DNA from: an uncultured Desulfobulbaceae bacterium | GTDB lineage: Bacteria; Desulfobacterota; Desulfobulbia; Desulfobulbales; Desulfobulbaceae | Direction of reading: 5' to 3' | Assembly (NCBI GenBank): GCA_947259225.1 | Contig: CAMYLK010000016.1 | Location: 1-64,000 of the forward strand | Length of the DNA: 64,000 nt | In this document: piece after piece, positions 1 through 64,000 of the stretch | Layout of the letters: each line of letters starts with the position of its first letter | How positions within the stretch are numbered: the first letter of the stretch is position 1 | Notes under the pieces: model-generated | What the model was told of the DNA's origin: nothing | The model's database searches: none | The model's input: the letters and a program-made list of their open reading frames with translations, nothing else | Made by a program: the position numbers and the translations under genes

Positions 1-236
1 CATTTAAAAGAGTGTGAGTTTAGATTCAATCATCGTGATCAGGATTTGTACTTATTGCTCTTGAAAATGTTCAGAAAATATCCTCTTAACTAGTCTAGCC
101 CCTTTATTTTTACACACAACCATTTATTATCAATGCAACTTGCCATGATAAGTTGATAATTCTGGTATTTTCTGGCAAAGTTGACACTGGTCAATATCAA
201 GTCGTTTATAATTGATTTTTGTCGTTGGGGGAGCGG
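1..236. other. Non-coding region upstream of the integron integrase
   Basis: No convincing coding frame is seen. A TTGACA at 181-186 and TATAAT at 207-212 could form a promoter for the integrase, but the 20-nt spacer is longer than usual, so it is a weak call. A short inverted repeat (CAACTT...AAGTTG, 137-156) lies where an attI site would be expected, upstream of the integrase start. No attI consensus could be recognised with confidence, and no cassette is visible on this side. Confidence 0.4.
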
Positions 237-1220
237 ATGTCAACAAAAAAGAATGAAAAGCGGAAAATTCTGGAGGAGGTGCGTGATGTGATGCGCCTGC
301 ATCATTATTCAATTCATACGGAGAGGTCCTATTTAGACTGGATAAAGCGGTTTATATTGTTTCACGAGATGAAAAGCAGAAAAGACTTTGCAAGTGGTGA
401 GGAAAAAATAACGGTTTTTCTCACACACCTGGCAATCGATAAAAATGTGGCACCGGCAACACAGAACCAGGCGATGAATGCACTTGTGTTTTTGTACAAG
501 AAAGTGCTCAAAGTCCAACTTGACAAAGAGATTAACGCAGTACGTTCAATGAAAAAGAATAAGGTCCCAACGGTATTGAGCAGGGAGGAAGTTGGGGATG
601 TCCTTGCTGTTATGGAAGGTGTTCCTCAGTTAATTGCAAAGATTATATATGGAAGTGGTTTAAGGATCATGGAAGCTGTCCGTTTGCGGGTCCATGACAT
701 TGATTTTGAATATAAACAGATAATTGTTCGTTCAGGCAAGGGTGGGAAGGACAGGATTACAACGTATCCTTCCTCCTTGACACCGCTTTTGCAGAATCAT
801 CTTGAGAGGGTGAAAAAACAGCATGAAAGGGACATCGCCAATGGGTTTGGTGAGGTGTATCTGCCCAATGCCCTTCATCGTAAATATCGTAAAGCCGCAA
901 AAGAGTGGGGCTGGCAGTATGTTTTCCCTTCTCGCCGGATTTCAGTTGATCCGCGAAGTAAAAGAAAGGGCCGCCATCATGTGGACCCGAGTGTCATTAA
1001 CAAGGCAATCAAGGCCGCTTCACGCAAGGTCGGTATTGATAAACAAGTTACTCCGCATACGTTCCGTCATAGTTTTGCGACACACCTGCTGCAACGGGGG
1101 ACAGATATACGTACTATCCAGTCATTGCTGGGCCATAAAGATGTCGCAACCACAATGATCTACACGCATGTGTTAAAGCAAGGCGGCCAGGGGGTTACCA
1201 GTCCTCTTGATGATTTATAG
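237..1220 (+). CDS. intI: Integron integrase, IntI-type tyrosine recombinase
   Basis: Site-specific recombinase that captures and excises gene cassettes by recombining attI and attC sites. The phage-integrase SAM-like domain occupies roughly residues 10-95. The catalytic tyrosine-recombinase residues are Arg143 (GLRIMEA), His274 and Arg277 (HTFRHS), His300 (LLGHKD) and Tyr309. The stretch [20 protein letters not shown] is the extra IntI-specific segment that XerC/D lacks, so this is an integron integrase and not a Xer protein. The ATG at 237 is preferred over the TTG at 219 because GGGGGAG lies just upstream. The length of 327 aa is normal and all catalytic residues are present. No cassette array adjoins it in this window; attC sites occur only beyond 47 kb. 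A terminator follows. Confidence 0.93.
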
Positions 1221-1310
1221 ATAAAATAATTGCACCAGGAAAAATGATTTTGAGGATAACAGCGATCAAGATGAGTGTGTCACTTCAAAGTTGAGTTACA
1301 CTTGAGCAAA

Positions 1311-1340
1311 AAAAGGGGAGCCGTTGTGACTCCCCTTTTT
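1311..1340. terminator. Bidirectional Rho-independent terminator between intI and gltD
   Basis: A hairpin AAAAGGGGAG (1311-1320) / CTCCCCTTTT (1330-1339) has A-tracts and T-tracts on both sides. It can therefore stop transcription from the convergent intI (+) and glutamate synthase operon (-). Confidence 0.85.
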
Positions 1341-1362
1341 CGTTTATTTCAGATTGTTTCCT

Positions 1363-3720
1363 TTAGAAGGGCCGCATGCTCCAGATGCCGCAGGGGCAAG
1401 TGTCGGCACAGAAGCCGCAGGCAATGCATTTGGTATCATCGGAGACGTATTCATAATCGACGTTGTCTTTGCCCGGAGCAACATCTTTCCGGTAAATAGC
1501 GTGTGTTGGGCACATGGTCTCGCAGAGGTGGCAATCGCGGCAGGAACCACAGCTCAGGCAGCGTACGGCCTGGTCCTCTTCCGAGAGTCCCTTGGATGGA
1601 ACCGGGCTGTAATGCTCAGTTGTCAGTGATTCATATTTGATCACCTTTAATTCAAAGGGCATCCACTCTTCCCCCTTGAGGGTGGTGGCTATATATTCAG
1701 CGGTACGCTTGCCGGCTCCCAGGGCGTTGGTTGCAAGGCCCGGTTTTTCGACATCACCTACTGCTAGGATCTTGTCATCGCTCGTTCGTCCCGCATCATC
1801 GGTCTTGATCCAGGCAGCACCGGCAACGGTAACTGTTTCAACAGAGTCGGGCAGAAAGCTGAGTTTGGGTACATCGCCAATGGATATGATAACCGTTTCA
1901 GCCGGGTACAGGGTGCCGTCATCTCCGACCAGCCCCTCATCAGTTATTTCACGGGTCATGACCGGCCATTTGAAGGTTGCCCCGAGTGTTTCGGCAAATT
2001 CCTTTTCCTTGCCAAAGGCCAGCGGCTTCTGGATGTCCACCAGGGTTACCTGGTCGGCACCAAGCCTGTAGCACTCTGCTGCAACGTCGCAGCCGACATT
2101 ACCGGCACCGATGATGACCACTTTCTTGCCGGTCTTCATCGGGGTATCGCTTTTCGCCGCCTTCAGGTAGTCCAGGGCAGGGATGACTTTTTCGTGGCCC
2201 GGAAAAGGAATGGTACGCGGCTGGTGGGTACCGACTGCGATAACCACGTAGTCAAATTCCTTTTTCAATTCCTCCATTTTGTCCTTGCTCATGGCCACGC
2301 CGGTGTTGATGTGTATGTTCGGCGTATTTTTGAAACGGTCGATTTCGCGCTCCCAGACAGCCCGGGACAAACGCTCCCACGGGATCGTCTGGGCAAGCTT
2401 GCCACCGATATCATCACCACGTTCGAAAATATGGGCTTCGATGCCATTGCGTGCCAGGTGCCAGGCCACAGCCATACCGCCTGGACCACCGCCGATGATG
2501 GCAACTTTCTTGCCGATGGACGGCGGAACTTCGATGGGTTCTGCTGTATTTACCGCCCGGCCGAGGACTGATACATCAATGGAGTAGTCGACCTTTTTCC
2601 TGGAACAGTTTTCCATGCAGAGGTTGGGGCAGATGGTGCCGCAGACAGATGCCGGCAGGGGAGTGTAGTTTAAAAGCATATCATATGCTTCATCAAGCTT
2701 GCCTTCCCTGATCAACCGCAGCCTGTCAACGGTTGGAATATGGATGGGGCAGTAAAAGGTACATGGTGCGGCTGAATCACGGTTGACCCAGTAGGGTTTG
2801 CGTCTTCGCATGTCACCTGTTTCGACAACACCTATTATACTTCGATCAAGGCCGGGGGCAAGATCGCGCAATGGATCGCCACCGCCGAATCCCTGGTCCC
2901 AGATGCGTTTGCGGAACTCTTCCATGGGCATGGGGCCGGAAAACATCAGGGCGCGTTCCTGCGGGGTGATGGCCATGAGCAGTTTCCACTCCTCGCGCAC
3001 ACTTAAGCTGTCAAGCAGCTCCTCGCGATCGATTGCCTTCAGGTAGGCGGGCATGTTGTCCATGAGCCACTGCCATTGCTCATCATTTGGCTCCAGGAGC
3101 TTGGCATTGGTGCGGGAATAGGAATCATCGGTCTCGCCGCGGTAGAAGATCCAGCCGCCAACCTGGCCGACACAGGGCCGGTAGCCCAGGACATTTTCAG
3201 GTTTTTTCGCTTCGATGCCGCAAACGACGCCGACACCGCCGCAGTTAAACTCGGCAAAAGTATCGCCGACAGAACCGAGAACCCACAGTTCGGGCCGGGT
3301 ATATTCCGGGTTCCACTTGGTCATGGTCAGGCCGCGAGCACCAATGGATCCGCCAATCATAACCTTGCCGGCGGCCATTGCATTGCAGACACCGTTGGTA
3401 GCGTCCCCTTTAACGATGACATCGGCACCGATGTTCAGGTAGCCCACGTCGTCGGATGCAGGACCTTCGCAGACAATGGTTGCACCGGGCTGGCCCATGC
3501 AGCCAAGCCGCTGGCCGGCCGGACCAGTTATCTGGATATGAATAGGATGCTCAGAGCTGCCGAGCCGCATGCCTATATTGTGCTGGCCGTATGACTCGAG
3601 AATCAGGGCATCTGACAGGGCTGCGGCTTCACGGACCTTTTCCTCAAATATTTTTGAGGTAATGCGGATGCCGTTTTCATCCTTTCCGGAAACTGTCTTT
3701 ACTCTCTTTGCTTCACTCAT
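1363..3720 (-). CDS. gltD: Glutamate synthase GltB3-GltD fusion: GXGXG domain plus NAD(P)H oxidoreductase with 4Fe-4S domains
   Basis: Supplies the electron-input and structural part of glutamate synthase (2-oxoglutarate + glutamine + reductant to 2 glutamate). About residues 30-230 form the GXGXG beta-helix domain that normally ends GltB. Then comes a GltD-like part with an N-terminal Cys-rich segment (CTFYCP, CGTICPNLC), an FAD Rossmann motif (VAIIGGGPGGMAVA) and an NAD(P) motif (VVIIGAGNVGCDVA). The C-terminus carries two ferredoxin-type clusters (CLSCGSCRDCHLCETMCP and CIACGFCADTCP). The 785-aa length fits the fusion. It is the last gene of a three-gene operon with the FMN subunit 48 bp upstream. 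The fusion and C-terminal ferredoxin suggest electrons may come from or pass to ferredoxin; that is inference. Confidence 0.9.
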   Translation of the reverse strand: MSEAKRVKTVSGKDENGIRITSKIFEEKVREAAALSDALILESYGQHNIGMRLGSSEHPIHIQITGPAGQRLGCMGQPGATIVCEGPASDDVGYLNIGADVIVKGDATNGVCNAMAAGKVMIGGSIGARGLTMTKWNPEYTRPELWVLGSVGDTFAEFNCGGVGVVCGIEAKKPENVLGYRPCVGQVGGWIFYRGETDDSYSRTNAKLLEPNDEQWQWLMDNMPAYLKAIDREELLDSLSVREEWKLLMAITPQERALMFSGPMPMEEFRKRIWDQGFGGGDPLRDLAPGLDRSIIGVVETGDMRRRKPYWVNRDSAAPCTFYCPIHIPTVDRLRLIREGKLDEAYDMLLNYTPLPASVCGTICPNLCMENCSRKKVDYSIDVSVLGRAVNTAEPIEVPPSIGKKVAIIGGGPGGMAVAWHLARNGIEAHIFERGDDIGGKLAQTIPWERLSRAVWEREIDRFKNTPNIHINTGVAMSKDKMEELKKEFDYVVIAVGTHQPRTIPFPGHEKVIPALDYLKAAKSDTPMKTGKKVVIIGAGNVGCDVAAECYRLGADQVTLVDIQKPLAFGKEKEFAETLGATFKWPVMTREITDEGLVGDDGTLYPAETVIISIGDVPKLSFLPDSVETVTVAGAAWIKTDDAGRTSDDKILAVGDVEKPGLATNALGAGKRTAEYIATTLKGEEWMPFELKVIKYESLTTEHYSPVPSKGLSEEDQAVRCLSCGSCRDCHLCETMCPTHAIYRKDVAPGKDNVDYEYVSDDTKCIACGFCADTCPCGIWSMRPF

Positions 3721-3768
3721 TGTGTACTGTCGTATGTAAAGTTTCGATTGATGTGTGGATAAAAATTT

Positions 3769-5409
3769 TTAGCAGACGTATTTAATCTGGAGCCTTTCCG
3801 CTGCAGCAACGTCATCTATGCCAAGGGCATCAGACATGCCGATGGGCAATGTCTGGGAGCGGCCGAGCGGGGCCATGATCTTTTTCATCTCGGTCCTGAT
3901 TCCCATGAATGTATCCACAACCCGCTGGGCAACATCATCAGGATCAAGGCGCCTGAACAGCTTCTCGTTCTGGCTGGTGATACCTTTAGGGCACAGGCCG
4001 ACGTTACAGACGTTACAACGGTTCATTTCATTGCCCAGGCAACCGGCGCTGGTCTGCATGATGTATTTACCTATATGGACACCGGAAGCGCCGAGCATGA
4101 TCAGGCCCATGCCGTTCTGGGTCACATTGCCGTTCTTGCCGACACCGCCGGCAGCGAACAGCGGAATCTCGTTCTGGCGGCCCTGGGCAACCAGGTCGAG
4201 GTAACATTCACGCAGGTTGGATGCGATGGGATGTCCTGTCGCGTCCATGCTGACGTTGTAAGCTGCGCCTGTACCTCCGTCCACACCGTCTATGAGCAGG
4301 GCGGAAGCATAGGGGTTGCGCACCAGGTTGTTCAGGACGGACTTGGCTGAAGTGGATCCCGAGATCTTCGGATAAACCGGTACCCGGAAGCCGAAGGCCA
4401 TAGACAGGGTCTGGATCATCTTCATGACGCTTTCCTCGATGGAATAGAGCGTCTGGTGAACAGGCGGCGACGGCAGGTCAACGCCTTCGGGCACACCGCG
4501 CAGACGGGCGATCAGCTTGGACACCTTGAACCACATGAGCAGGCCGCCGTCACCGGGCTTGGCGCCCTGGCCGTACTTGATCTCGATGGCTGCCGGGTCA
4601 CACTGCATTTCCGGGATTGCCCGGATAATCTCGTCCCAGCCGAAATAACCGGAAGCGATCTGCAGGATAATATACTTGAGGAACGGGCTTTTCAGTACCC
4701 ACGGCGGTACACCGCCTTCACCGGTGGCCATGACAACGGGGATGCCGAGCACTTCGTTGCAATAGGCAACACCCTGCAGGAGGCCGAGCCACATATTTGG
4801 CGACAGGGCGCCGAATGACATGGAACCGATGATAAAGGGGAATATCTCCCGGGTGGGTGGAATCCACTCGCCTGCAGCCTTTCGCCGGAGGAATTCCTCA
4901 GGCGAAAGAACACGGCCGAGAATGGTATTGGTGTTGAATTCGTGCCGCCCCGCATCAAGGGCCGGGTCGGTGAGCATGGATATTCTGTTGAAAACGATCT
5001 TGTCCAGGATGGTCCGGCCGGGCAGGTTGCGTCGGCCGCCGCGCTTCCAGGCATCACCCTTCTGGTGCATGTGGAAAAGCGAACGGTTTTCGTTGATGTT
5101 GGGCTCCGGGCCGATGGCCTCGTTGGGGCAGACCATGGAGCACATGCCGCAGCCGATGCATCTGTTTTCTATGACCGTTTTCTGCCTGATCCCGACAAAG
5201 GTCCGGTAATCGCTGCCCCTTTTTTTCTTGAGGATATCAAGTTTTGGCATTCTCTGCCGCCTGTATGTCAGGTATATGGCCTGAACAGGGCAGACGGAGG
5301 TGCAGCGGCCGCAGAGGGTACAACGGTCCTCGCGGTGCTTGATAATCCAAGGCAGGTCGTGATAGGTTAAGCTGCTTGGGGTAGTATAAATTGATCGAAC
5401 TGAGACCAT
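3769..5409 (-). CDS. gltB: Glutamate synthase central FMN/ferredoxin subunit (archaeal-type GltB2)
   Basis: This is the synthase module in which FMN and a 3Fe-4S cluster reduce the 2-iminoglutarate intermediate to glutamate. The N-terminus has two ferredoxin motifs (Cys30, 33, 36 and 40 in CTLCGRCTSVC, then CIGCGMCSMVC). The FMN-binding TIM-barrel domain follows (GEGGVPPWVLKS, KYGQGAKPGDGG, DGVDGGTGAAYN), and then the Cys-rich cluster segment CNVCNVGLCPKGI. The length of 546 aa matches stand-alone archaeal-type GltB2 rather than the 1500-aa bacterial GltB. The ATG at 5409 lies inside the end of the upstream gene (43-bp overlap) and has AAGGAG before it, so the two are probably translationally coupled. 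Confidence 0.92.
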   Translation of the reverse strand: MVSVRSIYTTPSSLTYHDLPWIIKHREDRCTLCGRCTSVCPVQAIYLTYRRQRMPKLDILKKKRGSDYRTFVGIRQKTVIENRCIGCGMCSMVCPNEAIGPEPNINENRSLFHMHQKGDAWKRGGRRNLPGRTILDKIVFNRISMLTDPALDAGRHEFNTNTILGRVLSPEEFLRRKAAGEWIPPTREIFPFIIGSMSFGALSPNMWLGLLQGVAYCNEVLGIPVVMATGEGGVPPWVLKSPFLKYIILQIASGYFGWDEIIRAIPEMQCDPAAIEIKYGQGAKPGDGGLLMWFKVSKLIARLRGVPEGVDLPSPPVHQTLYSIEESVMKMIQTLSMAFGFRVPVYPKISGSTSAKSVLNNLVRNPYASALLIDGVDGGTGAAYNVSMDATGHPIASNLRECYLDLVAQGRQNEIPLFAAGGVGKNGNVTQNGMGLIMLGASGVHIGKYIMQTSAGCLGNEMNRCNVCNVGLCPKGITSQNEKLFRRLDPDDVAQRVVDTFMGIRTEMKKIMAPLGRSQTLPIGMSDALGIDDVAAAERLQIKYVC

Positions 5410-6506
5410 ATTACCATCTCCTTACGGTCTGGAGGAATAATTACTGTGTGTTCGCGCATGGGCTGAAAATCAAGGGAACGGTCCCGGTCCGGGATCATGG
5501 CATCCACGCCGCATATTTCTGAAGCCATTGCCCAGACGCCGGGTTTGCCGCCAACAGTTGCAGGACGCAGTTTTTTGTGGTCCATGGTCAGCAGGCAGGT
5601 TTCATCGGGCAGGGTTCCGATAACCGCGTTGGGGCCGTCTATGATGAGCCGCCGGCATACCGCCCGCAGTCCTTTAAGGAATTCACCCTGTGGGTGGGCG
5701 TCGAGCTCCTCGGTCTTCAGAGGTGTAATAACATGCTTGTATGCCTCAAGTGGCAGTTTCAATTTTTTAACAACATAATGGAGAATGTGGGTGAACACCT
5801 CGGAGTCGCTCTGATACCCGAGATACCCCGGGATCTGTTTGCCGGACAGCCATTCCTTGATCGGTATAAAGGCCGTATTCTCACCGTTGGTCATGGTCGA
5901 GATGCCCTGTATGAAGAAGGGGTGGCAGGCGTACAGGTTGATTCCGTAGTTTGTATTCTGACGGCCCTGGGCCATGACGACCCGGGCCTTGATGCGTCCG
6001 TCATTAAGTCCGAGGGCATCTCCTACCTGCAGGGGCCAGCCGACTTCCTTGATCATAACCACCTGGGGCCAGAAGGAGAATACAGTCAGGTCGCCGCCAT
6101 GGTCCTCACCGTTTTTGCGGAGATCAAGTCGGATATCCATGTTTCTCTGCTCTGTGGCTTCAACCGATTTGTCTACTTTTGCCGGTTCCTTGTACACCCG
6201 GACAACGTATTTTTCGCGGTCCTGCGCTTCGATCAGTCCAGTGGTCATGGTGAACTCATGATCGTATTTGAGTTCGTAGCCCCGTTCCTCCATATAGGAG
6301 TTCAGGCGCTGAAGCGCAGCCTCGTTATGTGCAATGCCGGAAAGGATCGGCAGGTCACCCTTGTAGTTGAAATCTTCGAACTGAATGCCCCGCAGCAGAA
6401 GCCCAAGTCCGCTTCCGTCGTATCCTTCCTGCATGGCTTCCATGGCAGTAAGAACTTCGTACGGCGAGAAAGGTGTGTCCGCGGTTTTCAGAGCTAAACG
6501 ACACAT
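5367..6506 (-). CDS. Glutamate synthase glutaminase domain protein (GltB1, class-II glutamine amidotransferase)
   Basis: Hydrolyses glutamine and channels ammonia to the synthase subunit. The protein begins MCRLALKT: after Met removal the Cys becomes the N-terminal nucleophile of a class-II (Ntn) amidotransferase. GYDGSGLGLLLRG and SGIAHNEAALQRLN fit the family. The 379-aa length matches the separate GltB1 proteins of archaea and some anaerobes. It is the first gene of the operon 6506-1363 (amidotransferase, FMN subunit, GXGXG-GltD fusion), so the three together rebuild one glutamate synthase. Confidence 0.88.
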   Translation of the reverse strand: MCRLALKTADTPFSPYEVLTAMEAMQEGYDGSGLGLLLRGIQFEDFNYKGDLPILSGIAHNEAALQRLNSYMEERGYELKYDHEFTMTTGLIEAQDREKYVVRVYKEPAKVDKSVEATEQRNMDIRLDLRKNGEDHGGDLTVFSFWPQVVMIKEVGWPLQVGDALGLNDGRIKARVVMAQGRQNTNYGINLYACHPFFIQGISTMTNGENTAFIPIKEWLSGKQIPGYLGYQSDSEVFTHILHYVVKKLKLPLEAYKHVITPLKTEELDAHPQGEFLKGLRAVCRRLIIDGPNAVIGTLPDETCLLTMDHKKLRPATVGGKPGVWAMASEICGVDAMIPDRDRSLDFQPMREHTVIIPPDRKEMVIWSQFDQFILPQAA

Positions 6507-6858
6507 GAAAATCTCCCACGTTGAAACGTTTTAGTATAATTAGCAATTTTGTCTGGAGGGAATACCCAAGAGACAGATGAAAAACATATTTCTCGTGATA
6601 AGTAACGTGAAATAGTGACAAGAAAGAACGATTACAAAGAAAAAAAATCTATGTCAAGAACAAAGGTATTTCATTCATATAGTTTTTTGCGCATTCAAAA
6701 AGGGCGGACCTGTTTTGTTGAAAATCATTTACAGGATTGGAGGACATGAAAGACGTGGAAACAGTTAAAAATATCACAGTTGCGGGAAGAGTATTTTAGA
6801 CCTGGAGGAGGCTGGAAGGCTAATGGCGGCAGGGAGCGTTTAAGTTGGGCGGATAGTG
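6507..6858. other. Intergenic region between glutamate synthase operon and tatA
   Basis: About 350 bp with no long frame. It should contain the promoter of the glutamate synthase operon. On the plus strand an ATG at 6746 preceded by TTGGAGG opens a 17-codon frame ending at 6799. The Shine-Dalgarno is strong, but such a short frame cannot be called a gene from sequence alone. Confidence 0.4.
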
Positions 6859-7104
6859 TTACTTGATAAACCTGGTAATGTTTTTGGCCTTATCGATTTT
6901 GTCCTTGACGTCGGATATCTCTTTGACACCGGGAATATTGTTTTTAATGTCTGTGCCGGCCTCTTCTACTTCACCAATTCCTTTTTTGAATGACCCCAGG
7001 GCTTTGCCGAGACCTGAACCTATTTCCGGCAGTTTTTTACCTCCGAAAATAAGAAAGGCAATGGCGAGTATAACTATAAGTTCCGGGGTGCCGAGTCCAA
7101 ACAT
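6859..7104 (-). CDS. tatA: Sec-independent protein translocase subunit TatA/TatE-like (81 aa)
   Basis: Pore-forming component of the twin-arginine translocase, which exports folded proteins across the inner membrane. It starts with the typical MFGLGTPELIVILAIAFLIF membrane helix, then the [20 protein letters not shown] hinge and amphipathic helix, and a charged tail. The length is normal. A second, shorter TatA-like gene lies just upstream on the same strand (7177-7359). No tatB or tatC is in the window. Confidence 0.9.
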   Translation of the reverse strand: MFGLGTPELIVILAIAFLIFGGKKLPEIGSGLGKALGSFKKGIGEVEEAGTDIKNNIPGVKEISDVKDKIDKAKNITRFIK

Positions 7105-7176
7105 GATGAATTCCTGTTTGCGGGAGTAGGTGTAAATTAATGGTAATAAGCCATGCCAAACTTTTCAGGCTGCGGT

Positions 7177-7359
7177 TCAGGTATCTTTGTTTTCGTCTTC
7201 AATTACTTTGTTATTGTCTTCTTCCTTATTGGTGGCATCCTTGAAGTTTCTGATTCCTTTGCCGATGCCGCTGCCAATCTCGGGGAGTTTCCCCGCACCA
7301 AATATGATAACGATAATTACCAGAATAATTACCAGTTCCGGCATTCCAAGTCCGAACAT
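7177..7359 (-). CDS. tatA: Sec-independent protein translocase subunit TatA-like (60 aa)
   Basis: Second TatA/TatE-family protein: [20 protein letters not shown] membrane helix, [20 protein letters not shown] amphipathic helix, short acidic-basic tail. It is 73 bp upstream of the 81-aa paralogue in the same direction and the two are very similar over the first 40 residues, which suggests a tandem duplication. It lies downstream of mtaD on the same strand. Confidence 0.88.
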
Positions 7360-7439
7360 ATCTTCACCTTTATTAGATTTTTAGACAGATTACATTTTGT
7401 AAGCTCACATTATCATCTTGTCGCGGTGAGTGTCAACAT

Positions 7440-8768
7440 TCATTCTGTCCTCATTTTTATGACCTGCCGGCTCATCTGTTCCATACGATCCAGAATTGCA
7501 GGTTCATCCAGGGTCGTTATCTCCCGGTCCCGCATGATTATTCTTCCATTGATCAATGAATGAACTACATCAGAACCCCTTGCCGCATACACAAGATGCG
7601 AGACAGGGTTGTAGATCGGAGTCAGGTGCGGCTGGTCCAGGTCAAGAACGATAATATCAGCTTTTTTACCGGGCGTAAGACTGCCGATCTCTTGACCGGC
7701 TCCAAGAACTCGTGCTCCTCCGACCGTCGCGGCGTGAAGGGTTTGTAAAGAATTCATGGCAGTCGGGTCCATGGTATCCACCTTGTGGATTTTGGCAACA
7801 CTGTTCATCTCACCAAAGACGTCCACATCATTATTACTGGCACTGCCGTCGGTCCCGATCCCAACAGTGATGCCGGCTTCAAGCATTTTTACTACCGGCG
7901 CGATCCCGGAAGCCAGTTTCATATTGGATTCTGCACAATGGGCGACTTTCACGCCCCGGTCAGCCAGAAGTTGTATCTCATCATCAGTTACCATGACACA
8001 GTGGTCTGCCACCACCCGGTCATTGAGCAGTCCCAGGTTTTCAAGATGCATGACAGGGGAACAACCGTAGCGTTCAATACAGGTGTTGACCTCGTCCTGG
8101 TTTTCCGAGAGATGGATAACGTAGAGCGCGTTTTTTTCAGCTGCCATATTTCCGAGCCGCTGAAGCAGTTCAGGCGAACAGGTGTATATCGCATGGGGAT
8201 CAACTGTAATGGTGATGAGGCGGTGGTCATCATACCTGGCAAACAGGTCTTCGGTATATTTGAAACCGTTTTCCAGTTCCCCATAGTTTGGAGAAGGGAA
8301 ATCGTAGAGGACCTCGCCAATCCAGGCCCGCATGCCTGCTTCATCTGCCGCTCGTGCGACATCAGCGGCAAAGAGATACATGTCGCAAAAACTGGTGGTG
8401 CCGGACTTTATCATTTCACATATGGACAGCAGGGTCGAGTGGTAGACCATATCCGGGGTCAGTTTCGCCTCAACCGGAAAGATGTATTCCTGCAGCCATT
8501 GCATGAGCGGCAGGTCATCGGCTATGCCCCGGAAACACGCCATGGCCGCATGGGTGTGGGTGTTGACCAGGCCCGGCATGATCAGGCCATGTTTTTCAGC
8601 CAGTGTTTCGGCGTCCGGATGTTTTTTCACAAGTTCTGCGGCAGGTCCGATTTCGAGGATGCGGCTGCCGGCAACAGCAATTCCGCCGTCTTTAATTATC
8701 TCGTTGTCATCGTTCATGGTTACCAGGTATTGACCGGTAACGACCAGTTCAGCTTTGGGAGTGGCCAT
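7440..8768 (-). CDS. mtaD: 5-methylthioadenosine/S-adenosylhomocysteine deaminase (amidohydrolase family)
   Basis: Deaminates 5'-methylthioadenosine and S-adenosylhomocysteine to the inosine forms, in purine and methionine-related salvage. Amidohydrolase metal-site motifs are present: NTHTHAAMACFRG, VIHLSENQDE, VAHCAESNMKLASG and GIGTDGSASNND. The ATG at 8768 is chosen because AAGGTG lies 6 nt before it; a GTG at 8777 would add three residues and overlap the PNP gene. It directly follows a purine nucleoside phosphorylase gene, the enzyme expected to act on its product. Guanine or chlorohydrolase-type substrates cannot be excluded. Confidence 0.9.
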   Translation of the reverse strand: MATPKAELVVTGQYLVTMNDDNEIIKDGGIAVAGSRILEIGPAAELVKKHPDAETLAEKHGLIMPGLVNTHTHAAMACFRGIADDLPLMQWLQEYIFPVEAKLTPDMVYHSTLLSICEMIKSGTTSFCDMYLFAADVARAADEAGMRAWIGEVLYDFPSPNYGELENGFKYTEDLFARYDDHRLITITVDPHAIYTCSPELLQRLGNMAAEKNALYVIHLSENQDEVNTCIERYGCSPVMHLENLGLLNDRVVADHCVMVTDDEIQLLADRGVKVAHCAESNMKLASGIAPVVKMLEAGITVGIGTDGSASNNDVDVFGEMNSVAKIHKVDTMDPTAMNSLQTLHAATVGGARVLGAGQEIGSLTPGKKADIIVLDLDQPHLTPIYNPVSHLVYAARGSDVVHSLINGRIIMRDREITTLDEPAILDRMEQMSRQVIKMRTE

Positions 8769-8770
8769 TC

Positions 8771-9604
8771 TTAACACCTTACAATAATTTCAGAGACAAG
8801 TCCCTGCAGGACTGGTTCGGTTTCCCGCGCTGTTGCAACTATATCATCAAGCAGTATGGGCTGCAGGTCATCAGGATCATTGACATTGGCAACAACAGAC
8901 AGGCCAAGCACCCTCATGCCTGCATGTATCGCGACGAGTATTTCCGGGATTGAGGACATCCCTACCGCGTCGCCCCCGCTGTCCCTGAGATACCTGGTTT
9001 CAGCAGGTGTTTCAAGGCTTGGCCCGGGAATGCAGACATAGGTACCGGTCACGATCCTGTCGAGTGCCAGATGCTGCGCGGACTGCAGGGCTGTTTGCAC
9101 CAGCCTGTCATCGTATGGTTTTGATAAATCAGGAAAGCGGGGGCCCCATTCATCAACATTGGGGCCGCGGAGAGGATTGTCTCCCAGGAGGTTGATGTGA
9201 TCGGTCAGTATCATAATGGTGCCGGGCAAAAAGCTTTTGTTCAGTCCGCCACTGGCATTTGTCACTATGACTGTATCGGCCCCCAGCATGGAAAGAACGC
9301 GCACCGGCAAAGCGACTTCCCTTGCAGAATAGCCTTCATAACAATGGACCCTGCCCTGGAGTATGGCAACCGGACGGCCTTGTAAGTTGCCGAACACGAG
9401 GTTTCCCTCATGGCTTGTAACGGTCGAAACCGGGAAGTTCGGAATGTCCTGATATGGAAGAGAAAGTGTTTCGGTGAGTGATTCAGCAAGCGAACTCAGG
9501 CCGGTGCCGAGGATAATGATAATCTCAGGCGGAGATGTGATCCTGCTGCGCAGAAAGGTAACAGCCTCATCAATCTGCTGCCTATGCTGGTGGATATCAA
9601 TCAT
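8771..9604 (-). CDS. Purine nucleoside / methylthioinosine phosphorylase (PNP family)
   Basis: Phosphorolysis of purine nucleosides to the free base plus ribose-1-phosphate; next to mtaD it may act on methylthioinosine or inosine. Family motifs are IILGTGLSSLAE (phosphate loop), VAILQGRVHCYEGY, VTNASGGLN and VGMSSIPE. The 277-aa length is typical of trimeric class I PNPs. Its ATG overlaps the thrC stop by 4 bp and its own stop lies just before mtaD, so thrC-PNP-mtaD are co-transcribed and probably coupled. The exact substrate is inferred from context only. Confidence 0.9.
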   Translation of the reverse strand: MIDIHQHRQQIDEAVTFLRSRITSPPEIIIILGTGLSSLAESLTETLSLPYQDIPNFPVSTVTSHEGNLVFGNLQGRPVAILQGRVHCYEGYSAREVALPVRVLSMLGADTVIVTNASGGLNKSFLPGTIMILTDHINLLGDNPLRGPNVDEWGPRFPDLSKPYDDRLVQTALQSAQHLALDRIVTGTYVCIPGPSLETPAETRYLRDSGGDAVGMSSIPEILVAIHAGMRVLGLSVVANVNDPDDLQPILLDDIVATARETEPVLQGLVSEIIVRC

Positions 9605-10992
9605 GACAGAACGTGCTCCCTCATGTATGCCTTTATCTGTTCGGTGTCAGCATCAAGAGTATCACACCTGCTTTCCTTGTCCTCCAGGCCGGCCAGGGCA
9701 GGAGGTAGTTCGGGCTCTCTGCCAATGGCCTTTTTCACTGCTTCCCCGAATTTGGCGGGGTGGGCGGTGGCAAGGCAGATCATGGGTCTTTCGGGGTCTA
9801 CAAATGATTGCGCGGCATGGACACCTACAGCTGTATGAGGATCCATGAGGTAGTCATGCCGGTCATGAAAATCTCGTATTGTTTCAAGGGTCTCCTCCTC
9901 GGAAACAGACCGGGAAACAAAATCTTTGGCTATGAAATCGTGAAGAGACGACAGGTCAAGCCCTCCTGTTGCGGAGAATGTATCCATGTCTTTCACAACC
10001 TGTGCCGGGTCTTCGTTGCGCAGGTAGTAGAGATATCGCTCGAAATTACTGGCAACCTGGATGTCCATTGACGGGCTGAAGGTGGCGCTGACCTGGCCTT
10101 TACTGTAATCCCCTTTGCCGACAAAACGTGCAAGTATATCATTGGTGTTGGTTGCCAGGACCAGCCGGTTGATGAGCCCCTCAGGCAGTAGACGCTTGGC
10201 AATGTAACCGGCAAATATATCGCCGAAATTTCCAGTGGGGACGGAAAAGTCAACCGTATCAAAACCCCTGGAACGCAGTTTGAGCCAGGAATAGACATAG
10301 TAAACCACCTGGGCAAGAACACGGGCCCAGTTGATGGAGTTAATGGCGCCCAGGTGATGCTTTTCCTTGAATCCAAGATCGTTGAACACTTCCTTGACTA
10401 TAGCCTGACCATCATCAAAGGTCCCCCTGATTGCGATGTTGAATACATTGGGGTCTGTGACGGTTGTCATCTGAAGCTTCTGGATGGGACTCACCCGTCC
10501 GTCAGGATGCAGGATAAAAATGTTGATCCGGTCTTTTCCCCTGGCCCCGTGGATGGCCGCACTGCCGGTATCACCCGACGTGGCACCCAGAATGTTCATG
10601 TAGGTGGAGCGCTGATCGAGCAGAATCTCAAAAAGGTTGCCGAGAAACTGCAGGGCTACATCCTTAAATGCCAGGGTAGGGCCGTGGAAAAGTTCGAGAA
10701 TATAAACTTCTCCCTGATGGGTGATAGGAGTTACCTGGGGATGCCTGAAACTTGAATATGAGCGTTCAACCAGATCTTCAAGCACTTGTCGCGGCAGGTC
10801 ATCAATAAACAGGCTGAGAATATCTACGGCAAGGTACTGGAAAGGAAGGTTGTGCCAGGAACGCACCTTGTCCATGTCAACAGTGGGGATTTTTTCAGGC
10901 AGCAGGAGGCCCCCGTCATCGGCCAGCCCCATCATTACTGCATCACTGAAACTGACAGGAGTAATTCCCCCCCGGGTACTGATGTAACGCAT
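9601..10992 (-). CDS. thrC: Threonine synthase
   Basis: PLP-dependent last step of threonine synthesis (O-phosphohomoserine to threonine). The N-terminal motif is MRYISTRGG, the PLP lysine is Lys110 in GPTLAFKDVALQF, and ATSGDTGSAAIHG and FSVPTGNFGDIFAGY are the cofactor-phosphate and substrate motifs. At 463 aa it matches the longer bacterial/fungal class. It begins downstream of a decayed methyltransferase and leads the thrC-PNP-mtaD run. Confidence 0.95.
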   Translation of the reverse strand: MRYISTRGGITPVSFSDAVMMGLADDGGLLLPEKIPTVDMDKVRSWHNLPFQYLAVDILSLFIDDLPRQVLEDLVERSYSSFRHPQVTPITHQGEVYILELFHGPTLAFKDVALQFLGNLFEILLDQRSTYMNILGATSGDTGSAAIHGARGKDRINIFILHPDGRVSPIQKLQMTTVTDPNVFNIAIRGTFDDGQAIVKEVFNDLGFKEKHHLGAINSINWARVLAQVVYYVYSWLKLRSRGFDTVDFSVPTGNFGDIFAGYIAKRLLPEGLINRLVLATNTNDILARFVGKGDYSKGQVSATFSPSMDIQVASNFERYLYYLRNEDPAQVVKDMDTFSATGGLDLSSLHDFIAKDFVSRSVSEEETLETIRDFHDRHDYLMDPHTAVGVHAAQSFVDPERPMICLATAHPAKFGEAVKKAIGREPELPPALAGLEDKESRCDTLDADTEQIKAYMREHVLS

Positions 10993-11112
10993 CTGTTATC
11001 CTTTATATTCTGATAGGTTGTTCATGTATATGTGGGTCCGGTCAGGCTGAGGCTGAACTGCGGAAAGCTGTACAATAAAACTTCTGTCACCTGTTACGGG
11101 CGAATATAACTA

Positions 11113-11585
11113 TTAATCAACATGTAAACCTGAATCTTGGAAAATGGTCAAGAGTTCATTCTTATTGAAAAGATAAACATGTCCGTCAATAATATTTTTT
11201 AGTCCTGTCCGGTTCAGGCAATTAGCTGGAGCTGGTATGGTATGTATCAATCGCTCCACACTCCAGGGCATCAGATGTACTGAAAAAAAGTTTTCCACCC
11301 TCTGTCAGAAAATTTTTGGTTTACAGCAGTGTTCTTACCGTTAAAGTTAAAATATTCAAGCACTTCTGTCAGTAAAATAACGTGGAAGTACTTTTGCCAG
11401 GGGATATCCTCAAGTACTATAGTACAGAGTATAAAATGAAAATTGTACTTTTCGTTGAGATCTGACCAGGGGTGGTGGGAGACAAAGCAGATACGGAATA
11501 CGTTGGAATCAAACTGTTGTTTACAGAAAAGGGCAAGGGTGCCGTAGGCGGAACCAATGCCCAGGCATTTATTTTATGCACACCG
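11113..11585 (-). pseudogene. Decayed SAM-dependent methyltransferase remnant
   Basis: Reading the minus strand from about 11577, one frame gives a class-I methyltransferase start-like motif I (CLGIGSAYGTLALF) and later FHVILLTEVLEYF, the usual post-motif II pattern. It then ends at a stop near 11280. A second frame (11113-11298) continues with IDGHVYLFNKNELLTIFQDSGLHVD, typical of the C-terminal end of such enzymes. There is no plausible start, and a frame shift separates the halves, so it is best read as a broken gene between gpmI and thrC. It could alternatively be a truncated gene with sequencing error. Confidence 0.6.
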
Positions 11586-11597
11586 CACCCTGTTTAT

Positions 11598-13160
11598 TTA
11601 CTTTTTGATCAACAGATTTTTGCCTTCCATATCAACCGGTATTGGAAGGTGCAGCAGAGACAGAACGGTAGGGGCGATATCTTTGAGAGCACCTCCATCG
11701 TGCAGCTTCATGTTTTTATACCTGTCGTCGACCAGAATAAAGGGAACAGGGCTGAGGCTATGGGCAGTGTAGGGACCATCTGTGTCCGGGTCAAACATTA
11801 CCTCGGCGTTGCCGTGGTCGGAAGTGACAAGCATTTTTCCCCCTCTTCCCCTGAGGTAGGCGTCAATTCTGCCGAGGCATTCATCAACAGCCTCACATGC
11901 TTTGACAGCGGCCTCCATGATGCCGGTATGGCCCACCATATCGCCATTGGCAAAGTTAAGAACAACAAGATCAAAGGGCTGGCCCTGGGATTCAGCTTCT
12001 TCAAGCACCTGTAGCAGTTTGTCTGTCACCAGGTAGGCACTCATTTCAGGCTTCTGGTCGTAGGTTGCAACATCACGGGGGGAATCAATCAGTATCCTGG
12101 TTTCACCTGGAAAAGGGTCTTCCTCTCCACCATTGAAAAAATAGGTCACATGAGCGTATTTTTCAGTTTCAGCAATTCTCAGCTGCCGAAGCCCTTCTCT
12201 GCTGACAACCTCACCCAGTATGTTGCTCAGTGAAAGTGGCGGAAACGCTATGGGCAGATCAAAATCGCTTTCATATTCTGTCAAAGTCACAAGACCAATG
12301 ATCCCGGGGCGGTTTGCCACGTTGAATTCAGTAAAGCCTTTTTCCGTGAAAGCCCTGGTAAGTTCACGTGCCCGGTCCGCCCGGAAGTTGAAAAATATTA
12401 TACCGTCATTATCAGACACCACGCTGACAGGTTTTTCGCCATCCAGCAGAACTATGGGTTTGATAAATTCGTCAGTCTCACCTCGTTCGTAAGCGTCTTC
12501 AACGGCCTGCACCGGATCGTTTGCCGTTACACCTTCCCCGGACACAAGGGCATCCCAGGCCTTTTCAACCCTGTCCCACCGGGTATCCCTGTCCATGGCC
12601 CAGTAACGGCCGATTATAGTTGCAACCCTGCCGCATCCATAATCCCGCATGGCACTGACCAGCTCTTTTATATAGCCTGATCCACTCTTGGGCGGGGTGT
12701 CACGTCCATCCATAAAGCAGTGGACATACACATTTTCTATTTCTTTTTCAGCTGCCATCCTGAGCAGGGCTTTCAGATGATCGAGATGGGAATGAACGCC
12801 ACCGTCCGAGACCAGGCCGAATAAATGGAGGCTGCTGCCGCTGTCTTTGACCTCATTTATAATGGTGCAGAGTGGTGTGTTTGAAAAAAAATCTCCGGAA
12901 TCAATCGCCTTGTTGATCCGGGTGTAATCCTGGTAGACAATTCGGCCGGCGCCGATATTCAGATGACCGACCTCGGAATTGCCCATCTGGCCCTCCGGCA
13001 GACCCACCAGGCCGTTATGGGCTACAAGTGTCGTGAAAGGATACTCAGCCATCCAGTGGTCCATATTGGGAGTATGGGCAACGGTTATAGCATTTGAAGG
13101 AGATGGTTGTCCGTATCCCCACCCGTCAAGAATGGCAAGAAGGAGTGTTTGTTGTTTCAT
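11598..13160 (-). CDS. gpmI: 2,3-bisphosphoglycerate-independent phosphoglycerate mutase
   Basis: Glycolytic/gluconeogenic interconversion of 3- and 2-phosphoglycerate with two metal ions and a phosphoserine. Asp12 (LAILDGWG) and the nucleophile Ser62 (GQMGNSEVGHLNIGAGR) are visible, as are DGGVHSH, CFMDGRDTPP, and the C-terminal metal motifs FANGDMVGHTG and TSDHGNAE. The length of 520 aa is usual. It follows rsfS by 30 bp in a topB-rsfS-gpmI run. Confidence 0.96.
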   Translation of the reverse strand: MKQQTLLLAILDGWGYGQPSPSNAITVAHTPNMDHWMAEYPFTTLVAHNGLVGLPEGQMGNSEVGHLNIGAGRIVYQDYTRINKAIDSGDFFSNTPLCTIINEVKDSGSSLHLFGLVSDGGVHSHLDHLKALLRMAAEKEIENVYVHCFMDGRDTPPKSGSGYIKELVSAMRDYGCGRVATIIGRYWAMDRDTRWDRVEKAWDALVSGEGVTANDPVQAVEDAYERGETDEFIKPIVLLDGEKPVSVVSDNDGIIFFNFRADRARELTRAFTEKGFTEFNVANRPGIIGLVTLTEYESDFDLPIAFPPLSLSNILGEVVSREGLRQLRIAETEKYAHVTYFFNGGEEDPFPGETRILIDSPRDVATYDQKPEMSAYLVTDKLLQVLEEAESQGQPFDLVVLNFANGDMVGHTGIMEAAVKACEAVDECLGRIDAYLRGRGGKMLVTSDHGNAEVMFDPDTDGPYTAHSLSPVPFILVDDRYKNMKLHDGGALKDIAPTVLSLLHLPIPVDMEGKNLLIKK

Positions 13161-13190
13161 GGGTTAAGAAAGGAAAATGTACTATCGGGC

Positions 13191-13580
13191 TTATTTATTT
13201 TCAGCAGAGGCTGCAATATCGATTTTGGAAGCATCATGCCAAAGCCCGTCGAGGTCATAGAACTTTCGTGTATCGCTGTAAAAAATATGAACGATGACAT
13301 CATTATAATCAAGGAGTACCCAGAGTCCTTCCTGGAGTCCTTCACAGTTGTTGCTTGAAATCCTTTTTGAACGCAGCTCACTTTCAATCTTTTCAGCCAG
13401 ACCCTGGACATGTCGGGTCGACCGGCCGCTCATTATGATAAAAAAATCAGTAAACGAGGTGAGGCCGCGGACGTCGAGCACAACAAGATCTTCAGCCTTG
13501 TTGTCAAGAGCAATGCTGGCACAGAGCCTTGCAAGCTCCAGTCCGCTTTTATCAAGATGTTCTTCTTTGAGTTTTCTCAT
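13191..13580 (-). CDS. rsfS: Ribosome silencing factor RsfS
   Basis: Binds ribosomal protein L14 and blocks subunit joining under starvation. The 129-aa sequence has the family signature DLVVLDVRGLTSFTDFFIIMSGRSTRHVQGLAEKIE (key residues about 33-68) and WVLLDYNDVIVHIF followed by YDLDGLWHDA. It is located between topB (18 bp upstream) and gpmI. Confidence 0.94.
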   Translation of the reverse strand: MRKLKEEHLDKSGLELARLCASIALDNKAEDLVVLDVRGLTSFTDFFIIMSGRSTRHVQGLAEKIESELRSKRISSNNCEGLQEGLWVLLDYNDVIVHIFYSDTRKFYDLDGLWHDASKIDIAASAENK

Positions 13581-13598
13581 GAGTCATGCTCCTGCATC

Positions 13599-16067
13599 TC
13601 AGGCAGTCGTGTTTTTGCGACTTCTCGTTTTTTGCTTTCTGGGAGGAAATTCAAAGGTGACTTTTCCCTGATTGTCAAGAAGCAGGTACGCGTCAAAAGG
13701 TTTCCTTTTCTTGGAAATGAAACCTTTTATAAGTTCTGTTTTTCCTTTCTCAAGGAGTTGCCGTATATGATCACGGTCAATACTATGGCTCAGTATTATC
13801 CTGCTGATACGCAGTCCTTTTTTCTTGTCATCGTTCAATGCGGATTCTGACATGTAGGCAGTCGGCGTCTCATAAACAGGGGTCTGGTCAATGGGAGAAA
13901 GGCCAAGTGGTTCAGATTTCTTTATTTCATCAATATCAAGAAGACCATTGGATTCCGCAAAAATAAACTCCACCTTGTCCTTGGTCAACTTGATGGAAGC
14001 GGTGAAGGGTTTTCCCTGCTTTGAGCGAAAGTCACCAAAAGGGCCAACGGTTTCACCCTTGAAGAGAGAAACTATTTCATCATTCTGCATAATCCGGCCC
14101 CCGAGAATTTTGCGGATCCGGATTTTTTCATCTTCGGAAACAAAAGAGGTGGCTTTTTCAAATATTTTCATCCCACTGACGGGTGAAAAGGAGGCCTCAG
14201 GATTATCATCATCCTCCTCCTTGAAATCCTTTATTTTGTCTACGACAGTCCGGGTCATTTTCCTGATCTCTGCCATGAACTGATCACGGGTCATTCCACC
14301 TTTAAGGATCTGGTTGAGTTTGTATTCCCATTCACCGGTCATTTCAGGGGATGCCAGGACATCAATCTGCATGGCCTCCAGGAGTGCGATAAGCTCGAAT
14401 GCCTTGCCTGTGGGAACAAGATCGCGGTGTTCCCTGACAATGTACTTCTCATTTATAAGTTTCTCAATGATCGCTGCCCTGGTAGCCGGAGTACCAAGCC
14501 CCCGTTCCTTCATGGCCTCGGCAAGCTCTTCGTCTTCGATCATCTTGCCGGAATGCTCCATTGCAGAAAGCAGCGTTGCTTCATTGTAGAGTGGCGGTGC
14601 CTTGGTCTGATGTTCTTCCTGGTCAATCTTCTCACAGATTATGTCGGCATTATCAGGCAGGGCCTGCAACTCGTTTTCCGATGACCCTGATCCAGTTCCA
14701 TATACGGCTTTCCAGCCGGGTTTCATCAGTATTTTCCCTTCGGTCAGAAACGTCTCCTCTTCCACCACACTGAGCCTTCTGGTATTCAGGTATTCAGCAG
14801 GAGGGAAAAAGATGGCCAGGAAACGCTGAACGATCATCTGGTATATTTTTAGCTCGGCCTCGGAGAGGTTTTTCGGCAGTCCTGAAGTCGGAATAATGGC
14901 AAAGTGATCGCTTATCTTCTTGTCATTAAAAATTTTCGGGTTTTTTCTCAGGTAGTTTTTTGTCAGGGCTTCTTCGGCAAATTTACCAAACTGCCATTGC
15001 TTCTGCTGTGCAAATACCTTTTTTACTGTAGGAAGATAATCGCCGGGAAGATGTTTACTGTCTGTCCTGGGATAGGTTATCAGCTTGTGCCGCTCGTAAA
15101 GTGCCTGGGCAATCGAAAGAGTATTTTTGGCAGAAAAGCCGAACCTGTTGTTGGCTTCCCGCTGGAGGGACGTCAGATCATATAAAAGAGGGCACCCCTG
15201 GGTGGTTTTTTTACTGGTTTCCGAAACTACAGCTTTTTTTGAGGTACAGCGTTCAACTATCAGCCTGGCTTTGTCATGGTCCCATATGCGGTTCTGCTTG
15301 GCATGGGGCTTGTTTGAATCCTTCTTGAAGCTTAAGTCAATCCATATGCCCGTATAATTGCTGCCGTTACAGTTGAAGGTGGCATGAAGCTCCCAGAAGG
15401 TAGCAGGCTTGAAACTGTTCCGCTCTATTTCACGCTTGACTATAAGTGATAGAGTCGGAGTCTGGACACGGCCGCAGGGCGTCTTGCGAAATCCGCCAAA
15501 TCGTGAATTATATCCTGTTAAAGCACGGGTGGCGTTGATGCCGATCAGCCAGTCGGATTGAGAACGGCACAGTGCGGTATCCTCAAGAGGCTGCATTTCC
15601 TTGTCGGCGCGAAGGTGAGCAAGTCCCTCCCGGATGGCATTTTGCGTCATGGACTGCAGCCACAGGCGCTTGACGGTCTTCCCTTCAACTGATTTGGTCG
15701 ATGCAAGCTTGAGTATATATTTAAAGATAAGCTCGCCTTCACGTCCTGCATCGCAGCCATTAACAATAACAGATACGTCACGACGCCGGATCAGCTTGCT
15801 CAATGCATTGTATTGGGTTTTGGTGGAGGGCAGGACCGTGAGCGGAAAAGTTTCCGGCAGGATGGGCAGATTACTCAGGCTCCATTTCTGGAATTTTGGA
15901 TCAATTTCCTCTGGATAGGCAATTGAAACGAGATGGCCAAGAGCATAGGAAACAATGTGGTCATCACCTTCATAATGGGTTTTCGTTCTTTTGAAGGTGC
16001 CGGGCAGGGCTTTGACAATATCTGCAGCAACACTTGGTTTTTCGGCGATTATTAAAGTTTTTCCCAT
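13599..16067 (-). CDS. topB: DNA topoisomerase III (type IA)
   Basis: Relaxes and decatenates DNA through a covalent 5'-phosphotyrosine. The N-terminal TOPRIM motif is KTLIIAEKPSVAADIV with GCDAGREGELIF for the acidic residues. The active tyrosine is Tyr332 in LITYPRTDSKHL, and MKERGLGTPATRAAIIEKLI is a type IA core motif. The C-terminal 200 residues carry toprim-type C-terminal repeats (FGDFRSKQGKPFTASIKL, KKRKPFDAYLLLD) instead of zinc fingers. The length of 822 aa is in the TopB range. It follows the hydrolase gene by 25 bp and precedes rsfS. Confidence 0.93.
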   Translation of the reverse strand: MGKTLIIAEKPSVAADIVKALPGTFKRTKTHYEGDDHIVSYALGHLVSIAYPEEIDPKFQKWSLSNLPILPETFPLTVLPSTKTQYNALSKLIRRRDVSVIVNGCDAGREGELIFKYILKLASTKSVEGKTVKRLWLQSMTQNAIREGLAHLRADKEMQPLEDTALCRSQSDWLIGINATRALTGYNSRFGGFRKTPCGRVQTPTLSLIVKREIERNSFKPATFWELHATFNCNGSNYTGIWIDLSFKKDSNKPHAKQNRIWDHDKARLIVERCTSKKAVVSETSKKTTQGCPLLYDLTSLQREANNRFGFSAKNTLSIAQALYERHKLITYPRTDSKHLPGDYLPTVKKVFAQQKQWQFGKFAEEALTKNYLRKNPKIFNDKKISDHFAIIPTSGLPKNLSEAELKIYQMIVQRFLAIFFPPAEYLNTRRLSVVEEETFLTEGKILMKPGWKAVYGTGSGSSENELQALPDNADIICEKIDQEEHQTKAPPLYNEATLLSAMEHSGKMIEDEELAEAMKERGLGTPATRAAIIEKLINEKYIVREHRDLVPTGKAFELIALLEAMQIDVLASPEMTGEWEYKLNQILKGGMTRDQFMAEIRKMTRTVVDKIKDFKEEDDDNPEASFSPVSGMKIFEKATSFVSEDEKIRIRKILGGRIMQNDEIVSLFKGETVGPFGDFRSKQGKPFTASIKLTKDKVEFIFAESNGLLDIDEIKKSEPLGLSPIDQTPVYETPTAYMSESALNDDKKKGLRISRIILSHSIDRDHIRQLLEKGKTELIKGFISKKRKPFDAYLLLDNQGKVTFEFPPRKQKTRSRKNTTA

Positions 16068-16092
16068 TGAACAAGTAAAAGGTAAAGGTGAA

Positions 16093-16719
16093 TCAGCCGG
16101 CTATGGTTGTTAGAAACGTAATCAATTCTCCATGCCATTTATCAGGGTTGTCCAGATAACATGGATGTGGTGCGCCATCAATAATAATTTTTTGTGATCC
16201 GGTAATTGAGTTGTGCAGAAGTTCACAGTTGGCCATTGGTGAAACCTGGTCTTCTCCGCCCCAGACAATGAGTGTGGGTACATTGACAGCAGATAGATTA
16301 TTTTTATTCTCCTCAACACCAACAGATCCAACCAGGACAAGACCGTGCACATGAGATGGATAATGAATGGTAAATTCAAGCGCAATGCGACCTCCCATGG
16401 AAGGACCGACAAGAACAATCTTGTGGAATCCTGTCTGTTGGAGGAACTGTTCAAGCACTACACCCTGATCAAGGGAACAGGATGGTGATTTGCCAAATCC
16501 AGGCATGTCGACTGCCACAGCATGAAACCCTGCTTCAGCTAAACACTCAAGGGTGCCAAGTTCCTGCCAGGTTTCTGCCTGGAATTTCATGCCGTGCAGC
16601 AGCAGGACAGTAATATTTTCTGCATTGCCGGCTTCAAGAAAGTGAATATTGCAGGAGTCTATTTGTATGTTTTTTGAAAGAATTTCAGTCATTTTGTTGA
16701 ATCCTGTCAGGTTAACCAT
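16093..16719 (-). CDS. Alpha/beta hydrolase of unknown substrate
   Basis: Small alpha/beta-hydrolase fold protein (208 aa). The oxyanion motif is VLLLHGMKFQ, the nucleophile Ser is in LVGPSMGGRIALE, the acid is in IVWGGEDQVSP and the catalytic His is in GAPHPCYLD. The overall form resembles the ABHD14-like group. The substrate cannot be deduced. It is first in the run leading to topB. An ATG in MTEILSK, nine codons in, is an alternative start. Confidence 0.85.
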   Translation of the reverse strand: MVNLTGFNKMTEILSKNIQIDSCNIHFLEAGNAENITVLLLHGMKFQAETWQELGTLECLAEAGFHAVAVDMPGFGKSPSCSLDQGVVLEQFLQQTGFHKIVLVGPSMGGRIALEFTIHYPSHVHGLVLVGSVGVEENKNNLSAVNVPTLIVWGGEDQVSPMANCELLHNSITGSQKIIIDGAPHPCYLDNPDKWHGELITFLTTIAG

Positions 16720-16928
16720 AAGAAAAAAAACCGTGGTTATGAATGCAAACTACAAGTAAGCGACATAACGGGCTTTGTCAACGGTGAGAAAAAAAATCCG
16801 TTGAAATATAGGAATATTTTACGGTTTATTTACTTTGGGATGTTTACGGGCCTGGCGTGGTGAGATAAGAATGATACCTTCGTTTTCCCGGATACGTTAT
16901 CATCTGTGGGGAAATACGTGTTGCTTTG

Positions 16929-17630
16929 TTACGCCCCTCTGGCAGCAGCTGTCTTCAATCGTTTGAAAAGTTTACCGTCCATGATCAGCGTTGTAAGGTC
17001 ATCATGAAACTCCTTGACGGCAGGATCGTCCGGCAGCGGCTTGAATGAATAGCGGCCCGGTCCCCATTCAAGCATTTCCTCCAGGGCTTCCGAGCCTGTC
17101 TTTTCTCCGCTCCGAACATCACAGATGACACCATTCTCGAAATAAAAGTATCCTATACGCTTCAGGCCGGCCTTAACTTCCAGAAGGCAGGTCTTCTGCT
17201 CCAGGTTTATAAGAGGCAGCATGGATGACAGATATATTCCGGCCTTGAAATAAAGTTCATCCCGGAAATCGAGCATTTTAATGATTTCACCATGCAGCCT
17301 GATGTGGTTAAAGGGTTTGTTCATATAGCAGAAAATGGAATCACCCTCTGCTTGTTTTTCAAGCGGGAAGTCATCGAATGATGTGGTCACAATGCTGAGG
17401 ATATTCGGATGGTCATTGGTGATGGCTGCAAGTAATTCAAGTCCGTCCATTCTCGGCATTTTCAAAGCGGTTACCAGAATAGAGATGTCTTCTTTTCTGA
17501 GGATAGCCATTGCCTGGATACCGTCCATAGCGGTCATGATACGAAACTGGCCAAACTTCTCAAGACCTTTTTTTAGGTCTGACAGCAGTTTATGATCATT
17601 ATCAACAATAAGTATTTTGTCTATACCCAT
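16929..17630 (-). CDS. Receiver-domain protein with DUF4388-like C-terminus; phospho-acceptor Asp replaced by Ala
   Basis: Residues 1-120 form a CheY-like receiver (KILIVDNDHK with acidic residues 10 and 12; KMPRMDGLELL). The position that should be the phosphorylated aspartate (VTDLKMP in relatives) is Ala55 here (ILVTALKMP); the codon on the minus strand reads GCT. Residues about 145-205 resemble DUF4388/PatA-like segments (LLEVKAGLKRIGYFYFENGV then RYSFKPL). It probably senses or binds without phosphorylation (pseudo-receiver), which is inference. No partner kinase adjoins it. Confidence 0.85.
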   Translation of the reverse strand: MGIDKILIVDNDHKLLSDLKKGLEKFGQFRIMTAMDGIQAMAILRKEDISILVTALKMPRMDGLELLAAITNDHPNILSIVTTSFDDFPLEKQAEGDSIFCYMNKPFNHIRLHGEIIKMLDFRDELYFKAGIYLSSMLPLINLEQKTCLLEVKAGLKRIGYFYFENGVICDVRSGEKTGSEALEEMLEWGPGRYSFKPLPDDPAVKEFHDDLTTLIMDGKLFKRLKTAAARGA

Positions 17631-17815
17631 TTAATCTGCTTACTTTTGTTCAAATGGTTCTCTCATCACTTCCGGTGAAAAAAAAACATAATTATAAATA
17701 AATTATATGTGGAATAAAAAAAATATGTCAACCGAGTGATACAATAATTTGCCATATTAAATCAAAAAAAACTTTATTTGGTCATTTTCAATAAAACCTG
17801 TGAAGAGTGAAAAAG

Positions 17816-18502
17816 TTATTTTTGATCTGAAGGGGACTGTCCAGCAAATTTGCCGACATCGGCAGGTTCCAGGCCGAAATTATAGGCTATTTCACTCCAG
17901 CTTAATCCCTTGTTTTTGTACTGGATATAAATATCTTCTGGCTCAACCTGCATGTGACCTGCGAGGACAAGGACAAGTGCAATCTCCCTGGATACAAGGC
18001 CCTGCGCCTGGAGAGAGCGAAAAATACTGTCGGATACTGAGAAACGGTCGAGGAACATTTTCTGTGTTATGATTTCCGCTGCTTCAGTTGCCGGCAAATC
18101 ATGTATGAGCTGCCAGGTCTTTTCACAGTCGCTCTGGGGTAGGGGCTGAGACGTGATGGAAGAAAGCACCTGCTTCCATGACCCTCTCCCCTTTTGGGCC
18201 AGAAGGTCACTCACATCCGTACCGGTACACTTACTGATGTACAAGCCGATGAGCAGGTCATTATGAGGTACACCCCCTTTCATTTTCATCATTACAATCT
18301 GACGCTTTGAAATGGAGAAGTGCTGAGCTGTCAGAGAGTTGAAGACAGTTGTCAAAAGGTAGTCGTCAGCAGCGTACTTGTCAGCGGGGTTGTAAATACG
18401 GTTTCTAAAGCAATGACAGTTGCCTGTCTGCTCGGCTGCCAGTACCGATGAACATGGTATTGCAAGCAGCAAAAGAAAGAGTATCAATACAGTTTTTTTC
18501 AT
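17816..18502 (-). CDS. Exported protein of unknown function (228 aa)
   Basis: The family is not recognised. A signal peptide is clear (KKTVLILFLLLLAIPCSSVLAAEQ), followed by a mature part with CHCF near the new N-terminus and further cysteines (KCTGTDVSD, SDCEKTW) that could form disulfides. The C-terminal third contains a repeated pattern of short helices with VSREIALVLVLAGHM and KGLSWSEIAYNFGLEPADVGKFAG. The latter looks like a helix-turn-helix-like segment often seen in exported proteins of this group. It ends in a charged tail. It lies between galE and the receiver gene, same strand. Confidence 0.7.
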   Translation of the reverse strand: MKKTVLILFLLLLAIPCSSVLAAEQTGNCHCFRNRIYNPADKYAADDYLLTTVFNSLTAQHFSISKRQIVMMKMKGGVPHNDLLIGLYISKCTGTDVSDLLAQKGRGSWKQVLSSITSQPLPQSDCEKTWQLIHDLPATEAAEIITQKMFLDRFSVSDSIFRSLQAQGLVSREIALVLVLAGHMQVEPEDIYIQYKNKGLSWSEIAYNFGLEPADVGKFAGQSPSDQK

Positions 18503-18537
18503 GTCGGCATGTTTTATTATAAGAATCCGTTTTACGG

Positions 18538-19551
18538 TTATTTGTAACCTGTGGGGTGTTTAGACTGCCAGCGCCATGCATCTTCACACATTTTATCAAC
18601 TCCGTGCAGGGCTTTCCAGCCTAACTCGGTAGAAGCGCGTGACGGATCTGCATAACAACACCCTATATCTCCGGGCCGCCGGGCAGTTATCCTGTAATTA
18701 ATTTCTTTTCCACTGGCCCTGGAAAAAGCATTCACCATCTCAAGCACGCTGTATCCTTTTCCCGTACCGAGATTATACGCAACAACACCGGGATTTTCAT
18801 TGAGTTTATCAAGAGCCTTGAGGTGGCCCAGGGCAAGGTCGACAACATGTATATAATCGCGGACACCCGTGCCGTCCGGTGTGTCATAGTCACCACCGAA
18901 AACAGAAAGCTGATCAAGCTTGCCGATTGCCACTTGAGAAATATATGGCATCAGGTTGTTAGGCTTGTCATGGGGATCTTCACCTATTTCACCGCTTTCG
19001 TGGGCGCCTACCGGGTTGAAGTAGCGAAGCAGAGCTATGTTCCAGGAAGGGTCGGCTATATTCATGTCACGGAGGAATTCTTCGATAATAAGTTTTGTCC
19101 GCCCGTATGGATTGGTGCAGGATAGGGGGAAATCTTCGGTTATCGGTACAGTCGCCGGATCACCGTAGACAGTCGCGGAAGAACTGAAAACGATGTTTTT
19201 TACGCTTCTTTGCTGCATAACCTGGCACAGGTTTATGGTACCGATGATATTGTTCTGGTAATAGGATAGAGGTTTTTCAACTGATTCGCCGACTGACTTT
19301 AAACCGGCGAAATGTATAACAGCCGCAGCATCATCGCACAACTCGAAAATCCGGTCGAGGGCCTGGATGTTCATCAGGTCGGATTCGAAAAAAGCAAGGG
19401 GTCGCCCGGTTAATTCCTGTACCCGTTCAAGCGATGCCTCGCTCGAATTGCACAGGTTGTCGATGACAGTGACGTGATGGCCGTTATTCAGGAGTTCCAG
19501 GCAGGTATGGCTGCCGATATATCCGGCACCTCCGGTAACTATTATGTGCAT
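18538..19551 (-). CDS. galE: UDP-glucose 4-epimerase
   Basis: NAD-dependent interconversion of UDP-glucose and UDP-galactose for polysaccharide synthesis. Rossmann motif [16 protein letters not shown], catalytic YxxxK as Tyr149-Gly-Arg-Thr-Lys153, the Ser/Thr in SSSATVYGD, and NPVGAH and [10 protein letters not shown] typical of GalE. The length of 337 aa is standard. It is divergent from the 4-OT/ligA set. Confidence 0.95.
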
Positions 19552-19695
19552 GTGAGTTCCATTTTATTAAATTTGCAGTATGGATCTTATCTCTATACCA
19601 TGAAAACCTGTTCGACTTCAAAATGAAATCCTGATATTATCCTAATACTGACTAATAATACATGATAACAAGTACTTTATAACAGGAGAAGAGTT

Positions 19696-22189
<2,494 letters not shown>

Positions 22190-22217
22190 CCCGCATTTAT
22201 ATAATAGGAATAAAAAA

Positions 22218-22475
22218 TTGACCAATAAAAAAGTAAACGTTCCATCCGGACAGCCCATCGGCAGGATAGCCTGTCCTTCCTGCGGCAATGACCGTAATTT
22301 TATTGAGGTTGCACGTGATGTCATTGTAACGACCAGCTATGTACAGAACATGGACGGGAGCTTTACCCCGGAAGATAATGATACGGAGATAGTTGGCAAG
22401 GTAGGGTTATTTTGCGGTCAGTGCAACGCCGATCTCTCCGCATTTATTAATCATCTGCAGGAAATGACCTTCTGA
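22218..22475 (+). CDS. Small zinc-ribbon protein of unknown function
   Basis: The most likely start is TTG at 22218 (RBS-like ATAGGAA), giving about 85 aa. A longer frame from 22134 would overlap the acylphosphatase gene and has no good Shine-Dalgarno. Two CxxC pairs are seen, IACPSCGNDRNF and GLFCGQCNADL, consistent with one zinc site. There is no catalytic motif. The next gene (ATP-grasp) starts only 2 nt after its stop, so the pair is probably co-translated. Function is not recognised. Confidence 0.7.
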   Translation: MTNKKVNVPSGQPIGRIACPSCGNDRNFIEVARDVIVTTSYVQNMDGSFTPEDNDTEIVGKVGLFCGQCNADLSAFINHLQEMTF

Positions 22476-22476
22476 A

Positions 22477-23241
22477 ATGGCGCCAAGAGTTATCCGCGAT
22501 AATACATCACTATTTGAGTGCTATAAAGATTTAGCATCAGGAGATATCGTTGTGGGTAGAATACGCCTTCATCCAGGGGAGGAGCACCTTCTGCTTGATC
22601 TCCTTGCTCGTGAGGTAATACTTGTCCCCTCGGCATCCTCGCAGCTTCTCAGCCGTTCCAAGGTTTTCCAGGCCAGGGTATTGGACAGTTTTATGATGCC
22701 GGGAACTTCTGCTGTCTATTCCCTGAACGATTTGCTGCATATTGTTTCAGACTACGGCAAACAAAAAGTAGGCGGGGTTGTCTGTAAACTGGACAGGGCC
22801 AATGCAGGTATGGGAATACTTCTCTATTCATCCATAGAAGAAATTTACAGCCAGGCTGTCCTCGGAACGCTTGCTCTTCCCTTTGTTGTACAGCCATATC
22901 TTGACGGCTGCACAGATATACGTGTGGTTATGCTCGGCGAGCATTGCGAAGCATATAGCAGAAACAATCCGAACAATTTTAGAAACAACCTTCGTTGCGG
23001 CGGGGAGAGTTCTCCCTGGGATTTGACCGAGGATCAGGAGAGGTTTTGCAGAAAAATTATGAAAAGGGCGGATTTTCCTTACGCCCATATTGATTTGCTG
23101 ATAACACCTTCGGGAGAAACCTGGTTCAATGAAATTAACCTGAGAGGCGGGCTCAGGGGGGCGAAAATATCGCAGAAAGGATACCTTCAGGCAGTAGAGT
23201 CCATTCAGTCAGCAATGGTGGAGCAGCTTCTGGCTGGATGA
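22477..23241 (+). CDS. ATP-grasp (RimK-like) protein
   Basis: Has features of ATP-grasp ligases: VGGVVCKLDRANAGMGILLY (nucleotide loop), FVVQPYLDGCTDIRVVMLGE, and the metal-binding end TWFNEINLRGGLRGAK. At 254 aa it is shorter than RimK, and the N-terminal third is divergent. Such enzymes join an amino acid or amine to a carboxylate; the substrate is unknown. The tight linkage to the small zinc-ribbon protein suggests that protein as partner or substrate (inference). A bidirectional terminator follows. Confidence 0.75.
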   Translation: MAPRVIRDNTSLFECYKDLASGDIVVGRIRLHPGEEHLLLDLLAREVILVPSASSQLLSRSKVFQARVLDSFMMPGTSAVYSLNDLLHIVSDYGKQKVGGVVCKLDRANAGMGILLYSSIEEIYSQAVLGTLALPFVVQPYLDGCTDIRVVMLGEHCEAYSRNNPNNFRNNLRCGGESSPWDLTEDQERFCRKIMKRADFPYAHIDLLITPSGETWFNEINLRGGLRGAKISQKGYLQAVESIQSAMVEQLLAG

Positions 23242-23285
23242 ATCGGTTGCCGGAAAGAGGGGATTGTTAAAAAGAAGACAAAAAA

Positions 23286-23314
23286 AAAGGAAGGCTGAAT
23301 TTCAGCCTTCCTTT
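23286..23314. terminator. Bidirectional terminator between ATP-grasp gene and dsrC
   Basis: Perfect inverted repeat AAAGGAAGGCTGAA (23286-23299) / TTCAGCCTTCCTTT (23301-23314) flanked by an A-tract on the left and T-rich end on the right. It serves the two convergent genes. Confidence 0.88.
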
Positions 23315-23336
23315 AACAATTTGTAATTCTTTCGAA

Positions 23337-23657
23337 TTAGACGCAACCGGTAGGTTTCGGCAGGCCGGCCATTTTACAGGCTCCTTTACCCGGTCCGCTT
23401 GGGAAAAGCTCATAAATCCTTTTCAGAGGAAAACCGGTGGTTTTGGAAAGGATACGCACCATGGGAGCAATACCATTCTTTTTGTAGTATTCCTGGAGTG
23501 CGTCGATAACTTTCGTATGCTCGTCAGTCAGTTCGGAAATACCTTCAACTGTCTTGACATAATCAACCCAGTTCTCATCCCATTCATCCATACCGTTGGC
23601 GAGGAAGCCGTCTTCATCTACATTATAAGCTTTACCATTGTGATCAATTGTTGCCAT
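23337..23657 (-). CDS. dsrC: DsrC-family sulfur carrier protein (dissimilatory sulfite reductase partner)
   Basis: DsrC is the physiological partner of dissimilatory sulfite reductase: two C-terminal cysteines form a trisulfide carrying the sulfite-derived sulfur, reduced by DsrMKJOP. Both are present here (Cys94 and Cys105 in CKMAGLPKPTGCV), which separates true DsrC from TusE. The 106-aa length and IDALQEYYKKNGIAPMVRIL fit the family. The gene stands alone with its own leader (RBS AGGAGGATG before the ATG), as is common for dsrC. It points to a sulfate/sulfur-metabolising host. Confidence 0.95.
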   Translation of the reverse strand: MATIDHNGKAYNVDEDGFLANGMDEWDENWVDYVKTVEGISELTDEHTKVIDALQEYYKKNGIAPMVRILSKTTGFPLKRIYELFPSGPGKGACKMAGLPKPTGCV

Positions 23658-23904
23658 GTCATCCTCCTTGCGGCAAATTATTAACGTAAAAACTAATTTA
23701 TTTACCTATTCTCTTAAGTAGCATTGATTTACTATAGGGTATAACCTTTGTCAAGGGACATACTCATTTTTTTTGAATGAATGACCAATCATTTTTTTCA
23801 CTTTGGACTGGATTATTTTTAGCTGGTAAGTTGGGTGTATTATAGGGTAATTATAATAACTGTGTCTTTTATTCTGATGAGAAATCAAGCAGGAGAATTA
23901 AATA

Positions 23905-25797
23905 ATGCTGAATATATTACGTAAACGGGCTCAATCCATTGTCATCCAGGTAGTGGTCCTGGTGATAGCTATTGTTTTTGTGTTCTGGGGAGTCGGCAGC
24001 AACCTCGGGAACAAAAGAAACTCACTTGCCACTGTCAATGGTGAGGAAATTTCCTTTAATGATTACCAGAAAATATACGACAGCACCATTGACAACTATC
24101 GTGTGCAATTTGGGGGTTCTATTCCCCAGGGCTTTCTTGAAGCATTGGGCCTGAAACAGCAGGTCTTGAACCAGCTCGTTCAGGCGGCGGTTTTTCGTCA
24201 AAGCGGTAGGGAAATGGGGATAACTGTCAGCAAGGTGGCTACCCAGGATGAAATTAAGAAGATGGAAGTCTTTCAGACAAACGGCCAGTTCGATCTGAAC
24301 CTCTATCAAAACGTTCTCAGTCAGAACAGGATGAACCCCAAGTCCTTTGAGGCAAGTCTCCGCAATGATTTGCTGACAAAAAGGGTAAGCGAGTCTATCC
24401 GTGGATTTTCCGCAGTGACCGACAGCGAGGTGCAGTCCAGGATCGATTTTAATAATGAAGAAATAAAGCTTGCCTACGCTGAAGTTAAAAGTGCGGATTT
24501 CCTTGATAAGGTTGAAATTCAGGAGCCGGAACTGGCCCGGTGGTATGAGGAAAACAAAAACAACTATCTTTCAGAACCGCAAATCCGTCTCAAATATCTC
24601 TATTTTGGTTTTGATGATAACCTGGATCAGATAGAAATTGATGAGAATGCACTGCGGTCCAGATACGAAACCCAAATGGACAGGTACAATATTCCGGAGC
24701 AGAGGCAAGCCCGTCATATCCTTTTCAAAGTGGAGGAAACAGACGATGTCCAGGTCCGGGAAGACAAGAAAAAGAAGGCAGATGAAGTATTGCTTCTTGC
24801 ACAGCAGGGCGATGATTTTACCGAACTCGCTAAAAAATATTCAGAGGGACCGTCAGGGCCAGGTGGTGGTGATCTTGGATTTTTTGGCAGGGGGGCTATG
24901 GTGCCAACATTCGATGAGGCCGTTTTTCAGCTTCAGCCCGGGGAGATAAGCGGTATTGTCGAAACGCAATTCGGATATCATATAATAAAGCTTGAAGAAG
25001 TGCGTGAAGGGCAAACCAGGTCATATGATGAGGTTAAAGAAGAAATTGCTGATGCGATCAGACAGGACGATGTGAAAAAATTTACTTTCAATCGGGCAAC
25101 CCGTGCCTATGAGGATATTATCCGTTCAGGCAGCCTTGAAAAATATAAGACCCAGAGTGAGGGAATTGTGCAGGAAACAGATTATTTTTCACAAAAGACA
25201 CCTCCCGGTCCCCCTGTATCAGAGCCTCAATTACTGCAGAAGGCATTCAGTCTGAAGAAAGGTGAATTGAGTTCATTGATAGAGACCGATAGCGGATATG
25301 CCATTCTTTTCATGGATGATATTCGGGATCCTGAGGTACGAGAGTTTGACGCGGTTCGGGAAAAGGTGGTAGAACACTATACACAAGTAAAAAGTGTTGA
25401 CCTTGCCCGAGAGAAGGCTGAACAACTTTTAAAGGACTCTCAGGAAAATAAGGGTCTGGCCCAGGCTGCGGGTGATTCGGCCGTATTGCAGAAGTCTGAT
25501 TTTATCCGGCGGTCTGCAGCTTCAACCGGCAAGGAACTTCCCGCCCAGATCATTCAAAAGGCTTTTGAACTGTCTCTTCAGAAACCGTTGCCTGAGGAAC
25601 CATTCGTCCAGGGAGATTCATTTTTCGTGTACGAGTTGCTCGAGAAAAGAAATGGTGAAGAAGCGCTTGATGATTCACAGAAAGAGCAGCTCCGGGAGCA
25701 ATTGGCATCGGCCTCCCAGGATAAACTCTTAAGTGCATGGTTGACCAGTATGCAGGACAGTGCGGACATCTGGACAAATATTCAGCTGCTGCAATAG
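23905..25797 (+). CDS. ppiD: PpiD/SurA-type periplasmic folding factor (peptidyl-prolyl isomerase)
   Basis: Membrane-anchored chaperone for exported proteins. An N-terminal transmembrane helix (IVIQVVVLVIAIVFVFWGVG) is followed by a SurA-N-like chaperone domain (residues about 40-200) and a parvulin domain (ARHILFKVEE ... GDLGFFGRGAMVPTFDEAVF ... FGYHIIKLEE, about 265-375). The C-terminal part is PpiD-like (FSLKKGELSSLIETDSGYAI). The length of 630 aa is typical. RBS AGGAGAA precedes the ATG. Confidence 0.92.
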   Translation: MLNILRKRAQSIVIQVVVLVIAIVFVFWGVGSNLGNKRNSLATVNGEEISFNDYQKIYDSTIDNYRVQFGGSIPQGFLEALGLKQQVLNQLVQAAVFRQSGREMGITVSKVATQDEIKKMEVFQTNGQFDLNLYQNVLSQNRMNPKSFEASLRNDLLTKRVSESIRGFSAVTDSEVQSRIDFNNEEIKLAYAEVKSADFLDKVEIQEPELARWYEENKNNYLSEPQIRLKYLYFGFDDNLDQIEIDENALRSRYETQMDRYNIPEQRQARHILFKVEETDDVQVREDKKKKADEVLLLAQQGDDFTELAKKYSEGPSGPGGGDLGFFGRGAMVPTFDEAVFQLQPGEISGIVETQFGYHIIKLEEVREGQTRSYDEVKEEIADAIRQDDVKKFTFNRATRAYEDIIRSGSLEKYKTQSEGIVQETDYFSQKTPPGPPVSEPQLLQKAFSLKKGELSSLIETDSGYAILFMDDIRDPEVREFDAVREKVVEHYTQVKSVDLAREKAEQLLKDSQENKGLAQAAGDSAVLQKSDFIRRSAASTGKELPAQIIQKAFELSLQKPLPEEPFVQGDSFFVYELLEKRNGEEALDDSQKEQLREQLASASQDKLLSAWLTSMQDSADIWTNIQLLQ

Positions 25798-25942
25798 CTT
25801 TTCATCCGTTTGAGTCTGGCCTGTCCTTTATTCCTTGAGGACAGATCTTTCTTCATTCTTACCTTGAAGTAGACAGAATTTATTAAATAATAGAGCAGAC
25901 CGTTAAGTATACAAACAGCATTTATTCCATAAATAATTACCT

Positions 25943-28900
25943 ATGACATCAGACCCTGCGCAGAATACAGTTTCACTTTTTGAATCACTTGATCCCTTTG
26001 AAAAGTCCCTGCTCCGACTGATCTCAATAATATATGAACCTGTTTCGATAACATTTCTGCATCATTTTATAGCAAAAGCAGAAACCCTTGTTCAGGATAT
26101 TCATTCCCCCGCAAAAGAAGAACTGCAGGCAACAATACTCCGGCTGCGCCAACTCGAACTGCTGGATGAACAAAATCGCTGTGTGCATCCGCTTGTTGAA
26201 CACCTTACCCGGCAGTTGCTTGCAGAAGGTGTTTTTCCAGCCCTTGCGGGCCTGGTGGAAAGAGAGGCGCCGGTATCCTATATGTATGGGAAATGGACAA
26301 CCCGCTGCTGGAGGGCCATGCGCCAGTTTCGTATAGGAATTTACGGCAGGGACTTTGATAAAATTGACGAGTCCCTTAAGTTTCTTGAGGAAAACTGTCT
26401 TGGCCAACTGGACAACAAGACACCCTCCGTTATCATAGCAGCTGAAGCGTTTGACCCTGATTGGTTCGGCAGTCTTCCCGGATCGATGCAGTTTTTCCTC
26501 CTGGACCAGATTATCAGGTACAGTACATCGAGCCTGGAGCATTATCAGCCGGTTCTGGACTATCTTGATGATGATAAAGCCATAACCGTTTCCGTTGATG
26601 AGCAGGTCCCCTTCCATCGCATGCTCGCCGGTTACTTTATTCTCCAGGGTCGTTTTGATGAGCTGCGGAATCTGCTGGACAGGCATGGTGATTCTTTCCA
26701 GGCATCCGGATTTTACGGGACCCTGTATTTCCTGAGAGGAGATACGGAGAAGGCCCTGCAGCTCTATGAAGAAGAGCTGAAGCAGCTCCGGGAATTTTCC
26801 GGGGACCGGAACAGTTTCTTTTTCGGCCTGCCCGGCCTCTTTTGCGTTCTTGCCCTGCTGGCAAGAAACAGCGAGGAAGACAGAAGGGCCATTAAACAGC
26901 ATATAGCCTCGGTTCTCACGAGGTTCAAGGGATATCCGGAAGAGATACCTTTCCGTTTTGTTGAAGCCGTTGTCAGTTCAATGGACAACGGTCTGCCGGA
27001 CATGATGATCCTGACCGATCATTTAAAAGCTGATGATCGGAGCCTGACAAAGTTTCTCGCTGTTTTATGCCTCTACTGGATGGGAGTTGAGATTCCCGAT
27101 GACTTTAAGGAGTCACTTGTAACCCTGTATCAGAAAAGCATGGATCAGGGTTTTGTATGGTTTGCAATGGAAGCGGCCGTGCTGCTCAATGTCCTTGACG
27201 TAAATCCTGAAGAGTATGGCGAATCAGCAGAAAAACTTGGCCGTGAACTCAAGTGCAGATCAATCGTCAATATTATGGAACCTGAAAAATCCTGGAAACA
27301 CAGCCTGCAGGAATTAATCAGCCTGACCAGTACTGTCAGAGAGCAGGAAAAAAATACCAGGCTTGTGTGGATGGTAAATTATGAGAATGGCAGGTTTGAT
27401 ATTTTCCCCAGGGAACAGAAAAGAAAGGTTTCGGGAGAATGGAGCAAGGGCCGTTCCATTTCGAAGAGCAGGCTGGCTGACCACAAGAAGCTGGATTTTC
27501 TGTCAGCACAGGACAGACAAATATGCGCATCATTAAAAGAGGAAGAGACTTCTTCAAAAAACAGTAACCTGGTTTTTGTCCAGGAAATTGCTTTGCCAGC
27601 CTTGATTGGGCATCCTAATGTATTCCTGGAAAAATCGAACCAGACACCTGTTGAGGTGGTTGCGGGTGAACCCGAATTGCTGGTTGAACAGCAGGACGAA
27701 TATCTTTTTATAAATTTTACCCAGGATATCGGGGAGGGAAATATAGCGGTACTGCGGGAAACCCCAACCCGGTTTAAAGTTGTTCAGATTAAAGACAACC
27801 ATCGCAAAGTGGCCGAGATTACAGGGCGAGATGGATTGAGGGTGCCCGTTTCCGCCAGTCAGCAGGTCCTGGAGGCCATTGGTCAGATAGCTTCTTTCAT
27901 GACCGTTCACTCGTCAGTGGGGGTGAATATTCAAGGGCAGAGTGTGGATCTTGTCGAAGCAGATCCGACCATTCATCTTCATTTTATTCCTTATGGCAGC
28001 GGTTTTCGACTCGAAATGTTTGTCCAGCCTTTTTCCAAGGGAGGTCCCTACCTGAAGCCGGGAGTCGGGGTGGCAAACATAATGGCTGAGGTGAACGGTC
28101 GGCGGCTCCAGACCAGGCGAGACATCAAACTCGAAGAGAATAAAGCCCGCGAGATCGAGGAGAGTTGTCCGATGCTGGACCTGGCCATTGATCTTGAACA
28201 GGAAAATGAGCGTGAGTGGCACCTCCTTGATCCCGAAGAATGTCTCCAGGCCCTCCTTGAACTTGAAGAAATACGAGATAAGATTGTGTTGGAATGGCCC
28301 GAAGGCGGTAAGCTTGCCGTTCGCCGACAGGCCGGTGTCAACCAGCTCAACCTTAATATTCGAACCAGCCAGCAGGATTGGTTTGGCTTGAGCGGAAAAC
28401 TGGAAATTAATCAGGATGAGGTTATCGAGCTGAAAACCCTTCTGGAGAAAGTCCAGAGTTCTCGAAGCAGATTTATTCCCATTGGCGACAGTCAGTTTCT
28501 GGCCCTGACCCAGGAGTTCAGAAAACGTCTCGAAGAACTGATTCTTTACTCTGAAGCAAAGGGTGAGGAAAAAAATGAGGTATATGTCCATCCGCTTGCT
28601 ACCTTGGCTCTGGAGGAGCTGACGCAAGGGGCAAAGACAGAGGCAGACAAAGGGTGGCAGAGACAACTGAACCTTATTCAGGAAGCCCAGGATATGGTTC
28701 CGGAAGTTCCTTCAACCCTGCAGGCCGAACTACGCGATTACCAGACAGAAGGCTTTATCTGGATGGCCAGGCTCGCTTATCTCGGTGTCGGTGCATGTCT
28801 GGCAGATGATATGGGTTTGGGGAAGACCCTGCAGGCCCTTGCGGTTATTCTGAACATGACTAAAGAAGGGCCTACCCTTGTCATTGCACCCACATCGGTA

Positions 28901-30097
28901 TGCATGAACTGGGAGCAGGAGATAATTCGCTTTGCTCCAACCCTCAATATCAAGTCACTCAGCGATGTCGACCGGAAGGAAGTTGTCGGTTCCATGAAAA
29001 AATTTGATATATTGATTTCGAGCTATACTCTCCTTCAGCAGGAAATAGAACTGCTTGAAGGAGTGGGCTGGCAGACAATCGTTCTCGACGAAGCGCAGGC
29101 CATTAAAAATGCGGGGACCAAACGCTCAAGGGCTGCCATGAGGCTCAAGGGCAGGTTCAAACTGATTACCACGGGTACGCCGATAGAGAACCATCTTGGC
29201 GAGTTGTGGAACCTCTTTCGCTTTATTAATCCCGGTTTGCTCGGATCTTTTAAACAGTTCAATGCCCGGTACGGGATTCCCATTGAAAAGCATCATGACC
29301 GCGAAGCAAGAAGAAAGCTGAAGAAAATCGTCCACCCATTCATGCTGCGCCGGATCAAGTCACAGGTACTTGATGAGTTGCCGCCCCGCACCGAAGTAAC
29401 CCTGCGGGTGGAGATGAAACCCGAGGAAGTCCGGTTTTACGAGGCCCTGCGACAGCAGGCTTTGGAGAATATAGAAAGCAGTTCGGAAAAACCGGGACGG
29501 CACCTGCAGATACTTGCGGAAATCATGAAGCTGCGAAGAGCCTGTTGTAATCCCCGGCTTATTATGGATGATACAAAAATATCCTCTACAAAACTGGAAG
29601 TTTTCTCCCAGGTTGTAGAGGAACTTATCGGCAGTCGCCACAAAGCCCTGGTTTTCAGCCAGTTTACCGGACACCTTGCCCTGATTCGTGAGTATCTTGA
29701 CAATGAGGGGATATTCTATAAATATCTGGACGGGACAACGCCGACAAAGGAACGGCAGAAACAGGTTGAGTCGTTCCAGGAAGGAGAGGGTGATCTCTTT
29801 TTGATCAGCCTTAAAGCTGGTGGACTGGGCCTTAACCTTACTGCTGCTGATTATGTCATCCACATGGACCCATGGTGGAATCCGGCCGTTGAAGATCAGG
29901 CTGCAGACAGGGCGCACAGGATAGGTCAGAAAAGGCCTGTTACAGTCTACAGGCTTGTCACAGCCAATACAATCGAGGAAAAGATCGTCAGGCTCCACCA
30001 GGAAAAAAGGGACCTTGCCAATTCTCTGCTTGAAGGAGCGGATGTCAGTGCCAAGATAAGTGCCGACGAGCTGTTGGAGTTGATAAGGGAAAGCTAG
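25943..30097 (+). CDS. Large SNF2-family DEAD/H helicase (HepA/RapA-like)
   Basis: A 1384-aa protein. The last 450 residues form a SNF2 ATPase: Q-motif region LRDYQTEGFIWMARLAYLG, Walker A ADDMGLGKTLQAL, Walker B-type VLDEAQAIKN, TGTPIENHLGELW, and motifs V/VI (LKAGGLGLNLTAADYVIHMD, DRAHRIGQKRPV). The first 900 residues are not a common domain: a predicted helical N-terminal part (TPR-like patterns near LYEEELKQLREF) and a beta-rich middle. It is thought to remodel protein-DNA complexes or recycle RNA polymerase, but no close functional assignment can be made. No restriction or methylase partner adjoins it. Confidence 0.85.
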   Translation: MTSDPAQNTVSLFESLDPFEKSLLRLISIIYEPVSITFLHHFIAKAETLVQDIHSPAKEELQATILRLRQLELLDEQNRCVHPLVEHLTRQLLAEGVFPALAGLVEREAPVSYMYGKWTTRCWRAMRQFRIGIYGRDFDKIDESLKFLEENCLGQLDNKTPSVIIAAEAFDPDWFGSLPGSMQFFLLDQIIRYSTSSLEHYQPVLDYLDDDKAITVSVDEQVPFHRMLAGYFILQGRFDELRNLLDRHGDSFQASGFYGTLYFLRGDTEKALQLYEEELKQLREFSGDRNSFFFGLPGLFCVLALLARNSEEDRRAIKQHIASVLTRFKGYPEEIPFRFVEAVVSSMDNGLPDMMILTDHLKADDRSLTKFLAVLCLYWMGVEIPDDFKESLVTLYQKSMDQGFVWFAMEAAVLLNVLDVNPEEYGESAEKLGRELKCRSIVNIMEPEKSWKHSLQELISLTSTVREQEKNTRLVWMVNYENGRFDIFPREQKRKVSGEWSKGRSISKSRLADHKKLDFLSAQDRQICASLKEEETSSKNSNLVFVQEIALPALIGHPNVFLEKSNQTPVEVVAGEPELLVEQQDEYLFINFTQDIGEGNIAVLRETPTRFKVVQIKDNHRKVAEITGRDGLRVPVSASQQVLEAIGQIASFMTVHSSVGVNIQGQSVDLVEADPTIHLHFIPYGSGFRLEMFVQPFSKGGPYLKPGVGVANIMAEVNGRRLQTRRDIKLEENKAREIEESCPMLDLAIDLEQENEREWHLLDPEECLQALLELEEIRDKIVLEWPEGGKLAVRRQAGVNQLNLNIRTSQQDWFGLSGKLEINQDEVIELKTLLEKVQSSRSRFIPIGDSQFLALTQEFRKRLEELILYSEAKGEEKNEVYVHPLATLALEELTQGAKTEADKGWQRQLNLIQEAQDMVPEVPSTLQAELRDYQTEGFIWMARLAYLGVGACLADDMGLGKTLQALAVILNMTKEGPTLVIAPTSVCMNWEQEIIRFAPTLNIKSLSDVDRKEVVGSMKKFDILISSYTLLQQEIELLEGVGWQTIVLDEAQAIKNAGTKRSRAAMRLKGRFKLITTGTPIENHLGELWNLFRFINPGLLGSFKQFNARYGIPIEKHHDREARRKLKKIVHPFMLRRIKSQVLDELPPRTEVTLRVEMKPEEVRFYEALRQQALENIESSSEKPGRHLQILAEIMKLRRACCNPRLIMDDTKISSTKLEVFSQVVEELIGSRHKALVFSQFTGHLALIREYLDNEGIFYKYLDGTTPTKERQKQVESFQEGEGDLFLISLKAGGLGLNLTAADYVIHMDPWWNPAVEDQAADRAHRIGQKRPVTVYRLVTANTIEEKIVRLHQEKRDLANSLLEGADVSAKISADELLELIRES

Positions 30098-30233
30098 TGT
30101 TGATTGATATTATCGTTTATTTATCAATATAAGCTAGTCTGAGGACCAGGTCAGGATTTTACCGGTCATACACTTTGGGATATCCTGGAGTACAAATTGA
30201 ATACTCTTACATTGATCTCATGATAATATTGAG

Positions 30234-31544
30234 GTGGCCATGACGATACAAAGGCTGAAAGTAGATTCGGAAGAAGGGCAGAGGTTTATTAACAGGCTTC
30301 TCGACAGGTTTACCTTTGGCGCCACTGGCTGTGCGGATTCGGTTGCCGAAATCATCAGCCGGGTCAGACGAGAGGGCGACAATGGAGTTCTGGACTTCTC
30401 GAGAAAGTTTGATGCCCCCAAGCAGACCATCGCTGATTTGCGTGTTTCAAATGAGGAATTCCAGCAGGCTGAGGCAGAGGTTGACAGCGACCTCAGGGAA
30501 AGTTTACGTTTTGCCACAGAAAGAATCCGGGCCTTCCATGAAAGGGAAATGGAGGACTCATGGCTGTTGACCCGTGAAGACGGTGCCGTGACCGGTCGCC
30601 TGGTGCGCCCTGTTGATTCAGCGGGACTGTATGTCCCGGGAGGACAGGGTGGTTCTACGCCCCTGGTATCATCTGTTCTTATGAACGGTATTCCGGCTGC
30701 CATCGCAGGAGTACCCAGGAGGGTAATGGTTACTCCGCCCGACGAAAAAGGGATGGTCAACCCGGTGCTTCTTCTGGCAGCAAAGGAAATTGGGATCAGC
30801 GAAATCTATAAAATCGGATCAGCATGGGCAATAGCGGCCCTTGCCTATGGGACGGACTCCATCCCCCGGGTGGATGTCATAGTCGGGCCCGGGAATCAGT
30901 ACGTGGCCGAGGCAAAGCGACAGGTCATGGGACGGGTCCGCATTGATATGATAGCCGGGCCGAGCGAAGTGCTCATTGTTGCTGATGAAACCGCTGATCC
31001 TTCATTTATTGCAGCAGATATGCTGGCCCAGGCCGAACATGACGCCCAGGCTCTCCCCCTGCTTATCACAACAAGTGAAGATATTGCAGATAAAGTTGTA
31101 GTGGAACTGGAGAAACAACTCACAGAGCTTAAACGTGAGGAGGTTGCCCGGGTTTCCCTTCGCGAAAAGGGTGCGATTTTATCTGTCGGCTCACTGGATG
31201 AAGCAATGCAGCTGGCAAACGATATTGCCATCGAGCACCTCGAACTCCAGGTCACTGAGCCGTGGCAGTGGCTGCCCAAAATACGCCATGCCGGCGCTGT
31301 TTTTCTGGGTGGATTTACCCCGGAGGCGGCAGGGGATTATGTGGCCGGCCCAAACCATGTGCTGCCGACAATGGGGACGGCGAGGATATCTTCCGCCCTC
31401 GGTGTTGAAACATTTCTCAAGAAAAGTTCCATTATCTCATATTCACGCCAGGCTCTGATCAATGACGCCGGGCATATAAGTCGGTTGGCTGATCTCGAAG
31501 GGTTGACAGCCCACGCGCGCTCTGTTGCAGTGCGGGTTAAATAA
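30234..31544 (+). CDS. hisD: Histidinol dehydrogenase
   Basis: Last two oxidations of histidine synthesis (histidinol to histidine) with NAD and zinc. Motifs: YVPGGQGGSTPLVSSVLM, IVGPGNQYVAEAKRQVMG, IDMIAGPSEVLIVADE, zinc/catalytic QAEHDAQALPLL and IEHLELQV, and GPNHVLPT. Full length at 436 aa. It stands alone among his genes in this window; the rsmG gene follows by 12 bp. Confidence 0.95.
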   Translation: MAMTIQRLKVDSEEGQRFINRLLDRFTFGATGCADSVAEIISRVRREGDNGVLDFSRKFDAPKQTIADLRVSNEEFQQAEAEVDSDLRESLRFATERIRAFHEREMEDSWLLTREDGAVTGRLVRPVDSAGLYVPGGQGGSTPLVSSVLMNGIPAAIAGVPRRVMVTPPDEKGMVNPVLLLAAKEIGISEIYKIGSAWAIAALAYGTDSIPRVDVIVGPGNQYVAEAKRQVMGRVRIDMIAGPSEVLIVADETADPSFIAADMLAQAEHDAQALPLLITTSEDIADKVVVELEKQLTELKREEVARVSLREKGAILSVGSLDEAMQLANDIAIEHLELQVTEPWQWLPKIRHAGAVFLGGFTPEAAGDYVAGPNHVLPTMGTARISSALGVETFLKKSSIISYSRQALINDAGHISRLADLEGLTAHARSVAVRVK

Positions 31545-31556
31545 TATCCTGATGGA

Positions 31557-32237
31557 GTGAAGAATCAGGAACGCATAACGGTTGAGACCAAACAACTTTT
31601 CTGCAGGGGACTGGCGCAGCTTGATATCGCTCTACCTGATAAACAGGTTCACCAGCTTGTCCTTTACTGTCTTGAGCTGCAGAAGTGGAACAGAAGAGTC
31701 AACCTGGTTGCAAAGAATACCTCAATCCACGATCTTGTGGAAAAGCATTTTCTCGACTCACTGACCCTGCGCCCTGTATTAGGTGAGCTTGACCTTCTGT
31801 ATGGACCTCTCCTTGATGTGGGGAGCGGTGCCGGTTTTCCGGGACTTGTGGTCAAGATAGCATGTCCGACCATGGCCACTGTATTGCTGGAACCTCGCAA
31901 TAAAAAGGTCGCCTTTCTCAGGCACATTATCCGCCGGCTTTCCCTTGACGGTATAGACGTTCTTGCCAATCGAACAGAGGACAGGGAGGAGCTTTCCAAA
32001 CATAAATTTTCCATAATAACCGGACGCGCGGTTGCAGATGTGCCCGGGTTCCTCGGGATGGTAGCAGATCTTGTTGCACGGCAGACATTGGTTATCTGCA
32101 TGCAGGGTGAAACAGGTAAGGAAAACTGGCAGATAAAGGAAACGGTTTACGGTTTTGAATGTATAGATGTAAAGGAAACTGTTCTGCCGTTTTCCGGGAT
32201 AAAAAGATATTTTCTGATATTCAGAAAGGCAGAATGA
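31557..32237 (+). CDS. rsmG: 16S rRNA (guanine527-N7)-methyltransferase RsmG
   Basis: Methylates G527 of 16S rRNA with SAM. The SAM motif is LLDVGSGAGFPGLVVKIACP, with LEPRNKKVAFLRHIIRRL and ITGRAVADVPGFL typical of the family. GTG is the start (GATGGAGTGAAG). At 226 aa it is near family length. It is coupled to hisD by close spacing. Confidence 0.92.
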   Translation: MKNQERITVETKQLFCRGLAQLDIALPDKQVHQLVLYCLELQKWNRRVNLVAKNTSIHDLVEKHFLDSLTLRPVLGELDLLYGPLLDVGSGAGFPGLVVKIACPTMATVLLEPRNKKVAFLRHIIRRLSLDGIDVLANRTEDREELSKHKFSIITGRAVADVPGFLGMVADLVARQTLVICMQGETGKENWQIKETVYGFECIDVKETVLPFSGIKRYFLIFRKAE

Positions 32238-32356
32238 AGTCATCAATCAATAATCCGGATGGACAATGAGTAACAAATACTGGTCAAAAGTTTCCTGATT
32301 TGGTAAGTAAAAAAATTTTTGATCATAATTATATCGAAAATACAAATGGATGATGA

Positions 32357-33433
<1,077 letters not shown>

Positions 33434-33451
33434 GTTCAACAGGGAGGGAAC

Positions 33452-34372
33452 ATGGTTCATCGTGACAATATACTTCTTCTGTCCAATAGGGCTTCCGGTG
33501 AGCTTGCGGGTAAGGTCTCTGCGGAGCTGAATGTTCCAGTAACGGAAATGGTTCGTAAAGAGTTTTCTGACGGAGAGATTTACCATGCTTTTCCCTGCGA
33601 TGTTTCAGGCAGGGACATTATTATTATCGCGGCAACTCCTGATGATTCAGCCCACCAGGAACTCCTCGATTTGATAGCAGGGTGCCGCTACTGGAACTCG
33701 AAATCCATTAATGTCGTCATTCCGTACCTGGGATACTCGACCATGGAGAGAGCCAAACCCGAGTCAGGTGAAATCCCGAAGGGGGTAACACGATCCCGGC
33801 AGATATTCAGGACCAGGCCGGATTACGTGGCATTTATCGATCTGCATTCCGAGGCTGTTTTGCATGCCCATGCAGGTGAGGTCAGGACCCGTCACCTGTG
33901 GACCGAGAAACTGGCTGCAGACAAGATCAGGGAACGGGGATTCAGGGATTATGTACTCGTTTCTCCTGACTACGGGTTCAGCAAAAGGGTGGCACGGCTT
34001 GCGGGTCTGCTGGATTGTCCGCATACCGCTGCGAACAAGGACCGGTATGATGTGGATAAAACAATCATCGGTCAGCTGTCCAGCGCTGTTAAGGGCAAGA
34101 CTGCCATCATATGTGATGACATGATCCGGACCGGAGGATCCATGCTGCAAACGATTGACAGATGTTACGAAGCCGGAGCAGTCGATGTGATTATCATGGC
34201 CACGCATCTTGTTCTGTCCGGGGAAGCCCGGGAAAAATTTCAGGCCAAAGGTATTAAGCGGATAATCGGTTCCGATACCTATCCCGGTTGTCAAAGTGAT
34301 GAGCTGATGGACCTGTTTACAGTGGCACCCCTTATAGCCGAAGAATTGAATCATTATTTACGACTCGAATAA
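33452..34372 (+). CDS. Ribose-phosphate pyrophosphokinase-like protein
   Basis: Homologue of PRPP synthetase (ribose-5-phosphate + ATP to PRPP). It has the two-domain phosphoribosyltransferase form: REFSDGEIYHAFPCDVSGRD and VIPYLGYSTMERAKPESGE in the N-terminal half, and the PRPP loop AIICDDMIRTGGSMLQTI in the C-terminal half. The canonical KRR catalytic loop is not obvious (TRSRQIFRT sits near its place), so it may be a divergent or second-copy enzyme. It is set between leuB and asd, with RBS GGGAGGGAAC. Confidence 0.8.
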   Translation: MVHRDNILLLSNRASGELAGKVSAELNVPVTEMVRKEFSDGEIYHAFPCDVSGRDIIIIAATPDDSAHQELLDLIAGCRYWNSKSINVVIPYLGYSTMERAKPESGEIPKGVTRSRQIFRTRPDYVAFIDLHSEAVLHAHAGEVRTRHLWTEKLAADKIRERGFRDYVLVSPDYGFSKRVARLAGLLDCPHTAANKDRYDVDKTIIGQLSSAVKGKTAIICDDMIRTGGSMLQTIDRCYEAGAVDVIIMATHLVLSGEAREKFQAKGIKRIIGSDTYPGCQSDELMDLFTVAPLIAEELNHYLRLE

Positions 34373-34426
34373 ATTAAACTGTTAATAAATTCCATAGAAA
34401 TTTGATTATACAGGTGGAGTAGGACA

Positions 34427-35545
34427 ATGCGGAAAGTAGCAATTATTGGATGGCGCGGCATGGTCGGTTCGGTCCTCATGGAAAGGATGCGCCAGGAAAA
34501 CGATTTCCAGGGATACGAGGTTTTCTTTTTTTCGACCTCCCAGGCAGGCCAGGAAGGCCCTGAGATAAATGGAAATGTGTATACATTGCTGGATGCCAAT
34601 GATACCGGTCTCCTGGGGAACATGGATATTATCCTGTCCTGCCAGGGCGGAAGCTATACCTCCGTTGTTTATCCTGCCCTTCGCACCAACGGCTGGCTGG
34701 GATACTGGATCGATGCAGCTTCGACGCTTCGGATGGAACCTGATTCAATCATTGTGCTTGATCCTGTGAACAGGGCTGTAATCGACAGGGCCCTATCAGA
34801 TGGTATTAAAGATTATATAGGTGGCAACTGTACTGTTTCCCTGATGCTCATGGCACTTGGCGGATTGTTTGAGAAGGGCTGGGTGCAATGGGTTACCTCC
34901 ATGACGTATCAGGCGGCCTCAGGGGCCGGTGCCAAGAATATGCGAGAACTGGTGAACCAGATGCGACATATTGGCAACTCTCCCTCATCAATGCTTGATG
35001 ATCCATCTTCAGCAATTCTGGATATTGACCGGAAGGTGACTGACACCCTTCGGGACGGATCACTGCCGGTGGATTATTTCGGTGCTCCCTTGGCAGCCAG
35101 TCTTATCCCCTGGATTGACCGCGCAATGGAAAACGGTCAGACCCGTGAAGAGTGGAAGGGGATAGCCGAGACCAATAAGATCATCGGTCAGGAAAGCAAT
35201 CCTGTGCCCATTGACGGATGCTGTGTGCGGGTCGGGGCAATGCGCTGTCACAGTCAGGCTTTTACCGTCAAGCTGAACCAGGATGTACCCCTTGACGAAA
35301 TTTCAAGTGTTATCGCCGATCATAACGACTGGGTGTATACCGTTGCAAACGATAAGGAGGAAACACTCCGGGAACTGACGCCTGCCAGGGTGACCGGTAC
35401 GCTCGATATCCCGGTTGGCCGAATTCGCAAACTCAATCTCGGACCACAATACCTGACTGCTTTCAGCGTGGGAGATCAGCTCCTGTGGGGAGCTGCAGAA
35501 CCGGTACGACGGATGCTGAAGATCGTGCTGGAGTATTTAGGATAA
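34427..35545 (+). CDS. asd: Aspartate-semialdehyde dehydrogenase
   Basis: Converts aspartyl phosphate to aspartate semialdehyde for lysine, methionine and threonine synthesis. NADP motif [18 protein letters not shown], catalytic Cys135 in [17 protein letters not shown], and catalytic His in [16 protein letters not shown]. The 372-aa length matches the proteobacterial (E. coli-like) class. A strong bidirectional terminator follows. Confidence 0.96.
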
Positions 35546-35685
35546 TGCTAAGGTTTATTGAATAAACAAGCCAAATCAATTGCAAGTAAATACTCAAGCA
35601 AAGAAAATGAATAAATATGTGAAAAACTCGCAAAGCTGATAATTCAGAACCTTTCTGAAGGGCTGTGGCTTAATGAAAAAATAAC

Positions 35686-35720
35686 AAAAAAGCTCTGCAG
35701 GCATACTGCAGAGCTTTTTT
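35686..35720. terminator. Bidirectional terminator between asd and the second IPMDH-like gene
   Basis: AAAAAAGCTCTGCAG (35686-35700) and CTGCAGAGCTTTTTT (35706-35720) form a perfect hairpin with a GCATA loop and A/T tracts on both sides, suiting the convergent genes. Confidence 0.9.
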
Positions 35721-35764
35721 GTTTAATCATTTGTTCCCTTGGCAGGGGCATACTGCCCGATGAA

Positions 35765-36823
35765 TTACACGGCTGCTGCTACCAGGTCGCCGACCTCTGA
35801 AGTTCCATGTCCCATTTTGCCTGCTGACAGGCTTTCCAGTTTTTCAGAGACAACATATTTTATTGCATTTTCGACCGCTACTGCAGCCTCAGTTTCACCG
35901 AGATAATCGAGCATCATCTGGCCGGCTCCGATGGCGGCAAGCGGATTGATAATGTTCTGCCCTGTGTATTTGGGAGCTGAACCACCAATTGGTTCGAACA
36001 TGCTGACACCTTCAGGGTTTATATTCCCGCCAGCTGCAATACCCATCCCCCCCTGGATCATGGCGCCCAGGTCGGTGATGATGTCGCCAAACATATTGTC
36101 GGTGACAATGACATCGAACCATTCAGGATTTTTGACCATCCACATGCAGGTGGCATCAACATGGGCGTAATCAGTCTTGATATCCGGATATTCCTCGGCC
36201 ACCTCGTAAAAAACACGTTCCCAGAGGTCAAAAGCAAAGGTCAGTACATTGGTCTTGCCGCAGAGAGTAACAGTTTTACGTTTGTTTCTTTTACGGGCAT
36301 AATCAAAGGCGAAACGTATGCACCGTTCCACACCCTTTCTGGTGTTTATCGATTCCTGGACCGCAACTTCATCCGGAGTTCCTTTTTTCAACACACCGCC
36401 TGCGCCTGCATATAATCCCTCTGTGTTCTCACGGACCACAACAAAGTCGATATCCTCAGGCCCTTTGTCTTTGATAGGTGTCTCCACATTGGGATAGAGA
36501 ATTACAGGTCGAAGGTTGACATACTGGTCAAGTGCAAAACGTAAATTGAGAAGAATCCCCTTTTCCAGAATGCCTGGTTTGACATCCGGATGGCCAATGG
36601 CCCCCAGGAAAATAGCATCATGTTTGGATAATTCCTCAACCGCGTTATCAGGCAATACCTCTCCGGTTTTAAGATAGCGGTCACCACCGTAATCAAAGTC
36701 GGTCAACTCGAGCGTAAAGTCAAATTTATCGGCTGCTGCCCGCAAGACCTTAAGTCCTTCCACTACAACTTCCGGGCCGGTCCCGTCCCCGCCCATTACC
36801 GCTATTTTATGCGTTTTTCCCAT
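35765..36823 (-). CDS. Isopropylmalate/isocitrate-type beta-decarboxylating dehydrogenase (second paralogue)
   Basis: Member of the IPMDH/ICDH/tartrate dehydrogenase family (352 aa): [66 protein letters not shown] and [10 protein letters not shown]. The substrate loop reads [17 protein letters not shown] and lacks the LRRAKLF seen in the leuB gene at 32360, so its substrate is likely different (isopropylmalate of another type, tartrate, or 3-methylmalate). It is commonly annotated as LeuB-like; sequence alone does not settle it. Confidence 0.85.
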
Positions 36824-37306
36824 GGAGTTACCATCCTTTCATTTGATTATCAATGTGTTGGTGTTCAGCAGCAGCATTATGCTGCACCATATTATTCTAC
36901 GTTGAGGAATTTTCACAAGTTCATCTATCGATGAGAAAAGACAATAAACCATAAGAATGCTTAAAAAACAATAAGATGAATTTCGGAAAAGCAGAAAAAA
37001 GAGACCACACCAGAATGATAAAAATATATGGTCTCATCTTCCCGAACGCTTAACGACTTTTTTTAGAGAAAAAAGGGGGCAGTCTTGACAGATGATTCTT
37101 GTGTCAGAAATCAATAAACAACATATGTGTATTAATTCGAACTGAAAACTTCAGGTCATTACGATAAATCTTTAGCCATCAGAATTCTAAAAGAGTTGTG
37201 ACTGCCAGTAGAAAACTCTACTTAAGGTGTATAATAGTTTCCTTAAATACTTAGAAGATTTAGGTAAATATTGGTGTCTGCCCCCGTTCGTTAGTTTATG
37301 GTCTGT
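36824..37306. other. Intergenic region with inverted GGGGGCAG repeats
   Basis: About 480 bp, A+T-rich, without a convincing gene. GAGACCA (37012-37018) and TGGTCTC (37029-37035) could form a hairpin. GGGGGCAGTC at 37075-37084 and GTCTGCCCCC at 37276-37285 are terminal inverted repeats enclosing 211 bp, a size and form typical of a small non-autonomous element. Confidence 0.4.
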
Positions 37307-37744
37307 TTACTTGCCAAATAATTTGCCCGCAAGACCCAGAGCACCTTCCACACCACCGATAGAATCGAGTAATGATCCACCACTACTGGCATTGTCAACC
37401 ATTTGAGGAAGTGCTTCAGACAGCCCTCCTGCGGCTTCTTTTTCGCTAAGTCCTAATTTTGATGCAAATTCTGCTATTTTATCAGAACCCATGACACTGC
37501 TGATTTGTTCAGGCGTGATTCCTTCGTTGGCTCCGTCACCGAGCCAGGACTTAGCTATATCACCCAAACCGCCTGCATCCAGATTATTCATCAAAGCTCC
37601 AAGATTAAAATCTCCATCACCACCGGTCAAACCGGATAAAGCCGAAACCAGGGAGTTGGTATCCAGGTTGCTGCCTGCATCACCACTGAGGTCGCTTTTA
37701 CTGAATATTTTTGCACCCATTTGAAGCAATTCGTTTGTATTCAT
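37307..37744 (-). CDS. YidB-like (DUF937) protein
   Basis: Small Gly/Ser/Asn-rich protein (145 aa) ending in GGVEGALGLAGKLFGK. It has the DUF937/YidB-type pattern LGDGANEGITPEQISSVMGSDKIAEFASKLGLSEKEAAGGLSEALPQMVD (key residues about 67-117), in which a helical repeat carries the conserved LG..E.A..LS..LPQ.VD. The function of the family is unknown. It has its own RBS (CAGGAGGTAATGG) and stands alone. Confidence 0.8.
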   Translation of the reverse strand: MNTNELLQMGAKIFSKSDLSGDAGSNLDTNSLVSALSGLTGGDGDFNLGALMNNLDAGGLGDIAKSWLGDGANEGITPEQISSVMGSDKIAEFASKLGLSEKEAAGGLSEALPQMVDNASSGGSLLDSIGGVEGALGLAGKLFGK

Positions 37745-37978
37745 ACCATTACCTCCTGTTCTGGTTTTTCAATAAGGGGAAAGTTCCTTCCCAGCCAAAT
37801 ATATTTTCATTTCAATTACACACATAGAATCAGTCAAAAAAGTTTCGTGTCGGGATGTTAAAGTGCAACCCTGTTAAAAGATTCAGGTCCTGGAAGTGGC
37901 AATACTTTCGTTACGCTTAAGAGATGACGCGATATTTCAGTTTTTTTCTCAACAAGACTCGTTATCCGCGTTTCCTTT

Positions 37979-38140
37979 TTACTTGGTGACAACCCATAGA
38001 GCATGAATTACCGCTGGAACATAAAACAAAAAGCATAAAACAATATTGATGATCAGGTCTTTTCCTGCACCTTTCTTCAGAAATACTGCCAGTGGTGCCA
38101 GAAACAGCGCGAGTATTATTAATACTAATTTATTGTCCAT
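37979..38140 (-). CDS. YqaE/Pmp3-family small membrane protein (53 aa)
   Basis: A 53-codon frame reading MDNKLVLIILALFLAPLAVF, then KKGAGKDLIINIVLCFLFYVPAVIHALWVV. It has the two hydrophobic helices and the central G..KD..IN..L......P...HA.W pattern of Pmp3/YqaE proteolipids, which act at the membrane under stress. GCGGAGGTAATG gives a strong RBS before the ATG. It is too short to pass common length cutoffs. Confidence 0.88.
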   Translation of the reverse strand: MDNKLVLIILALFLAPLAVFLKKGAGKDLIINIVLCFLFYVPAVIHALWVVTK

Positions 38141-38266
38141 GATCATTACCTCCGCTTTATTAAGTTAGAATTCAGTTCTTAATGCGTATAACATAATAAT
38201 CTCAAGTTTATCCGGAAAAAGATTTTTGAGTTAAAACAGGTTCTTCTCTTCATTATTTTACCCTTG

Positions 38267-39880
38267 CTATCTGGCTTTGCTCTTTTCGATTTTTTTCTTT
38301 TCCATGAGGGCGGAGTAGGGCGCCGAATCATTTCCGATAAGCGCATTTAATCGTTTGGAGTAAGAGATATAAGATTTTTCGTCAAGAAATTCCTCCTCAA
38401 ACAGGCTGTCGATCTTTTGACGGGTAGGGAAAAGATAGTCGGCTGCTTCAAAGGTGATAAGGACATCAAAAATCATTTTGAATGCAGACTTACTGTCAAT
38501 ACCATGCTTCGCCCTGAATTTCTCTCCTGCTCTTGCGATGCCCTGAAGCTGTGACAGGAGAAATGCGTGACCTTCCGGGTGAGGGTGTTTCCCAAGTATT
38601 TGGGGCACGATCAGCAGTTGAGATCGCTCATCCAGCTTATAAACCGCTTTCATAAATGCTGGTACATCAATCCCAATAGAAGCGGGAAGGGTCGAAAGGG
38701 TATTGAGAATCTGGGCAATCAGTGACGAAGAACTCCGCCCCGCTGTACGTTCAACCTGTCTGTTGAGTTCATGTATAAGAATATATCCTGAGTCAAGCGT
38801 ACCTGCCTGTGCCAGAAACTCAATGGCCTCTGAGCGCATCTTGTAATCTATGAGGGCAAGATTTTTTTCTGAAAGAGTGGGGCCAGCGACCTGTTCTGTT
38901 GTCAGTATCCAGGAAAGATATTGAACGATATTGTATCGTCTTTCATAGGATAGGGCATGTTTGAGAGCATAACTCACAGCGGATTCGAACTCAATATTGA
39001 AGAAGATCTCGTCAGGTGAGACGTCTTTAAGCTTCGACAGTTGTTCTGCGAAAACTCCTTCCACAAAAAATGAAGGAAATCTGTCGAGTCCGTAATAGAG
39101 CCCCCTGTGCCTGTTATAAACATGTGTGTTGTGTGTCTTGGAAACAATGGAATAATGAGTTTCATCAAGGATTTTCTGCATGTAGGATACGGCAGGCTTG
39201 TAATTTCTCTGCACAAAAAAATCGATGTAGTATTTGTCTATCGGCATAAAATTATGCCAATATTTCACGTCAACATTTACTGTGTACCGCACTGCATGTT
39301 GAAGTACTTTTTCTTCAATATCAGGTTGATTTGTAGCAACAAGAGCACGTATCACAGATGTAAAAAAGCGTATTTCCTTTATGTTAAGATCCAGGGAAAA
39401 AAGCTTGTCGAAAAGCTCCCTGCCCTGATAGAGATTCTTCCCCAATAAAGCCAGAAGACCTTCTCGCAGCTCAGGGTCGTCGAACAGTTCTATTATTTTG
39501 TTTTCTATAAAGGGGTCGACACAACGACTTCCGTTGCGGTTCTGATAATTCCAGCCATAAAGCCGGAGCAGGTTCAGGTCCCTTTTTTCAAGCAGATACG
39601 AGAATGCTTCCAGATTGCCACCTAATGCAAGGGATATGGCCGCGCGGAGGGATTCTTTTTCTTCCCCGGAACGCAGTTGAGAAAACAACTCTTCTTCATC
39701 AGGAATTTTCGGTGCACTGATGGTGCGACCATTCATATTAATGCTTTTATGATGGTCTCCTTTCGGGCAGAGGGCTGGGTAATCTGTCATGAATGGTTGG
39801 GTATCTGCCAAGGAAAAGGAAACAGGGATGAAAAGAAAGGCCCAAGGGGCCACAATTCTGGATAATATAATGTTTTTCAT
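38267..39880 (-). CDS. Exported protein of unknown function (about 537 aa)
   Basis: Not recognised. A signal peptide starts from the ATG at 39880 (KNIILSRIVAPWAFLFIPVS FSLAD); a frame start 36 nt upstream at 39916 would add 12 residues before it. The mature part has an alpha-helical look with repeated patterns such as LAQAGTLDSGYILIHELNRQ and LPASIGIDVPAFMKAVYKLD, which resembles HEAT-like repeats. No catalytic motif is seen. The App1-type gene ends 15 bp before the longer start, so the two may be co-transcribed. Confidence 0.7.
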   Translation of the reverse strand: MKNIILSRIVAPWAFLFIPVSFSLADTQPFMTDYPALCPKGDHHKSINMNGRTISAPKIPDEEELFSQLRSGEEKESLRAAISLALGGNLEAFSYLLEKRDLNLLRLYGWNYQNRNGSRCVDPFIENKIIELFDDPELREGLLALLGKNLYQGRELFDKLFSLDLNIKEIRFFTSVIRALVATNQPDIEEKVLQHAVRYTVNVDVKYWHNFMPIDKYYIDFFVQRNYKPAVSYMQKILDETHYSIVSKTHNTHVYNRHRGLYYGLDRFPSFFVEGVFAEQLSKLKDVSPDEIFFNIEFESAVSYALKHALSYERRYNIVQYLSWILTTEQVAGPTLSEKNLALIDYKMRSEAIEFLAQAGTLDSGYILIHELNRQVERTAGRSSSSLIAQILNTLSTLPASIGIDVPAFMKAVYKLDERSQLLIVPQILGKHPHPEGHAFLLSQLQGIARAGEKFRAKHGIDSKSAFKMIFDVLITFEAADYLFPTRQKIDSLFEEEFLDEKSYISYSKRLNALIGNDSAPYSALMEKKKIEKSKAR

Positions 39881-39930
39881 ATGTAACAGTTTTGTTTTGG
39901 CAGTAATGCACGCCAAATTTTTGTCAGTCG

Positions 39931-40959
39931 CTATTGTGCCTTTTCAATTATTATCATTCCATTGAGCCGATCCGGATCTGCTTGTCTTGCATTCACTACG
40001 TCACGGATCCAGATTTCCTTTACCTGGTCGCCAAAAGCTTCTCGGAGTTGACCATACACTTCCGGATCATGTTCACCGGAGTCACCGACAAAGATAAACT
40101 TTCGTTTCGGGAATCTACGCAATATTTCACTAATCTGGTCGGTCTTTTGCTCCACAGTGGCATCACCAATGAGTTTGAGGAGATTTTTCCAGGTTGTTAG
40201 CGAGAGAAGGTTTTTGGGAACACTTTTCATATGAAAGGATCCTTCCGGAAACCCTTGTTCCTTGATAAGGCAGGAAAGGGGCTTATATAGTTGCCATGGG
40301 CCGCCTGATACATAGTGAAAACAAGCATCTCCAAGATTCTTGTATCTGGCTGCCATACCCGGAGCAGCTACGAAGTCACGGAAAAAGGTATTTTTAACTA
40401 CAACCTTTCCACCCGATGGTATCTCGGTAATCTTGATCGTATCATCAATGTCCGAGATGACAGACAACCCTTCCTGTTCAATGAGCCTGACGCGGCCAAT
40501 TCCACTATGGTCCTTTGAGATCGCACGAAATGTCAACCATCCATTTTGGGTGTTTTGTGCTTCCAGCAACGTTAGTGCCCGCGCATCACTCAGTGTTATG
40601 AAACCCTCGATAATTCCGTTAAGATCAGATCTGGGATAATCACCATCCGCAGATTGCACTCTCCACTCCTCTTCTTCCGGGTCGTTGTCAAACCTGAAAA
40701 TGACTTTTTCAAGAGATTCACTGTCAGCAACGATATCAACGATGCGTGCTGCCAGGTTTTTCAGATCGTGATCTTGAGTTGTGTCAACACTATCTGCCAG
40801 CATCACCACAATTTCTTCGGCTAGTTTTCTTGGTTCATGGATCCAGATGCGAACTGGAATTTTCCAATCACGTCCTTCCCGATAGCCGTAGGTTGGATAA
40901 ATAGTTACGATTTCATTATCAGAGAACAGTTTATTGAGAATTTTTTTAAAGCTGGGCAT
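39931..40959 (-). CDS. App1-family phosphatidate phosphatase-like protein (DUF2183)
   Basis: HAD-type phosphatase related to yeast App1. The catalytic DxDxT is Asp170/Asp172/Thr174 in SVISDIDDTIKITEI. The distal motif is KFIFVGDSGEHDPEVYGQLREAF, with YVSGGPWQLYKPL and GFPEGSFHMK in between. The N-terminal 120 residues are the family-specific beta-rich part. The 342-aa length is normal. The bacterial substrate is unknown; lipid phosphate is inferred from the family. Confidence 0.85.
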   Translation of the reverse strand: MPSFKKILNKLFSDNEIVTIYPTYGYREGRDWKIPVRIWIHEPRKLAEEIVVMLADSVDTTQDHDLKNLAARIVDIVADSESLEKVIFRFDNDPEEEEWRVQSADGDYPRSDLNGIIEGFITLSDARALTLLEAQNTQNGWLTFRAISKDHSGIGRVRLIEQEGLSVISDIDDTIKITEIPSGGKVVVKNTFFRDFVAAPGMAARYKNLGDACFHYVSGGPWQLYKPLSCLIKEQGFPEGSFHMKSVPKNLLSLTTWKNLLKLIGDATVEQKTDQISEILRRFPKRKFIFVGDSGEHDPEVYGQLREAFGDQVKEIWIRDVVNARQADPDRLNGMIIIEKAQ

Positions 40960-41209
40960 ATCTGAATTTCGACTCCATCATATGTGATATGAATGGTAAA
41001 CAAATTCAATGTAAATGGATGAATGAGGCATAACACCTGCGTATCAGGCAGGACATCACATATAAGTTATTGTTTCATGCCCCATATTTTTTTCTCATTT
41101 ATTTGAAATCGCAGCTACTTCCAGCCATGAAAACAAAAAACCAGGTTTAGAGATGGAATACCATTAACCCGGCTTACCGCCATGTTGTGTTTAATTTCAG
41201 AGAGGGATT

Positions 41210-41533
41210 TTATTTGTTTTTCAGCTCTTCTATTACTTTCCGCTCATGGTCGGCTCTTCCTGAGAAGGTTTGAAGTGCTGTTACTTCCCAATCAAGAGAA
41301 CCCCACATGGGTAAGTCCCGCAGCACAGCATCTAATTCAGTATTTGATGAAGCTTCAATGATGAAGATAAATGTACGGTCACCAACTGGAACTCCTCCTC
41401 CTGAAATTTTATTTTCATTCTCAAGCTTAATAAGATTATCGAAACTTGGAAGGATAATGTTTTCCAGGATGTGGAGTGCTTCATCAGACGAGGTGAATCC
41501 AGGTCCACCTGAACCTACTACTAAATATTTCAT
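41210..41533 (-). CDS. Muconolactone isomerase-like small protein (ferredoxin-fold dimer type)
   Basis: A 107-aa protein with a C-terminal half (FIFIIEASSNTELDAVLRDLPMWGSLDWEVTALQTF, key residues about 55-90) that fits the MIase/dimeric alpha-beta barrel pattern. It may be a small enzyme or sensor; no catabolic neighbours support a muconolactone role. RBS GAGGTTACAAC precedes the ATG. Confidence 0.6.
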   Translation of the reverse strand: MKYLVVGSGGPGFTSSDEALHILENIILPSFDNLIKLENENKISGGGVPVGDRTFIFIIEASSNTELDAVLRDLPMWGSLDWEVTALQTFSGRADHERKVIEELKNK

Positions 41534-42052
41534 GTTGTAACCTCATTACTTCTTACAATAAATCAGGAAACTCCCCAGTAAAAAGTCTTTGACCAGAATT
41601 AGTAATATAAGGAGTCATTCCCTGTTACTTGAAATTTAGTAACGATACTATTGAAAGAGAAGGGGTAAAATAATAATATTTCTTTAAGTTCACATATGGT
41701 TACCAAAGCCTGTAAATGACTGTTTCCATTCTAAAGAAAATAATTATTGCATCAGGATAGACATCGTTTCAAAGTTAGATTTGATTATTAGTCAACTACC
41801 CCTTGTCTACATCAAATCCATATATTGTAAGGACCCGGCTGGCAAATGTGCCGGCTGATTATCATGGCTTGATTACCTTTCAATCACTTGACAGCGCTCA
41901 CCCAGCAGGTATATTCTTAAAAAGAATTCAACTCGGGGTTGCGGTCTACAAACGCCCGACCTGTCTGAAGAGTGTAAAACTGACTTTGACAGGTTTCGAG
42001 ATGCTGGCCGCCGCCAAGGCATTCATTTCAATTACACTCGCCTGGAGCCCTT
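41534..42052. other. Intergenic region upstream of the OmpA-like gene
   Basis: About 520 bp. It is A+T-rich to about 41800, then rises in GC. A plus frame (41803-42147) runs into the OmpA-like start in another register and reads LTLTGFEMLAAAKAF near its end. That faintly recalls the C-terminus of IS6-type transposases but is not enough to call. The promoter of the OmpA-like gene is expected here. Confidence 0.3.
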
Positions 42053-43126
42053 ATGAAAATGTATTTAATTTCCCCCCTCCTGTTTTTTCTCGTCCTTCTG
42101 TTTGGTGCTGGCCAGGTATGTGGTGCAGATCCCTCCATGGCAGGTAAACTGGTTGCAATTGACGAAGGCGGTCGCTATCAGATGATGGCCGACAACTTCT
42201 TCATTATTTACGATCCCTCGAACAATATGGCTGTCCCTTACAAGGACACCGGTCTCACCCGGCTGGAAGCGGAAAAACAGATCATCCAGCAGTCCAATGC
42301 AAGTCTTCCTGGCCTGGGATGGCAGGCGGGCTTGTATCCTCATTGGAAGGGCGGCCTCTGGCTGCCAGCCTCTCCAATGGCCTTCAAACCTTATTATGAG
42401 CTGAAGCGATATGATCAGACAGCTTATGCCCAGGCCATCGAACAGTTGCCGGTTAGACCGACCGGCCCTCCGATGATACAGAGAGGTCTGATGAAACTTG
42501 AACACATGCTGGGCCTCCCGGGCCGGACCGAGGTTTTTATCTTCTCTGACGGCCAACATTCAACGTTTGAGGGACTGGAACCGGAACCTTTGGAACAGGC
42601 CAGATTAGTTGCTGATAAATTTGATGTCTGTTTCACTATTGTGTCCTCGGCCACCACCCCGGAAGGAATAAAACTGCTTGATGCCATCGCCTCTGTTAAT
42701 ACCTGCTCCCAGGTCATTGATTTTGACACAGTTTTCGAAAAACCCGAACATCTCTTCGGTAAATTGTACATGGATACCGGACGGGCCGGGTTCAACAACG
42801 TGCTGTTCGATTTTGACAAATTTACCATCAAGCCGGAGTTCAAGCCTGATCTGGATAAACTGGGCCAGTTCCTCCTTGACCATCCCAAAGCTTATGCCGT
42901 GCTTTCAGGATTCACCGATTCCACTGGCACCAAGGAGTATAACGTCAAACTCTCCAAAAAACGGGCCGACAGTGTACGTAATTATCTGAGCAGGCAGTTC
43001 AAAATCAATGAAGAACGGATGCTGTCCTACTGGTATGGTTTTGCGGATCCGGTGGCCTCCAATGACACGGAGGAGGGAAGGGCACTCAACCGCAGGGTAA
43101 CCATTGTCATACGCTCCGGTAAATAA
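42053..43126 (+). CDS. OmpA-family outer membrane protein with N-terminal VWA-like region
   Basis: Exported peptidoglycan-associated protein (357 aa). The signal peptide is MYLISPLLFFLVLLFGAGQVCGA. A middle part (TEVFIFSDGQHSTFEGLEPE, FTIVSSATTPEGIKLLDAIA) looks like a von Willebrand A-like fold. The C-terminal OmpA domain is NNVLFDFDKFTIKPEFKPDL, AVLSGFTDSTGTKEYNVKLS and NRRVTIVI, with the peptidoglycan-binding Asp/Arg. It is a lone plus-strand gene between minus-strand genes. Confidence 0.9.
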   Translation: MKMYLISPLLFFLVLLFGAGQVCGADPSMAGKLVAIDEGGRYQMMADNFFIIYDPSNNMAVPYKDTGLTRLEAEKQIIQQSNASLPGLGWQAGLYPHWKGGLWLPASPMAFKPYYELKRYDQTAYAQAIEQLPVRPTGPPMIQRGLMKLEHMLGLPGRTEVFIFSDGQHSTFEGLEPEPLEQARLVADKFDVCFTIVSSATTPEGIKLLDAIASVNTCSQVIDFDTVFEKPEHLFGKLYMDTGRAGFNNVLFDFDKFTIKPEFKPDLDKLGQFLLDHPKAYAVLSGFTDSTGTKEYNVKLSKKRADSVRNYLSRQFKINEERMLSYWYGFADPVASNDTEEGRALNRRVTIVIRSGK

Positions 43127-43153
43127 TCAGATTAGAGCGTAGTCGGGAGGTTG

Positions 43154-44419
43154 TTAATAGGAGTAAGAATTGTCGGCAGCCTGGTTAGGCGTAAGATCAT
43201 CGGAATCCCCTGTAAAGCCGAACAAAAATGCAAGCGTTTCTATGAGTCCGACTCCTAGCCGGCCACTAGCCTTACCATCACCGTCCTTATCAATGCTGGG
43301 GTCGAGAAGGAATAAAAGCGTCAGAATATTCTGACTCAACTCGGGCACATTCATATTGAAAGCCTGGTTCATAGTTCTAATAAATTCATTTGCAACCAGG
43401 GCATGACCAATATTTGACGGATGTACGCCGTCCAGGCTGAACAACCCTCCCAGGATATTCGTTGTTAAGGGGATGCCTGCAAAAATTGGCGGGTTGACTA
43501 TAGAGTCAGCAAACATAGCGTTCATGTCAACCACCGGCATTCCGACACGACTCGCCTGGTGCTGAATAATGGAATTAAAACTCTGTATCCTGTCCTGTAT
43601 TTCAGCTGTTTCCTCATTATCCAGCACAAAATTAGGGTCCCCGACCACATCATCATTCCCCGAGAACTTCATCAGTAAAACACCAATGACAGATGTATAG
43701 TGACCATCAGGCAGTTCAACCGTAAAGCCTGTCATTTCCTCTGCTGTTGCACGGTCTACAAGAAACCCGATATCTGTTATGTCGGGTATATTAGCAAATA
43801 CCACCTTTGAGCCATTATTCGTCACAAGCGCACCCAGCCTGTCTGTGAGCGCAATATAGTCCCTTTCAAAATCAGCAACGGGAGTAAGCTGTGATGTGTT
43901 CATATTACCGAAGGAGAATGCAGCCGAGAGCACATCATTATTCCCGATCCAGCAAATTATCATTGCTGGCTGGGCAGATTCCACATATTCAATTTGTGTC
44001 TGCAGCCTTGGATACAGGACAAGTTCTGCTTCGGTGTTTATATCTTCCTCTGTCAACGCACTGGCTCGCTCATAAAGCAAGGAGTTTACAGTGGCCCCGG
44101 AAACAGCAACATTGGTGTTTATCCGGGCAGGGAAAATACGTGAACGGTCCTCGGTATTGCCGACAATGCCAAACAGGTTTGTCTTTATATAAGGGAGCGA
44201 GAGATCACCATCCATCTGATAACTGACCCAGTTAAGATAACTGAAAACCTGTGTTTGCCAGGCTGCATCAGCAGCCTGAACGCCTTCACCCAGACTGTCA
44301 CCCATAGCTATGATACCCGGCTGGGCTGCTATGCTCCCGGCAGGAATGAATACCACGGCTAGTCCCAGGAGAGACAACGACAGAAAACGTTTTGTTTTTG
44401 TAAATACATGTAATTTCAT
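43154..44419 (-). CDS. Secreted SGNH/GDSL-type lipase or esterase
   Basis: Signal peptide (LSLSLLGLAVVFIPAGSIAA), then block I IIAMGDSLGEGVQ with nucleophile Ser42, block III ICWIGNNDVLSAA (Asn) and block V SLDGVHPSNIGHALVANEF with the catalytic Asp and His. At 421 aa it has an extra C-terminal segment with DKDGDGKASGRLG, an EF-hand/dockerin-like calcium loop. Substrate unknown; an ester of lipid or carbohydrate is likely. Confidence 0.88.
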   Translation of the reverse strand: MKLHVFTKTKRFLSLSLLGLAVVFIPAGSIAAQPGIIAMGDSLGEGVQAADAAWQTQVFSYLNWVSYQMDGDLSLPYIKTNLFGIVGNTEDRSRIFPARINTNVAVSGATVNSLLYERASALTEEDINTEAELVLYPRLQTQIEYVESAQPAMIICWIGNNDVLSAAFSFGNMNTSQLTPVADFERDYIALTDRLGALVTNNGSKVVFANIPDITDIGFLVDRATAEEMTGFTVELPDGHYTSVIGVLLMKFSGNDDVVGDPNFVLDNEETAEIQDRIQSFNSIIQHQASRVGMPVVDMNAMFADSIVNPPIFAGIPLTTNILGGLFSLDGVHPSNIGHALVANEFIRTMNQAFNMNVPELSQNILTLLFLLDPSIDKDGDGKASGRLGVGLIETLAFLFGFTGDSDDLTPNQAADNSYSY

Positions 44420-44478
44420 TCCGGCATCCTTTATTGATTTTGTATAGAACGTATATTCATACTGTCAAAGTCGTTACA

Positions 44479-45261
44479 CTATTCCTCTTGTTCCGGGGTG
44501 TTTTGAAGCGCATACTTTGTGCGAAGCTGGTGTATCGTCTCGGGATCCGCTGCACCAACAGCTTCAAGTTGTTCAAGTAGTTTATGGATTGCCTGTGTAC
44601 GCTGGGCCGTAACATTTTGCTGCAGGTCGGTTGAGTTAGCACGGTTCTGATCCAGCAATGCCGCCTTAACACTGTCAGGTATTGAATTGGATTCCAGGGC
44701 ATTCCTTAGCACTTGAGATGCTGCGAGATTGTCATCTCCAGGCATAAGTTTTACATTCGCAGGTGGCATTGCTCCCGGAGGCAGAACATATACGCCAGTT
44801 ACAGTAGCATTGTCACCTTTGCCGTCGTAAACCAGGGTATAACTTTTGCCTCTAAGAAGGCGGCGCAATGCCTCATCCAAAGGTAGTGCTGCAAAATGCA
44901 AAGTAACCTGCGCAGGTTTTACATTTTCCGATACCCAGGTTTCGACCCCGCTTTGTGTTGATAGCTTATTAAGTACCAGACGCATAGGCGCATTGTCGAC
45001 GCTTACTGAAACAAGATCATCGGTTATTCTGATGGCAATATTGTCATGTGGAGATACAACGTGTGGCCCGGTCCGATTTGCCTGAACATTCTGCTGCACA
45101 TCATTTACAGACATATCCACCTGCGCGAAACAAATGAAAGCATGTGTAAAAACCGCATATCCCAGAACAAGGAGGAGAAGTCTATTTTTGCGGGGTGAAA
45201 CGGACTTAAGTGAACCGCTGTCAGCCTGAACCCTGCGCAGTGACAAAGGTCTTGTCATCAC
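44479..45261 (-). CDS. Membrane-anchored protein with secretin/TonB short N-terminal (STN) domain
   Basis: 260 aa. One N-terminal hydrophobic helix (LLLLVLGYAVFTHAFICFAQV). Residues about 85-160 form an STN-like domain (VSVDNAPMRLVLNKLSTQSG, LHFAALPLDEALRRLLRGKSYTLVY) of the kind at the start of secretins and TonB receptors. The C-terminal 90 residues are helical and polar. No secretin barrel is attached, so it may be an independent pilotin-like or assembly protein. It is 59 bp upstream of the SGNH gene. Confidence 0.75.
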   Translation of the reverse strand: MMTRPLSLRRVQADSGSLKSVSPRKNRLLLLVLGYAVFTHAFICFAQVDMSVNDVQQNVQANRTGPHVVSPHDNIAIRITDDLVSVSVDNAPMRLVLNKLSTQSGVETWVSENVKPAQVTLHFAALPLDEALRRLLRGKSYTLVYDGKGDNATVTGVYVLPPGAMPPANVKLMPGDDNLAASQVLRNALESNSIPDSVKAALLDQNRANSTDLQQNVTAQRTQAIHKLLEQLEAVGAADPETIHQLRTKYALQNTPEQEE

Positions 45262-45448
45262 GGTTTAACTCCTCGGTCCCTACGGGTGTGAAGAATGAAT
45301 GGTATAATCAATCGCATTCTGACATTTTTCCGAGTTTAAAGGGATGATTTTTTGGTAATTAATAAGGGGCTTGGGAAGCTATAATCACAAATAATGTGAT
45401 AAACTTCCAATATGCCACTAAAAAATATTTAAAAACATCCTCTTCCTT

Positions 45449-45754
45449 TCATTTTAAACCGACATCACATCTTTTGCAATTGTCCGGAACCAGGAGTCTG
45501 GATTGAAACCCAAGGCGGTAACTGTATCTTGGACATCTTTGACTGAATTGAATAAAACCGGACAAAACAACCAAAGCCAAAAGAACCAGAAAGACAAGCC
45601 ATGCTTCTGTCCGGGAAAAAACAATGATCAGGTCTGTGACGACGACAACCGGGAGGCATACCATGGTGATCGCGAAGACAATGATCATTCGCTTTTGCCA
45701 TAACTGTAGCTCTTTCAGTTCGTCCGCGCCCAGCTTTTTTAACTCATCTTCCAC
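45449..45754 (-). CDS. Small membrane protein of unknown function (101 aa)
   Basis: Two predicted membrane helices (MIIVFAITMVCLPVVVVTDL; AWLVFLVLLALVVLSGFIQF) after a charged N-terminal helix (DELKKLGADELKELQLWQKR). Four cysteines near the C-terminus (QRCPRYSY ... DNCKRCDVGLK) could bind a metal. It resembles small zinc-ribbon membrane proteins but no family is assigned. Confidence 0.65.
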   Translation of the reverse strand: MEDELKKLGADELKELQLWQKRMIIVFAITMVCLPVVVVTDLIIVFSRTEAWLVFLVLLALVVLSGFIQFSQRCPRYSYRLGFQSRLLVPDNCKRCDVGLK

Positions 45755-45882
45755 TGTTCAGTTCACCACCTTGTCAAGAGTTGCCCCATGTAACAATCAA
45801 TGATCCAACAGGTGCATTATTTGGGTAGAGTCAAGTAGAATGTTCCCTGAGTACGTGGTGAGTGCAATAGTCCAGGGTTCCG

Positions 45883-46416
45883 TTACTTTTCCAGATCATC
45901 GACGACAGATGTATATTTCTCATGGATCATATTTTGATCGAAATCCATGAACTCGGTAAGCATTGCCTGGTCCTCTGCATCAGAGAAATATGCACGGGAA
46001 GCCGGGAAGAAAATTTTGTCTTCTTTTTCGATATGCCTGGGGTAAAATTCCACGAGTGTGCGTAGACAACTCGTAACGTCACTCAGGGCAGATGAATCAC
46101 CATTTCGGTAGAGGGCATTCGCCTCGACGAGAGCTTTTGTAGTGCTCCGGCCGAAAATATGTTCTTCAATTAATTCATCCATGATTTTTCTGTCGACATC
46201 TGACAGTTTTTTGTTCTTCAACTCACGAAACAGAATGTCTTCTTCTTTCCCGTGATGAGTGCGGTCAGCATAGGTCCTTATGAAGTCAACAGCTATGTCG
46301 ACAAACAACGGGTCAATTTTATTGGTTTGCTCAACCTGCGCAAGCATTTCCTGAATTTTAACGATCATACGTTCGATGAGCCGGTGCTCTATCATGAGTG
46401 GTCCGCGTGCCTGCAT
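45883..46416 (-). CDS. Hemerythrin-like (HHE) protein
   Basis: Di-iron four-helix protein of the HHE family, usually for oxygen or NO/redox sensing. Metal-ligand motifs are MIEHRLIERMI, RTHHGKEEDILF, LIEEHIFGR and FYPRHIEKEDKIFF. The length of 177 aa is usual for stand-alone bacterial forms. RBS AGGAGAACAGC precedes the ATG. It lies near the superoxide dismutase and oxidoreductase genes, consistent with oxidative-stress protection in an anaerobe (inference). Confidence 0.88.
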   Translation of the reverse strand: MQARGPLMIEHRLIERMIVKIQEMLAQVEQTNKIDPLFVDIAVDFIRTYADRTHHGKEEDILFRELKNKKLSDVDRKIMDELIEEHIFGRSTTKALVEANALYRNGDSSALSDVTSCLRTLVEFYPRHIEKEDKIFFPASRAYFSDAEDQAMLTEFMDFDQNMIHEKYTSVVDDLEK

Positions 46417-46499
46417 ATGCTGTTCTCCTGTTATTGACTCCTGTACTGCATGTATGTGCGGTTACCGGAAAGCGCTGCATGTAGGTAATCCGGTATTTG

Positions 46500-47486
46500 T
46501 CAGGAATAGTTGTTATTTCGTGCAGTTATTACTATTTTTCCTTTGAAACACCCTTCTCCATAATACCGGAAAGCTTCAGCAGTCTCGCTGAGCGGGAAAC
46601 ATCTATCTATAACCGGTTTTACCTTGCCGGATTCAAAAAGTTCGTTAAGAGTGTCTAGATTTTTGTTTGGTTTATGCATTATTAAAGTCAGTTTCCTGCT
46701 TCCGGTCATGGAAATCAATGATCCAAGGAACACGAGTTGTAAGATTCGAGAAGTTTTACCTCCGACCGTGACATATATTCCATTGGAACATAACGCACGT
46801 CTATAATCGAAAATTGAACGATCAGTTTTAACATCAAGGATCAGATCGTAACCCTTCCCATTTCTGGTAAAATCTTCTTGTGTGTAATCAATAACATGGT
46901 CTGCACCAAGAAAGCTCATCATGTCCAATTTACAGGTGCTGTCCACACCGGTCACGTCAGCGCCAAATGATTTGGCCATCTGAATTGCAAATGTACCTAC
47001 TCCGCCACCTGCACCATTAATCAGAATTCTTTGTCCCGGCTCAATCTTTCTTTTGTCGCAAAGCCCCTGCAGTGCGAGAAGGCCAGCTTGGGGAGTGGCT
47101 GCTGCTTCTTCGTAAGTAATACCGGCCGGTTTCAGTGTTAATTCGTTTTCACGAGCACATACATATTCTGCAAAACCTCCCCAGGAACCTTGGCACAGGT
47201 CTCCGTATACTTCATCACCCGGATGAAACTCCTTTATGCCTTTTCCAGCCTTCTCGATTCGTCCTGCAATGTCACATCCAAGTATTTTAGTTTTTGCCGG
47301 TTTTAGAAGCCCGCTCAGAAGGCGATACTCAAGCGGACGCCCCGTTAACATATCCCAATCCCATGAATTTATGGAGGCCGCATGCACTTTTATCAAGACT
47401 TCATTGTCTCCGGGAACAGGTTTTTCCACCTCTTTGAGCTGAAGCACATCCGGTGGTCCGTATTTTGTGTATACAACCGCTTTCAT
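46500..47486 (-). CDS. NAD(P)-dependent alcohol dehydrogenase / quinone oxidoreductase-like protein (MDR family)
   Basis: Medium-chain reductase without the structural zinc cysteines, hence QOR-like. MKAVVYTKYGPPDVLQLKEV, GCDIAGRIEKAGKGIKEFHP, EYVCARENELTLKPAG and the nucleotide motif ILINGAGGGVGTFAIQMAKS are all typical. The ATG at 47486 is used because GGAAGGAAAG precedes it; 11 further upstream codons would add a non-family tail. At about 328 aa it is full length. Substrate unknown. Confidence 0.88.
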   Translation of the reverse strand: MKAVVYTKYGPPDVLQLKEVEKPVPGDNEVLIKVHAASINSWDWDMLTGRPLEYRLLSGLLKPAKTKILGCDIAGRIEKAGKGIKEFHPGDEVYGDLCQGSWGGFAEYVCARENELTLKPAGITYEEAAATPQAGLLALQGLCDKRKIEPGQRILINGAGGGVGTFAIQMAKSFGADVTGVDSTCKLDMMSFLGADHVIDYTQEDFTRNGKGYDLILDVKTDRSIFDYRRALCSNGIYVTVGGKTSRILQLVFLGSLISMTGSRKLTLIMHKPNKNLDTLNELFESGKVKPVIDRCFPLSETAEAFRYYGEGCFKGKIVITARNNNYS

Positions 47487-47593
47487 GTCTTTCCTTCCAG
47501 GTTCTTTGGTACCGGTCATTTTTTGTACAGTTCACAACGGAGCTGACTCCGGATTTCAATGATTGAAAAAAGTGGACGTTAAACGGATTCGGC

Positions 47594-47905
47594 TCAAGTG
47601 TTCTGCTGGGCCTTTTTCTGCCTTTTTCGTATGAGCCAGATAATTCCAAGAATGAGAAGAACCGGATAATACAGGCATAAGGCCACGAAATACAGAAGAG
47701 CCAGCAAAACGTACAGCATGTTGCCGTCGTAAGCAATACGATCCCCAAAAACAGAACAGAGCCAGAGAGTAATCAATGGAATAGCAACAAGAGCAGCCGC
47801 TCGCCAACCTCGCCTCAGAACGTAAGCAGCGGTAATTGTCAGAGCAATGCCATACACCGGAAGAAATGTGCCCACGAGTTGCAAAATTCTGCCAGTATAA
47901 CTCAT
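47594..47905 (-). CDS. Small membrane protein, likely integron cassette gene
   Basis: 103 aa with three predicted helices (LQLVGTFLPVYGIALTITAAYVL, AALVAIPLITLWLCSVFG, LYVLLALLYFVALCLYYPVLLILGII) and a basic tail (RKRQKKAQQ). Not recognised. Its ATG is 23 nt after the R' core (GTTGAGC) of the attC site at 47928-47985, the normal distance for the first gene after a cassette junction. RBS TGAGGAC. Confidence 0.75.
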   Translation of the reverse strand: MSYTGRILQLVGTFLPVYGIALTITAAYVLRRGWRAAALVAIPLITLWLCSVFGDRIAYDGNMLYVLLALLYFVALCLYYPVLLILGIIWLIRKRQKKAQQNT

Positions 47906-47927
47906 AGTGTCCTCAGTCTTTTGAAGA

Positions 47928-47985
47928 GCTCAACGATAGGCATAAGGCGTGGCTTTGGCTATCCCACTTGATGCCATTGTTGAAC
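47928..47985 (-). other. attC recombination site of an integron gene cassette
   Basis: Read on the minus strand: R'' GTTCAAC, L'' AATGGCATCAAG, a GTGG...CCAC-type centre, L' CTTATGCCTATC, R' GTTGAGC. Both core boxes fit RYYYAAC and GTTRRRY. L'' holds one extra C relative to L' (GGCATCAAG against CTTATGCC), which is the canonical extra-helical base that sets attC orientation. The length is 58 nt. Orientation agrees with the minus-strand gene 48081-49010 preceding it, as expected for a cassette. Confidence 0.75.
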
Positions 47986-48005
47986 ATTTTGTTTTTGGAT
48001 TTAAT

Positions 48006-48016
48006 GGGGTCTGCCC
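48006..48016. repeat. Short scar GGGGTCTGCCC
   Basis: TTTAATGGGGTCTGCCCACTATT, member of the scattered GGGGTCTG group, lying 20 bp from the attC at 47928-47985. Confidence 0.4.
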
Positions 48017-48080
48017 ACTATTGACTCACCGGTACAACAAGGGCATTATTTGGCTGAAATCAAATATGATGTCTCCCGAA

Positions 48081-49010
48081 TTATTTTTTTCGTTTTTTTC
48101 TGGAAGAACCGGACTTCAACTCTGCGATTGTGAAGAAGCCACCCTCATGCTCAAAGAGGGTGAATCGGGCGTGGACAAGAGGTTTGCCGTCAGAACCGGC
48201 ACTGATGAGTTCGAGTTCAAGCGGTTTTTCCTCCTCGTTTTTGACGAGAGAGAATATTGCGTCGGGTGTTTTGTCGGTTATGGCGGCAACTTTGGCAAGA
48301 GAACCGTCGTCAAGAAAGCTGAACGCCTCTCGGGGGAGAGATTCGCCCAGGTCTGCCGCGAGCATTTCCCCGAAAGAGGGTTCACGGAAATCCAACGCGT
48401 GTTTTCTCATCCGGTGCTTGCAGTCTTTAGGTTTCATGCGGGAAATCCAGTGGATAAAAGGCCATTGTTCAACGTGGTCAACCGTTTTTCGCTCCCATTG
48501 AATATTGTTGTCAAATTCCGCGGACGGAGGCGCGATTGGCGGCTCGGTTCCGCTTCCCCACCAACGCGTTACCGCGCAGGTTCGCCGCAGGATCGTTCCT
48601 TTTATACTGTACTGCATATACAGGTTGCCCTTGCGATCTCCGTACTCACCGTTGTTGACGTGGGCCTTTGTATACGGAACTGCAATCGGACCAAGAGTTC
48701 CGCCATCCACAAGCGAATCAGTGTGACCGTCACATTTGTCGCAGTACTGAATTACGGATCGGGCAGCAGGAGGCGTTATGCCCTTGGAAAAGAGGAGGGT
48801 GAAGGTCTCCGTACGGGAGAACGTCTGGTCCGGGGGAATTTGCCAGATGGGCTTGCCGGTAATAAGGTCCGTGATTTGCCGCAGAGGTTGCGGCTCAGGG
48901 TTGTGTATCTTTGTCCTTTTCCACAGTGCTGAGAATCCTTTGTTGTTGTAATCCTGCTCACGCTTTCTCGCTTCGACTCCAGTGATTTTCGACCATTTTG
49001 AATCTGGCAT
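48081..49010 (-). CDS. Protein of unknown function (309 aa), probable cassette gene
   Basis: Not recognised. It is rich in charged and aromatic residues, without signal or membrane segments. CDKCDGH may bind a metal. The stretch GTLGPIAVPYTKAHVNNGEYGDRKGNLYMQYSIKG lies mid-protein. The C-terminus is AELKSGSSRKKRKK. RBS AAGGAG before the ATG at 49010 supports this strand over the 327-codon plus-strand frame 47949-48932. An attC site follows it (47928-47985), so it may be a captured cassette. Confidence 0.65.
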   Translation of the reverse strand: MPDSKWSKITGVEARKREQDYNNKGFSALWKRTKIHNPEPQPLRQITDLITGKPIWQIPPDQTFSRTETFTLLFSKGITPPAARSVIQYCDKCDGHTDSLVDGGTLGPIAVPYTKAHVNNGEYGDRKGNLYMQYSIKGTILRRTCAVTRWWGSGTEPPIAPPSAEFDNNIQWERKTVDHVEQWPFIHWISRMKPKDCKHRMRKHALDFREPSFGEMLAADLGESLPREAFSFLDDGSLAKVAAITDKTPDAIFSLVKNEEEKPLELELISAGSDGKPLVHARFTLFEHEGGFFTIAELKSGSSRKKRKK

Positions 49011-49080
49011 AGGTCACTCCTTGCTTAACAGTTATCGGGTCATATATCCTGCTCGTATATCCACATTAAGGAGATTAATT

Positions 49081-49092
49081 GGGTCTGGTCCC
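49081..49092. repeat. Short scar GGGTCTGGTCCC
   Basis: Sits in ATTAATTGGGTCTGGTCCCTATTTACC, between the 309-aa gene and the Cys-rich lipoprotein. Same flanks (TTAA before, CTATTTA after) as the copy at 60154. Confidence 0.4.
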
Positions 49093-49134
49093 TATTTACC
49101 TGCAAGGGCTGATCCCTTTGTCTCGCACAAGAAT

Positions 49135-49614
49135 TTACATAGTCGGGGGGAGTATGCAATGAGCGGAGTCAGGATCGTTGAGTATATTGCCAAGCGGGCA
49201 GTGATTGGGAACCTTAATGCAGCGAGCCCGTTGGTCGTTCAAATGCTTACGGCAGTCAATGTGCTGAACCGTAAAGCTCTGGTTATTGCACTTTGGGGGA
49301 TCGACGCGCTCGTAGATATGGGTGCCATTCTGGTCACACCAATCGCCCCATTGCTCGAAGCGGTTGACACATGTCTTGTTCGAGCTTGTGAAAAGATCAA
49401 GGCAGCCAGCCGTGCTCGGGTCGTTGCCCGTGTCCTTGCTCTCCATGCCATCTAAAATGATGCCTGCGGCCTTAGACTGGGTCCTCGGTGAGCTCCGGAG
49501 GAGTTCGTCCCCTCTGACGGAGACGGGCTCTCCGGTCTTAGATGTGTTTGGCGAGCTTGAGGCACAGCTGGTTAGTATCAACATAGCGACGATCGAGATT
49601 ATTCGGTTCAGCAT
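49135..49614 (-). CDS. Cysteine-rich lipoprotein of unknown function (159 aa)
   Basis: Lipobox-type signal (MLILTSCASSSP) gives a lipidated Cys near residue 16. The mature part has many cysteines (AGCLDLF, KTCVNRFEQWGDWC, PKCNNQ, IDCRKH, RCIKVPNHC, HCILPP), probably disulfide-bonded in the periplasm. Strong RBS GAAGGAGGTGAATT. The IS3 remnant begins 12 bp upstream of its ATG. Family not recognised. Confidence 0.7.
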   Translation of the reverse strand: MLNRIISIVAMLILTSCASSSPNTSKTGEPVSVRGDELLRSSPRTQSKAAGIILDGMESKDTGNDPSTAGCLDLFTSSNKTCVNRFEQWGDWCDQNGTHIYERVDPPKCNNQSFTVQHIDCRKHLNDQRARCIKVPNHCPLGNILNDPDSAHCILPPTM

Positions 49615-49626
49615 AATTCACCTCCT

Positions 49627-49713
49627 TCAGGTCTTCCTGGGGTTATTGGCTTTTGGCATTTAACACCTCATCTTTAGTTAGAATTTGGTGTCCGTTAAAA
49701 CAGGGGAGGTTCA
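49627..49713 (-). mobile_element. IS3-family left-end remnant with first codons of orfA
   Basis: On the minus strand the sequence starts TGAACCTCCCC, continues GTTTTAACGGACACC (IS3-type inverted repeat, 49687-49713), and after a short spacer reaches ATG at 49659 for MPKANNPRKT before a stop. A longer copy of the same end with more orfA lies at 62005-62168. The remainder of the insertion sequence is missing here. Confidence 0.7.
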
Positions 49714-49739
49714 CTCTGCCCTATGATTTGTATTTGTTT

Positions 49740-50222
49740 CTATTTTGGACCTATTATCCGAAAACGCGCACCCGCACTCCGAAACTCAACCCGGCCGCGC
49801 GGTTCCCCTGAGAGGAATCTAACGAAAATGCTCATCGCAAGGCCAGCATAAAGTCTTTGTCCCTGCTCCTTTTTGGAAAGGTACAAAGATTCTTCAATAT
49901 TCCTATCAATATAATTGACATCCCTGTCAACGATTAGCTTAGTGCCATCACGCATGTGAATTCGGTCGACTTTAGCATTCTCATTTACCTTAGCACTTAA
50001 ATAGAGAGATTCGAGATATGTTGAAGAAATGCTCGTGTTGTTATTGACAATGTCGGCTAACTGGGTATGAGTCGTGATTGGGATATGGAACCATGCATCG
50101 GTGTTTGCATTTTGTTCAACCACTGTTCCGACATTAGTAGCCTTCACCAGAATTTGTGCGCGATCTGGTGACTGAAGAATCGTCGCTATGCCATTCGTAT
50201 GATAATCGATTTCTTTGATCAT
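49740..50222 (-). CDS. Protein of unknown function (160 aa) downstream of a GEMM-like leader RNA
   Basis: Not recognised. The sequence has beta-rich segments (ATILQSPDRAQILVKATNVG, HMRDGTKLIVDRDVNYIDRN) and no signal peptide or membrane helix. GGAGATAACTT is the RBS. It is the first gene downstream (190 bp) of leader RNA copy 1 on the same strand, so its transcription is probably under that element. IS-like scars lie on both sides. Confidence 0.65.
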   Translation of the reverse strand: MIKEIDYHTNGIATILQSPDRAQILVKATNVGTVVEQNANTDAWFHIPITTHTQLADIVNNNTSISSTYLESLYLSAKVNENAKVDRIHMRDGTKLIVDRDVNYIDRNIEESLYLSKKEQGQRLYAGLAMSIFVRFLSGEPRGRVEFRSAGARFRIIGPK

Positions 50223-50269
50223 AAGTTATCTCCAATATGTATTTTTGAAAAAGATAAATGAATTACGCT

Positions 50270-50314
50270 TGAGGTTCCCACAATTAAACAGTCCGTTTTG
50301 TTGGGGGAACCTCA
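50270..50314. repeat. Inverted repeat TGAGGTTCCC / GGGAACCTCA, possible internally deleted IS end pair
   Basis: Perfect 10-bp ends (50270-50279 and 50305-50314) starting TGA and ending TCA enclose 25 bp. On the minus strand it reads TGAGGTTCCCCCAACAAAACGGACTG, similar in form to IS3-type inverted repeats. It sits between leader RNA copy 1 and the gene it precedes; as RNA it would fold as a hairpin. Confidence 0.45.
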
Positions 50315-50411
50315 GACCCTTATTATTATTTTACAGGCATGTGATAGCAGTCTCAAGAACAATGTCCGACACGAATTACTCCTTCCACCTCATAATTATT
50401 TACTGATCTGC

Positions 50412-50449
50412 AAAAAAAAACCGGGTTGCCTCAATAAAAGGCAACCCGG
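50412..50449 (-). terminator. Terminator hairpin of leader RNA copy 1
   Basis: CCGGGTTGCC / GGCAACCCGG stem (50440-50449 and 50421-50430) with loop TTTTATTGA, then a run of U from nine A residues (50412-50420 on the plus strand). Perfect stem, classical Rho-independent form. Confidence 0.85.
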
Positions 50450-50515
50450 CTGTCAACTCAAGACCCGTGGCTTTCCGTACCTACCTGAAAGTAGGGGTGG
50501 CTTTATCTTTATTTG
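50412..50515 (-). promoter_or_regulatory. Leader RNA copy 1: GEMM (cyclic-di-GMP-I)-like riboswitch with terminator
   Basis: Transcribed on the minus strand from about 50513. Conserved blocks in order: GATAAAGCCACCCCTAC, a hairpin (CCTAC/GTAGG), ACGGAAAGCCACGGGTCT, a variable part, then AGCCGGGTTGCC. This order and the AAAGCCACGGG and GCCGGGTTGCC blocks resemble the GEMM-I aptamer, but its usual GGCAAACC is GCCACCCC and GACGCAAAG is TACGGAAAG. The 5' arm of the following terminator is the final conserved strand, so ligand binding would be expected to prevent termination. Ligand is unproven. Confidence 0.6.
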
Positions 50516-50520
50516 TTTAA

Positions 50521-50550
50521 ATTATATATAATATACCTGTAGAAAGTCAA
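50521..50550 (-). promoter_or_regulatory. Sigma-70-type promoter of leader RNA copy 1
   Basis: Minus strand TTGACT (50545-50550), 18-nt spacer, TATAAT (50521-50526). The same two boxes and the same spacer occur before copy 2. Confidence 0.75.
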
Positions 50551-50682
50551 AAAAAGAATAAATCATTCAAGTAATAGTCAAAAGCATACCTGTCCGCTTT
50601 TTATGACTTTTATTGACCTGCATGATCAAAAAAAAGAGATAAAATTTCTAAATATTAACTCTCCAGCAAGAAAAAATCTTTA

Positions 50683-51648
50683 TCATGGAACCGCCAGGCA
50701 GTCTGTATCGAGTGCGTTGAAATCAGTATCGAAAGCACCGACACACTTGATTTCTGCTAAAGTTCCAGCACTTACTGATCCCTCAACGGTCGACGCGGCG
50801 ATTCTGATGACAGCCGGTGCTCCACTGGAATCAACGTTCGCGGCGATAACGCTCCCACGAATAATGCTGTTGCGAATCTCGGCCTTTGCCTCCATTCCGA
50901 ATTGCGAGGTGACGGCGATGCCGTTGTCAATACCGCTGGGACTGTCACTGGCGATGATGGATGTGTCGTTGATCATGACCTGTCCACCCTCACTGACTGA
51001 TACTCCGTTGTTGATGGTGCATCCATTAGCTATAAGACGGCCACCGTGGACCTGAGTGGCGGAGGCACGAGTGAAAAGGCCGATACACGGGCTTGCTCCA
51101 CCGTTGCCAAGCGCACGTGCGGTAACATGTTCAAGGGTACTGCTGCTGCCGCTGTCATTCCACACCCCTGCCTTAAAAGCGCCACTGCCTCCTCCACCGC
51201 TGGCAATAGCGGTAACGTGAGATATCAACGGTGATGCATTCAAATTATGAATAGCGTGAGCGGTGCCACTATTATGATTAATCACGGTGAGGTGCCGTAT
51301 TTCGGAGGCGTCAGCACCATTTATGACGCCCGGCCCTCCGTCCGGAATCAAAGCAGCTGAATCGACCTTGCCGATGATATAGGTAGCCTTTTGCCCTGAA
51401 CCGACGAGTGATACATGGCTTTTCATGTACAAAGGTGTTGCACCGAGGCGGTAAACACCTGGCGAGACGGTGACGAGGTAGGGATTGGAGCGGCTGGCAT
51501 CAATAATGGAGTTGACGGCAGCGACAGGATTAGTGAAATCACCGCCGTTTTTGGCAACAACAATCACGTTGGCTGCTCCCCAGGCGGCACCAGTGAACAG
51601 CAATATAAAAGCAAAAAACACGACGAATCCAAGGCTTTTCGATTTCAT
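50683..51648 (-). CDS. Secreted right-handed beta-helix protein (pectin-lyase fold, DUF1565-like)
   Basis: 321 aa with a clear signal peptide (LGFVVFFAFILLFTGAAWG). The mature protein is made of short repeats of a parallel beta-helix (VVAKNGGDFTNPVAAVNSII, SEIRHLTVINHNSGTAHAIH, GIAVTSQFGMEAKAEIRNSI). It looks like the phage-tail/pectinase-type carbohydrate-binding helix. No catalytic triad is apparent. RBS GGAGGTCTTGCC. Confidence 0.75.
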   Translation of the reverse strand: MKSKSLGFVVFFAFILLFTGAAWGAANVIVVAKNGGDFTNPVAAVNSIIDASRSNPYLVTVSPGVYRLGATPLYMKSHVSLVGSGQKATYIIGKVDSAALIPDGGPGVINGADASEIRHLTVINHNSGTAHAIHNLNASPLISHVTAIASGGGGSGAFKAGVWNDSGSSSTLEHVTARALGNGGASPCIGLFTRASATQVHGGRLIANGCTINNGVSVSEGGQVMINDTSIIASDSPSGIDNGIAVTSQFGMEAKAEIRNSIIRGSVIAANVDSSGAPAVIRIAASTVEGSVSAGTLAEIKCVGAFDTDFNALDTDCLAVP

Positions 51649-51753
51649 GGCAAGACCTCCATAATTGAATTGAGAGTAGATAAAGTGGTTATCAGGGTTC
51701 GAGAATGTTTTTTACCATTCAATTTTATCAGAAATTATACATTTTTCATCATT

Positions 51754-51776
51754 AAATAAATCTGTCCCTTTTTCCG
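51754..51776. repeat. REP-like scar AAATAAATCTGTCCC, copy 1
   Basis: Same 15-bp core followed by a TTTCCG-type end as at 54115-54137, with a related form (AAACAAATCAGTCCCC) at 63586. Lies between the beta-helix and superoxide dismutase genes. Confidence 0.5.
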
Positions 51777-51797
51777 TTTATCCCTTATTGTTCAACG

Positions 51798-52391
51798 TTA
51801 AACGAGATTAGAGTTGACAAACTCCCAATTGATAAGATTGTTAACAAAGGCATCAAGATAGTTACCTCGCCCGTTTTGGTAGTCAAGGTAGTATGCATGC
51901 TCCCAGACATCCACCGTCAATATGGGTTTCAATCCATGAGCTATGGGTGTGTCAGCATTTGAAGTTTTCATAATACCTAACTTGTCGTTGTTCATAACCA
52001 GCCATGCCCAGCCGCTGCCGAACTGAGTTAGCCCGGCATTCTTCAGCTGTTCGATGAAATTGTCATATCCTCCGAAATCGGTATCGATCTTCTCTGCGAT
52101 GCCGCCTGTGGGTAGTCCCCCCCCATCAGGTTTCATTGATTGCCAGTAAAATGTATGGTTCCAGACCTGAGCCGCGTTGTTGAAGATTCCGACTTTATCA
52201 GCATCATTGACTGTCTTTATAATGATATCCTCTAGAGTCTCACTGTTCAGATCAGTTCCCTCGATCAGTTTATTCAGGTTGGTAACATAAGCATTATGGT
52301 GTTTTCCATGATGAAAGGCCAAGGTATTCGAGCTGATATGTGGTGCCAAAGCATCTTTTTCATAAGGAAGGTCTTGTAGGGTTATACTCAT
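51798..52391 (-). CDS. sodB: Iron-type superoxide dismutase
   Basis: Dismutes superoxide to oxygen and peroxide. Metal ligands His27 (LAFHHGKHHNAYV), His in AAQVWNHTFYWQSM, and Asp/His in LTVDVWEHAYYLDYQNGR are all present. The latter segment and the GSGWAWLV stretch are those of Fe/Mn SOD, with features of the Fe type. Start at 52391 (RBS GGAGAAAAAT); a frame extending to 52442 adds 17 non-family residues. A hairpin lies upstream. An oxygen-defence gene in an otherwise anaerobic type of genome. Confidence 0.95.
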   Translation of the reverse strand: MSITLQDLPYEKDALAPHISSNTLAFHHGKHHNAYVTNLNKLIEGTDLNSETLEDIIIKTVNDADKVGIFNNAAQVWNHTFYWQSMKPDGGGLPTGGIAEKIDTDFGGYDNFIEQLKNAGLTQFGSGWAWLVMNNDKLGIMKTSNADTPIAHGLKPILTVDVWEHAYYLDYQNGRGNYLDAFVNNLINWEFVNSNLV

Positions 52392-52464
52392 ATTTTTCTC
52401 CTTTTTTGCGTTCGGCATTTCATCTTCTACTGTGCCCAACACCAGTCTTTATTATTAGGATCAG

Positions 52465-52506
52465 AGTAAAATTAAATTTCAATAATTTTACTCTGACCTT
52501 TTTTGT
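52465..52506. terminator. Palindrome GGTCAGAGTAAAATTA / TAATTTTACTCTGATCC, terminator or REP-like
   Basis: Stem GATCAGAGTAAAATTA...TAATTTTACTCTGACC with T-run (CCTTTTTT) on the plus strand side. The GTCAGAGTAAAATT motif is also a known form of dispersed intergenic repeat, so it may be a repeat used as a terminator. Confidence 0.55.
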
Positions 52507-52546
52507 TGCTTTCCGTATTTCCTTCCGTGCATGAGATGGTAATATT

Positions 52547-53074
52547 TTACTTTCCGGGTTCTTTCCCCGAATACAGCTGGCGTATATACGCAATGATTAC
52601 AAATACTGCGCTTATAGCTAAAAAGCCGTCGATATATCGATTTAAGGTTTCTTCTTTGCTCTGCACCATCTCATGTACATCTTTGTATGCCACAATAACA
52701 TCATTGCCATGTATAAGCTCCCATATGTAATAACTTTTGCCGCGGATAAGTTCATCCCTGCTCAGCTTGTTCCTTTCGGCGAGCACAATTATTCGGTCTC
52801 CCTCTTGGATATGCTTCATACCAGACCAGACCTTCCCATAATAAGATGAATAGCGATTTATCCTACTGTCCTTTTCGATTTTAAACCAGGTTGACTTACC
52901 CTCTCCACCAAGTCTCACTTGCCTGACGATTCCGTGAACAATAAGCAATTCTTCCTTTTGTGGATGCTGACTTCCATAAAAAGATATCCCTTTAGCTGTA
53001 ATGGCTAATATTAATATATATACGGCTGCCGATACTAAAGTCAGGTTGCTTAAGCTATGAGAGTAAAACTTCAT
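52547..53074 (-). CDS. Membrane protein of unknown function (175 aa)
   Basis: Helices at both ends (NLTLVSAAVYILILAITAKGIS; YIDGFLAISAVFVIIAYIRQLY) with a soluble beta-rich middle (ELLIVHGIVRQVRLGGEGKS, WSGMKHIQEGDRIIVLAERN). It looks like a type of membrane protein with an OB-like periplasmic or cytoplasmic part. No family recognised; the RBS is weak. Confidence 0.6.
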   Translation of the reverse strand: MKFYSHSLSNLTLVSAAVYILILAITAKGISFYGSQHPQKEELLIVHGIVRQVRLGGEGKSTWFKIEKDSRINRYSSYYGKVWSGMKHIQEGDRIIVLAERNKLSRDELIRGKSYYIWELIHGNDVIVAYKDVHEMVQSKEETLNRYIDGFLAISAVFVIIAYIRQLYSGKEPGK

Positions 53075-53124
53075 AAAATAAATTGCAGGTGATTATCAGA
53101 GAGTGGTTTAAGTGGGGTTTAAGT

Positions 53125-53145
53125 GGGGTCTGACTGAAACTCCCC
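53125..53145. repeat. Short palindromic scar GGGGTCTGACTGAAACTCCCC
   Basis: One of five related intergenic motifs (TTAAnTGGGGTCTGnnCCC) in this region. Preceded by a duplicated GTTTAAGTGGGG. Confidence 0.45.
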
Positions 53146-53171
53146 CTGTTTATTTACTGTTTATTTAGTTT

Positions 53172-53408
53172 CTGATTACCACTAATCCTCAGCCAGCTTT
53201 AGTGCCACAAAGCATAACTGGTTGACATTATATTTTTTATATCATTCGGAGTCTCGCAAGCTCGCTTACCTCGAACGAATGTGAGAAATCTGGACTGTTG
53301 TGGTATAAGATTTTTCGCTACACTCGAGGTAAGCGAGGAACGAGACTCCGAATGACAAAAACTTCCAGTAAATAAACAAAATCCATGCTGAACTTTAGTG
53401 GTAATCAG
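53172..53408. mobile_element. MITE-like palindromic element (237 bp)
   Basis: Ends CTGATTACCACTAA (53172-53185) and TTAGTGGTAATCAG (53395-53408) are perfect 14-bp inverted repeats. A second long inverted repeat lies inside: TCATTCGGAGTCTCG...CTCGCTTACCTCGA on the left and its complement on the right (53252-53283 and 53327-53357). No coding capacity. Size and shape fit a non-autonomous transposable element. It begins 20 bp from the 3' end of the SpoIIAA-like gene. Confidence 0.65.
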
Positions 53409-53428
53409 AATTTAGTTTGATATGTTCG

Positions 53429-53812
53429 TTAAGACGTCAACCAGGCAACCGCCTCATTTCGCGATCGAAAAAGATTGGTAACAACATTCCATTGGCCTTC
53501 AACGAAAACACCTCACATTCTGATCATTCCATACTCCAGGTCGTGAGCAACAAGTAGTGCAGGCTTTGCCGGTCCTGCTTCGGTTTTCCGTGCGACACAT
53601 AGATCCGCGATTGTTCTTACATCGTTGACGGTAAGAACACCGGTGTCCAGCTCGGTCTGATCCTGCAGAACAGGCATCTCCGGGGTCCAGGCCGGATGGT
53701 CTAAAATGGTATTCAAGAATTTCCTGTAAATACGAAGATCGGCTGGCCAGGAAAGCCTTGCCTCTAGATAGTCGTCGCGGGTTTCAATCGAGAACTCCAT
53801 ATCTCGTTTCAT
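53429..53812 (-). pseudogene. SpoIIAA/STAS-like protein gene interrupted by an in-frame TGA
   Basis: The uninterrupted frame (53513-53812) encodes 99 aa (SIETRDDYLEARLSWPADLR...DLEYGMIRM) and stops at TGA. Reading on in the same frame gives GVFVEGQWNVVTNLFRSRNE then AVAWLTS and a stop at 53429, matching the C-terminal third of the relative at 63102-63494 (YGLARMYEVYR...FKNKKEAFEWVNK). The TGA falls at the aromatic residue after RM. Full length would be 127 aa. Probably a nonsense mutation; no clear SECIS hairpin follows. It is 90 bp downstream of leader RNA copy 2 on the same strand. Confidence 0.7.
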
Positions 53813-53903
53813 TCAGAAATTCAGTTTAATGTTTGGATTAAAAAACTACCGCATATTTTTGGAATAAATGAGATCTGCCTCCTCTTTATTCCTTCTGATC
53901 AAT

Positions 53904-53941
53904 AAAAAAAATCCGGATTACCTCGCTAAAAGGCAACCCGG
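53904..53941 (-). terminator. Terminator hairpin of leader RNA copy 2
   Basis: CCGGGTTGCC / GGTAATCCGG stem (53932-53941 and 53913-53922 on plus), two G-U wobbles replacing the G-C pairs of copy 1, followed by a U-run (eight A on the plus strand, 53904-53911). Confidence 0.8.
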
Positions 53942-54003
53942 CTATCACCATTGACCCGTGGCTTTCCGTCTCTACATACAAGTAGGGGTGACTTTATCTT
54001 TAT
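53904..54003 (-). promoter_or_regulatory. Leader RNA copy 2: GEMM (cyclic-di-GMP-I)-like riboswitch with terminator
   Basis: Same architecture as copy 1: GATAAAGTCACCCCTAC, hairpin CTAC/GTAG, GACGGAAAGCCACGGGTC, variable part, GATAGCCGGGTTGCC, then a terminator. The two copies align through their whole length, with differences that keep stems pairable. The base before the CACCCC block is T here and C in copy 1. Precedes the interrupted SpoIIAA-like gene. Confidence 0.6.
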
Positions 54004-54008
54004 TTTAA

Positions 54009-54038
54009 ATTATATCATTTCAAAATAATGAGAGTCAA
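54009..54038 (-). promoter_or_regulatory. Sigma-70-type promoter of leader RNA copy 2
   Basis: Minus strand TTGACT (54033-54038), 18-nt spacer, TATAAT (54009-54014). The predicted start lies just before the GATAAAG block. Confidence 0.75.
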
Positions 54039-54114
54039 ACGTAAAAGAAGCTTGAAAAATGAAAGATAGTACAAACAGGAACAGATGTTTTCTGTAATGG
54101 AAATAGGCCACAAC

Positions 54115-54137
54115 AAATAAATCTGTCCCGTATTCCG
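54115..54137. repeat. REP-like scar AAATAAATCTGTCCC, copy 2
   Basis: Same core as 51754-51776, ending ATTCCG. Lies between leader RNA copy 2 and the plus-strand transporter. Confidence 0.5.
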
Positions 54138-54228
54138 TAATGAATTCACTTTATAATGGATATTAGTATCATACTGATATTATACTAACGACCGTTGACG
54201 GCCTTTAGGCAAACCGTGGATATACATT

Positions 54229-56070
54229 ATGAACTTACCCCCACCACCGAATGACCATGCACTTGCAGTGCTGTTTCTCACAGTTTTTGCACTGATTTTA
54301 TTCACCCGCGAAAAAATACCTCTCGAAACATCAAGTTTCATAATTCTCATTGCTCTGGCCGTGGGTTTTGAGCTATTTCCTTTCATGGTCAATGGGAGCT
54401 CTCTGCATGCGGTCGACTTTTTCCAGGGTTTCGGACACGAAGCTCTGGTTGCTGTCTGCGGCCTGATGATTGCCGGGCAGGGTGTCGTACGAACCGGGGC
54501 ATTGGAGCCGGTCGGGATAGCTCTGGCCAGGATGTGGAAGGTCAGTCCGAATATCTCTCTGCTGTTGACACTCCTTGCTGGAGCATTTATCAGCGCTTTC
54601 ATTAACAATGTCCCGGTTGTCGTTTTATTTCTCCCTATTTTAACAAGTGTTTCCGCAAGAACCGGCATGAAAGCATCTTCAGCCTTGATGCCCATGGGTT
54701 TTGCAACCACCCTCGGAGGAACATGCACCACCATTGGTACTTCCACAAATCTGCTCGTGGTCGCCGTGGCGGCTGATATGGGTTTAAAACGGATGGAAAT
54801 GTTCGATTTTCTCCTTCCGGCGTCCATTGCCTGTGGAATAGGAATAGCTTATCTCTGGCTGATTGCTCCCAGGATACTGCCAGAAAGGGAACTGGTCCTG
54901 TCCGACACCTCCCCCAGAGTGTTCGCTGCCCATCTGGAAATTCTTGAGGGAAGCCCGGCCGAAGGAAAAACACTGTCTGAAGCCCTGAAAAAAATCGACG
55001 GCGTCAGAAAAATTATGAGCGTGGAGCGTGGGCCTGACAATTTCATGATGCCCTTACCCAGCATGGTACTGAAAGCCGGCGATCATCTCGCCATTCGTGA
55101 CACTCCCGAGCGTCTAAAGGAATTCGAGAAAATTCTTGAGGGTACGCTCTATCCTGAGGATTCACAGAACGAGCCCATAGATGATGAACATCCCCTGAAG
55201 GCGGAGGACCAGCAGATAGCTGAGGTAGTCGTCATCGAGGGGTCCCGGCTTCAGGGGAGAACGCTTAACGAAATGCAATTTTCCGAAAGGTATGGGATGA
55301 TAACACTGGCCATACACCGCCCGGGAATGCATCTGGAAAAGCTGGACGATAAAATCGGAGATATTCTGCTGCAGGCTGGGGACATCCTTCTGATACAGGG
55401 TCCAAGGGAACAGGTCGTGAGCATAAAAAAAGCCAAAGACTTCCTTGTGCTCGATGCCACTATGGATTTGCCATATACCCGGAAGGCACCGATTGCCGGA
55501 ACAATTATGCTGGGTATTATCTTGGCGGCAGCCACAGGAACTTTGCCCATTGCTATTGCTGCGCCATTTGGAGCGCTGTTTATGATTGTTTCAGGATGCC
55601 TTGGTTGGGGTGATGCCACCAGGGCCCTGAGCGCACAGGTCATTCTTATTGTTGTAGCGAGTTTGGCCCTTGGGGCGGCTTTGCTTAAGACTGGTGGTGC
55701 GGAGTACCTGGCGCAGTTGTTCCTAATTTCAGCGGGAGATGCTTCACCAAGGGTAATAATCAGCGGTCTGATGCTTCTGATGGGAATACTCACGAACATT
55801 GTGTCCAACAATGCGGCTGCGGTAATCGGCACCCCTATTGCCATATCCATTGCCGCCCGGATGGGGCAACCTCCCGAACCATTTGTTCTCGCGGTACTGT
55901 TCGGGGTAAACATGAGTTATGCAACTCCCATGGCCTACAAGACCAACCTGCTTGTGATGAATGCCGGGAACTATACTTTCAACGATTTTCTTCGGGCCGG
56001 TGTTCCATTGGTGCTGATAATATGGGGGGTGCTTTCGTTTTTGCTCCCGGCCATATACGGTATAGGATGA
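54229..56070 (+). CDS. SLC13/DASS-type anion transporter with two TrkA-C domains
   Basis: Sodium-coupled or similar transporter of the SLC13/ArsB fold (613 aa) with a cytosolic part of two TrkA-C (RCK_C) domains between the two membrane halves (LEILEGSPAEGKTLSEAL, VVVIEGSRLQGRTLNEMQ). Motifs FINNVPVVVLFLPI and TTIGTSTNLLVVAVA occur in the first half and LTNIVSNNAAAVIGTP and NMSYATPMAYKTNLLVMNAG in the second. Substrate may be sulfate, dicarboxylate or an oxyanion; it cannot be fixed here. Paralogue at 60190-61998 on the other strand. Confidence 0.9.
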   Translation: MNLPPPPNDHALAVLFLTVFALILFTREKIPLETSSFIILIALAVGFELFPFMVNGSSLHAVDFFQGFGHEALVAVCGLMIAGQGVVRTGALEPVGIALARMWKVSPNISLLLTLLAGAFISAFINNVPVVVLFLPILTSVSARTGMKASSALMPMGFATTLGGTCTTIGTSTNLLVVAVAADMGLKRMEMFDFLLPASIACGIGIAYLWLIAPRILPERELVLSDTSPRVFAAHLEILEGSPAEGKTLSEALKKIDGVRKIMSVERGPDNFMMPLPSMVLKAGDHLAIRDTPERLKEFEKILEGTLYPEDSQNEPIDDEHPLKAEDQQIAEVVVIEGSRLQGRTLNEMQFSERYGMITLAIHRPGMHLEKLDDKIGDILLQAGDILLIQGPREQVVSIKKAKDFLVLDATMDLPYTRKAPIAGTIMLGIILAAATGTLPIAIAAPFGALFMIVSGCLGWGDATRALSAQVILIVVASLALGAALLKTGGAEYLAQLFLISAGDASPRVIISGLMLLMGILTNIVSNNAAAVIGTPIAISIAARMGQPPEPFVLAVLFGVNMSYATPMAYKTNLLVMNAGNYTFNDFLRAGVPLVLIIWGVLSFLLPAIYGIG

Positions 56071-56169
56071 CATCTTAAACAATGTGGATTATCACCACGC
56101 CCTTTGAAAGTGACACCGATTTTGAGAACATCATACTGACTGTCTCGTCTGTTGTTTAATAGATTAAAT

Positions 56170-56181
56170 GGGTTCTGAACC
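56170..56181. repeat. Short scar GGGTTCTGAACC
   Basis: Member of the TTAAATGGGGTCTGnnCCC group, with perfect palindromic core GGTTCTGAACC. Between the transporter and subtilase genes. Confidence 0.4.
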
Positions 56182-56240
56182 TACTTCTTAACTTGTTCGA
56201 CAATTCAAATTAAAAGTTAAAAAAGGAGACATAACTCACA

Positions 56241-58913
56241 ATGAAAGACAAAAATCAATCTCCAAACAATGATGAATTCAAGGATACTGGGGCACGTAAG
56301 ATGGATGGTAGTATGCGGCGTCTTTTACAAAAAAGCGAAGCCGAGATCCTCAAGCTGCACAATCATGACCAAAAAAGGCTCACACGAAAGAAAAAGAAAA
56401 TTGAAAATGATTTCATAAAATTGTCATCAACAGTATCTGAGCCAGATATAAAAGCGGCTGCAAGGACAATGAGAAGACGTCTCAAAGAGCTGATGCCCCA
56501 CCGAGACCTGACCGCTATAATTCCTGATAGCCTCAATCCTATACGCATCAGGGCGATTGTGCATTTTAGCGGAAACCGTGACGACTTGGAAGCCATGGGC
56601 ATTAAGGTTCGCTCCCAGGCCCAGGATGTCTTCACTATCACCGGCACCCGACAACAACTGAAAGATCTTGTAAAAAGACCCTCGTGTAGACGGTTGCGTA
56701 CTCCTCGCATATTTACTCCAACTGTCGAGGATGCTACCGCTCGTGCTGAGATCACAGAAATTCACCGCCCGCGGTCAGAACATCCAAACGGATTTCGGGG
56801 AAATGGCGTACTTGTGGCAATCATCGACTCGCCATTGGACGTCACCCACCATGGCTTTCGTGATCCAAATGAACCGGAACATAATTCACGTGTACTTTAC
56901 TACTGGGCACAGGACACCCATATTCAGAACGCTGAAGGTAAAACAGAACAGCAACAAAACCCTCCAGGCGAAACACCTCAGGAATACAGCAATAGTGCCC
57001 CCCCGGCAGAGTCACGGCCAAACTTTGAGGGCTTGGAATATGGGCGTTTATATACCAATGGCTACATCAACACTGCCCTGAGACAGGCCAGTCCGTACGG
57101 AAACGGCAATAATCAGATCTGCTGCGAGCCAAGGGATGATACTGAGCATGGCACGCACGTTGCGGGTATTGCTGCTGGCAGTGGTCACGTGCTTGATTGG
57201 GAAGCACCCCCTTGGGGTGTTGGAGCAGCTCCAGAGGCAAGCATTATCCATGTCCGAACCAATGCAGTGTCAAATAATATTGATGCGGATGCTGCTAATG
57301 AGGATAGCTTTCTTGATGCAATTTTTTTTTGCATGCAGGCAGCGGATTTTCATAATATGCCGATTGTTATTAATGTAAGCCAAGGCAGTAATTGGGGCCC
57401 TCATAATGGTACCACACAGTTTGACCAGGCACGTGATAACTTAGTCAACTCATACCAAAGTCGTTCCATAGTATGGGCAGCCGGGAATGACAATAATGCT
57501 AAAGGATATCGTAAAGGAACCGTTGATTCGGGTAACGGCAACGTTGATTTCACTCTCACAATGGGGCTCAATGAAGACGGGACAGACCAGGTAGACAGGC
57601 CTGTCTGGTTAGATATCTGGTACACAGGACCGGAGCTAGACTACAGGGTAACAACCTTTGACGGGAGTAGTACGGGATGGTGCATGGCCGGACAAGATTA
57701 TAGTGGAGCTGTGAGCGACCGGGATATCGAGGTCGAGCGTGATATTGAGCAGGGAGGAGATCTTCGCGGCGTCCGGATCTATATTGATAATGCAAACTCA
57801 AACGAGATTTACACCATTGATCTCCGCAATCCTCATCCATCTCGAATGGTTAACTATCACTCTTGGGTCGGGCACCAGGGTTGGAAGGCTGATCTCTCGG
57901 GCTTCACTCAAAACGAGGCAACGTTAGCTGATACCGCATGCGGGAAAGCCATTCTCACGGTTGGCTCTTGTAAAAAAGTACCTAATAACAGGCCTATAGT
58001 CGAGGAGATAACAAACTACAGTGGGGCTGGCCCAACCGTTGATGGCAGAATCAAACCTGAGATTGTTGCTACAGGCGGACAATTTAGGCTGATTCTGTCT
58101 GCGGCATCGGACCAAAATAGTGGGTACACAGAGGAGCGTGGAACGAGCATGGCAGCGCCTTTGGTGGCCGGAGCTGTTGCACTTCTCTTCGAAGAATATA
58201 ACCATGAACCACCAATAGGTTTAGGAATCAGGCTGAACCAGGACAGTATCAAGGCACTTGTAACGCAATATGCGAATAGACAGGATTTACACCTGGATCC
58301 TGCTCAGGATGGATATGTTGCTGAAGAAAGAAACCGTTATGGCTTTGGCAGGTTGCGAATGATCGGTCCGATCGACCATATGCTTCCGCCGGTTGACAAT
58401 GACCTCTGGATACGTACTGCAGATGATGATTATGGTGAAATGCCTTACCTGGGTGATTGCTTCTGGAACGCTCCGGACATTCGCGTTTTAGAGGAAAATA
58501 CTGGTAGAACAACAACCGAAATAATCTGGGGAAATACGTATCGTATTAAAATTCGCATACGTAACCTTGGTGACCAGGATGCAATAGACGCTACTGTCCG
58601 TCTCAAATACGCCTTACCTTATACCGCCCCCAACACCTGGTTTCATGCTGAAGATAGGGATAATAACAAATTAGAAAATACGATAGTATTCGTTGGTGCA
58701 ATGAACGAGTCCTGGATTGAATTTCTTTGGCGCCCTAAAACAACTGATCTGGATACCCCAGCGGGTACTAGCCATTTCTGCCTGCTGGTTGAGGTTGATC
58801 ACCTCAACGATCCATTAGTCTACTTAGAGCCTGAAAGAGACGGAGGTCCTGCCTGGTCTCTTAATATCAAAGGCACGAATAATGTAGCTCTTCGCAATCT
58901 CCATATCCAATAA
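56241..58913 (+). CDS. Subtilisin-like serine peptidase (S8), cytosolic-looking
   Basis: 890 aa. Catalytic triad Asp196 (VAIIDSPLDV), His303 (DTEHGTHVAGIAAG) and Ser636 (ERGTSMAAPLVAGAVALL), with the oxyanion Asn in WAAGNDNNAKG. The large gap between His and Ser holds an inserted beta-rich domain (about residues 435-560). Residues 100-165 resemble an inhibitor-I9-like prodomain. The C-terminal 150 residues look like a CARDB-type beta domain (YRIKIRIRNLGDQDAIDATV). No signal peptide is seen. RBS AAAGGAGAC. The following gene starts 14 bp later, so the two form one unit. Confidence 0.9.
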   Translation: MKDKNQSPNNDEFKDTGARKMDGSMRRLLQKSEAEILKLHNHDQKRLTRKKKKIENDFIKLSSTVSEPDIKAAARTMRRRLKELMPHRDLTAIIPDSLNPIRIRAIVHFSGNRDDLEAMGIKVRSQAQDVFTITGTRQQLKDLVKRPSCRRLRTPRIFTPTVEDATARAEITEIHRPRSEHPNGFRGNGVLVAIIDSPLDVTHHGFRDPNEPEHNSRVLYYWAQDTHIQNAEGKTEQQQNPPGETPQEYSNSAPPAESRPNFEGLEYGRLYTNGYINTALRQASPYGNGNNQICCEPRDDTEHGTHVAGIAAGSGHVLDWEAPPWGVGAAPEASIIHVRTNAVSNNIDADAANEDSFLDAIFFCMQAADFHNMPIVINVSQGSNWGPHNGTTQFDQARDNLVNSYQSRSIVWAAGNDNNAKGYRKGTVDSGNGNVDFTLTMGLNEDGTDQVDRPVWLDIWYTGPELDYRVTTFDGSSTGWCMAGQDYSGAVSDRDIEVERDIEQGGDLRGVRIYIDNANSNEIYTIDLRNPHPSRMVNYHSWVGHQGWKADLSGFTQNEATLADTACGKAILTVGSCKKVPNNRPIVEEITNYSGAGPTVDGRIKPEIVATGGQFRLILSAASDQNSGYTEERGTSMAAPLVAGAVALLFEEYNHEPPIGLGIRLNQDSIKALVTQYANRQDLHLDPAQDGYVAEERNRYGFGRLRMIGPIDHMLPPVDNDLWIRTADDDYGEMPYLGDCFWNAPDIRVLEENTGRTTTEIIWGNTYRIKIRIRNLGDQDAIDATVRLKYALPYTAPNTWFHAEDRDNNKLENTIVFVGAMNESWIEFLWRPKTTDLDTPAGTSHFCLLVEVDHLNDPLVYLEPERDGGPAWSLNIKGTNNVALRNLHIQ

Positions 58914-58927
58914 GAAAGGGAAAGATT

Positions 58928-60133
58928 ATGGCAACGACTACAACACCAATTACCTGGTCGGGTAATTACATTTTTCGGATAAATGGAAGTGGGCTTCATG
59001 AGGATACGTTAAGGATCAAATCCAATTATCTGAAAATAGAGCATTTACTCAGGCTAACCTTACCTACCCTGTGTATTACCTATGCAGATGCCGGATTTCA
59101 GGACAGTATTGGAGGAAAGCAGGAAAATTACTCCGCCTCACAGGTATACGGCCAGACATACTTTGATCCGCCTATCGAAATCCTGGGCGAAAATGAAATT
59201 GAGAAGTTTACCTATATCCGAGGAGCCCAGCGAGTTGAAATCAATCCAGAGAAAACAGTTATTGAGTTTTCTCCATGGCAGGATTTAGTCATTCCCCGTC
59301 TACGACTCGACCAGATAAAGCCGGTCGAAGCCGATCTCCATGTGCCAAACACCCTCATTTCGATTGACAAACCCCTTAAGGTCGATGCGATACAATATGC
59401 TGACGGCAGAAATGTTGGTGGTGTACGCCTGGAAAAACGTCATCCTGACTGGAAACAAAGCGTGACCAAGGAAATTTACAGCCTCTCGATTCGGGTCATC
59501 GACGGACTTACCTTAAAGCCCCTTCCTAAGACTAAGGTTGAAATTTGGCATTGGGATTCAAAGGACTCAACGCCTCATGGTACTGGCGGCTTTCGATTGG
59601 ATGAAAGTGCTTATACCGACGAAAATGGATATATCCAAATTGCAAATCGGCCCAGTGGTGAAATCGAAGCGTATATCGTGGGCCAGTCAGGTTCGCGGGC
59701 TGTTGTGCATTGTCTGCGACCACTTGCCGGGCAGAAAGTACGTTTGCACATGCGGGTTTGGCCACTGAAAAAGAGTTCCATGTTAATTGACAGGCAGTCC
59801 TATGTGGCCGAATATCAGTTGGAGCCGTGGGATACCCTTGATAAGGTGGCTAAAACCTATGGGTATCAAGATGCAAAAGGGCTCGCCGAGGCAAACGGAT
59901 TAAAGGACGTAAAGGATCTTTATGGGAAATCAGGAGTCAAACTTCCGGATTGGCATTTTTTTACCGCTCAGGAGCAGGATACGCTAGAAAATTTTGACAC
60001 CATGCTTGGTTTATTTAAAGGATCATCGATAACAATAGGAAGGAATTTCCATCCTGGCCCTAGATTTCCATTTCCAGGTGAAATCGTCGCTGCCCCAACC
60101 CCACTGTTTGCTGAAAAAATGAAGAAAAGGTAA
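58928..60133 (+). CDS. Subtilase-linked protein with LysM-like segment (401 aa)
   Basis: No whole-length family recognised. Residues about 180-280 have the look of a prealbumin/intradiol-dioxygenase-type beta domain (VIDGLTLKPLPKTKVEIWHW, LDESAYTDENGYIQI), without iron ligands that can be assigned. Residues about 295-350 resemble LysM (YVAEYQLEPWDTLDKVAKTYGY, LAEANGLKDVKDLYG). It lacks a signal peptide, as does the protease 14 bp upstream. Possibly a target, adaptor or regulator of that peptidase; inference from adjacency only. Confidence 0.7.
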   Translation: MATTTTPITWSGNYIFRINGSGLHEDTLRIKSNYLKIEHLLRLTLPTLCITYADAGFQDSIGGKQENYSASQVYGQTYFDPPIEILGENEIEKFTYIRGAQRVEINPEKTVIEFSPWQDLVIPRLRLDQIKPVEADLHVPNTLISIDKPLKVDAIQYADGRNVGGVRLEKRHPDWKQSVTKEIYSLSIRVIDGLTLKPLPKTKVEIWHWDSKDSTPHGTGGFRLDESAYTDENGYIQIANRPSGEIEAYIVGQSGSRAVVHCLRPLAGQKVRLHMRVWPLKKSSMLIDRQSYVAEYQLEPWDTLDKVAKTYGYQDAKGLAEANGLKDVKDLYGKSGVKLPDWHFFTAQEQDTLENFDTMLGLFKGSSITIGRNFHPGPRFPFPGEIVAAPTPLFAEKMKKR

Positions 60134-60153
60134 GAGGCGGCAAAAAATTAAAT

Positions 60154-60166
60154 GGGGTCTGAACCC
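60154..60166. repeat. Short scar GGGGTCTGAACCC
   Basis: Best copy of the TTAAATGGGGTCTGAACCCTATTTA motif, between the protease unit and the second transporter. Other copies at 48006, 49081, 53125 and 56170. Confidence 0.5.
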
Positions 60167-60189
60167 TATTTATTTCCAGCGAAAGTAGT

Positions 60190-61998
60190 TTACAGTGAGA
60201 GAAGAACGACAGCTGTCACTGCCATGACAATAGACAGGCCGGATCCCACTTTGACGAAATCCTTAGTCCTATAGCCACCGGGTCCCATGACCATTAGGTT
60301 GCACTGATGGGCGAACGGGAGGACGAAGGCGCAGCTGGCGCCGTAGGCCACTGCGAGAAACGTCATGCCTACATCGACGCCGCTGGACTCAGCTGCTGCG
60401 TAGGCAACCGGCGCAAGGATAACCGCTGCAGCAGCATTGTTCGACGTGGTACTGAGCAGCGCAGAAACGGCAAACAGTACACCAAACACGTAGAACTGAC
60501 TTAGGTTCATCCCCGCCGGGAACAGGGTCGCCGCCAGTTTGCCTGCTACACCGGTCTGGAAGAGTGCGTCACCAAGAGGTACCGTACCTATGATCAGAAA
60601 GAGGATGCGTAGGTCAATTGCTTTTTGCGCACCTCGAAGCGAGACGCAGCCGGTCGCAATCATCAGGAGCGCGCTGGCGAGGGCACTTACCGCAAGGGGG
60701 TACCATCCGAGAACCGGAGGCAAAAGGGCCGTTGCCAGAAGCAGCAGCGCTACCGGTGCGCGCCGGACATCCTCTTCAGATTGTTGTCGATCCAGGAGGA
60801 CCAGGTCTTTGTTTTCCTCCAGCTTTCGGATGTTTCGGGTCGGGCCGTACACGAGCAGGCCATCACCGAGCTTAAGGGGGGTTGTTTCAACGTCCTTTTC
60901 GATAAGTTCGCCGCGTCTCCAGATGGCGATGACAGAAAGACCGTACACTCCGCGAAAGCTGAGGTCAATCAGGGTCCGATCAAGGAAGTCGGAGTGGGGC
61001 GAGAAAGCCACCTCAGCCATGTTGATCCCGCGCCCCAACAGACCCTCAACCTCCTCATCTGTGGCAATTTCAATGGGAATCGCGTGCTCCTCGGCCAGTT
61101 TTTGCACATCCTCATCCCTCCCTTCAACAAAGAGCACATCACCTGCCTTGATCGTCAGATCCACCTGGGCGTTAAAGAATTGATTCCGATAGCCCTTCGT
61201 GCGGCCGATCTGGACCACCTCGACACGGTATTGTTTTCCGAGGTTCGTTTCTGCAATTGTGCTGTCGGCAAATTCGGACCCCGATGGAATGGTCAGCCTG
61301 AAAAGTTTCTTCTCAAGCTTGTACAACTTTAAAATCCGATCCAGGAAACTTGCACTCTTAGGTGCGTCGTCCAACCCACCCCGACCGAGCAACCTGGTAC
61401 CGATAAGAGCCATGTAGGCGATGCCGACGACCGAGATGGGAATCCCCACGATGGCGAATTCGAACATCCCGAGCGTCCGGGCACCCCCGCTGAGCCGCTC
61501 AAGCTCACTGCCGAGGATGAGGTTAGGAGTCGTCGAGATCAGGGTGAGAGTGCCGCCAAGGATCGCTGCATATCCGAGAGGCATCATCAATCGAGAAGGG
61601 GAGATGTTTGCCCTGCGCGAGAGGACCAGAACCGCCGGCAGGAAAACCGCAACGGTGGCGGCGTTCGACATGATCGCCGACAGGACGCAGGTGGTGACCA
61701 TGATCAGCAGGACCAGGGTCCATTCATTCTTGCCGCCGAACCGCTCGAGCATACGCCCCATTAATGTGGCGACACCGCTTTCTTTGAGGCCGGCTGAGAG
61801 CACGAAGATCGCTCCCAGGGCGATCACCGCATTGTTGCCGAACCCGCGGAGTGCAGCCTCGGCCGGAGTGACGGTCCCTGTGACCGCGAGCACGACGGGA
61901 ATGGAGAGCGCGGTGGCCTCGAGGGGCACCAGCTTGCTGATGAAGAGTACCATGGCCACGATCAGCGTGGCGATGGCTATCCAGGCATGAATATCCAT
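60190..61998 (-). CDS. SLC13/DASS-type transporter with TrkA-C domains (second paralogue)
   Basis: 602 aa. Membrane part and central TrkA-C pair are organised as in the gene at 54229: SNAATVAVFLPAVLVLS and LTLISTTPNLILGSELE, then RCK_C segments (EVVQIGRTKGYRNQFFNAQV; AEVAFSPHSDFLDRTL), and TSNNAAAAVILAPVA with PFAHQCNLMVMGPGGY. The ATG at 61998 lies 6 nt after the stop of an IS3 orfA fragment, so that fragment may be part of its leader. Codon and base use differ (more GC-rich) from the genes around it. Confidence 0.9.
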   Translation of the reverse strand: MDIHAWIAIATLIVAMVLFISKLVPLEATALSIPVVLAVTGTVTPAEAALRGFGNNAVIALGAIFVLSAGLKESGVATLMGRMLERFGGKNEWTLVLLIMVTTCVLSAIMSNAATVAVFLPAVLVLSRRANISPSRLMMPLGYAAILGGTLTLISTTPNLILGSELERLSGGARTLGMFEFAIVGIPISVVGIAYMALIGTRLLGRGGLDDAPKSASFLDRILKLYKLEKKLFRLTIPSGSEFADSTIAETNLGKQYRVEVVQIGRTKGYRNQFFNAQVDLTIKAGDVLFVEGRDEDVQKLAEEHAIPIEIATDEEVEGLLGRGINMAEVAFSPHSDFLDRTLIDLSFRGVYGLSVIAIWRRGELIEKDVETTPLKLGDGLLVYGPTRNIRKLEENKDLVLLDRQQSEEDVRRAPVALLLLATALLPPVLGWYPLAVSALASALLMIATGCVSLRGAQKAIDLRILFLIIGTVPLGDALFQTGVAGKLAATLFPAGMNLSQFYVFGVLFAVSALLSTTSNNAAAAVILAPVAYAAAESSGVDVGMTFLAVAYGASCAFVLPFAHQCNLMVMGPGGYRTKDFVKVGSGLSIVMAVTAVVLLSL

Positions 61999-62004
61999 TT
62001 CTTC

Positions 62005-62168
62005 TTATCCCTCTTCTTTTACTTGAACTCCACCTTCAAGGCTTAGCTGAACACCTTTTACCCTGAACTCGTTCTCGTATCTCCAGGTTCTCATAAGATT
62101 GTTTACTTTTGGCATTTAACACCTCATTTTAGTTAGATTTTGGTGTCCGTAAAAACGGGGGAGGTTCG
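62005..62168 (-). mobile_element. IS3-family left-end remnant with orfA start
   Basis: Inverted repeat GAACCTCCCCCGTTTTTACGGACACC (62142-62168, minus strand), then ATG at 62115 opening a 36-aa frame (MPKVNNLMRTWRYENEFRVK ... GVQLSLEGGVQVKEEG) that ends at 62005. GVQLSLEGGVQVKE is typical of IS3/IS911 OrfA near its HTH. The rest of the element is absent. The same end with a shorter orfA stub is at 49627-49713. Confidence 0.8.
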
Positions 62169-62197
62169 CAGTCCCTTTTGACTGACTTGTTATGTTT
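62169..62197 (-). other. Truncated attC half-site downstream of the methyltransferase gene
   Basis: Minus strand reads ACATAACAAGTCAGTCAAAAG then GGACTG. The stop TAA of the methyltransferase lies in the R'' (ACATAAC), as is common in cassettes. The segment aligns with the R''/L'' part of the site at 63038-63100 (ACATTACAAATCGCTTAAGAG). The second half is lost where the IS3 inverted repeat begins. Confidence 0.45.
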
Positions 62198-63008
62198 TTT
62201 TTGTACCAATTGTATATAAAATACTCATTTCAAGCCATATACCCATGTCAGATGCCAGTTCTTCAACCTCCGCTAAATGCTCTTCCTGAAACTTTTCCAG
62301 GTCATTAGGCGTAAGTTGTTTTACTAATCCCCTAAAACCGCCGTTCCAGATTATATACCACCAGTCAGAAGCATTGCTGAGATAATACCCGCATTCCAAC
62401 TGTTCACTTTTTGTGTTATGCAATCCCGCATCGTTAAATAGTGATGTGCATTGTTCTTGAGTTGCAACCCTCTTCCATGCCAAAGTTGGCGGCTCAACAC
62501 CGTACTTTTTCAGGCGGTCAAGAAAAAGAGATACAAGAGGGGAAAAAGCATTGTCGTAAAATGTTGTAATGATGATTTTTCCATCATCTTTTACTCTTTC
62601 AGCTATATGGGTTAGCTGGTTTTTCATATCTTCAACAAAAAAGATACTGAAAGCACTTATCGCAATATCGAAATGTTTATCAGGGAAATCAATAGCCTGC
62701 ATATCCATCTCGGTGAAGGTTACATTGCGCAGGCCCCACTCAGCTTTTTTTCTCATTGCCTGGGAAAGCATACCCTCTGAAAAGTCGATCCCTGTTACCT
62801 GACCGTCGGGTAAGTCCCTGGCAATAGCTAGCGCAACACTTCCAGTTCCTGTAGCTACATCGAGTACAAGTTCATCTCCGTTTAGATTCAAGTATGAAGA
62901 GATGTGCCGGGCACTTTCAGGGAAAAAACGCATTGCTGAGTTGTCATATCCATCGGCAACAGTATTAAATGTGCTTTTGAAAAAATCTTTTAACTCCTGT
63001 TCATCCAT
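62190..63008 (-). CDS. SAM-dependent class-I methyltransferase (UbiE/COQ5-like)
   Basis: Motif I LVLDVATGTGSVALAIARDL, motif II VTGIDFSEGML, and FDIAISAFSIFFVEDM of a small-molecule methyltransferase (272 aa from the ATG at 63008; an upstream frame to 63080 overlaps the attC-like site and is unlikely). Substrate unknown. Probable integron cassette: its 5' side follows an attC-like R' box (63038-63044) and its 3' end runs into a truncated attC half-site. Confidence 0.85.
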   Translation of the reverse strand: MDEQELKDFFKSTFNTVADGYDNSAMRFFPESARHISSYLNLNGDELVLDVATGTGSVALAIARDLPDGQVTGIDFSEGMLSQAMRKKAEWGLRNVTFTEMDMQAIDFPDKHFDIAISAFSIFFVEDMKNQLTHIAERVKDDGKIIITTFYDNAFSPLVSLFLDRLKKYGVEPPTLAWKRVATQEQCTSLFNDAGLHNTKSEQLECGYYLSNASDWWYIIWNGGFRGLVKQLTPNDLEKFQEEHLAEVEELASDMGIWLEMSILYTIGTKKT

Positions 63009-63037
63009 AATTATTTCTAATTGTATTAATCGTTGAA

Positions 63038-63100
63038 ATTTAACGTTTGGGCTAAGGGGCTGGTGCGAAGCGCCGGTCACTCTTAAGCGATTTGTAATGT
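63038..63100 (-). other. attC-like recombination site
   Basis: Minus strand: R'' ACATTAC (one base off RYYYAAC), L'' AAATCGCTTAAGAG, centre GACCGGCGCTTCGCACCAG, L' CCCCTTAGCCC, R' GTTAAAT (perfect GTTRRRY). L'' GCTTAAG against L' CTTAGC leaves one extra base in L'', the canonical asymmetry. It lies immediately after the stop of the gene 63102-63494 and before the methyltransferase ATG at 63008, just where a cassette boundary should be. Confidence 0.65.
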
Positions 63101-63101
63101 A

Positions 63102-63494
63102 TTATTTATTGACCCATTCAAATGCTTCCTTTTTATTTTTAAATATACGTATTTCCTTGTGAGCTCTTTTTGCATAACTCCTATAAACTTCATACATTCT
63201 CGCAAGACCATATGCCAAGTTGGAACTGACAATCAATGCAAGCTTTCTATTGATTTCTTTTTGGTCAGTAGTTGAGGCAATGTTTCCAATAGTTTGTAAC
63301 CCTTGAGTAGTAAGTTTAATGCCAGTAATTTCAGTCAAATCAACTACTTCATTGTAACTGGAATAATCCGGGTGATTTTGAATATCTCTCTGATATTTCT
63401 GTATTGCTTCTATGAAGTCAATATCACGTGCCTCACCATCCCATGTTGTGATAATGAGTTGAGCTTTATTGTCTATATGATGGTTAGCTGGCAT
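63102..63494 (-). CDS. SpoIIAA/STAS-like protein, probable integron cassette gene
   Basis: 130-aa STAS/SpoIIAA-like fold: LIITTWDGEARDIDFIEAIQ, YNEVVDLTEITGIKLTTQGL, ALIVSSNLAYGLARMYEVYR, IRIFKNKKEAFEWVN. This is the kind of single-domain protein often seen alone in anaerobes and aquatic bacteria. It resembles the interrupted gene at 53429-53812. GTTAAGT (63509-63515) lies 14 bp upstream of its ATG and an attC-like site directly follows its stop. Confidence 0.8.
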   Translation of the reverse strand: MPANHHIDNKAQLIITTWDGEARDIDFIEAIQKYQRDIQNHPDYSSYNEVVDLTEITGIKLTTQGLQTIGNIASTTDQKEINRKLALIVSSNLAYGLARMYEVYRSYAKRAHKEIRIFKNKKEAFEWVNK

Positions 63495-63508
63495 AATATT
63501 TTTTTAAT

Positions 63509-63551
63509 ACTTAACAGTAAGATCACCAGTTCATCTGGTGCATTGTTTAGT
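63509..63551 (-). other. Possible short attC-like site
   Basis: Minus strand ACTAAAC (R'' with one mismatch), AATGCACCAG / CTGGTGATCTTACT stem, GTTAAGT (R', matches GTTRRRY). At 43 nt it is shorter than typical attC sites and the L boxes are poor, so it may be coincidental. Confidence 0.3.
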
Positions 63552-63585
63552 TGTACCAGGGGTTGTGTCACTTTATCCTCCAATA

Positions 63586-63609
63586 AAACAAATCAGTCCC
63601 CTTTTAGTC
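63586..63609. repeat. REP-like scar AAACAAATCAGTCCCC, copy 3 (diverged)
   Basis: Related to AAATAAATCTGTCCC at 51754 and 54115. Intergenic between the winged-helix and SpoIIAA-like genes. Confidence 0.35.
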
Positions 63610-63707
63610 AGTTTTGCTCATTTCTGCGATTTCTTCAAAAGTAGAGGCCTTAAACTTTTTATTGCATGCCCCGCCAAGTTGTTTACATGTCATAGTCTTT
63701 ATTTTTA

Positions 63708-63953
63708 TTACGTGTGCTCCTGCAGATACTTTTTACCTTTCTCAGAGAGTATATATAACCAATGGCCTCTAATTTCGTCAGTGTTTGTTTCGATTAACAG
63801 GTCATGTTCAACCAAGTCTGTGAGAATTACATTAACACGGACTGGTTCGATATTCGTCAGACCCTGGATAGCGTCAGCAGACAAGTGCTCACTTTCATAT
63901 TTTTTGAATTGATTTAAGATAGCTGCGTGCTCCGCACCGAATAGTAATTTCAT
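63708..63953 (-). CDS. Small winged-helix-like DNA-binding protein (81 aa)
   Basis: AEHAAILNQFKKYESEHLSADAIQGLTNIEPVRVNVILTDLVEHDLLIET (key residues about 8-57) followed by RGHWLYILSEKGKKYLQEH. It has the length and pattern of a single winged helix-turn-helix with a wing of YILSEKG type. It could be a local regulator. It is the last complete gene before the window end. Confidence 0.65.
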   Translation of the reverse strand: MKLLFGAEHAAILNQFKKYESEHLSADAIQGLTNIEPVRVNVILTDLVEHDLLIETNTDEIRGHWLYILSEKGKKYLQEHT

Positions 63954-64000
63954 AACAATAAGCCTGGTAGAGTTTGCAAAAAGAAAGAAATGATACCGCT

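Follow-up and report, generated by a model that had tools for sequence, protein, structure and literature searches.

We propose that an orphan gene and the attC site that closes it, together about 1.1 kb of the window (the whole 64,000-nt stretch of DNA analysed here), are probably a single cassette (a SALIN) that lies in the chromosome outside any integron and was most likely inserted there by the integrase IntI at an attG-like site. The site, at positions 47928-47985 on the minus strand, is confirmed by its box anatomy and by a box/pairing scan as a genuine attC at the end of one cassette, and is also the top covariance match in the window. The gene and boundaries upstream of it, a second, similarly built unit and the distribution of attC sites in related genomes all bear on how it came to lie there.

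Anatomy and scores of the attC site

On the minus strand the site consists of an R'' box GTTCAAC (47985-47979) followed by the UCS AAT, an L'' box GGCATcAAG (47975-47967) with an extra-helical C at 47970, a 20-nt middle or loop, an L' box CTTATGCC (47946-47939) followed by the UCS TATC, and an R' box GTTGAGC (G^TTGAGC, 47934-47928). The R'' and R' boxes are complementary at six of seven positions and have the RYYYAAC and GTTRRRY forms, and L'' pairs with L' CTTATGCC, with the extra-helical base (EHB) 8 nt beyond R'', the distance also seen in 26 reference attC sites. The spacing R''-N8-EHB-(C/A)AG and CTT-N9-GTTRRRY is that of attC sites adjacent to intI, and the box geometry, the EHB position and the closing C/GTTRRRY all agree with 26 attC sites from real integrons; the variable stem is short and weak. 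The claim of the earlier note that R'', L'', L' and R' are all present, with the extra-helical base in L'', is thus borne out, on the minus strand. The same note placed the site in the orientation of the preceding gene, which is also the case once strand and gene are corrected: the EHB in L'' and the score of covariance model R1 (19.7 bits on the minus strand vs 2.2 bits on the plus strand) assign the site to the minus strand and reject a plus-strand reading, and the preceding gene is therefore 48081-49010(-).

The box/pairing scan, which looks for R and L boxes that can pair and for an extra-helical base, gave this site a score of 29.5, compared with 21.5-26.5 for the positive controls (two R388 attC sites and one class 1 cassette attC; R388 and pNDM33-1) and mostly 21-31 for attC sites beside other intI genes. 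In 832 kb of sequence from this genome the highest score was 27.5, below that of 47928-47985, and when the entire window was shuffled 600 times with its dinucleotides preserved, one shuffle attained 29.5. Across 80 loci of related integrases the scan returned 66 matches upstream of intI on the opposite strand, which is the expected side, 32 upstream matches on the other strand, of which many are the same palindromes in reverse, and just seven matches downstream of intI, although more sequence is available there. Near intI in one relative (locus L053, position 14750, genome G050) the motif scan also recorded a minus-strand attC-like site with a box score of 26.5.

The site 47928-47985 was kept out of both covariance models, R1 (built from 21 sites) and R2 (built from 150 R1 matches), and their training sites came from 80 named loci together with plasmids R388 and pNDM33-1, because the motif scan of the relatives' intI flanks had given few sites, partly since many contigs break at the array. 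With R2 and filters off, the site is the top match in the window at 19.4 bits and E = 0.025 per 64 kb; scaled to the 4.28-Mb genome this corresponds to about 1.7 expected matches, so that the covariance score alone is borderline genome-wide (not significant). Covariance searches with the default speed filters miss the site, and the fold of its strand by itself is unexceptional (z -1.42 and -0.70).

The cassette gene, its neighbours and a second unit

The gene that the site follows, 48081-49010(-), encodes a 309-aa orphan protein that belongs to no family in Pfam, NCBIfam, PHROGs or PADLOC. Searches of 258 genomes from the order, a 395-genome sample of the phylum, plasmids and phages gave no relative, and those of GTDB species genomes and viral contigs no close one. 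Cassette genes commonly lack known relatives, and integron cassette genes begin shortly after a GTTRRRY. Here a GTTAAGC (G^TTAAGC, 49023-49029, minus strand) lies 13 nt ahead of the start codon and is followed by AAGGAG and by the ATG at 49010. As no attC is built around it, this GTTAAGC is a bare junction, and the two boundaries together delimit a putative integrated cassette of about 1095 nt (47934-49028, minus strand). Six of the 49 main genes of the window have a GTTRRRY no more than 40 nt ahead of the start, and four of these six directly flank the two attC sites described here. This context, a gene in the same orientation with GTTAAGC before its start, strengthens the attC call. The stop of the gene lies 95 nt before R'', a long gap given that most attC sites in the family are within 7 nt of a stop. 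Short repeats of the GGGTCTG type occur at 48007-48022, 49081-49096 and 60155-60170 (plus strand), two of them flanking the 309-aa gene, and are not clearly above chance (8 vs a shuffle mean of 3.4, with six of 100 shuffles attaining 8).

On the other side of the site, a 103-aa membrane-protein-like ORF (47594-47905, minus strand) has its ATG 22 nt downstream of R', and its only homologues are marginal (E 0.001-0.008). This ORF and the minus-strand neighbour beyond the cassette, 49135-49614, are both small and without known family. A candidate decayed attC after the 103-aa gene (GTTTAAC...GTTGTGAAC, about 47535-47585) was rejected at a best local score of 0.6 bits, and the whole-window R2 scan with filters off recorded no further attC within about 4 kb of 47928-47985 on either side. 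No relative matches the flank at the DNA level, and no empty site was found. The same minus-strand gene run carries two c-di-GMP-I riboswitches (50437-50511 and 53929-54002, minus strand; 50.1 and 41.6 bits), 3.4 kb apart.

A second, weaker attC-like site is located at 63038-63100(-), with 16.2 bits in the R2 window scan with filters off. Its L boxes are good and include an extra-helical T, its R'' is a degenerate ACATTAC and its R' is GTTAAAT. The 130-aa SpoIIAA-like gene that precedes it (63102-63494, minus strand) has its stop 1 nt before the attC and its start 14 nt after GTTAAGT (63509-63515, minus strand), the upstream boundary of this second cassette. Both cassette starts, at 49 and 63 kb, read ACTGTTAAG. 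The gene is a G+C outlier, with 34% overall and 27% at third positions in a region near 48%. The two attC sites are on the same strand, 15 kb apart, and ordinary genes, such as those for a superoxide dismutase and a citrate-transporter-family protein, lie between them.

The integrase and attC sites elsewhere

The integron integrase of the window, IntI (219-1220, plus strand; TIGR02249, 449 bits), is 45% identical to IntI1 and intact, with its catalytic residues and IntI-specific region conserved. It is 47 kb from the attC site at 47928-47985 on the same contig. Because base 1 of the window is also base 1 of the contig, only 218 bases of the attI/cassette side of intI are visible, and the R2 scan found no attC in these bases (1-218), where the contig begins. 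In relatives, 10 of 28 plus-strand intI matches are likewise within 1 kb of a contig start, as would be expected if assemblies break at cassette arrays.

Contig C12 of this genome carries a clear attC (4352-4440, plus strand, 29.6 bits) and, 845 bases on, a weak one (5285-5395, plus strand), both directly following a gene stop, and the pair could be a two-cassette CALIN. A further match in this genome, C2:150888-150994 at 18.3 bits, shows no clear R boxes. Among 45 genomes of the family, R2 matches to attC are present in 23 and are often dispersed. G103, a genome in a single contig, has intI at 0.215 Mb, an attC at 0.211 Mb and two other single attC sites at 3.00 and 3.57 Mb (L206 4723-4770 and L207 4911-5014), about 2.8 and 3.4 Mb from intI; G010, also in one contig, has an attC match and no intI. 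These two genomes show that assembly breaks do not generally explain lone attC sites in the family.

Origin of the cassette and comparison with known systems

The substrate of IntI is the bottom strand of attC in its folded form, which it recombines at G^TT, and a circular cassette inserted into a secondary site ends up between the junctions target-G|TT-cassette and attC-G|TT-target. The junctions at 47934-49028 have the arrangement of just such an insertion. We propose that the cell's IntI would have bound the folded bottom strand of the attC of a circular cassette and, cutting at G^TT, inserted the cassette at a secondary, attG-like site. The ACTG of the target would then have come to abut the TTAAGC of the cassette at one junction and the last G of the attC would abut the TTGAGC of the target at the other, and before insertion the site, without the cassette, would have read ...CCCGATAACTG/TTGAGCTCTTC... 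We infer IntI as the agent, the pre-insertion sequence and any present mobility of the unit. Cassette insertion at attG sites is attributed to Loot et al. (2024) in the papers that cite that work (PMC11023631, PMC12901181 and PMC12444791).

In favor of insertion we counted the geometry and scores of the attC, the strand bias, the GTTRRRY starts, the orphan 309-aa protein, the G+C outlier of 130 aa, the intact IntI, the scattered attC sites of G103 and the published attG insertions, and against it the borderline genome-wide covariance score, the misses with filters, the 95-nt gap and the lack of an empty site. This last point is why an alternative stays, namely that a former cassette array (a decayed CALIN) formed or was rearranged here and has lost all but one or two of its attC sites, which is conceivable and on the unlikely side. 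The small neighbors of unknown family (47594-47905 and 49135-49614), the 103-aa gene that starts after R' much as a next cassette would, and the other attC on the same strand are what an array remnant might leave, but nothing resembling an attC is present within about 4 kb on either side, with 0.6 bits at best after the 103-aa gene, the GTTAAGC at the start of the cassette has no attC upstream, and the superoxide dismutase and citrate-transporter-family genes separate the two sites.

It is very unlikely that 47928-47985 is a chance look-alike, an imperfect intergenic inverted repeat with no integron history. The borderline covariance score and the unexceptional fold would fit this, and lone attC matches are a recognized source of false positives (PMC9024848), but its scan score is attained in one of 600 shuffles and nowhere in the 832 kb of the same genome, the strand asymmetry is strong, a GTTAAGC boundary precedes the upstream gene and the whole plan is repeated at 63 kb. 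A transcription terminator or some other hairpin of the flanking operon would likewise be an intergenic inverted repeat, and a T-rich stretch does follow it on the plus strand, but the flanking genes are both on the minus strand, which has no T run after the site, a terminator scan does not report it, and the imperfect stem, the 20-nt loop and the match of the boxes to attC make such an element extremely improbable. We retain the insertion of a single cassette as the best explanation.

As to the class of the locus, the earlier note had suggested a CALIN or a relocated cassette, and it is the relocated cassette that is upheld, in the form of one cassette-sized unit between GTTAAGC (49029-49023) and R' (47934-47928). 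A CALIN is rejected for this site, since IntegronFinder 2.0 reserves that class for two or more attC sites (PMC9024848), these have to be clustered, and the window holds just one other plausible site, 15 kb away. The nearest other match below E 1 is 11 kb from 47928-47985, the nearest plausible one 15 kb and intI 47 kb, and the locus thus has exactly one attC and neither a further attC nor intI within about 4 kb, which is what defines a SALIN. Two attC sites 15 kb apart accordingly represent two single-cassette insertions rather than a CALIN. Read in this way, the window would provide a natural case, in a lineage represented by draft genomes, of cassettes outside arrays with an intact integrase in the same contig, as the attG work predicts. 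It is doubtful, and we think rather unlikely, that the IntI of this family routinely scatters single cassettes chromosome-wide via ACTGTTRARY-like targets, with much of the cassette pool outside arrays and missed by tools that need two attC sites; should dispersed single cassettes prove common in the family, counts from clusters of at least two attC sites would understate the number of integron-delivered genes.

Compared with the attC sites of intI-adjacent arrays (R388 dfrB2, Thiobacillus, Verrucomicrobia and Geothrix), 47928-47985 shares the box order, spacing, EHB and R' form, and differs in its R boxes (GTTCAAC/GTTGAGC, against the more usual GYCTAAC/GTTAGGC), its short weak variable stem and its lack of neighbors. 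With a CALIN it shares attC without a neighboring integrase, whereas the clustering of at least two attC sites that marks a CALIN is absent from the window. It resembles the attG insertions of Loot et al. (2024), as these are described by the citing papers, in that a complete cassette lies in ordinary chromosomal DNA with a presumed G^TT cut and no apparent attI or attC as target, the difference being that those insertions were shown by experiment and the event here is deduced from sequence. The closest likeness is to a SALIN, the term being used as in PMC12690207, with one attC, one cassette gene and no integrase in the neighborhood, although here there are two such units, 15 kb apart, and the contig also bears an intact intI 47 kb from the first. 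Stray single cassettes are a known kind, and the locus at 47928-47985 is a new case that is ordinary for its kind.
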